Source: Bacteroidaceae bacterium | Lineage (GTDB): Bacteria; Bacteroidota; Bacteroidia; Bacteroidales; Bacteroidaceae | Assembly (NCBI GenBank): GCA_017541025.1 | Contig: JAFXZY010000082.1 | Location: 1 to 34,739, forward strand | Length of the DNA: 34,739 nucleotides | Reading direction: 5' to 3' | Shown here: positions 1 through 34,739 of the stretch, piece after piece | Numbering within the stretch: the first letter of the stretch is position 1 | How the letters are laid out: each line of letters opens with the position of its first letter | Notes under the pieces: model-generated | Seen by the model: only the letters and a program-made list of their open reading frames with translations | Databases searched by the model: none | What the model was told of the DNA's origin: nothing | Position numbers and translations under genes: made by a program

Positions 1-93
1 AACATTCTTACGGGCACCAAAGTAACCTCTGGTGAGACCCAGGATTTTCTTTCTCTTAGCTCTTGAAGCTACATGATTTACTGATCTTGGCAT
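1..93 (-). CDS. rplT: 50S ribosomal protein L20, N-terminal part (gene truncated by window edge)
   Basis: Only the first 31 codons are inside the window; the rest lies beyond position 1. The visible protein begins [20 protein letters not shown] and continues [11 protein letters not shown], the highly conserved L20 N-terminus, an arginine- and lysine-rich extension that binds 23S rRNA during large-subunit assembly. It is the last gene of thrS-infC-rpmI-rplT, the usual bacterial order. It is separated from rpmI by about 100 bp carrying hairpins (see 121-172). In many bacteria L20 represses its own operon; whether it does so here is inference. Confidence 0.95.
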
Positions 94-120
94 AATTTTT
101 TTCTTTTTGAACGTTAGCGC

Positions 121-172
121 CGTCTAACTGAGGACGAACTTTGTGCTAACCGTTCGGTTAATAACTAAAGTT
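121..172 (-). promoter_or_regulatory. Two adjacent hairpins in the rpmI-rplT spacer, candidate L20 leader
   Basis: On the transcribed (minus) strand a compound hairpin spans 137-172. An outer pair AACTTT/AAAGTT encloses an inner stem TAACC-GAAC-GGTTA (147-160). A second small stem CGTC/GACG follows at 121-136. The spacer is about 103 bp, long for two ribosomal protein genes in one operon. L20 is known to autoregulate this operon in Escherichia coli and Bacillus subtilis through RNA structure. That this structure is an L20 site is inference; it could also be a processing or attenuation element. Confidence 0.35.
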
Positions 173-196
173 AAAAACTGCGTCTTGACATTGGGT

Positions 197-394
197 TTAA
201 CGCATACACAGGAGGTCACGTACCTGCTTCATGTTTTCAGTCACAACGATAGCGCTGTGATCCAGGTTTCTCTTCTGTTTCTTTGTCTTCTTTGTCAAGA
301 TGTGGCTGTGGTATGCGTGATGACGCTTTACCTTGCCTGTACCGGTGAGCGTGAATCTCTTCTTGGCACCGGAATTAGTCTTTACTTTTGGCAT
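197..394 (-). CDS. rpmI: 50S ribosomal protein L35
   Basis: A 65-residue basic protein starting [14 protein letters not shown] and containing [19 protein letters not shown], the conserved L35 core. The ATG at 394 is chosen because L35 proteins begin MPK(V/M)KT. The open frame extends 17 codons further upstream into non-conserved, AT-rich spacer that is probably not translated. It sits between infC (78 bp upstream) and rplT, as in most bacteria. No Shine-Dalgarno sequence is visible, which is normal for this phylum. L35 is a structural component of the large ribosomal subunit. Confidence 0.95.
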
Positions 395-471
395 AATTGT
401 TTTAATTTGTTTAATTAATATTAATATATAGATGTGGCAACGCATATACCAGGGCGTTACGCACTATCGTT

Positions 472-1134
472 TTAATCATCGAAATCCTCACCCTCAACCT
501 TAGGACCAGTATACTCCTTGCGGGCTTTCTGCTGTGGAGCTTTCTTTTCCTTTGGTTTATCGTTTACAATCTCTTGTGCTGTACTCTCAAGAATCTTTTT
601 AGCCTGAGTAGGCTGCTTCTTAGGAGCAATGAACATAATCATACGCTTTCCCTCGAGCTGCGGCATCTGCTCTACCTTACCGTAATCTTCCAAATCGGCA
701 GCAAAGCGAAGCAAAAGCACTTCTCCCTGTTCCTTGAAAAGAATGCTACGGCCCTTGAAGAAAACATAAGCCTTTACCTTATCTCCGTCAGAGAGGAAGC
801 CTTGTGCATGCTTGAGTTTGAAATTATAATCATGATCGTCAGTCTGTGGTCCGAACCTAATCTCCTTTACATCAACCTTCACCTGCTTGGCCTTAATTTC
901 TTTCTGATGTTTTTTCTGCTGATAAAGGAACTTGCTGAAATCAATAAGGCGGCATACAGGAGGTTCTGCATTAGGGGAGATTTCTACCAAATCTACACCT
1001 TTCTGCTCAGCTAACTGAATGGCTTTAAAGGTAGGAAGAACGGTTGATTCAATACCATCTCCGACGATACGAACTTCTCGCGCATGAATCTGTTCGTTGA
1101 CGCGATACTGCAGTTTAGGATTCTCTTTTTTCAT
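472..1134 (-). CDS. infC: Translation initiation factor IF-3
   Basis: IF-3 binds the 30S subunit, blocks premature 50S joining and checks start-codon pairing. The protein of about 220 residues has the IF-3 N-domain signature ([18 protein letters not shown], then [20 protein letters not shown]), a lysine-rich linker and the C-domain ([21 protein letters not shown]). A charged C-terminal tail ending EGEDFDD makes it longer than the roughly 180-residue Escherichia coli protein. The ATG at 1134 ([14 protein letters not shown]) fits relatives better than the in-frame ATG at 1158, which would lie 2 bp behind thrS. An ATG replaces the rare AUU start used for autoregulation in enterobacteria. Confidence 0.95.
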
Positions 1135-1160
1135 TAAATATTTTAAAATCGGGTGCAAAA

Positions 1161-3113
1161 TTACGAATTTTCTGTCATTTGACGTACTTCTTCGTTAATT
1201 TTCTTCGCAAATTCTTCAAATTTTACTGTTCCTTGCTCTCCTCCACCCTGCTGACGATAGCTAACAGTGCCTTCTGCCTGCTCTTTTTCGCCAACAATAA
1301 TCATATAAGGAGTATGCTTCATCTCGTTATCACGAATCTTACGTCCAATTTTCTCGTTGCGATCATCAATATATGAACGAACCTCCTGAGTATCAAAATA
1401 ATTCTTTATCTGCTGAGCATATTCGACATACTTCTCACTGACGGGAAGAATAGCAACCTGATCAGGAGTCAGCCACAAGGGGAAATGACCTGCAGTATGC
1501 TCGATGAGCACAGCGCAGAAACGTTCCATACTGCCAAAGGGAGCACGGTGAATCATAACGGGACGATGCTTGGCATTATCCTCACCAATGTATTCAAGCT
1601 GGAAACGCTGAGGCAACTGGTAGTCAACCTGAATAGTACCTAACTGCCAACGACGTCCAATAGCATCCTTCACCATGAAGTCGAGCTTAGGACCATAGAA
1701 GGCAGCCTCGCCCAATTCGGTCTTAGCCTTCATACCCTTCTCGGCACAAGCATCGATAATGGCCTGTTCTGCATTAGCCCAATCCTCATCGCTTCCAATA
1801 TACTTCTCGGTATCATTAGGATCACGGAGAGATATCTGAACCTCGACACTTTCATCTGAGAAATTGAAAATCTTGAATACATGCTGGATAATCTCCATAA
1901 CCTTGATGAACTCATCCTTTACCTGATCAGGACGACAGAAGATATGAGCATCATCCTGCGTAAAGCAACGAACACGAGTTAGTCCGTGCAATTCACCACT
2001 CTGTTCATAACGATATACTGTACCAAACTCTGCGCAGCGGAAAGGAAGCTCTCTGTAACTACGAGGTTTATTAGCATATATCTCGCAGTGATGAGGACAG
2101 TTCATTGGTTTCAGCAAATACTCCTCGCCTTCTTCGGGTGTCTGAATAGGCTGGAAACTGTCTTTTCCGTAATGATCCCAGTGACCAGAAGTCTGATATA
2201 GGTTCTTACCACCGATGTTGGGGGTGATAACTTCCTGATAACCGTATTTCTTTTGGATTCGACGCAACATATCCTGCAAGCGAAGACGCATATCTGTTCC
2301 CTTAGGTAACCAAATGGGCAATCCCTTACCCACACGCTCTGAGAACATAAAGAGTTCCATTTCCTTACCAATCTTACGATGGTCACGCTTCTTGGCCTCC
2401 TCAAGGATTACCAGATACTCATCCAGCATTTTCTTCTTGGGGAAAGAAATTCCATACAGACGCTGCATCTGTGCCTTAGTCGCATCGCCACGCCAAAAAG
2501 CACCAGCAACACTCATCAACTTAACAGCCTTAATGATACCAGTGGAAACAATATGCGGACCTTTACACAAGTCGGTAAAATTACCCTGCGTATAAATAGT
2601 AATACTTCCATCCTCAAGATCTTGGTCGATATGCTCACATTTATAAGTCTGACCGGCAGCACCAAACAACTTCAAACTGTCTGCCTTGCTGATTTCCTTA
2701 CGCACTACAGGCTCATCCTTACGAGCCAATTCAATCATCTTATCCTCTATCTGCTTGAAATCGCCCTCTTTTATCATCTCTCCGTTAGGAAGAAGAACAT
2801 CATAGAAGAAGCCATTCTCAATAGCCGGGCCGAAACCAAACTGAATGCCGGGATAGAGTTCCTGTAAGGCTTCTGCCAGCAAATGGGCACTTGTGTGCCA
2901 GAAGGCATGCTTACCTTCGTCATCATCAAATTTGTAAAGAACAACCTTAGCATCTTCATTAATTGGACGGTTAAGTTCAATAGTTTCACCATTCACACCG
3001 CAAGCAATCACGTCTTGTGCCAAACGTGAGGAAATGCTTTCTGCTATCTGGTAACCTGATACGCCAGCCTCATACTCGCGTACAGAACCATCTGGAAAAG
3101 TAATTTTAATCAT
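1161..3113 (-). CDS. thrS: Threonyl-tRNA synthetase
   Basis: Charges tRNA-Thr with threonine in the cytoplasm. The 650-residue length is typical. Domains in order are an N-terminal TGS domain (about 1-61), the editing domain with the HxxxH motif at H73/H77 ([11 protein letters not shown]) and CKGPH near residue 186, and the class II catalytic core. The core carries [10 protein letters not shown], whose Cys is a zinc ligand, and [11 protein letters not shown]. An anticodon-binding domain begins near [15 protein letters not shown]. It is followed directly by infC. A TAnnTTTG box at 3149-3156 gives it a likely promoter of its own in addition to read-through from the TPR gene. Confidence 0.97.
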
Positions 3114-3148
3114 ATATAGTTATTATTTATGTACCTAAAAATGAGTTG

Positions 3149-3156
3149 CAAAGATA
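3149..3156 (-). promoter_or_regulatory. Candidate -7 box for thrS
   Basis: TATCTTTG on the minus strand matches the Bacteroidota TAnnTTTG element, 36 bp before the thrS ATG. The nearest upstream TTG (3174-3176) is 17 bp away, shorter than the roughly 20 bp seen at better sites in this window, so the -33 element is weak. Confidence 0.5.
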
Positions 3157-3208
3157 ATTATAAAATGTTAAAACAAGAAATACTAGTCTAAAACTTTTCT
3201 TTTAATTG

Positions 3209-5185
3209 CTATTTTTTCTCACTTGAATACTTCTTTATCAAATTATATGCAGAATAAAGACCAAATTCTCCTGCCTGACTTAGGTTACTAAGCCCCTCGG
3301 GCAGTTGACCATTCAATATGTAAGCTACACCTCTGCTGTAGTATGCATCAGGGAAATGGTTATCTAATTCTATGGCCTTCCCAAATGCAGCGATAGCGCG
3401 TGGATAATCTGCAAGTTTAATCAACATACAGCCTATGTTATAGTGAAGGTACGGCGACTGAGGAAGTATATCAAGGGCTCGGTTATAATCCTGAAGAACC
3501 ATAAGGTAGCCCAATCTTAAATCAGCAGCTTGAGTGGTGGAACTGGACACCTCAAGCTGTGCGTACCTACATTGTGCCCTAATCATAAGAGAAAGTACGT
3601 CATCGCCATACTTGAGTATGTAAGAATCCATATCAGCTATACCATTTTCAAAGTCCCGAACATGGTAGTAATCAAGTGCGCGCTTAATAAGTAGTTCCTT
3701 GACGACGCCATTCTTCTCAATAGCCGATGTCGTTTCTGAAATAGATGTAAGATGAGCATTCAACTGAGACTCCGTCATATTCCCCTCATCATCAGTTAAA
3801 TACAATGTAGAAGGAAGTATGAAACGTGCGTTCAGTTTTTCCAACTCCTTACTATATGCAACATACAGCTTTACGTCGGAAGGATTCTTGTAATACGTGA
3901 AAATATAAAGTGGTTCTGGCTTAAGGTCGGCTTGCCTGTTCTGAACTTTTCCACGATACTCACTGGCATACTGGTTCTCAGTTTCATGTGTATCTTCCTC
4001 AATTAGCTTATCGTAGTCATTAATATTACGTTCACTCTTCTTGCGTGTCTTGTTAGAACTTTTATAGGTTCCAGTAGCAACTGCCATCTGTGCCTTCAAG
4101 AGTTTATACTCATCACGTTCTGCACCATAGATATCTCCAATCTTTCTGAGTATCTCTGCACGTTTGTGATATCCAGCCCAGAATTCCGGATAATCCTTTA
4201 TAACAGCACTTATGTCTCTTATGGCTCCATTGTAGTCTCCGATATTATCCAAAAGCAAGGCTCTATTATAAAGAACAATTGTATTGTCCGGTTCCATTTT
4301 AAGAACAACGTTCAAGTCTTCAATAGCCAGATTGTCATCACCCACACTTGCACGTAAAAGTCCACGGTTATATCGGGCAGAATAACTGTTGGGAGCAATT
4401 TCGATAGCTGCATCATAATCAGACATAGCGCCCCTGAGATTGTCCTGATTATAACGCGTGAGCGCTCTATTGATATATAAGTTAGCCACCTTTGGAGACT
4501 GTAAGATTGCTTTGTCAAGACTCTTTTCTGCTTCAGCATACTCTTTCCTGTTAGCCTGAAACATCGACTTTATACTCCAGGCGTTGCCTTCATAGGCATT
4601 CAGTTCCAAAGCACGATCCACCCATTTCTCTGCAGCTATGGTATCAGTTTTCAACAAAGCCACCTGAGCTTTCAGAGTCAAATTCTCCGGAATTTTAGGC
4701 CATTGCTTTATCATCACATCCAAGGCTGAATCAGCCTGGTCATATTGTTTGAGTTCTATGCGGGACAAAACCAGATTGTGCCAACATGACTTCTCTAAGG
4801 GATTAATCTTCAAGGCTTGAACATAATCATCTACAGCCAACTCATAACGAGCTTGATTTATGCGACAAAGAGCACGGAGCATAAAGTAGTTGCACATGTA
4901 TGGATTCTTTTCCAATGCACTTCCACAATCTATCTCTGCACCCTGATAATCCTCTAAGTAGAATTTTGCCAGTCCTCTATAAAAATATGGTTCACCCAGC
5001 CAAGGCTTGGCGTTAATAACCATATTAAAACGTTGAATCGCCAAGATATAATCCTCGTAATACAAAGCATTACGCCCCATCAAAAGAACTCTATCGGTAT
5101 TGATTTGAGCGTAACACCTGAATTCTCTTCCATTTGTCAGGAAACAGAAAAGAAATGAAATGAGGATATATCGTATATTCTTCAA
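3209..5185 (-). CDS. Exported TPR-repeat protein of unknown function
   Basis: A 658-residue protein with an N-terminal signal peptide (MKNIRYILISFLFCFLTNG, probable cleavage after YAQ) and many tetratricopeptide repeats. Repeat motifs include PYFYRGLAKFYLEDYQGAE, ARYNRGLLRASVGDDNLAIE and DAYYSRGVAYILNGQLPEGL. The repeats form an N-terminal block (about 25-370) and a C-terminal block (about 490-650). A charged, low-complexity region lies between them (SSNKTRKKSERNINDYDKL and following). TPR arrays bind other proteins, so a periplasmic or outer-membrane scaffold is plausible, but no partner can be named. The start lies 14 bp after def, suggesting co-transcription with ruvX and def. I see no catalytic domain. 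Confidence 0.85.
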   Translation of the reverse strand: MKNIRYILISFLFCFLTNGREFRCYAQINTDRVLLMGRNALYYEDYILAIQRFNMVINAKPWLGEPYFYRGLAKFYLEDYQGAEIDCGSALEKNPYMCNYFMLRALCRINQARYELAVDDYVQALKINPLEKSCWHNLVLSRIELKQYDQADSALDVMIKQWPKIPENLTLKAQVALLKTDTIAAEKWVDRALELNAYEGNAWSIKSMFQANRKEYAEAEKSLDKAILQSPKVANLYINRALTRYNQDNLRGAMSDYDAAIEIAPNSYSARYNRGLLRASVGDDNLAIEDLNVVLKMEPDNTIVLYNRALLLDNIGDYNGAIRDISAVIKDYPEFWAGYHKRAEILRKIGDIYGAERDEYKLLKAQMAVATGTYKSSNKTRKKSERNINDYDKLIEEDTHETENQYASEYRGKVQNRQADLKPEPLYIFTYYKNPSDVKLYVAYSKELEKLNARFILPSTLYLTDDEGNMTESQLNAHLTSISETTSAIEKNGVVKELLIKRALDYYHVRDFENGIADMDSYILKYGDDVLSLMIRAQCRYAQLEVSSSTTQAADLRLGYLMVLQDYNRALDILPQSPYLHYNIGCMLIKLADYPRAIAAFGKAIELDNHFPDAYYSRGVAYILNGQLPEGLSNLSQAGEFGLYSAYNLIKKYSSEKK

Positions 5186-5199
5186 CTTATCTTAATGTT

Positions 5200-5757
5200 T
5201 TACCTTTTAACCTTTACCTTGTAAGAACAACTGAATTTTCCTTTAATAATTTGCTGTAGCTTGGCTTTTGTAAGCTGTTTACGCAAACCAGTAAGATGGT
5301 CCGTGAACACGACTCCGTCTAAATGATCGAACTCATGCTGCATTACACGGGCAAGATAACCTGTCACCCATTCGTCGTGTTCCTGAAAATTTTCATCAAG
5401 ATAAGACACGCGTATTCTCTTTGGACGTTTTACACTCTCATGAATACCTGGTAAACTAAGGCACCCTTCTTCCATAACATCTGATTCTGTTTCATCGTAT
5501 TCCTCAATATAAGGATTAATAAAGGTGCGTATATAGCCCTTATACTCCGGGTAGTCTTCACTAATTAGGTCAAGATTAATCACTACCAATCTTATATCAA
5601 GTCCCACCTGAGGTGCAGCCAGTCCTATACCCTCACTTTTATCCAAAGTGTCATACATATCCTTAATGAGTTGTTCCAAATTAGGATAGTCTTTATCAAT
5701 ATCTTCTGCCACCTTACGCAAAACCGGCTGGCCAAAAGTATATATGGGCATTATCAT
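5200..5757 (-). CDS. def: Peptide deformylase
   Basis: Removes the N-formyl group from new proteins. All three family motifs are visible: GIGLAAPQVG, EGCLSLPG (Cys metal ligand) and QHEFDHLDG (H141, E142, H145; metal ligands and catalytic Glu). The start is placed at the ATG at 5757 (MIMPIYTFGQPVLRKVAEDI), matching relatives. The open frame runs 22 codons further upstream, but that stretch overlaps the end of ruvX and is not deformylase-like. The resulting 185 residues are normal for the family. It lies between ruvX and a TPR gene in one transcriptional direction. Confidence 0.96.
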   Translation of the reverse strand: MIMPIYTFGQPVLRKVAEDIDKDYPNLEQLIKDMYDTLDKSEGIGLAAPQVGLDIRLVVINLDLISEDYPEYKGYIRTFINPYIEEYDETESDVMEEGCLSLPGIHESVKRPKRIRVSYLDENFQEHDEWVTGYLARVMQHEFDHLDGVVFTDHLTGLRKQLTKAKLQQIIKGKFSCSYKVKVKR

Positions 5758-5795
5758 ATTATGCAGATTATATTTTGGTCTAAATAAATTAGAAT

Positions 5796-6215
5796 TTATA
5801 AATTTCCACGTCCTTCCATCCACCCCTGTAAGATGATGGTAGCACTAATCTCATCCACCAAGGCCTTGTTCTGACGGGCTTTTTTACCAATACCACTTTG
5901 AAGCATTGCCTGATGAGCAAGAACACTCGTATATCGCTCATCCCACATATCTATTGGAATGCCAGGAAATGATTTGGATAGTTTGCTGACAAAATCACGG
6001 ACCCTTGGCAGGTTATCGCTATCTCGCCCGTTTGTCTGCTTAGGCAGCCCTACAACAAAACGTTCCACAGACTCTTTCTTCAGATAATCCTGCAAGAATT
6101 TCATCAACTGAGGTGTCTCAACCGTCGTAAGCCCGCCTGCAATGATTTTCAAAGGGTCCGTCACAGCTAAGCCTGTACGACGGACCCCATAATCTACTGA
6201 TAGAACTCTTCCCAC
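5796..6215 (-). CDS. ruvX: RuvX/YqgF family nuclease (putative pre-16S rRNA nuclease / Holliday junction resolvase)
   Basis: A 139-residue RNase-H-fold protein. It starts MGRVLSVDYGVRRTGLAVTD, the YqgF N-terminal strand with the first catalytic Asp. It then shows VVGLPKQTNGRDS, WDERYTSVLA and DEISATIILQ, which carry the other acidic residues. In Escherichia coli the family processes the 5' end of 16S rRNA; a Holliday-junction role has also been proposed. It lies 27 bp behind the SPOR lipoprotein gene and upstream of def, so it is likely co-transcribed with translation genes, which fits an rRNA role. Confidence 0.93.
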   Translation of the reverse strand: MGRVLSVDYGVRRTGLAVTDPLKIIAGGLTTVETPQLMKFLQDYLKKESVERFVVGLPKQTNGRDSDNLPRVRDFVSKLSKSFPGIPIDMWDERYTSVLAHQAMLQSGIGKKARQNKALVDEISATIILQGWMEGRGNL

Positions 6216-6242
6216 AAATCTACAACAAGAAGAGAGCCTCTA

Positions 6243-6737
6243 TTATTTCTGATATAAAAGCCAAGCACCTGGATACTGACCTTCAAGAGCAGCACGACTC
6301 TGAGCAGCTTCTGACTTTGTGTCATAACTTGTTGCTACCACACGATACCAATCTGCACCATTAACAACAGCCTTAACAACACGGGGAGTATAACCCTTGC
6401 CTGCCAACGTCGTACTCAATGCAGTTGCATTGCTCTGTACGCTAAAACTACCAATAACAACACTGTAAGCCTTTAATGGAGCACCATTTACAAGAGAAAC
6501 ATTCTCTGTACGAACCTGAACATTGCTATAATCAGCTGTAGGAGTAGTAGTCACGGGAGCAGTTGGAGTAACAGCAACCGGAGTAGTAGTCTGAGTGGTA
6601 ACAGGGGTAGTAACAACAGTCTCCTGCTGAGCCTTAGCCTTTTCGTATGCTTTTTTATAAGCACTTTCTTTACTCTTACATGAAGTCATAGCAAATACTG
6701 CACAGATAGCAGCACCCATCAATAATGTTTTTTTCAT
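6243..6737 (-). CDS. SPOR-domain lipoprotein
   Basis: A 164-residue protein starting MKKTLLMGAAICAVFAMTSC, a lipoprotein signal with the probable lipidated Cys at residue 20. A low-complexity Pro/Thr/Val linker follows (about 40-80), then a C-terminal SPOR domain (about 90-164, beginning KAYSVVIGSFSVQSNATAL, with VNGADWYRVVATSYDTKSEA). SPOR domains bind denuded peptidoglycan at division sites, so septal localisation is likely. The ATG at 6737 is preferred over one 29 codons upstream because the signal peptide starts there and the upstream ATG lies before the predicted transcription start. A good promoter lies at 6789-6819. It is the first gene of the ruvX-def unit. Confidence 0.88.
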   Translation of the reverse strand: MKKTLLMGAAICAVFAMTSCKSKESAYKKAYEKAKAQQETVVTTPVTTQTTTPVAVTPTAPVTTTPTADYSNVQVRTENVSLVNGAPLKAYSVVIGSFSVQSNATALSTTLAGKGYTPRVVKAVVNGADWYRVVATSYDTKSEAAQSRAALEGQYPGAWLLYQK

Positions 6738-6788
6738 ACTTTTAATTACATTTTTTTTGTTGTATTTATTCTTTTGTTTATTTTGGTG

Positions 6789-6819
6789 CAAAATTAGCAA
6801 TTTTTCCGCACGTACACAA
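6789..6819 (-). promoter_or_regulatory. Promoter for the SPOR-ruvX-def unit
   Basis: On the minus strand TTG (6817-6819), a 20-bp spacer and TAATTTTG (6789-6796) match the Bacteroidota consensus. The predicted start is near 6782, giving a leader of about 45 nt. Confidence 0.7.
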
Positions 6820-6893
6820 TACATATTTTAAAAAAAAGTGTTAAATAACAAATAAAATAACCTTTAGAAGCAGAGGTATAAGAAAAAATAGCA

Positions 6894-6901
6894 TATATTT
6901 G
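6894..6901 (+). promoter_or_regulatory. Candidate -7 box for the YtxH trio
   Basis: TATATTTG matches TAnnTTTG and lies 38 bp before the ATG at 6939. I could not find a convincing -33 TTG at the expected spacing. Confidence 0.5.
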
Positions 6902-6938
6902 CATTGAATTAACTACAAACTTTAATGACATTCTCATT

Positions 6939-7154
6939 ATGAAAGCAATTAATTATCTGTTAGCATTTATTGGCGGAGCTGCTGTTGGCGCTGCCTGTGG
7001 TTTACTCTTTGCGCCTGAAAAGGGTTCTGATACTCGTGAAAGAATTGCCGAAGCTTTGCGTAAGCGTGGCATTCGTCTGAACAAGAAGGAAATGACAAAC
7101 CTCGTAGAAGAGATTGCCGAAGAATTGCAGACGGTTAAGGAAGACGCAGAGTAA
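6939..7154 (+). CDS. YtxH domain-containing small membrane protein
   Basis: A 71-residue protein. It opens with one hydrophobic glycine- and alanine-rich helix (YLLAFIGGAAVGAACGLLFA), then the APEKGSDTRERI motif typical of YtxH-like proteins, then a charged helical tail (KKEMTNLVEEIAEELQTVKE). These proteins are often linked to stress or envelope state, but their biochemical role is unknown. The gene starts a three-gene plus-strand unit: 17 bp to the next gene, which overlaps the third by 4 bp. A -7 box lies at 6894-6901. Confidence 0.85.
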   Translation: MKAINYLLAFIGGAAVGAACGLLFAPEKGSDTRERIAEALRKRGIRLNKKEMTNLVEEIAEELQTVKEDAE

Positions 7155-7171
7155 CACAATCAGAAAAGAGC

Positions 7172-7546
7172 ATGTTAGGAACAGGTAAATATACAGAGGA
7201 AATCAAGGAAATCATTCTGGATGTAAAACATTACCTGAATCTACAGAAGGAATATCTTGCAATAGATGCGGCAGAGAAAACAACTGTTATTCTCTCTGCC
7301 GTAGCTATTGCATCTATTTGTATTCTGTTGGGCGGAATAGTACTTTTATTTGGCACATTTGCATTAGCCTATTGGCTTGGTGAAATACTTAACAGTTTAC
7401 CTCTGGGATTCCTAACAATGGCCGTGTTTGTAGCATTTCTGTTACTATTATTCTATTGGAAACGAAATGCTTGGGTTATACAACCCCTTGCACGTATGAT
7501 AGCAAAATTATTTGTTGACAACAACGAAGAAGATGAGGAAAAATGA
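7172..7546 (+). CDS. Holin-like membrane protein (phage-holin superfamily type)
   Basis: A 124-residue protein with an amphipathic N-terminal helix (EEIKEIILDVKHYLNLQKEYLAID) and two strong transmembrane segments (about 39-69 and 77-96), ending in an acidic tail (NNEEDEEK). The layout matches the small membrane proteins annotated as phage holin family or Actinobacterial Holin-X in Bacteroidota. These are chromosomal envelope proteins and there is no prophage here, so a lytic role is unlikely. The gene ends in ATGA, overlapping the next start by 4 bp, so translation is probably coupled. Confidence 0.7.
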   Translation: MLGTGKYTEEIKEIILDVKHYLNLQKEYLAIDAAEKTTVILSAVAIASICILLGGIVLLFGTFALAYWLGEILNSLPLGFLTMAVFVAFLLLLFYWKRNAWVIQPLARMIAKLFVDNNEEDEEK

Positions 7547-7812
7547 CAAACATCTCTTCTCAACTTGATGTACTAAAAGCTCTTCAAGAAAGAAAATTAC
7601 AGATTAAGAAAGAGCTGAATGCATCCAAAATACAATTAAAGGGTAAAGTTCAAAACTTTATTACCCCCCTTCCTGAGTCCCACAGCAAAACGGCACGTAT
7701 CAGTCGGCTTGTAAGCAATGGATTTGCCATATATGAGGGTATTCGTTTGGGGGCAAGTTTTATCTCTGCCTTCCGTTCCCTGTTTGGCAGGAAAAAACGT
7801 CATCGTTACTAA
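7543..7812 (+). CDS. Small basic hypothetical protein of the YtxH/holin-like unit
   Basis: An 89-residue protein that I do not recognise by name. It has a lysine-rich helical N-terminus (LQERKLQIKKELNASKIQLKG), a moderately hydrophobic segment (about 56-78, NGFAIYEGIRLGASFISAF) and a very basic end (GRKKRHRY). It overlaps the holin-like gene by 4 bp, so coupled translation and a shared envelope role are likely. The hydrophobic stretch is marginal for a membrane helix; peripheral association is equally possible. It ends 21 bp from the convergent M64 gene with no clear terminator between them. Confidence 0.7.
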   Translation: MTNISSQLDVLKALQERKLQIKKELNASKIQLKGKVQNFITPLPESHSKTARISRLVSNGFAIYEGIRLGASFISAFRSLFGRKKRHRY

Positions 7813-7833
7813 GTATAGGCAAGCCAAAGACAT

Positions 7834-9117
7834 TCATTTCCCAATAGTCGAATAATCTATCATATTTCTGATAGCTCTTTCGCAAACAGGACAAAAAACA
7901 GGTGCCTCATTTATTTTCATCCGACATTCTTGAACAGGTCTATAAACACCCTTTGACTGATAGCCACCTCCTTCATAGACTCCGACTTGGGTATAGAGAT
8001 TTTTACCCGAAGGTTTTGTGGGAATCTCAGTCGCAGAATCCAACATATCGGACCATTTGCTCTTAAAATCCACCAATGTTGTAATGTTTGGCTCCCACGG
8101 TTCTGTGTCAGATGGATACATACTCTCGTATCCGTCATCATAATAGTATTCGTCGGCAAGTCCTGCAAAGCTATGACCAAATTCATGAACAATTACAGGA
8201 ATGCTCTTTTTATTATGAGTTGGAGACATCAAGTAACTGTTATAAATACCTCCCCCGCCATAATTATCTGTATTAGCCAGGATGATAATATGTTCATAAG
8301 GCAAACCGGACAAAGCATCATGCAATTTCTTCAAATGTAACGTTGTCAGATACCTGTTACTATAAAAAGTATCAAAATTGCTGCTGAGAGCTGTATTTTT
8401 CCATACATTATCATGAGGGATACTTACCCCTTGTTGCTGAGAGGGTGTCATCACAGCAATGAAATTAAACCTGTCGGCCATGGATTTGAATGGCTCATGA
8501 GCTTTTAGTGCATCAATGGAGATTGCGCAATCTTTCAGGAAAATATTCATTTCCTCCAACAGATATCCTTCTGCAACAAAAGCCACATCTATTTTATCCT
8601 TACTATCGCCCGACTTGTCTAAATACTTCCATTTTATACTATCGTTTGAAAAAACAGGTTTTATTAGAATGTCATCGGGATCTACATGATGAGTAAATAA
8701 ACTCTTTACCGTGTTATGTGTATCAGTTAGGGTAACAGTTATATCAACTGGATTCTTTGGAAAAGGCACCAGAAAAACATTTTCGAAGGACTTCCGGACT
8801 TTTGTAGCTTCTTCTGTTGACTGCCATTCCTGGAAAAGAGTGCTGAACGAATATCTGTATAGCACACTCCCACTTTTGCTGTCTTTCACGCAAAGTTGAC
8901 CGTTTCCAAGCAAAAGCAGACTGTCCAGATTTACCCTGCGTCCGTACCAGTTATCAGTCCACATCATTTCATCTAAGGCTATATACTGATTTCGGTTATC
9001 ACCAGAGAATGTATAGTTCAGCCTTAGCGTCTTATCTTGAAACCATGCATCAAAATCTTGTGCACCAGCAAAAAAACACGAAAGCAGATAAAAAATAAAT
9101 ATTAGAACAAATTTCAC
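7834..9117 (-). CDS. Secreted M64 family metallopeptidase (IgA-peptidase type)
   Basis: A 427-residue protein with a signal peptide (MKFVLIFIFYLLSCFFAGAQ). The N-terminal half (about 20-150) is beta-rich, like the N-terminal domain of M64 peptidases. The catalytic domain carries VHEFGHSFAGLADEYYYDD, a metzincin-like zinc site with H311, E312 and H315 and a downstream Asp. The founding family member cleaves IgA, but many Bacteroidota homologues have unknown substrates, so IgA activity should not be assumed. C-terminal cysteines (CPVCERAI) are visible. The gene has a strong divergent promoter at 9137-9168, and no partner gene lies beside it. Confidence 0.88.
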   Translation of the reverse strand: MKFVLIFIFYLLSCFFAGAQDFDAWFQDKTLRLNYTFSGDNRNQYIALDEMMWTDNWYGRRVNLDSLLLLGNGQLCVKDSKSGSVLYRYSFSTLFQEWQSTEEATKVRKSFENVFLVPFPKNPVDITVTLTDTHNTVKSLFTHHVDPDDILIKPVFSNDSIKWKYLDKSGDSKDKIDVAFVAEGYLLEEMNIFLKDCAISIDALKAHEPFKSMADRFNFIAVMTPSQQQGVSIPHDNVWKNTALSSNFDTFYSNRYLTTLHLKKLHDALSGLPYEHIIILANTDNYGGGGIYNSYLMSPTHNKKSIPVIVHEFGHSFAGLADEYYYDDGYESMYPSDTEPWEPNITTLVDFKSKWSDMLDSATEIPTKPSGKNLYTQVGVYEGGGYQSKGVYRPVQECRMKINEAPVFCPVCERAIRNMIDYSTIGK

Positions 9118-9136
9118 GGATCTTTTCTTTTTGCTG

Positions 9137-9168
9137 CAAATTTAACAAACATATTTCAAAACACCAAA
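9137..9168 (-). promoter_or_regulatory. Promoter for the M64 peptidase gene
   Basis: On the minus strand TTTG (9165-9168), 20 bp and TAAATTTG (9137-9144) form a full match to the Bacteroidota consensus, 19 bp before the ATG. The leader would be very short, about 13 nt. Confidence 0.75.
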
Positions 9169-9227
9169 CAAAACATATATAATAATGTATATGCAGGAAA
9201 CAAAACCGCACTAATAGTTATAAACCA

Positions 9228-9258
9228 TTGTAGAAAGAAAAAATAAATCATATCTTTG
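9228..9258 (+). promoter_or_regulatory. Promoter for nth
   Basis: TTG (9228-9230), 20 bp and TATCTTTG (9251-9258) lie 27 bp before the nth ATG. It is divergent from the M64 promoter in the same 168-bp spacer. Confidence 0.75.
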
Positions 9259-9285
9259 CAACTGCAGAACATAAACGCATAGGTC

Positions 9286-9933
9286 ATGACCAGAAAAAAA
9301 CTTTACCTACAGATACAGGATTATTTCCAAAAGGCTATGCCTGAGGCACAGACAGAGTTACATTACAGCACCCCCTTCGAGTTGTTGGTAGCTGTAATTC
9401 TTAGCGCCCAATGCACAGATAAACGCATTAACCAAGTTACTCCACGTTTGTTCCAGGATTATCCGACAGCCAAAGATATGGCCAAAGCAACTCCGGAAGA
9501 ACTTTACGAATACATACGCAGTATTTCTTATCCGAATAACAAAGCCAAGCACTTATCAGAAATGGCAAAGATGCTGCAAAATGAGTATCAGGGAATTGTC
9601 CCATCTGAATTAAAGGAGCTGATAAAACTTCCCGGTGTTGGCAGGAAAACAGCAAATGTAATTCAAAGCGTTGTTTACCAAAAAGCTGCCATGGCGGTTG
9701 ACACGCATGTTTTCAGGGTCAGTCACAGAATCGGATTAGTACCTGACTCGTGCAAGACACCTCTAAGCGTAGAACGCATGCTTACTAAATATTTTCCAAA
9801 AGGAATCATTCCTCTTGCACATCATTGGCTCATTCTTCATGGCAGATATGTTTGCACAGCTCGTTCACCCAAATGCGAAGAATGTGGCATTCTTCATATT
9901 TGTGCAAGAAAATTTGGAGAATTCAAGAAATAG
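9286..9933 (+). CDS. nth: Endonuclease III (DNA glycosylase/AP lyase)
   Basis: A base-excision repair enzyme that removes oxidised pyrimidines and cuts abasic sites. The 215-residue length is standard. The helix-hairpin-helix [12 protein letters not shown] carries catalytic K121, and [12 protein letters not shown] carries catalytic D139. Four cysteines at 190, 197, 200 and 206 have the C-x6-C-x2-C-x5-C spacing of the [4Fe-4S] cluster. The start at 9286 lies 27 bp after a good -7 box. The end of the gene contains the pgk promoter (9913-9944). Confidence 0.97.
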
Positions 9934-9944
9934 CCATAACTTTG
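9913..9944 (+). promoter_or_regulatory. pgk promoter overlapping the 3' end of nth
   Basis: TTTG (9913-9916), 20 bp and TAACTTTG (9937-9944) form one of the best consensus matches in the window. The -33 element lies inside the last codons of nth (stop at 9931-9933). The predicted start near 9951 leaves a leader of about 42 nt. Confidence 0.75.
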
Positions 9945-9992
9945 CGGGCAATTAAAGAGACTGTTTGTTTTTATTTTAAATATCAAGAAAAG

Positions 9993-11261
9993 ATGACTAT
10001 TAACGAGTACAATTTTGCCGGTAAAAAGGCAATCGTTCGTGTTGATTTCAATGTACCCTTGAAGGAGGGAGTTATTACAGATGACACCCGTATCCGCGGT
10101 GCAGTCCCCACACTGAAGCACATTCTTGAAGGTGGTGGCGCCCTTATCATCATGAGCCACATGGGTAAACCCAAGGGTAAGGTTAAGCCAGAGCTTTCTT
10201 TGGGTCAGATTAAGGATGCCGTAGCTAAGGCTCTTGGTGTTCCTGAAGTGAAGTTTGCTCCTGACTGTGCTAAGGCTGCAGATGCAGCAGCTAACCTGAA
10301 GATGGGTGAAGTGCTGATGCTTGAGAACCTGCGTTACTATCCCGAAGAGGAAGGTAAGCCCGTAGGTATTGAGAAGGAAGATCCTGCTTACAAGGCAGCT
10401 AAGGAAGATATGAAGGGCCGCCAGAAGGAATTTGCAAAGACACTTGCCAGTTACGCAGACTGCTACGTAATGGATGCTTTTGGTACTGCACACCGTAAGC
10501 ATGCTTCTACAGCTGTTATTGCTGATTACTTCGATGCTGACAACAAGATGCTTGGTTACCTCATGGAGAAGGAGGTTCAGGCTGTTGACAATGTACTTTC
10601 AAACATCAAGCGTCCCTTCGTTGCCATCATGGGTGGCTCTAAGGTTTCATCTAAGATTGGAATCATCGAGAACCTGTTGGGTAAAGTAGACAAGTTGATT
10701 CTTTGCGGTGGTATGACCTATACCTTTGCTAAGGCTCACGGTGGCGAAATTGGCGGTTCAATTGTAGAGCTCGACAAATTAGACGTTGCCCTGAACGTTG
10801 AGAAGATGGCTAAGGAGAATGGTGTTGAACTTATTCTTGGCGAAGACAGCGTATGCTGCACAGACTACGACTTCTCTACATTTACTGTTAAGCCAGGTGC
10901 AAAAACAGAGGTATTCAAATCAACAGAGATTCCTGCTGAATTCGAGGGTCTGGATGCCGGTCCTATCAGCCGTGCTAAGTTTGCAGCTGCCATCAAGGGT
11001 GCTAAGACAATCCTTTGGAACGGTCCTGCCGGATGTTTCGAGTGCGACGATTTCTGCGCCGGTTCACGTGCCGTAGGTGACGCTGTTGCCGAGGCAACTG
11101 CCGAGGGTGCTTTCTCTCTGATTGGTGGTGGTGACTCTGTTGCATGCTGCGCCAAGTTTGGTCTGACCGACAAGGTTTCTTACATCTCTACTGGCGGTGG
11201 CGCATTGCTTGAGGCCATTGAGGGTAAGGTTCTGCCTGGCGTAGCAGCTATCAAAGGTTAA
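9993..11261 (+). CDS. pgk: Phosphoglycerate kinase
   Basis: Interconverts 1,3-bisphosphoglycerate plus ADP and 3-phosphoglycerate plus ATP in glycolysis. The 422-residue protein shows the family signature [12 protein letters not shown] near the N-terminus, then [42 protein letters not shown] and the C-terminal [14 protein letters not shown] and [15 protein letters not shown]. The frame is open 56 codons upstream of the ATG at 9993, but that stretch overlaps nth and the promoter. Codon use is the most biased in the region (AAG, GGT, GCT), as expected for high expression. Two accessory genes follow closely. Confidence 0.97.
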
Positions 11262-11284
11262 TATGTAATGTAAACAAGAGAAGA

Positions 11285-12244
11285 GTGAAGCAACTTATTT
11301 CATTCTTAACAACTATTATCATGCTGGCCTCCTGTGCACATAAACAGGAGGCCATGCTTTCTATCCTAGAAGACAAGAAGGTAGACAGTCTGGCATTACA
11401 TGTTGCACTGATGCCTACATTGGGATGCCTACCTATATATTATGCTGAACGAACAGGAATTGCAGATTCATTGAATCTAAATATTCGTTTGCTCCGATAT
11501 ACAGCACAAATGGATATAGATACAGCTATTACCCGTGGTCATGCCAATGTTGCTTATACCGATATTATTCGTGCAATCAGGCTTACCGACTCTTGTCACG
11601 TCTTTCCTTTTCTGGCAACTTACGAGCCCCTTACTTTAATCGCTCCTAAGGGGAAACGCATAAGTAAAATGAAACAGATGAGTGAAAAAATGATTGCTAT
11701 CTGTCGTCTTTGTGCCACCGATTATTGGTGTGAGAAAATGCTCGACAGTGCAAAGATTAGCCAAGATAGTGTATATCGTCCACAAATCAACGATGTCAAG
11801 TTGCGAAGCAAGATGTTGTGTACAGGCCTGTTGGAAGGAGCCATGCTTGAAGAGCCTTACGCCTCATGGGCTGCTATGGAAGGCAACAAAAAACTACAGA
11901 GGACGAAGGAAAATACTCCTCAGTTTGCAGTATGGGTAATTGTTGACAGCCTCCAGAAGGACAAGAGAAAAACTGAACAGACACATAAATTTGTTTCCGT
12001 TTATAAGGCTGCCGTAGAGAACATAAATAAAGGGCTCTACCCTGACACCCTGCGTTCCATCTTAATAAATGAATATGAAATACCAGAATCTGTTGTGGAC
12101 TCTATCAAGATAACACCCATTAAACAACCTTTCTTACCACAAAAGAGGGATGTTGAAGAAGCCGCCAGTTGGCTTTCCAAAAGAGGATTTCTTCCCAAGA
12201 ATTTTGTTTCTGACCAATTCATCAACGCAACCATCCCCAATTAA
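11285..12244 (+). CDS. Lone substrate-binding-protein-like lipoprotein (NMT1/SsuA type)
   Basis: A 319-residue protein with a lipoprotein signal (MKQLISFLTTIIMLASC, lipidated Cys at 17) read from a GTG start at 11285. The body resembles periplasmic binding proteins of the NMT1/THI5/SsuA group: ALMPTLGCLPIYYAERTGIA, the duplicated-lobe pattern, and VAYTDIIRAIRL at the end of lobe one. No permease or ATPase gene is nearby, so it is an orphan, either serving a distant transporter or acting as a sensor. It starts 23 bp after pgk and ends 5 bp before a TPR gene, so co-transcription with both is likely. The ligand cannot be read from the sequence. Confidence 0.75.
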   Translation: MKQLISFLTTIIMLASCAHKQEAMLSILEDKKVDSLALHVALMPTLGCLPIYYAERTGIADSLNLNIRLLRYTAQMDIDTAITRGHANVAYTDIIRAIRLTDSCHVFPFLATYEPLTLIAPKGKRISKMKQMSEKMIAICRLCATDYWCEKMLDSAKISQDSVYRPQINDVKLRSKMLCTGLLEGAMLEEPYASWAAMEGNKKLQRTKENTPQFAVWVIVDSLQKDKRKTEQTHKFVSVYKAAVENINKGLYPDTLRSILINEYEIPESVVDSIKITPIKQPFLPQKRDVEEAASWLSKRGFLPKNFVSDQFINATIPN

Positions 12245-12249
12245 CAACA

Positions 12250-14316
12250 ATGGATAACAAAACACTCCAAAATATCACCGAATCTTGTAAGAAAGAACTG
12301 TCTGCTCTGGCTATAAGTTCGGGCTTAAGCCAGCTAAAGATTATATCACGGTATTGTTCCGACAGTCAGATTATATCCCAAGTCGAGGAAATAGAAGAAA
12401 ACTATCACAGCATGCTCTCATTCCTCGCAGGAGGAGGGAAAGATGAAGACCGGGGCCTGACACAGAAAAGAATCAGTGTGAAAGCACAGAAGATACTTCG
12501 TGTTGCACATCGAGACATACGTTTGCAAGAGATAAACAACAAGTATGCAAAAGCTTTTCGCGCACTGCAAACCCTTTATGACATAGAGCCAGAAGAAGCA
12601 TTATTGAAGAAATGGAAATCCAGCCTTCTGCCTGACGAACAGATGATTATACAGGACCATCTCTTTTCTCTTATTTGGACATCACCCCTATGGACACAAA
12701 AACAGACAGCCCAATGGTACGAGTTCTTGAGCCGTCAAACCGAACTGGTAAAGATACACTTCATGGGAGCTCTCATTCTCTCACTTTGGGAATACTTCGA
12801 TACAGAAAAGTTGGATTTACTGTTCCTCTACACCGATACAGAAAGCGAAAAGCTGAATTCCCTGAACATAACGGCATTGGTATTGTTGGCCGAGAAATAC
12901 CAACTAGAGATACACTCCTGCCCTGAGTTGCTGAAACGTTACAGGCAGAGTAACATTGGTAAGTATATCCCTGTTGTCATTAAGGAAAGGCTGCTTATAC
13001 ACCAGACCCTCATAGCCATCAAGGAGGAGCAAGACACGATGGCCGACTTCTCTCCGAATATGTCGCAAAAGGACATGGAGAATCTGATGAACAAAAAGAT
13101 GTCCCATCTTAGATTCATGATAGAAAGGGGATTAGACATAAATCTTGGCAATCGCACAGAGTTATGGCGCAGATGCGATTTTCTGCGCGAGGACATCTCT
13201 CACTGGTGGATTCCTTTTGAGAAGAGTTCTCCCGTTATTGAAGAACTGCTGTTAGACAAAGAAGGTAACTTCAATAAACAGGCATACCAACTGCTTGATT
13301 TGCCCAGCGAATGCGATATTGACCGCTATGCTATGTTCTCATTCCTTGCAAAGACCCAATACAAAAACAACATGATGGAACAGTTGGCACAAAGTTTGGA
13401 TATGGCTGACCTTTCTGCTGGATGCGAGTTGGTTCCATACGTGAATCATTTTAAGACAACCATGCAGAACCTGTATCGCATCTTCGTTCATTCCCCACTT
13501 AAGAACGAAATTGACAATCCCTTCTCATGGCCTTACAACTTTTGGCAGAACACCATATTGCAAGATAGTTTCTCTGAAGAGAATTCCATTGAATTGTGCT
13601 CAGAAATGATAAACGCCCATATCTATGACCAGCCTGTGGCATGGATTGATAAGCTTTCTAAAACTTCAGGCACAAGCCAGGCAATGCTGCAACTAAAGAG
13701 TAAATGCCTCTACCTCATGGAAGAATACCCAAAAGCCATAGCATCACTTACACAGTTGCTGTTCCTCGACGAGAACGATGAGTTTGCGCTAAACCTGATT
13801 CAGAGATGTTATGAAAGAATTGGCAGAAAAGACAAACAACTGGAATACATACAAAAACTGCTTGCCCTTAAACCCAACGAGGTATCCTATCTAGTAACGG
13901 CCGCTGTTGTGCTTATCGAAATGGAGAAATATAATCAAGCATTAGAGCACCTGTTCCACCTTGATGTCATAGACCCAGACAATCCCCGATTTATGGCCTC
14001 CATCGAGATTTGTGCTATACACCTTAAGAAATTCGATATAGCACTACGCTACAACCAAGCCATCCTTGAAAATACTGACTTCAATGAGAAATATCTTGAA
14101 TACCTGAATGCCGGGCACATCCATTTCATTATGGGAAATTGGGAAGAAGCGTTAAAAAACTACAGGCAGTTTAAGACTGATGCTGAAATCATAAACAAGG
14201 AAAAGAAACTGTCAATAAACCCTGATAAAGAATTTCTCCTAAGCACTAAGATTCTAAAGAATTTGGGCATCAGTCCTTCAGATATTCAGCTTATGCGCGA
14301 TATGATTCAACTCTAA
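12250..14316 (+). CDS. Large cytoplasmic TPR protein of unknown function
   Basis: A 688-residue protein without signal peptide or clear membrane segment. The N-terminal two thirds are helical and unrecognised. C-terminal TPR motifs begin near residue 475 (SKCLYLMEEYPKAIASLTQL, then ALNLIQRCYERIGRKDKQLE, AAVVLIEMEKYNQALEHLFH and AGHIHFIMGNWEEALKNYRQ). It lies 5 bp behind the binding-protein-like lipoprotein and is probably translated from the same mRNA. A lipoprotein outside and a TPR protein inside share a transcript but no known pathway. Its TAA stop overlaps the convergent TAG stop of the PLD-like gene. I do not recognise a named family. Confidence 0.8.
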   Translation: MDNKTLQNITESCKKELSALAISSGLSQLKIISRYCSDSQIISQVEEIEENYHSMLSFLAGGGKDEDRGLTQKRISVKAQKILRVAHRDIRLQEINNKYAKAFRALQTLYDIEPEEALLKKWKSSLLPDEQMIIQDHLFSLIWTSPLWTQKQTAQWYEFLSRQTELVKIHFMGALILSLWEYFDTEKLDLLFLYTDTESEKLNSLNITALVLLAEKYQLEIHSCPELLKRYRQSNIGKYIPVVIKERLLIHQTLIAIKEEQDTMADFSPNMSQKDMENLMNKKMSHLRFMIERGLDINLGNRTELWRRCDFLREDISHWWIPFEKSSPVIEELLLDKEGNFNKQAYQLLDLPSECDIDRYAMFSFLAKTQYKNNMMEQLAQSLDMADLSAGCELVPYVNHFKTTMQNLYRIFVHSPLKNEIDNPFSWPYNFWQNTILQDSFSEENSIELCSEMINAHIYDQPVAWIDKLSKTSGTSQAMLQLKSKCLYLMEEYPKAIASLTQLLFLDENDEFALNLIQRCYERIGRKDKQLEYIQKLLALKPNEVSYLVTAAVVLIEMEKYNQALEHLFHLDVIDPDNPRFMASIEICAIHLKKFDIALRYNQAILENTDFNEKYLEYLNAGHIHFIMGNWEEALKNYRQFKTDAEIINKEKKLSINPDKEFLLSTKILKNLGISPSDIQLMRDMIQL

Positions 14317-15542
14317 AGTAATCCTTTAATCGACATATAGATACGGGCTCTCACGCGTCTGCCCTTAGGAAACAATGTTTTCCAAGTTTCCGGCGTTAGC
14401 AGATAACAATGCTGTTCTACATCGTTTCTGAAGACCTCTTGGAGTTCAGCAGTCGTCTTTGGGCTAAAAATAAAAGAGTTCACCTCATAGTCAAATTTCA
14501 GCGATCGGGCATCCAGATTGGTTGTTCCTACAGTACAGAACAGACCGTCTATCATCATAAACTTACTATGGTGAAAGCCCCCCTGATAATAGAATATCTC
14601 GGCACCACGCTTCATTAGTTTCTTCATTTCAAGGCCCGTAACGTCAGCGTTAGCCTGACCGTCACTTTTCTCAGAAACAATAAACTGGACTTTCACACCC
14701 CGAGCTAAAGCATCATTCAACGCTTTACGGATGGGGTTACTCAGACAAGGGTAAGGGTTTACAATCTGAATCAAATGTTGTGCATTATTGATGGCCACGC
14801 AGTAAGCCTTACGCATCATATCAGGCGAGAGACGTGGAATTCTATCAGTCAAGGCCAACAGCACCTTATCATTGCTTTTGTCTGGGCCCTTAAATGTACC
14901 AGGTTGTAACAGTTCATCCGTCACCACATACCACATGCGTTCAAAAATCTGCTCGTACCCCTCCACTATAGAGCCGTAAAGACGGATATGCATATCGCGC
15001 CACTCCCCTACTTTTGGCTTTCCGTGCAGATAATAATCAGCAACATTCATGCCACCCGTATAACAGATACTACCATCTATGATTGTTATCTTGTGATGGT
15101 CACGATGCCACACATGGTTTATCCAAGGGAAACGGAACTTGTCAAACGCCTCAATCTCTATGCCAGCGTTTCTAACCTCTTTCAGAAAATCCTTGGATAG
15201 CGGCAAATCACTGCATTTGTTGCCAAAGCCGTCATATATTATCCTTATCTTAACACCTTCATGAGCTTTTCTCTTCAGAATCTCAAAAAGAACGCCGCAA
15301 ATACTGTCTTCCTGAAACTTAAAGTAATCCATATGAATGAAGTGGCGGGCTTTCTCAATCTCTGCAAACATGTCCTGAAACTTGATAGGACCAGTTGTCA
15401 GCAACTTCACTTCGTTACCTTCATAGAATGGAATGCCCATTTGCCGATAGTCGGAAATGGTGCGTTCATCAGCACGCTGGGCATAGCCAGCCAGCAGACT
15501 ACTAATATAAGCAAGGAAAAAAAGAAACAGCCTTCTGGTCAT
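14313..15542 (-). CDS. Phospholipase D-like / cardiolipin synthase-family protein with signal peptide
   Basis: A 409-residue protein with two HxKxxxxD motifs: HHKITIID (H149, K151, D156) in the first PLD domain and HSKFMMID (H325, K327, D332) in the second. Both active-site halves look intact. The N-terminus MTRRLFLFFLAYISSLLAGYAQ resembles a cleavable signal peptide rather than the two membrane helices of classical cardiolipin synthases. The enzyme may therefore act in the periplasm, or the segment may be an anchor. The ATG at 15542 is chosen because the open frame upstream overlaps maoC. Likely reactions are cardiolipin synthesis or phosphatidyl transfer. It lies 19 bp behind the MaoC gene. 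Confidence 0.8.
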   Translation of the reverse strand: MTRRLFLFFLAYISSLLAGYAQRADERTISDYRQMGIPFYEGNEVKLLTTGPIKFQDMFAEIEKARHFIHMDYFKFQEDSICGVLFEILKRKAHEGVKIRIIYDGFGNKCSDLPLSKDFLKEVRNAGIEIEAFDKFRFPWINHVWHRDHHKITIIDGSICYTGGMNVADYYLHGKPKVGEWRDMHIRLYGSIVEGYEQIFERMWYVVTDELLQPGTFKGPDKSNDKVLLALTDRIPRLSPDMMRKAYCVAINNAQHLIQIVNPYPCLSNPIRKALNDALARGVKVQFIVSEKSDGQANADVTGLEMKKLMKRGAEIFYYQGGFHHSKFMMIDGLFCTVGTTNLDARSLKFDYEVNSFIFSPKTTAELQEVFRNDVEQHCYLLTPETWKTLFPKGRRVRARIYMSIKGLL

Positions 15543-15561
15543 TTGCCGGCAAAAGGGCGGC

Positions 15562-16029
15562 TTAGGCCTTGAAGTAATAAATAAAAGTGGCAAGGCCCTC
15601 AAGGGCTTTCTTACCTGTCTCCTGAATCTCGATGGTAAACTTTATGGTGGTCTTAATAGCTCCACGTAGGTTAGCAAGTTCCTCCAGCTTTGTTGTCATA
15701 CGTATATGCTGACCGCTCAAGACGGGTTGTGCAAACTTCATCTTATCCATTCCGTAGTTCATCATACGCTCCAGATTGTTGACTTCAATAATCTGGTCCC
15801 ACAAGTATGGGAGCATACTTAAGGTCAGATAACCGTGGGCTATGGTTTGGCCAAAGGGGCTCTCTGCCTTTGCCTTTTCTACATCAACATGTATCCACTG
15901 ATGGTCCAGTGTAGCATCAGCAAACATATTTATACGCTCCTGTGGAAGTTCAACGTAATCACTAGCACCCAAAACCTGACCTACATATGGTAGGAAATCC
16001 TCATAAGAATTGATAACGACTTTACTCAT
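15562..16029 (-). CDS. MaoC-like (R)-specific enoyl-CoA hydratase/dehydratase
   Basis: A 155-residue hot-dog-fold protein. The hydratase motif is FADATLDHQWIHVDVEKA, with the catalytic pair D42 and H47, followed by SPFGQTIAHGYLTLSMLPYLW, the conserved substrate-tunnel segment. Family members hydrate trans-2-enoyl-CoA in fatty-acid or polyhydroxyalkanoate metabolism; the precise substrate is unknown. It has its own -7 box at 16059-16066, downstream of the GH16 gene, and leads into the PLD-like gene. A shared lipid-related role for that pair is plausible inference. Confidence 0.9.
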   Translation of the reverse strand: MSKVVINSYEDFLPYVGQVLGASDYVELPQERINMFADATLDHQWIHVDVEKAKAESPFGQTIAHGYLTLSMLPYLWDQIIEVNNLERMMNYGMDKMKFAQPVLSGQHIRMTTKLEELANLRGAIKTTIKFTIEIQETGKKALEGLATFIYYFKA

Positions 16030-16058
16030 TTTTCAGCTATATTATGTTATTTCGCGTG

Positions 16059-16066
16059 CAAAGATA
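16059..16066 (-). promoter_or_regulatory. Candidate -7 box for maoC and the PLD-like gene
   Basis: TATCTTTG on the minus strand, 29 bp before the MaoC ATG. No clear TTG is seen about 20 bp upstream, so only the -7 element is supported. Confidence 0.5.
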
Positions 16067-16098
16067 CAAATAAATTGCGAATTATTAACCGGTTTTCG

Positions 16099-16911
16099 TT
16101 ATCGTTTTCGTTTATAAAACCGCACGTAATCTATCTGGTAGCGATAAGGTAATTCTTTGGGATTAACCCGTCCAACCCAATGTCCACCCAACTGCATATC
16201 AATTAACAGATACATAGGGCGGTCGTATGGGTATTGTCTTGGCCCATATTCGGGTTGTTTGTAATAAGTGAACGTATGGCGGTCGTTGATAAAGAAGCTC
16301 ATGCTATCTTCATACAGTTCCACGCTATATACGTTCCAATCACCCTGCTTAATAGCTCCTTTGGTTCCCCAATACTGGCTCTTACGGGCAATAGTGTCAT
16401 ATTCAGTAGTATAGGAATGAACCGTCTGATAAGCTATAGTATCATAGTTCAGACGCTCCATAATATCTATCTCTCCACCGTATGGCCATTGACCCTCTGG
16501 CAACAGCCAGGCAGCAGGCCAGGCACCCGATGCATCATCCATCTTCAGCCTTATGTCAATTCTTCCACGCTGAAAGAGTACCTTCCCACGGGTATAAACG
16601 CCACCCGTCAAGTAATGAGCTGTATCTTGTGGCAGATAGTCGTTGTTAAGACCATAGAGGATAAGTTTGCCGTCCTCAACCTTAAAGAGCCTGTCATCCA
16701 TGCTCATATATTTGTTCCACTCTGGTGGATTGGGAAAACGCGGAATACGCGTCCACTCATCTGAGAGTTTATCTCCGTCGAACTCATCATGCCATACCAG
16801 TTCCCAGCCATCACGCTGCATAGAATCATTATTCTTGGCACCAGCCTGAAGAAAGTATGACGAAAGAACTGCAAACAAAAAGACAATCTGATAATAGTAA
16901 CGTTTTTTCAT
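16099..16911 (-). CDS. Glycoside hydrolase family 16 (beta-glucanase/laminarinase-type), secreted
   Basis: A 270-residue protein with a signal peptide (first 25 or so residues, ending near LQAGAK) and one GH16 domain. It starts GWELVWHDEFDGDKLSDEW, the usual GH16 entry, and carries GGEIDIMERLNYD, where E147 is the nucleophile, D149 assists and E152 is the acid/base. The motif is intact. GH16 enzymes cut beta-1,3/1,4-glucans, agars or related polymers; the exact substrate cannot be read here. Its ATG overlaps the TGA of the TolC gene (ATGA), so it is translationally coupled to an efflux pump, an odd partner. No SusC/SusD pair is nearby. Confidence 0.92.
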   Translation of the reverse strand: MKKRYYYQIVFLFAVLSSYFLQAGAKNNDSMQRDGWELVWHDEFDGDKLSDEWTRIPRFPNPPEWNKYMSMDDRLFKVEDGKLILYGLNNDYLPQDTAHYLTGGVYTRGKVLFQRGRIDIRLKMDDASGAWPAAWLLPEGQWPYGGEIDIMERLNYDTIAYQTVHSYTTEYDTIARKSQYWGTKGAIKQGDWNVYSVELYEDSMSFFINDRHTFTYYKQPEYGPRQYPYDRPMYLLIDMQLGGHWVGRVNPKELPYRYQIDYVRFYKRKR

Positions 16912-18260
16912 TGGCCTATAGAATGTCGATACTCTAAGAGTTTATTCTGATAATCCGCAAAAGCATCGGTGTGCTTATCACAAGCCTGCTGATATAGGAG
17001 CTGGGCTTGCAGAAGATCCGACATCTTGGACGTTCCAGCATTGTAGTAGTCACGGTTCAGTCGAAGGTTCTCCTGTGCCTGCTCAATGCTGCGCTGGGTA
17101 AGAATGTACTGCTGGTAAGACTCCTGAACACTGTTCCAAGCGTTTTGCATACGAATCTGTAAGAGCTGAGAGTTGTCTTCAAGTTGGTCCTCAGCTTTCT
17201 GTTGCTCTATCTTCTTTCGCTTGATGGCATGCGAACCGCCCCACCAATCAGAAATGGGAACGTTAACCGTTGCAAAGAAAAGGCCGAAGGAGCGGTCGTT
17301 CTCCAACAGATTATGGTAGTTATAGCCCACGCCAACGCCGACGGTAGGTAGGTTCTGCCCCACTGCCAACTTGCGCTGCAGCTTGGCGGCCTCTACCTGT
17401 TTGCCTAAGAGCTGGTACTCGGGGAGCGATTGAACAGTTGAAAGTTGAGAGTTGAAAGTTGAAAGTTGAGAATTGGATAATTCTGCTGTGAGTACCGAGT
17501 AGTCGATAACGAAAGTGGTGTCACGAAGGCCGCAGTACTGCGAAAGCAGCATGCGAACAAGTGAAATGGCATTCTCTACCTTCAACTTCTGACTGGCAAC
17601 CTCGTTTTCACGCAGTTGAACCTGCAACATATCGTTGGGCATGGCCACTCCTGCGCGTACGGCTACATCCACATCCTTATGAATATCACCAAGCAAGTGC
17701 TCCGCTGCTAAGACAGTTTTCAACTTCTCCTGCACAGAGGCCAGTTGCCAGAAGTATTGCTCAGCGGTCTTCTCCACCTCGTTCTCAGAAAGTTCTAACT
17801 TTAATTTACTTACATCTTCCCCCACCTTGGCAAGTCGGTTACTGTTGACAATCTGTCCACCGGCAAAGACGGGTTGTACGGCAGAAATAGAACCCATAAG
17901 ACCCTTCTTGAGCATGGTAATAGAAGTGGGAGTGGCCAATGCAGCAAGGGCAGAGGCAGGAAGCACCTCAGTCAAATCTTGAACTGCCTGAGGCGAGAGT
18001 ATCCCACTAGGATTAACGGTCATCTTGGCCATATCCTTGGTGGCATTGAACCATACTCCGGCAGCACTGACGGTTGGGAAATACTTGGTAAACACCTCCT
18101 TACGCTGCTGTTGGGCAGACTCTATGTCCAGTTGGGCATTACGGATGGCAATATTGTTCTGACGGGCAGAATCAAGTATCTGCTCTAGAGTATATTTAGA
18201 TTGTGCAGCGATGGTGCCGCAGCAAACAAAACATATTATAACTGCAAATATCTTCTTCAT
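16908..18260 (-). CDS. TolC-family outer-membrane efflux protein
   Basis: The outer-membrane channel of a tripartite RND pump. About 450 residues with a signal peptide (MKKIFAVIICFVCCGTIAAQ) and the duplicated helical pattern of the family (TLEQILDSARQNNIAIRNAQ at the start; YQQYILTQRSIEQAQENLRL and DYYNAGTSKMSDLLQAQLLY in the second half). The ATG at 18260 is preferred over 18275, because the earlier one lies inside a heptamer repeat. Residues about 262-275 (NSQLSTFNSQLST) are encoded by an in-frame heptanucleotide array (17437-17475) and look like an insertion between the two halves. It lies 32 bp behind the RND gene and overlaps the GH16 gene by 4 bp. Confidence 0.9.
   Translation of the reverse strand: MKKIFAVIICFVCCGTIAAQSKYTLEQILDSARQNNIAIRNAQLDIESAQQQRKEVFTKYFPTVSAAGVWFNATKDMAKMTVNPSGILSPQAVQDLTEVLPASALAALATPTSITMLKKGLMGSISAVQPVFAGGQIVNSNRLAKVGEDVSKLKLELSENEVEKTAEQYFWQLASVQEKLKTVLAAEHLLGDIHKDVDVAVRAGVAMPNDMLQVQLRENEVASQKLKVENAISLVRMLLSQYCGLRDTTFVIDYSVLTAELSNSQLSTFNSQLSTVQSLPEYQLLGKQVEAAKLQRKLAVGQNLPTVGVGVGYNYHNLLENDRSFGLFFATVNVPISDWWGGSHAIKRKKIEQQKAEDQLEDNSQLLQIRMQNAWNSVQESYQQYILTQRSIEQAQENLRLNRDYYNAGTSKMSDLLQAQLLYQQACDKHTDAFADYQNKLLEYRHSIGQ
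17437..17475 (-). repeat. In-frame heptanucleotide array within tolC
   Basis: Plus-strand units are GTTGAAA, GTTGAGA, GTTGAAA, GTTGAAA, GTTGAGA and a partial ATTGG, period 7. Because 7 is not a multiple of 3, the peptide repeat has a 7-residue period (QLSTFNS). The same heptamers, in the opposite strand sense, lie at 21411-21445. Confidence 0.85.
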
Positions 18261-18263
18261 TTC

Positions 18264-18298
18264 CTCATTTTTCACTTTTCACTCTTCTATTTTCACTT
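18264..18298. repeat. Heptanucleotide array at the tolC/RND junction
   Basis: Plus-strand units are CTCATTT, TTCACTT, TTCACTC, TTCTATT and TTCACTT, period 7. The array fills the 32-bp gene gap and covers the RND stop codon (18293-18295). Confidence 0.7.
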
Positions 18299-21200
18299 CC
18301 TACTCACCTTCCAATAAATTACTGGTAGCATAGTCACCACCAAAATCAGAGAGCCTATACCACCGGCAAAGATGGTAACACCTACAGGCATCCAGAAACT
18401 GGACTGAGCTATAATCATGGGAACAACTCCCACTGCAGTTGTTGCTGTAGTTAGGAAGATGGGCACCATACGACGCTTGCCAGCATCATAGGCTGCCTTC
18501 TTAACTGCCTCGTTATAACCCTTACGGTCAACCGTCCAGTCACCATGCTCAGCCACATATTTCTTAATCAGGTCTATGGCGTGCTCAAAGATGAGAATCT
18601 CGTTACGCATAATCATACCCATCAGCGTAATAAGGCCGAAGATGGACGTCAAGCCTAATGCTCGGTTCATCAGCCCCAAGCCTATCAGAGCACCAGGAAT
18701 CAGAAGCGCCAGTGCCACCATACATATCATGGTTATACCGTACTTCTTGAAATTGAACAGCAAGAAGAAGAACACAATAACCATGGCTATAGTAATACCG
18801 GCATAAATCTGCGGCATAGCCTCGGCGCCATTCTCCAACTCACCGCCCACCTCAGGGCGCACACCTTGTGGAAGGAGGATTTCCTTCTTCATAATGTTGG
18901 CAATCTTCTTTTCGATAGGTGTTGTATAAATACCCTGTTCAAAATGTGCCGTTACGGTAATGCAACGCTCGCCTCCACGGTGCACAATGCGACTCTCTGT
19001 CCAGCGGGGATTCACATCTGCAATCTGACGTAAGGGGATGGTGGTATTCTTTTGTCCGAGTACTGTTGATGACATGGTAACGGGTGTAGCTATACCCAGG
19101 TTCTCAATATCGGAGAACGTCATATCGGCATCATCCTTAACAATGATAGGCACCTCGTAATTCCCCTCCCAAAGCTGCCCAACGCGTAAATCGCTGGAAG
19201 TTGCATTCAAGGCCAACTCAGCCGTAGCCCTGCTAACACCTAACTGGGCAGAAGTCACAGGGTTGAGCTGCACACTGACCATGGGGAAGGGCTGTAAGTA
19301 ATCCGTATGCACCCATTCCAACTCGGGCAACTGGCGCATACGCTTTACCAGCCTTTCAGCCACAATGTGCAGCGAGTCGATGTTCTCACCATAAAAACGG
19401 TACTCCAACTCGGGTACTCTCATAAAATCCAGTCTTTTGAACATGACGTAAGCATTGGGGAATGCCTCGCCTAAACGGGGTTGATACTCAGAAAGGAGGT
19501 CGAGTGTGGCACTATTCGACTTTGTATTCACAATAAACTGAGCATAATTCTTGCCTGCTATCTGAGGTGCATAACAATCCATGAAGCGAGGCGAAGAACA
19601 GCCTATGAAACTGGTGATGTTGGTAATGCGCTTATCTTTAGCAAGGACGCTTTGTACAGAATCTGCCACTGCGCGGGTTTCTGCCAAGCCTTTTCCGTCA
19701 GGCAGATATATCTCCACAGCAAACTGGTCGCGGTCGGCATACGGGAAAAGCCTGATTTTAAGCGTGGGAATAATGAGTAGTGAAAGGACAATCACTACCA
19801 CACCTCCGCCAATGGTAATCCAGGGGAAGCGGAAAGTGAAATCAAGAACGTGATCGTACGTCTTCTGCACAAAGTTGGTAATGGCATTGCCCCCAGTACT
19901 AACCTTCCCTGGCTTGATGATACGCACCTCCAGGAAAGGAATTACCGTAACAGCCAGCAACAGGGAAACCATCAGGTTGATGGTAATGGTCATTGGGAAA
20001 TAATACAGTGCATCCAGAAACATTCCCTTCAGCGTAGCCAGGAAGGGAAAGAAGATTCCGCAGATGCAGACGGTAGCCAGCATCATGGGCATAAAATACT
20101 GGCGAGCCGACGCAATGGCAGCCACCTTAGGCTCGTAGCCCTTTCCCAGATACTCCAGATAACCATCGATGACAACAATAGAGTTATCCACTATCATTCC
20201 AAGCACAACAATGAGTGCCGCCAGTGTAATAATGTTCAGTTCGATGCCCATCATATACATGATAGACACGCTCACAAATGTACTGATAGGAATGGTAGCC
20301 GAGGCTACAATGGCCGAACGGATGGGGAACAGCACCATCATAACCAGGATAATGATGACCATAGAGATGAGCAAGTCACGAAGGAAATCGTGCACACTCT
20401 TGGCAACAACCTTGGGTTTGTCGGCAATACGGGTAACATTTACGTCGGAAGGCAATTCGTTCTGGCGGAAAGCCTTCAGTACCTTGTCAACCTCACGTCC
20501 ATACTGAATCACATTATTGCCTGGCGACATTTCCATAGAAAGCAATACGCAAGGATGTCCGTCCTGATTGATAAAACTGTTATCACTGTCATACTCCCTA
20601 ACCACACGGGCCACATCTCTCACACGAGCTACCTTGCCAGTAGCAGGGTCGGAGAAGATTATCTGGTTGGCAATCTCCTCTTCTGTGTTTTCTATGGTCT
20701 CTACGTGTATAGGAATCTGCTGGTCGTCATCGCTAAGACTGCCACTTGTGGTGATAAGGCCCTGCGCCTGCAAACGTGTAAATAGCAACTGCTGGCCTAT
20801 ACCGTATGCCTGCAAACGCTGACGATCAACGTAAAGGGAAATCTGTTCTTTCTGCTCGCCAAACAGTTTAACATTGGCAACCGATGGGATGCGACGCAGG
20901 CGGTCACTCAGATTGTCGCTGTACTCTTTCAACTCACGATAACTACGTTGCTCACTCTCAATGGCAATCAACAAGGCTGAGGTATTGCCGAAGTCGTCAT
21001 TCACAATAACACCCAGAACGCCCTGTGGCAAAGAATGTTTGAAGGTATTAATTCCATGCTTAATCTTGCTCCAGACTTCCTCTTTATTATTTACATCATC
21101 GTTCAGTTCAACCATCACTATGCACATACTGTTCTGCGATGTGGTGGTGGTCTTGACACGATTAACCTCTCCGAATGTGAACAGGTAGCGCTCCAATGGG

Positions 21201-21409
21201 CGGGCTACCTGCTGCTCTACTTCCTCGCTGGTGGCACCCGGATAAACAGCTACCACAACTCCCTGACGGATGGTAACCTGTGGGAACTCGTCCTTGGGCA
21301 TTTCGTACATGCCCATGATGCCCAGCACAAACAGAATACCTATAATGAGCAAGGAAATAGGATAGTGTTCCAATGGCCATGCCAGCCAATTCTGCATCTT
21401 AGTTTGCAT
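18293..21409 (-). CDS. RND efflux pump, inner-membrane transporter (AcrB/CzcA superfamily)
   Basis: A 1038-residue proton-driven exporter. The layout is normal for the family: an N-terminal helix, a large periplasmic loop with the PGATSEEVEQQVARPLE motif, a membrane block and a repeat of the same arrangement. TM4 carries LGMIVDNSIVVIDG, with D408 as the proton-relay Asp. The extra acidic residues that mark metal-type CzcA pumps are not obvious, so a hydrophobic-efflux-like drug or bile-compound exporter is more likely, but the substrate is unknown. Start at 21409, or 21397 (MQNWLAWPLE). It lies between the adaptor and TolC genes, and no dedicated regulator is seen. Confidence 0.93.
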   Translation of the reverse strand: MQTKMQNWLAWPLEHYPISLLIIGILFVLGIMGMYEMPKDEFPQVTIRQGVVVAVYPGATSEEVEQQVARPLERYLFTFGEVNRVKTTTTSQNSMCIVMVELNDDVNNKEEVWSKIKHGINTFKHSLPQGVLGVIVNDDFGNTSALLIAIESEQRSYRELKEYSDNLSDRLRRIPSVANVKLFGEQKEQISLYVDRQRLQAYGIGQQLLFTRLQAQGLITTSGSLSDDDQQIPIHVETIENTEEEIANQIIFSDPATGKVARVRDVARVVREYDSDNSFINQDGHPCVLLSMEMSPGNNVIQYGREVDKVLKAFRQNELPSDVNVTRIADKPKVVAKSVHDFLRDLLISMVIIILVMMVLFPIRSAIVASATIPISTFVSVSIMYMMGIELNIITLAALIVVLGMIVDNSIVVIDGYLEYLGKGYEPKVAAIASARQYFMPMMLATVCICGIFFPFLATLKGMFLDALYYFPMTITINLMVSLLLAVTVIPFLEVRIIKPGKVSTGGNAITNFVQKTYDHVLDFTFRFPWITIGGGVVVIVLSLLIIPTLKIRLFPYADRDQFAVEIYLPDGKGLAETRAVADSVQSVLAKDKRITNITSFIGCSSPRFMDCYAPQIAGKNYAQFIVNTKSNSATLDLLSEYQPRLGEAFPNAYVMFKRLDFMRVPELEYRFYGENIDSLHIVAERLVKRMRQLPELEWVHTDYLQPFPMVSVQLNPVTSAQLGVSRATAELALNATSSDLRVGQLWEGNYEVPIIVKDDADMTFSDIENLGIATPVTMSSTVLGQKNTTIPLRQIADVNPRWTESRIVHRGGERCITVTAHFEQGIYTTPIEKKIANIMKKEILLPQGVRPEVGGELENGAEAMPQIYAGITIAMVIVFFFLLFNFKKYGITMICMVALALLIPGALIGLGLMNRALGLTSIFGLITLMGMIMRNEILIFEHAIDLIKKYVAEHGDWTVDRKGYNEAVKKAAYDAGKRRMVPIFLTTATTAVGVVPMIIAQSSFWMPVGVTIFAGGIGSLILVVTMLPVIYWKVSRK

Positions 21410-21410
21410 A

Positions 21411-21445
21411 ACTATAAACTCTCAACTTTCAACTCTCAACTAAAA
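21411..21445. repeat. Heptanucleotide array at the adaptor/RND junction
   Basis: Plus-strand units are ACTATAA, ACTCTCA, ACTTTCA, ACTCTCA and ACTAAAA, period 7. The array fills the 30-bp gap and covers the adaptor stop codon (21440-21442). It matches the tolC array in inverse strand sense. Confidence 0.8.
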
Positions 21446-22492
21446 AATGACCTTTGTTCCTTCACTCAATTTCTGATATCCCTCAATAACAATGCGCTGA
21501 TCTATACTGATGCCCGAGGTAATAACAATCCTGTTACCCATGGTCTCGCCAATGGTTACGTCAGTACGATGAGCTTTATTGTATTCATCTACCGACCAGA
21601 CAAACAGTTTGCCACTAGCTTTCTTCTGAACCGCTGTTACAGGAACAGTTAATAATGCTACGTCTGATGTTTGCTGCGAAGCTAGTGTAAACGTAACAGA
21701 AGCTACCATTCCTGGAAGCAACTTGTGGCCGGTGTTGACAACATTAATACGTATGTCATAAGTGTGCGTCAAGGCATCTGCCTTCACGCCTTTTTCTATC
21801 TGACCACCTGTAAAGCGCTGGTTAATGGCATCCACCTTAATATATGAAGGCGTATTGGTACCTATGCCGTTGATTTCTGCCTCGGGGATAGCCACCTTCA
21901 CCTTTACCTTATTAATATTTAGGATGTTAACCACGGCCTGTGAAGGCATAGCAGTCTCACCTGCCCCTACCTGCCTCTTACCAATAATGCCGCTTACGGG
22001 GGCAAACAGTTTGCAGTCAGCCAGATTCTTCTTGGCAACATCTAATTGTGCCTGGGCCTGTGCCACCTTGCTCTGAACCTCTACCCATTGCACTTCAGGC
22101 AAAGAACCGTTCTCGTGCAACTGTCCGTAACGTTGCAGGGCATCGTTAGCCTGTTTCATCTGCGCCTCGGCACCGGCCAGCATATTACGGGCTTGCGTAT
22201 CGTCCATCTCAGCAATGAGCTGCCCTTTGCTAACAGCCTGTCCCTCATCTACCAACAAGCGCTTCACTACGCCCATACTGGTAAAACTAACCGCTGTTGC
22301 CTCATTCTCTTCCACAATACCCACATAAGTTTGGGCGCCCTCACCCGTAGTGGTCGCAACAACCTCTGTTTTAACTCGTGTGGGAACCTGCTGTTCCTGA
22401 TTTGTTAATTTATTTTTGTCATCCTTCTGCTTATCGGCACATGAAGCACCTATCACCAGAAGAAATAAAATAGGAAAATAGATTTTTTTCAT
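21440..22492 (-). CDS. RND efflux periplasmic adaptor (membrane fusion protein), lipoprotein
   Basis: Bridges the RND pump and TolC. A 350-residue protein with a lipoprotein signal (MKKIYFPILFLLVIGASC, lipidated Cys at 18). It has the HlyD-type biotinyl-lipoyl halves: VKRLLVDEGQAVSKGQLIAE before, and KLFAPVSGIIGKRQVGAGE after, an alpha-helical hairpin (about 105-160). A beta-barrel and a C-terminal membrane-proximal domain (VPVTAVQKKASGKLFVWSV) follow. It is the first gene of the adaptor-pump-TolC-GH16 operon. A TACTTTTG box lies at 22516-22523. Confidence 0.92.
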   Translation of the reverse strand: MKKIYFPILFLLVIGASCADKQKDDKNKLTNQEQQVPTRVKTEVVATTTGEGAQTYVGIVEENEATAVSFTSMGVVKRLLVDEGQAVSKGQLIAEMDDTQARNMLAGAEAQMKQANDALQRYGQLHENGSLPEVQWVEVQSKVAQAQAQLDVAKKNLADCKLFAPVSGIIGKRQVGAGETAMPSQAVVNILNINKVKVKVAIPEAEINGIGTNTPSYIKVDAINQRFTGGQIEKGVKADALTHTYDIRINVVNTGHKLLPGMVASVTFTLASQQTSDVALLTVPVTAVQKKASGKLFVWSVDEYNKAHRTDVTIGETMGNRIVITSGISIDQRIVIEGYQKLSEGTKVIF

Positions 22493-22515
22493 AAGTCAAT
22501 AATATAATTTGCCTG

Positions 22516-22523
22516 CAAAAGTA
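22516..22523 (-). promoter_or_regulatory. Weak candidate -7 box for the efflux operon
   Basis: TACTTTTG fits TAnnTTTG and lies 23 bp before the adaptor ATG, but the nearest TTG is only about 12 bp upstream, so the promoter call is tentative. Confidence 0.35.
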
Positions 22524-22606
22524 TTACTTTATCAGCAAAAAAATATATTCTATTTAATTTATTTAACATTTTATTTCGACGATGCTGTCTGGAGAGTTCC
22601 GTATTG

Positions 22607-22825
22607 CTAATAGCTGTATGTGAATCCCTCCGTGAACTCCGTCATTACTTTTCCATGCTTGTCAGTTACATGGTCGTGAATCTTCTGTTTGATTTCGTCA
22701 CTCAGGGAATTCCAGTGTACGGTACAACGTGGATACTTGTTGTCGTTCTGGAACATCTTGCCTGCAATTCTCTCTTTCTCAGCTATAGTAAGCTGTATCC
22801 ACCAATCGTCTAAACTATACTTCAT
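22607..22825 (-). CDS. Small conserved-looking hypothetical protein
   Basis: A 72-residue acidic and aromatic protein starting MKYSLDDWWIQLTIAEKERI, with no signal peptide or membrane helix. I do not recognise a family. A good promoter (22875-22905) and normal codon use support it as a real gene rather than a chance frame. The sequence looks like one or two helices followed by a short tail (HDHVTDKHGKVMTEFTEGF). It lies alone between the efflux operon and the divergent flavodiiron gene, so context gives no function. Confidence 0.6.
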   Translation of the reverse strand: MKYSLDDWWIQLTIAEKERIAGKMFQNDNKYPRCTVHWNSLSDEIKQKIHDHVTDKHGKVMTEFTEGFTYSY

Positions 22826-22874
22826 GGTATGCTATATTTAAATAAGGTTTAATATTTAATATGGTTTAACACCA

Positions 22875-22905
22875 CAAATATACAAATTATTATCAAACAA
22901 GCAAA
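22875..22905 (-). promoter_or_regulatory. Promoter for the small ORF at 22607
   Basis: On the minus strand TTTG (22902-22905), 19 bp and TATATTTG (22875-22882) lie 49 bp before the ATG. A good consensus match. Confidence 0.65.
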
Positions 22906-22987
22906 ATAAAATGCAATATCTGAGGCATAATTCTGAATTAATGTAAAATAACACACCTACAAATGACCTTAATTCGGCTTTTATTTC

Positions 22988-22995
22988 TATCTTTG
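22988..22995 (+). promoter_or_regulatory. Candidate -7 box for the flavodiiron gene
   Basis: TATCTTTG lies 42 bp before the ATG at 23038. No clear -33 TTG is seen at the expected spacing. Confidence 0.5.
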
Positions 22996-23037
22996 CAGGA
23001 AGAAAAAATGTAAACTTCATATATAAAACGTTAAAGT

Positions 23038-24192
23038 ATGAAAGCAAATGTCAAATATATTGGCTGTGACGACGCCGAAATGAGTCTTTTCGAGAGTCAG
23101 TATGTAACCCCTGAAGGTATGTGCTACAACAGTTACCTAATCCTCGACGAGAAGGTAGCTGTAATGGACAGCGTTGACCCTCGCAAGACCGACGAGTGGA
23201 TGCAGAACCTTTCTGCCGCATTGGAGGCGCGTACCCCCGACTATCTGATTGTTCAGCACATGGAGCCCGACCATTCCGGCTCTCTCGCCGCCTTCCGTAA
23301 GGCTTACCCCTCAGCTACCATTGTTGCTTCTGAAAAAGCCTTGACTATTATGAAACAGTTTGACGAGAAGACCCCGTTTGCTCCCACAATGACTGTTAAG
23401 GAGGGCGATACGCTCAACCTGGGCAAGCGTACCCTGCACTTCATAGGTGCCCCAATGATTCACTGGCCCGAGGTGATTGTTACCTACTGCCCCGAAGAGA
23501 AAACACTCTTCTCTGCCGATGCATTTGGCAAGTTTGGCGTGATAGATGCCGATGCCGACGACTGGGCTTGCGAGGCTCGACGCTACTACTTTAATATCTG
23601 TGGCAAATACGGTGTACCAGTAAGTACATTGCTCAAAAAGGCTGCTACCCTTGATATTCAGACCATCTGCCCGCTTCACGGGCCTATATTGGAAGACGAG
23701 AAGTTGGCTGAGGCTCTCCGCCTCTATACCATCTGGAGCAGCTATGGCGTAGAGACCGAAGGCGTATTGGTAGCTCACGCTTCCATTCATGGCAATACCA
23801 AGAAGGTTGCCGAAAAACTGGCTCAGATGCTTCAGCAGAAGGGTGCCAAGAAGGTGGTGGTAGCCGACCTCTGCCGCGATGATATGGCAGAAGTTATCGA
23901 GGATGCCTTCCGCATGAACAAACTGATAGTTTGTGCCTCTTCCTACGATGGCGATGTATTTCCTCCCATGCACATGTTCCTCTGGAAACTCAAGCTCAAG
24001 GCATACCAGAACCGCACCGTAGGTATCGTGGAGAACGGCACATGGGCACCTTCGGCAGGGAAAGCTATGCGAGCCATCATTGAGCAGATGAAGAACATTA
24101 CCATCGTGGAGCCATCTGTTACCATCCGCTCATCTATGAAAGAGGCCGACATCCCCGCTCTTGAAGCCTTAGCAGAAGCTGTGCTGAACTGA
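23038..24192 (+). CDS. Flavodiiron protein (FprA-type O2/NO reductase)
   Basis: A 384-residue cytoplasmic protein with a metallo-beta-lactamase-like diiron domain (about 1-245) and a flavodoxin domain (about 250-384). The diiron ligands are in place: HMEPDH (H74, E76, D78, H79), APMIHWPEV, SADAFGKFG and CPLHGPIL. The FMN loop HASIHGNTKKVAE and the later SYDGDVFPPM are flavodoxin-like. Such proteins reduce O2 to water, or NO to N2O, without releasing reactive oxygen, and protect anaerobes. No fused rubredoxin is present. An M48 lipoprotein gene follows after 36 bp. Confidence 0.93.
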   Translation: MKANVKYIGCDDAEMSLFESQYVTPEGMCYNSYLILDEKVAVMDSVDPRKTDEWMQNLSAALEARTPDYLIVQHMEPDHSGSLAAFRKAYPSATIVASEKALTIMKQFDEKTPFAPTMTVKEGDTLNLGKRTLHFIGAPMIHWPEVIVTYCPEEKTLFSADAFGKFGVIDADADDWACEARRYYFNICGKYGVPVSTLLKKAATLDIQTICPLHGPILEDEKLAEALRLYTIWSSYGVETEGVLVAHASIHGNTKKVAEKLAQMLQQKGAKKVVVADLCRDDMAEVIEDAFRMNKLIVCASSYDGDVFPPMHMFLWKLKLKAYQNRTVGIVENGTWAPSAGKAMRAIIEQMKNITIVEPSVTIRSSMKEADIPALEALAEAVLN

Positions 24193-24228
24193 CAGCTGTA
24201 AAAAATAAATAATAAAATCTATACAAAA

Positions 24229-25119
24229 ATGAAAACAATTAGAACTCTGCTCATTATTGCCCTTACGCTGCTAACTGTAGCCTGTGGCACAACCAACACA
24301 GTACCCATCACAGGACGTAAGACACGTCTGCTGGTTGACGACGCACAAATTCTCAGTCTAAGCTCCCAGCAATATCAGGATTATATGAAAGGGGCTACAC
24401 TTTCTACCAATCAGAACAACACGACTATGGTGAAACGTGTAGGTCAGCGCCTGGCTTCTGCGGTAGAGACATACCTAAAAAACAATGGTTACGCCAATGA
24501 ATTACAGAATTTCCAGTGGGAATTTAACCTGGTGGCCAACAACCAGGTTAACGCCTTCTGTATGCCAGGCGGTAAGATAGTTGTTTACGAAGGCATTCTC
24601 CCTCTCACCCAGGACGAAACGGGCCTTGCCATTGTGCTTGGGCATGAAATTGCACATGCCGTTGCCAAACATTCTGCCGAGCAACTCTCCAAGCAGTATC
24701 GTCAGCAATATGCCGCACAAATAGGTGGCAGCGTGCTATCTCAACTGGCACAAGCTAAAGGAATGGCCAACACAGCTTCTCTGGTTGACATGGTAGGACA
24801 GATCGGCTTCAACTTTGCTAACCTGAAGTATTCGCGAGACAACGAAACTGAGGCAGATCATCTAGGTCTAATCTTTGCTGCTATGGCTGGTTACGACCCG
24901 CAGTTAGCTATACCTTTCTGGCAGCGTATGGCTCAGCAAAGCGGTGGAAGTAATACAAGCGAACTGTTCAGCGACCATCCTTCTGACGAGAAACGATTAG
25001 CAGCTCTGCAGAAACTTATGCCCGAAGCACTCAAATACTACACGCCTACAGTTTCTGCTACTACTCAGAAAACAACTTCCACAACTAAGAAGAAGACTAC
25101 AACCACAAAGAAGAAGTAA
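24229..25119 (+). CDS. M48 family zinc metallopeptidase, lipoprotein
   Basis: A 296-residue peptidase with a lipoprotein signal (MKTIRTLLIIALTLLTVAC, lipidated Cys at 19), so anchored at the cell envelope. The zinc site is HEIAH (H139, E140, H143) and the third ligand is E208 in ETEADHLGL. It resembles the BepA/LoiP group that controls outer-membrane protein quality. The C-terminus after about residue 275 is a Thr- and Lys-rich low-complexity tail (STTKKKTTTTKKK), not part of the enzyme. It is probably co-transcribed with the flavodiiron gene. It faces the glycogen regulator with 27 bp between stops. Confidence 0.9.
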   Translation: MKTIRTLLIIALTLLTVACGTTNTVPITGRKTRLLVDDAQILSLSSQQYQDYMKGATLSTNQNNTTMVKRVGQRLASAVETYLKNNGYANELQNFQWEFNLVANNQVNAFCMPGGKIVVYEGILPLTQDETGLAIVLGHEIAHAVAKHSAEQLSKQYRQQYAAQIGGSVLSQLAQAKGMANTASLVDMVGQIGFNFANLKYSRDNETEADHLGLIFAAMAGYDPQLAIPFWQRMAQQSGGSNTSELFSDHPSDEKRLAALQKLMPEALKYYTPTVSATTQKTTSTTKKKTTTTKKK

Positions 25120-25146
25120 GCCGTTTCCCCCGCTCCACTCATAACG

Positions 25147-25725
25147 CTATAGCTCATCTATGCTGACAATACCCTTTACTACGCAGTAAATGATAATGTC
25201 GGCAAGGGAGCGAGCGTGAATCTTCTCCATGATATTCTTGCGATGAGAAATAACTGTCGTGGTGGCAAGATTGAGTTGTTGAGCTACTTCCTTATTTATA
25301 TAGCCTTTACAAAGAAGAATTGCCACCTCAACCTCGCGTGAGGAAAGAACCTCCTTTTGGTCTATCTGACGAGCCATATTAATGGCATGATCATGCCCCA
25401 TGTGCTGAAGAGCCATGATATCACTTACTATCTGCTTCTCTGACTGGCAGATATTAAGTGTATGAACATCCTTTATCTGCATATCGCCTTTCACCAAGAC
25501 AATGGTCTTCTTGGGGAACTGACGAAAAAAATTAGGCTGCTGAAAATAGATGTTGGAGGATACAAAGAAATGAAGGAACCCGGACATATCTCCGTGTTCC
25601 ATCAATTCTTTTGCACTTGAATAGACTTGTATATCTGCCATCGGCAACAGACGGCCTAGCAAATGCTGCAGGCCCATACATGTGAGTACATTACTGTCGA
25701 TGACGGCAAATCTTATACAAACCAT
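25147..25725 (-). CDS. LuxR-type regulator with degenerate receiver domain
   Basis: A 192-residue protein. The N-terminal part ([19 protein letters not shown]) looks like a response-regulator receiver, but no Asp is found where the phosphorylation site should be ([12 protein letters not shown] instead of a D-containing strand), so it is probably phosphorylation-independent. The C-terminal LuxR HTH (about 125-190) is clear: [25 protein letters not shown], then [19 protein letters not shown]. Its ATG lies 13 bp inside the end of the phosphorylase gene, so it is translated with that operon and may control it. No sensor kinase gene is nearby. Confidence 0.85.
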
Positions 25726-28277
25726 TTTACGTAACTGAAATCCTGACGGTGAGGCAGGTTCTCATTCTTAGGATACATGCGATAGCAAATCTTGAAACTT
25801 CCTGCATTGTCAACACTATGGCTAGTACGGAAAGTATATCGATTGCCTTCTACTTTCACCAGTTCAAAATCGTTTACATGATAGATGTGGTCTTCACCAT
25901 GAATATCTGTTTGCAAGGTTACGAGTTCCACACCGATGGCATTATCCAAGCCAGCCTCGTCTATCACAACTTCTACGTTGTACTTCTTACCAGCCTCAAT
26001 ATTGCCGTTTAACACCTCTTCTGATTTTCTGATTTCTACCACATTGATGGCATCCCAACGTTCAGCAACCGTCTCTTTCCAAAGTGCAATCTCTTTTGCT
26101 AATTTTCTATTATCTGCATTGAGGAGAACTGAACGGTCGTAAAGTTTTTTATAGAACTTATTGTAATAATCATCTAACTGGCGCTTCATGGTGTAATGAG
26201 GTGCAATCTGCGCAATTGAATTCTTTATTACCTTAATCCAACCAGGACTGTATCCCTTAGCGTTACGTGCATAATAGAGAGGCATTATCTCATTCTCAAG
26301 GAGTGAATAAAGGGTGGCAGCATCCAGCTGATCCTGATACTCCTGATTCTGATAGGTACGCTTATCTGTAAGCGCCCAACCAGCACCTTCACGATAACCC
26401 TCAAGCCACCATCCATCTAGAACTGACAGGTTGACAACACCATTCATCTCGGCCTTCTCGCCTGACGTACCTGATGCCTCAAGAGGACGGGTAGGTGTAT
26501 TCATCCAAATATCTACACCACTTACCAAACGACGAGCCAACTGCATGTCGTAATTCTCAAGGAAGATGATTTTACCCAGGAACTCTGGACGCTGGCTTAT
26601 CTCGTAAATCTTCTTGATTAGACCCTGCCCTGCCCCATCTGCGGGATGAGCCTTTCCCGTGTAAAGGAACTGAACTGGATAGTTGGGGTTGTTAACAATC
26701 CTGCTGAGACGCTCCAAATCAGTAAACAGCAGATGAGCACGCTTGTATGTAGCAAAACGACGACCGAAACCAATCAACAGGGCATTGGGATTAATCTTCT
26801 CCATCAGATTAACTACACGTGAAGGATCACCCTGGTTCTTCAACCAGCTATCGCGGAACTTCTCACGAATATAGTCAATCAGTTTGGTCTTCAGAGTCAT
26901 ACGGGTCTTCCAAACTTCCTCATCGCTTACATTATAAATAGCCTCCCAGATGGCTTGATTACTCTGATCATTAATGTGATTGGCATCGAAATGCTTAGCA
27001 TATAACATACGCCACTCGTTGGCACACCATGTGGGGAAGTGAACACCATTGGTTACATAGCCTACATGACTCTCCTCGGGGAAATAACCCTTCCAGATAC
27101 CAGCAAACATCTTCTTGCTTACCTCGCCGTGCAACCAGCTTACGCCATTTACCTCCTGTGAGGTATTGCAGGCAAAGGTTGACATACAGAAGCGCTCTGA
27201 ATGGTCATCAGGATTCATACGACCCATACCAATGAACTCATCCCAGGTTATGCCCAACAGCTGAGGATAGCCGCTCATGTATTTGCTGAAAAGACCCTCG
27301 TCGAAATAGTCATGACCAGCAGGAACAGGTGTATGAACGGTATAGAGAGAAGAAGCACGAACCAGTTCTAGAGCCATTGTGAAGTTCATGCCTTCATTTA
27401 CGTAATCAACCAGGCGCTGAACGTTGCAAAGTGCAGCGTGACCTTCGTTACAATGATAAATATCTTTCTTGATACCAAGTTTCTTTAAAGTCAGCACGCC
27501 ACCAATACCAAGCAGGATTTCCTGCTTCAGACGGTTTTCCCAATCGCCACCATATAGGGCATGAGTGATACTGCGGTCGTACTCGGAGTTCATCTCGTTA
27601 TCCGTATCCAGGAGATAAAGCTTGATACGGCCTACATTTACACGCCATACATATGCGTGTACATGATAATTCATATAAGGTACGTCAACAACCATAGGTG
27701 TGCCGTCCTCATTCAACTGCTGCTCTATGGGCAGTGTACCAAAGTTCTGTGCCTCGTAATTGGCAATCTGCTGGCCATCCATACTCAGAGTCTGAGTAAA
27801 ATAGCCGTATCGATACAAGAAACCTATCGCACACATATCCACGTTAGAGTCGCTGGCCTCCTTCAGATAGTCACCAGCCAAGATGCCCAAACCGCCAGAA
27901 TAAATCTTCAGTACCTGATTCAAACCATACTCCATGCACAGATAGGCTACGCTGGGACGTGACTTGTCAGGCTCAACATCCATATAAGTACGGAACTCAT
28001 CGTACACATCATTCATCTTCTGGATTATAGCCTTGTCCTTAGCCAACTTCTCCATCTTCTCAAAGCTGATGCGTTCTAACAGCAAGACGGGGTTTTGGTG
28101 ACAATCCTCGTACAATGTTTTATCGAGGAGACGGAACAGACTTCTTGCATTGTGGTTCCAAGACCACCACATATTATGAGCGAGTTCTTCCAACCTACTC
28201 AACTCTGCAGGAATATTACTCTTAACTGTAATAGGTTTCCAACAGGGTTGGTTAGTATTACTTGCCTTAATCTTCAT
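25713..28277 (-). CDS. glgP: Alpha-glucan (glycogen) phosphorylase
   Basis: Cleaves alpha-1,4-glucan with phosphate to glucose-1-phosphate. The 854 residues begin with the N-terminal segment typical of the DUF3417 subfamily ([20 protein letters not shown]) rather than the classical animal-type start. Substrate-loop segments include [20 protein letters not shown] and [16 protein letters not shown]. The PLP-binding Lys is K608 in [14 protein letters not shown]. It lies 33 bp behind the glycogen synthase gene and overlaps the LuxR regulator by 13 bp. Synthesis, breakdown and a regulator are thus on one transcript. Confidence 0.94.
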
Positions 28278-28310
28278 GATTTATTTGTTAATAGTTATAA
28301 TGAATAAAAA

Positions 28311-29969
28311 TTATTTCAATCTCTTATTTCTGTTGTTCAATGCTATATTGTAAGCCTCATAGTAGTAACTTATGAAATGTTTCCAGAGTGCTTTTTCGGC
28401 AAGCTTGGCAGCTTTCTTACGAACAGCATCCTGTTTCTTGCTATCTAAAGAGGAATATTGTGCAATGCTCGTTAAAACATTGTCTACCACTTCACTGAAA
28501 TTATAGTCGTTACGTACTATCACCTCTACACCATCCTGAATCTTGCTCGCACGGCCCAATTCTTTATTGGCCCACATGCCAAAGCCGGAAACAGATGTCG
28601 TGATACAAGGAACATGGAACGCAACTGCTTCCAACGGAGTGTAGCCCCAAGGCTCGTAATAAGAGGGGTAAACGGCAAGGTCGTTACCAATCAGCAAATC
28701 GTAATACGACATATCAAAGATGCCATCATTGCCGTCAAGATAACAGGGAACAAAGATAACCTTAACCTGACTATCCTTATTATTATGCATACCATGTGAA
28801 TGCAGGAAATTAATCACACCATCATGCTCCTGATTATGGAGCGTGTGAGTGTACAGCGGGTCTACAAGAGGCGTATCGTAAACAGTATCAAACCTTAGTC
28901 TGTCCTTAAGATCGGCACGTGGTGAGTCCATCCAACCAGGGACTTGAATCAGTGCCAGGACAGGACGCTTAAGATTCTGCTCGTACAAACCACGATACAT
29001 AGTCTCGAGGAACACATCTATACCCTTGTTCTTATATTCGTAACGTCCACTGGTAGCCACCACTAGTGTATCGTCAGTAAACTCTACACCTGTAAGAGCG
29101 TTTGCTACACGGAATATCTGCTTGCGGGCTTTCTCTCTGGCTGCAGTAAACTTGGCGCCACGAGGAACAAAGTCTTGCTCGAAACCATTCATCAGAACGG
29201 CATCACATTCTTTGTCCAGCAACTCTTTGCACTCGTTGGCTGTAACATCGCTAACGGTTGTAAAACAGTCCACATTATGTGCTGTCTGGCGCTCAATACT
29301 ATGCTTCGACTCCATGTTTAGTTCCTGAGCCATCTGATTACCATTGTATGCCCAAAGATAATCATACAAGGGCTTACGGTTGCCGGCTATGCTACGACCA
29401 ATGCTGGTTGCATGAGTGGTAAAGATGGTTGCAATCTGAGGTACTTTCTGCTGGATGTATAATGCACCCATGCAAGTCATCCATTCGTGTACCTGATATA
29501 CGACATTCTTTTTCTTTTTCAGATTATGACGATAGAAGCTTTCAACCACCAGTCCGGCTGCGTATGCAAACATACAGGCTTCGTCGTAGTCGCCGTATGC
29601 ATGTAGGCTATCAACCTGATAATAGTTCCAGGCGGCTGCGTAAATATCGTTCTTTATAGCAAAGTACGGAGTGAAGTCGACCAATATTACATAGGGCTGA
29701 CCAGGAATGTTCCAACGGCCAACACGAATGCATAAACCTTCCTCGGCTGCTTTCTTTGTCCAAGAAGGCCACAATTTCTTGTCTTCCAAAAAGAGGGGAT
29801 TCTCCTTATTCATCCAAACATCAGGGCCAACGAAGACAAGATTATCTTTATTAGTTTCCTGGAGTGTCTTTGCTCTGGTACTAAGTACGGTGTAAATACC
29901 ACCAACTTTATTACATACTTCCCAACTGCTTTCAAAGATAAAGTCGGGACTTAACTTTTTTTCTGCCAT
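28311..29969 (-). CDS. GT3-type glycogen synthase
   Basis: A 552-residue enzyme that elongates alpha-1,4-glucan. The N-terminus FESSWEVCNKVGGIYTVLST closely resembles the eukaryotic glycogen synthase entry (GT3) and not the KTGGL motif of bacterial GlgA (GT5). The motif YPSYYEPWGYTPLEA (about residues 430-445) is also GT3-like. GT3 enzymes in eukaryotes use UDP-glucose; this one probably does too, but that is inference. Start ATG at 29969. A -7 box at 30002-30009 makes it the first gene of the glycogen operon. GT3-type enzymes are known in Bacteroidota. Confidence 0.9.
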   Translation of the reverse strand: MAEKKLSPDFIFESSWEVCNKVGGIYTVLSTRAKTLQETNKDNLVFVGPDVWMNKENPLFLEDKKLWPSWTKKAAEEGLCIRVGRWNIPGQPYVILVDFTPYFAIKNDIYAAAWNYYQVDSLHAYGDYDEACMFAYAAGLVVESFYRHNLKKKKNVVYQVHEWMTCMGALYIQQKVPQIATIFTTHATSIGRSIAGNRKPLYDYLWAYNGNQMAQELNMESKHSIERQTAHNVDCFTTVSDVTANECKELLDKECDAVLMNGFEQDFVPRGAKFTAAREKARKQIFRVANALTGVEFTDDTLVVATSGRYEYKNKGIDVFLETMYRGLYEQNLKRPVLALIQVPGWMDSPRADLKDRLRFDTVYDTPLVDPLYTHTLHNQEHDGVINFLHSHGMHNNKDSQVKVIFVPCYLDGNDGIFDMSYYDLLIGNDLAVYPSYYEPWGYTPLEAVAFHVPCITTSVSGFGMWANKELGRASKIQDGVEVIVRNDYNFSEVVDNVLTSIAQYSSLDSKKQDAVRKKAAKLAEKALWKHFISYYYEAYNIALNNRNKRLK

Positions 29970-30001
29970 TAGATTAAAACCTTATACTCTTAAATCGAGT
30001 G

Positions 30002-30009
30002 CAAAGTTA
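30002..30009 (-). promoter_or_regulatory. Candidate -7 box for the glycogen operon
   Basis: TAACTTTG on the minus strand lies 33 bp before the glycogen synthase ATG. The -33 region reads TTTCG near 30029-30033, a partial match. The repeat element at 30074-30221 lies just upstream. Confidence 0.55.
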
Positions 30010-30073
30010 TAACAATTATCTGAGTGTACGAAATCATTATTCGTTTTTTTGACTTAAGTCAATACATAACAAA

Positions 30074-30221
30074 AAGAGGAAGCTGTGTCAAAATAAAGAT
30101 GTACCTTATGTATTTATAGTCCGTACGGGACGGATACCGAGTCCGTACGGGACGGACTAGGAGTTCGTACGGGACGGACAAAAAACTTCCACGTAATCTC
30201 TTTATCTCGACACAGCCTCTT
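30074..30221 (-). terminator. Long inverted arms with U-tract, candidate terminator after the GH2 gene
   Basis: The arms at 30074-30100 and 30196-30221 pair over about 26 bp with a few mismatches (AAGAGG, then CTGTGTC, then ATAAAG). On the minus strand the second arm runs into TTTTTGTT, a U-tract, so a Rho-independent terminator for the GH2 transcript is plausible. The loop is about 95 nt and carries the three 22-bp units. The arms also resemble short inverted repeats of insertion sequences; a MITE origin is possible but no target duplication is seen. Confidence 0.5.
30118..30183. repeat. Three tandem 22-bp units with a palindromic core
   Basis: The units start at 30118, 30140 and 30162. The shared core is AGTCCGTACGGGACGGA (the third unit has AGTTC). 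In the second unit AGTCCGT and ACGGACT form a perfect 7-bp inverted pair around ACGGG, and CCGTACGG is itself palindromic. Spacers differ (TACCG and CTAGG). Locally GC-rich against an AT-rich spacer. Confidence 0.85.
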
Positions 30222-30228
30222 CATCCTA

Positions 30229-33876
<3,648 letters not shown>

Positions 33877-33905
33877 TTACATTTACCAATCAAAATAATA
33901 CAATT

Positions 33906-34181
33906 ATGTTAAGACTGAATTGTTTCTTCCAGGCCAAGAAAGGCCAGTACGAACGTGCATTAGAAGCTGCTATTGCACTGGTTGCTAAATCTCAGAACCA
34001 CGCCGGATGCGTTGCCTACGATTGTTTCGAAAGCGCTACACGCCCCGATGTTTTCTGCATCATTGAGACTTGGAAAGACCAGCCCTCCCTTGATGCCCAC
34101 AGCCAAACGCCAGAATTCAAGCAGTATGTTGGCATCATCAATGAATGCGGTGAAATGAAGATTGAAGTAATGGAGAAGTAA
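33906..34181 (+). CDS. ABM-domain protein (putative quinol monooxygenase)
   Basis: A 91-residue single-domain protein of the antibiotic biosynthesis monooxygenase fold: LRLNCFFQAKKGQYERALEA, HAGCVAYDCFESATRPDVFC and ETWKDQPSLDAHSQTPEFKQ, the usual dimeric ferredoxin-like layout. YgiN-like relatives act on quinols, but many are uncharacterised, so the activity is only suggested. The ATG at 33906 is chosen over an in-frame ATG at 33813, which lies upstream of the -7 box in the GH2 promoter region. It faces DUF4295 across a strong bidirectional terminator. Confidence 0.82.
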   Translation: MLRLNCFFQAKKGQYERALEAAIALVAKSQNHAGCVAYDCFESATRPDVFCIIETWKDQPSLDAHSQTPEFKQYVGIINECGEMKIEVMEK

Positions 34182-34192
34182 AGTTACCCAAC

Positions 34193-34230
34193 AAAAGAGA
34201 GCAACCTCATTTTTGAAGTTGCTCTCTTTT
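34193..34230. terminator. Bidirectional Rho-independent terminator
   Basis: A perfect 13-bp stem AAAAGAGAGCAAC (34193-34205) and GTTGCTCTCTTTT (34218-34230) with a 12-nt loop. The stem ends in T4 on the plus strand and in T4 on the minus strand, so it can serve both the ABM gene and the rpmG-DUF4295 unit. Confidence 0.85.
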
Positions 34231-34257
34231 ATTAAGTGTATCTTGGAAGAACCTTAA

Positions 34258-34416
34258 TTAGTTCTTGAAGAAATCTTTAACTGCCTCGTTGGGCACCATC
34301 TGCTCATCGAAAGAGTAAGAACCTGTCTCAGGATTCTTTACCATCTTGATAACTTTGGTATATGAACGGCCATCAGTCTTACCAGTCTGAAGAGAGGCCA
34401 CTGTTTTCTTTGCCAT
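34258..34416 (-). CDS. DUF4295 family small protein
   Basis: A 52-residue basic protein, MAKKTVASLQTGKTDGRSYT followed by KVIKMVKNPETG and ending VKDFFKN. It matches the Bacteroidota DUF4295 family, which is nearly always next to rpmG and is suspected to be ribosome-associated; its function is not established. It lies 100 bp behind rpmG, and the spacer is filled by heptamer arrays. In many relatives ftsY follows; here a terminator follows instead. Confidence 0.88.
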   Translation of the reverse strand: MAKKTVASLQTGKTDGRSYTKVIKMVKNPETGSYSFDEQMVPNEAVKDFFKN

Positions 34417-34431
34417 AGTTCTTTCTAATGT

Positions 34432-34466
34432 TTATTGGTTATTGGTTATTGCTTATTGGCTATTGA
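34432..34466. repeat. Heptanucleotide array, TTATTGG units
   Basis: Units are TTATTGG, TTATTGG, TTATTGC, TTATTGG and CTATTGA, period 7, in the rpmG-DUF4295 spacer, immediately upstream of DUF4295. Confidence 0.8.
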
Positions 34467-34482
34467 GGAAGGAATTTCCATG

Positions 34483-34510
34483 ACCTCTAACCTATAACCT
34501 CTAACCTTTT
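34483..34510. repeat. Heptanucleotide array, ACCTCTA units
   Basis: Units are ACCTCTA, ACCTATA, ACCTCTA and ACCTTTT, period 7. The end forms a small hairpin TAACC-TTTTT-GGTTA (34502-34516) just before the rpmG stop codon. Confidence 0.75.
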
Positions 34511-34516
34511 TGGTTA

Positions 34517-34705
34517 TTACTTGATTTCCTTGTGAACAGTCATCTTCTTGAGGATGGGATTGTACTTCTTGAGCTCAAGACGCTCAGGAGTATTCTTTCT
34601 GTTCTTGGTGGTAATATAACGAGATGTACCAGGCAGACCGCTTTGCTTCATCTCTGTGCACTCCAGAATAACCTGTACTCTGTTGCCTTTTTGCTTCTTT
34701 GCCAT
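34517..34705 (-). CDS. rpmG: 50S ribosomal protein L33
   Basis: A 62-residue protein starting [20 protein letters not shown] with the conserved [20 protein letters not shown] and [15 protein letters not shown]. It has only one Cys and no CxxC pairs, so it is the zinc-free form of L33. A structural protein of the large subunit. In relatives rpmB lies directly upstream, here beyond the window edge. DUF4295 follows. Confidence 0.95.
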
Positions 34706-34739
34706 AATCTGTACTCCTTATTATTAACCAATTACTTTA

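Follow-up and report, generated by a model that had tools for sequence, protein, structure and literature searches.

A dispersed family of 22-bp palindromic units with copies between genes and in frame inside genes of Bacteroidales

Three 22-bp palindromic units lie between a GH2 gene and the glycogen synthase gene in the window (the whole stretch of DNA analysed, 34,739 nucleotides). They are in all likelihood not regulator sites; we consider it probable that they belong to a dispersed, non-autonomous palindromic family of the MITE or RPE kind, which adds whole codons where it stands inside genes. Copies are scattered, relatives carry the same site without the element, the outer stem shows compensatory changes, and in-frame copies are found in maintained genes. 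From this we infer that the element moves.

The element and its outer stem

Comparison of the repeats revealed that the units of the window start 22 and 22 nt apart, and that over 22 nt unit 1 shares 82% identity with unit 2 and 77% with unit 3 (Table 1). All three units contain the 12-mer GTACGGGACGGA without a mismatch. With one mismatch allowed it gave 3 matches against 0.02 expected, and 3 matches were reached in 0 of 100 shuffles. The initial annotation had described three near-identical units with nested palindromes, a 22-bp period and a distance of about 110 bp to the glycogen promoter box. The repeat comparison and the 12-mer count against shuffles bear out the first, the coordinates bear out the distance, and the period holds in the window as well as in 113 of 114 spacings across loci, most of them picked by a 66-bp model.

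Table 1. Positions of the element, its parts and the neighbouring features in the window.
Feature	Coordinates	Strand	Basis or remark
Palindromic unit 1 of the 66-bp core	30118..30139	+	repeat comparison
Palindromic unit 2	30140..30161	+	own hairpin in both predicted folds
Palindromic unit 3	30162..30183	+	AAAA at its end
Outer stem, left arm AAGAGGAAGCTGTGTCAAAATAAAGA	30074..30099	+	followed on the - strand by the T run GCTTCCTCTTTTTG
Outer stem, right arm TCTTTATCTCGACACAGCCTCTT	30199..30221	+	ends 7 nt from the GH2 stop codon
Whole element, arms and core, about 148 bp	30074..30221	none	
GH2 beta-galactosidase-type gene with ricin-type lectin domain	30229..33789	-	Pfam; element lies 3' of its stop
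Glycogen synthase gene, next downstream	28311..29969	-	Pfam
Candidate Bacteroidetes -7 box of glycogen synthase	30002..30009	-	TAACTTTG on the - strand, CAAAGTTA on the + strand; by eye
TTGACTTAAGTCAA dyad, outside the element, upstream of the glycogen promoter	30049..30062	none	by eye

The units turn out to be the loop between the arms of a longer inverted repeat, which the initial annotation had missed. The 156-nt stretch is predicted to fold with -56.5 kcal/mol on the + strand and -61.1 kcal/mol on the - strand (z -5.7 and -6.8, respectively), and equal stability was found in 0 of 200 shuffles on either strand. No ORF of at least 100 aa lies within the element of about 148 bp, hence there is no transposase gene inside it.

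In the armed elements, about 40 nt on each side of the core form a long outer stem, with arms GAGGCTGTGTC..AAAATAAAGA. Among nine armed elements, compensatory changes were found in 5 of the 20 pairs of this stem (10 cells) and 92.7% of the cells are paired; counted on the - strand, the outer helix has 93.5% of its cells paired. Out of 500 shuffles, none reached the observed covariation score of the whole structure. One shuffle reached the number of paired cells and one that of doubly changed cells; the doubly changed pairs were reached by 14 and the further pair types by 483. Scores of this kind are inflated by relatedness. Of the ten armed elements, eight (six loci by our reading) overlap a stop codon or lie within 24 nt of one, and near the other two, which stand at contig ends, no stop codon was found. 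At L118 and L124, the upstream gene runs 17 nt into the armed element and hence has its stop codon there.

On the GH2 strand of the window, the GC-rich stem is followed by CTCTTTTTG, as in an intrinsic terminator. A terminator scan, which was limited to loops of 3-8, did not report the window hairpin. The window element probably terminates GH2 transcription before the glycogen operon. Elsewhere in the same genome, a recurrent GAGGGTGTGTCAAAATAGGCACACCCTC-type hairpin with a similar loop was observed at L031, L033-L036, L038 and L041; it resembles the armed outer stem and is terminator-like by eye.

Five relatives (G139, G151, G136, G124 and G112) share with the window a glycogen synthase of 80-87% identity and a GH2-type 3' end. 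All five carry a short GGGGAG..CTCCCC-type hairpin directly 3' of the GH2 stop codon and no units. The short hairpin is followed by a clear T run in three of them (L167, L168 and L169) and by none in L170 and L171; the terminator scan picked up the L167 hairpin as one of 5 sites, where 3.7 would arise by chance. Since the relatives have a different hairpin at the window site, the element may have replaced it there, rather than being a plain insertion. A folded RNA element within the GH2 terminator loop had been the second proposal of the initial annotation. This half of its reading is largely right, as shown by the hairpin loop 7 nt past the GH2 stop codon, the short hairpin at the same place in five relatives and the compensatory changes in the outer stem.

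The compensatory stem changes, the position near stop codons and the hairpin of the relatives would also fit a cis-acting class of RNA or terminator which is not mobile, the outer stem being the terminator and the core only filling its loop. We consider this unlikely, because the core occurs without these arms (judged by eye) at many sites, including sites inside genes, and because the count of compensatory pairs in the core alone is zero. At gathering score, Rfam also gave no match in L114, L118, L203 and L075, four loci outside the window, and its one match in the window is a sub-threshold microRNA match (E 0.92, 18 bits against 83).

Geometry, dispersal and in-frame copies of the core

Across species, the unit consists of AGTCCG-N7-CGGACT, a 19-bp palindrome, and a 3-nt spacer. 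Of the 62 distinct chains with two or more units, 44 consist of three units, 14 of two and 4 of four; the loci were picked mostly by a 66-bp three-unit model, which favours the number three, and the counts are of distinct sequences, in which orthologous sites of two genomes may count twice. The 7-nt loops are diverse, with 96 kinds among the 144 loops of 48 distinct arrays of at least three units, and 32 of these 48 arrays have an A-rich end (at least three A in four bases at one end). Three units together with the last spacer make a core of 66 bp, which corresponds to exactly 22 codons.

The genome of the window (3.28 Mb in 95 contigs, 84% complete) holds further full, partial or degenerate copies on six contigs (C10, C27, C35, C66, C76 and C83), none of them within an ORF of at least 120 aa. 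A single unit-like match on contig C72 lies within an ORF and was taken as chance. Search of the GTDB set with a pattern of two adjacent units yielded 14 loci in eight Bacteroidales assemblies, one of which is the window's own locus in the very close relative RGIG3417. Goat or sheep forestomach is named in the titles of three of the eight assemblies, and the 'RUG' assemblies among them are presumably from rumen. In addition, a sequence-only model built from 13 three-unit copies was searched in 139 genomes of the same genus. At E<=0.01 it matched 26 of them and at E<=1e-4 it matched 16, with the window's genome counted among these, and some of the weak matches differ in look by eye (e.g. in G018).

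Copies elsewhere adjoin unrelated genes, and the armed ones lie near stop codons; two contig-end copies in G074 (L116 and L117) are possibly one locus. BLAST of the whole 156-bp stretch against 61 genomes, a query too blunt for the core, matched the window's genome only, which indicates a much narrower distribution for the complete armed form than for the core. A single-unit pattern with two mismatches was likewise too blunt, with matches outside the window's genome no more numerous than those of the reversed control. The element has no match in phages and plasmids by blastn or in viral contigs by pattern. The initial annotation had stated that the same units at many unrelated intergenic places would favour a selfish repeat, and the scattered copies found in the genome and its relatives come close to this outcome.

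Bare cores occupy intergenic positions or stand within genes, and 12 of the 48 arrays of at least three units are located within ORFs of at least 150 aa. The in-gene form is 66 bp long and, by eye, lacks the outer arms. The in-gene position is convincing in six gene families, with support from Pfam, a solved structure or homologues. Several cases were set aside as unsure, namely L139 (159 aa), L131 and L153, all three without a Pfam match, and L219, L125 and L152 (N-terminal, with an uncertain start codon).

In the acyltransferase L075, the insert at residues ~238-260 is spanned by an Acyl_transf_3 match of residues 12-357. The orthologue L260 from genome G166, which is 76% identical over the aligned protein, is without such units; at ~1834-1889, the spot of the L075 insert, it has a different and longer in-frame palindromic insert (GGGGACGGTTCTTTTGT ... 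ACAAAAGAACCGTCCCC). This spot tolerates palindromic inserts. A protein that we label anti-sigma-like, for which no Pfam family scores above its cut-off, has the insert in the same linker in four genomes (L080, L150, L207 and L210). Its homologue L196 has no array, and the difference is not a plain 22-residue gap in the alignment of these five sequences, from which L197 was left out; L195 is the same place as L150.

The insert of the GH106 protein (L072/L076) lies in a linker of 63 residues, where the solved homologue 5mqm has 28; the linker was measured in L076 as the stretch between the two parts aligned to 5mqm. Inserts in linkers are also found in a TM/beta-barrel protein (L203/L206) and in a sigma-70/beta-barrel protein (L202/L216), and no insert-free homologue of either was seen. 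The latter is encoded by one ORF (L202 815-2347, L216 668-2227) which combines ECF sigma-70 regions 2 and 4 with a weak C-terminal match to an outer-membrane beta-barrel. In the sulfatase L212, the stretch with the insert exceeds that of 13 homologues (those of 30 sulfatase loci that passed the ORF filter) by only 2-7 residues, so part of the loop appears to have been replaced by the insert. In the predicted structure of L212 (mean pLDDT 77.7), the insert, residues 157-178, makes up the end of helix 132-161, a turn and the start of helix 170-192.

Outside the insert, the pN/pS values are 0.21, 0.17, 0.11 and 0.27 for four orthologue pairs from G163/G164, and 0.56 for the distant pair L080/L150, indicating that the host genes are maintained. 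The in-gene copies encode the peptide VRxxRTxSPxxTDxxSxxxGL or a rotation of it. The first unit stands in the same codon phase in 6 of 7 gene families with the unsure L219 counted, and in 6 of 8 when the doubtful L139 is added, which is suggestive of a codon-phase bias. The orientation of the element, as judged from the A-rich end, is mixed.

Two further repeats were observed near or within the arrays. A second palindrome family of CAGGGGGACAGACCCCGTGTG type occurs near 66-bp-type arrays (L120 2439, L219 1463 and L204 1573). A variant segment GCGATTGCAACGCCACACTCTGACC..GGTCAGAG stands in or beside one unit in L215, L216, L222 and L226 of G163/G164, as if a further repeat were nested in the array; it is reversed in L216, where the host ORF stays open.

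Synonymous change in the insert is low for the anti-sigma-like family, in which 13 of 249 (L207/L210), 5 of 228 (L080/L150) and 0 of 229 (L080/L207) flank windows are as low. It is not clearly low in the other three gene pairs, with 71 of 354, 97 of 444 and 316 of 1027 flank windows as low, and the total differences in the insert are low for L207/L210 only. Low synonymous change, together with stems and spacing that are near-invariant against the diverse loops, would suit a core that serves as a DNA site of the host, for example for a nucleoid, repair or recombination protein, with a strict 22-bp geometry and an incidental spread. We regard such a site as very unlikely. With a match in only 26 of the 139 genomes of the genus it is not needed by all of them, the other three pairs do not share the low synonymous change, and the spread of the flank windows and the total differences imply that mosaic divergence may explain it.

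The glycogen promoter region

Of the 125 genomes of the genus in which glycogen synthase had a match, the 30 best were examined at this locus. Units are present at only two of these 30 loci, in the window and in G074, its nearest relative, and they are absent at the other 28. The more distant loci among the 30 have a different upstream neighbour. The consensus of the Bacteroidetes -7 box is TAnnTTTG. By eye, this box and a TTGAC(N)TAAGTCAA-type dyad are both kept near glycogen synthase in the five relatives. The TTGACTTAAGTCAA dyad is located about 40 bp upstream of the candidate box in the window, and by eye it differs by 0-2 changes in four relatives without the element and by 4 in the fifth (L170). 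As a candidate site of a dimeric regulator, this dyad is preferable to the 22-bp units. The comparison of the five relatives and the presence of units at two of 30 loci thus place the element where the GH2 terminator stands, outside any conserved glycogen control region.

The first proposal of the initial annotation, that the units are sites of a dimeric regulator of the glycogen operon (e.g. the LuxR-type protein at 25147), phased on the helix by their period, is highly improbable and was rejected, since palindromic units of near-constant spacing and a nearby GerE-domain gene in the window (Pfam) are outweighed by their absence at 28 of 30 loci examined, although close relatives keep the promoter-proximal sequence, and by copies that adjoin unrelated genes and occur within coding sequences. 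Conservation upstream of glycogen synthase, which had been named there as a check, thus applies to the promoter-proximal sequence and not to the units.

Movement and relation to known repeats

For the dispersed, non-autonomous family that we prefer, we propose the following course. The element may move as a hairpin on which an enzyme acts in trans, and would persist by landing where little harm is done. One such setting would be the 3' ends of genes, where the long arms could serve as a terminator. The other would be protein linkers or membrane loops, in which three 22-bp units would add exactly 22 codons. In the window, the element would end GH2 transcription before the glycogen operon, and glycogen synthase would not be controlled by a bound dimer.

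No target-site duplication was seen by eye in the flanks of the element, and no pair of sites with and without it that differ by exactly 66 bp was found among the window site, L212, L196 and L075/L260. PF01797, the only transposase family tested, had no match in the window's genome, which is 84% complete; a REP/RAYT reading was rejected, as no Y1 transposase match was present in this genome. The alternative readings discussed above overlap with the preferred explanation. Tentatively, and with less confidence than the dispersed family itself, we suggest that the repeats may form a new protein-coding palindromic class in Bacteroidota, a frame-neutral triplet which spreads through genes and terminators and whose geometry would be kept by an enzyme recognising the hairpin triplet.

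Protein-coding palindromes have reportedly been found in Wolbachia, and Ogata 2002 is said to name in-gene palindromes in its title as a 'unique but recurrent feature' of Rickettsia. As outlined in PMC2229807 and PMC10969869, RPE are small palindromic repeats of 105-146 bp, found in intergenic positions and in frame within unrelated conserved genes. Similar to RPE, the present element is palindromic, forms a stem-loop and has copies in intergenic sequence as well as in frame within unrelated genes. Unlike these descriptions of RPE, its in-gene form is 66 bp (three tandem 22-bp units), its host belongs to Bacteroidales and it is inserted in both orientations, as seen from the A-rich end; the likeness drawn here is one of description.

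ERIC, the Yersinia palindromic sequence and the 107-bp Correia/NEMIS are described in PMC2229807 as stem-loop MITEs, some of them fused in frame. The present element resembles these described MITEs in its long stem-loop, its intergenic copies and some copies in frame, and differs from them in a core of tandem near-identical palindromes, with no target duplication or parent IS seen. Terminal inverted repeats, a criterion for MITEs, are present in the armed form as its 20-pair arms.

The BrickBuilt MITE of Porphyromonas gingivalis is presented in PMC4596501 as a multicopy element with tandem 22- or 23-nt repeats between inverted-repeat ends, always intergenic, with 18 full repeats in BrickBuilt_5, the repeat AGAYCATARTATCCTCTCRTRTG and the TIR GAGACCTTTGCA. 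The present element shares with that description tandem 22-nt repeats framed by inverted-repeat ends and the multicopy state. Membership in BrickBuilt was rejected, the published AGAYCATARTATCCTCTCRTRTG and GAGACCTTTGCA being unlike the window sequences by eye. PINSR of Prevotella intermedia, according to PMC4755523, is a 188-bp intergenic repeat without terminal inverted repeats, with 177 and 184 copies in two strains. Both are intergenic repeats of the Prevotella lineage, and the published description (188 bp, no terminal inverted repeats) sets PINSR apart from the present element.

The REP superfamilies GTAG and CGTC comprise, in the account of PMC3733652, short palindromic units, some of them intragenic; CGTC stems are 8-9 bp, and head-head dimers predominate. 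The present units are likewise short and palindromic, and some lie inside genes. Unlike the CGTC and GTAG REP of that account, they form head-to-tail triplets with stems of 6-7 bp and, by eye, have no terminal GTAG or CGTC tag. The other literature drawn on for comparison, in part, was PMC2996958 (PARCEL), PMC2635572 and PMC5771137. In the titles and abstract starts searched, with most subscription papers outside this range, there was no description of this repeat or of in-frame palindromes in Prevotella or Bacteroidetes, and this palindromic family with its in-gene copies is undescribed in the literature so covered.

The case of the window also calls for caution, as a scattered palindrome beside a promoter can mimic a regulator site. 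In-frame palindromes are known from Rickettsia, and reviews have since covered them in some other MITEs. A compact form in gut bacteria of the Prevotella type, frame-neutral by its number of units, would give new hosts for studying how such elements move and how proteins tolerate them.
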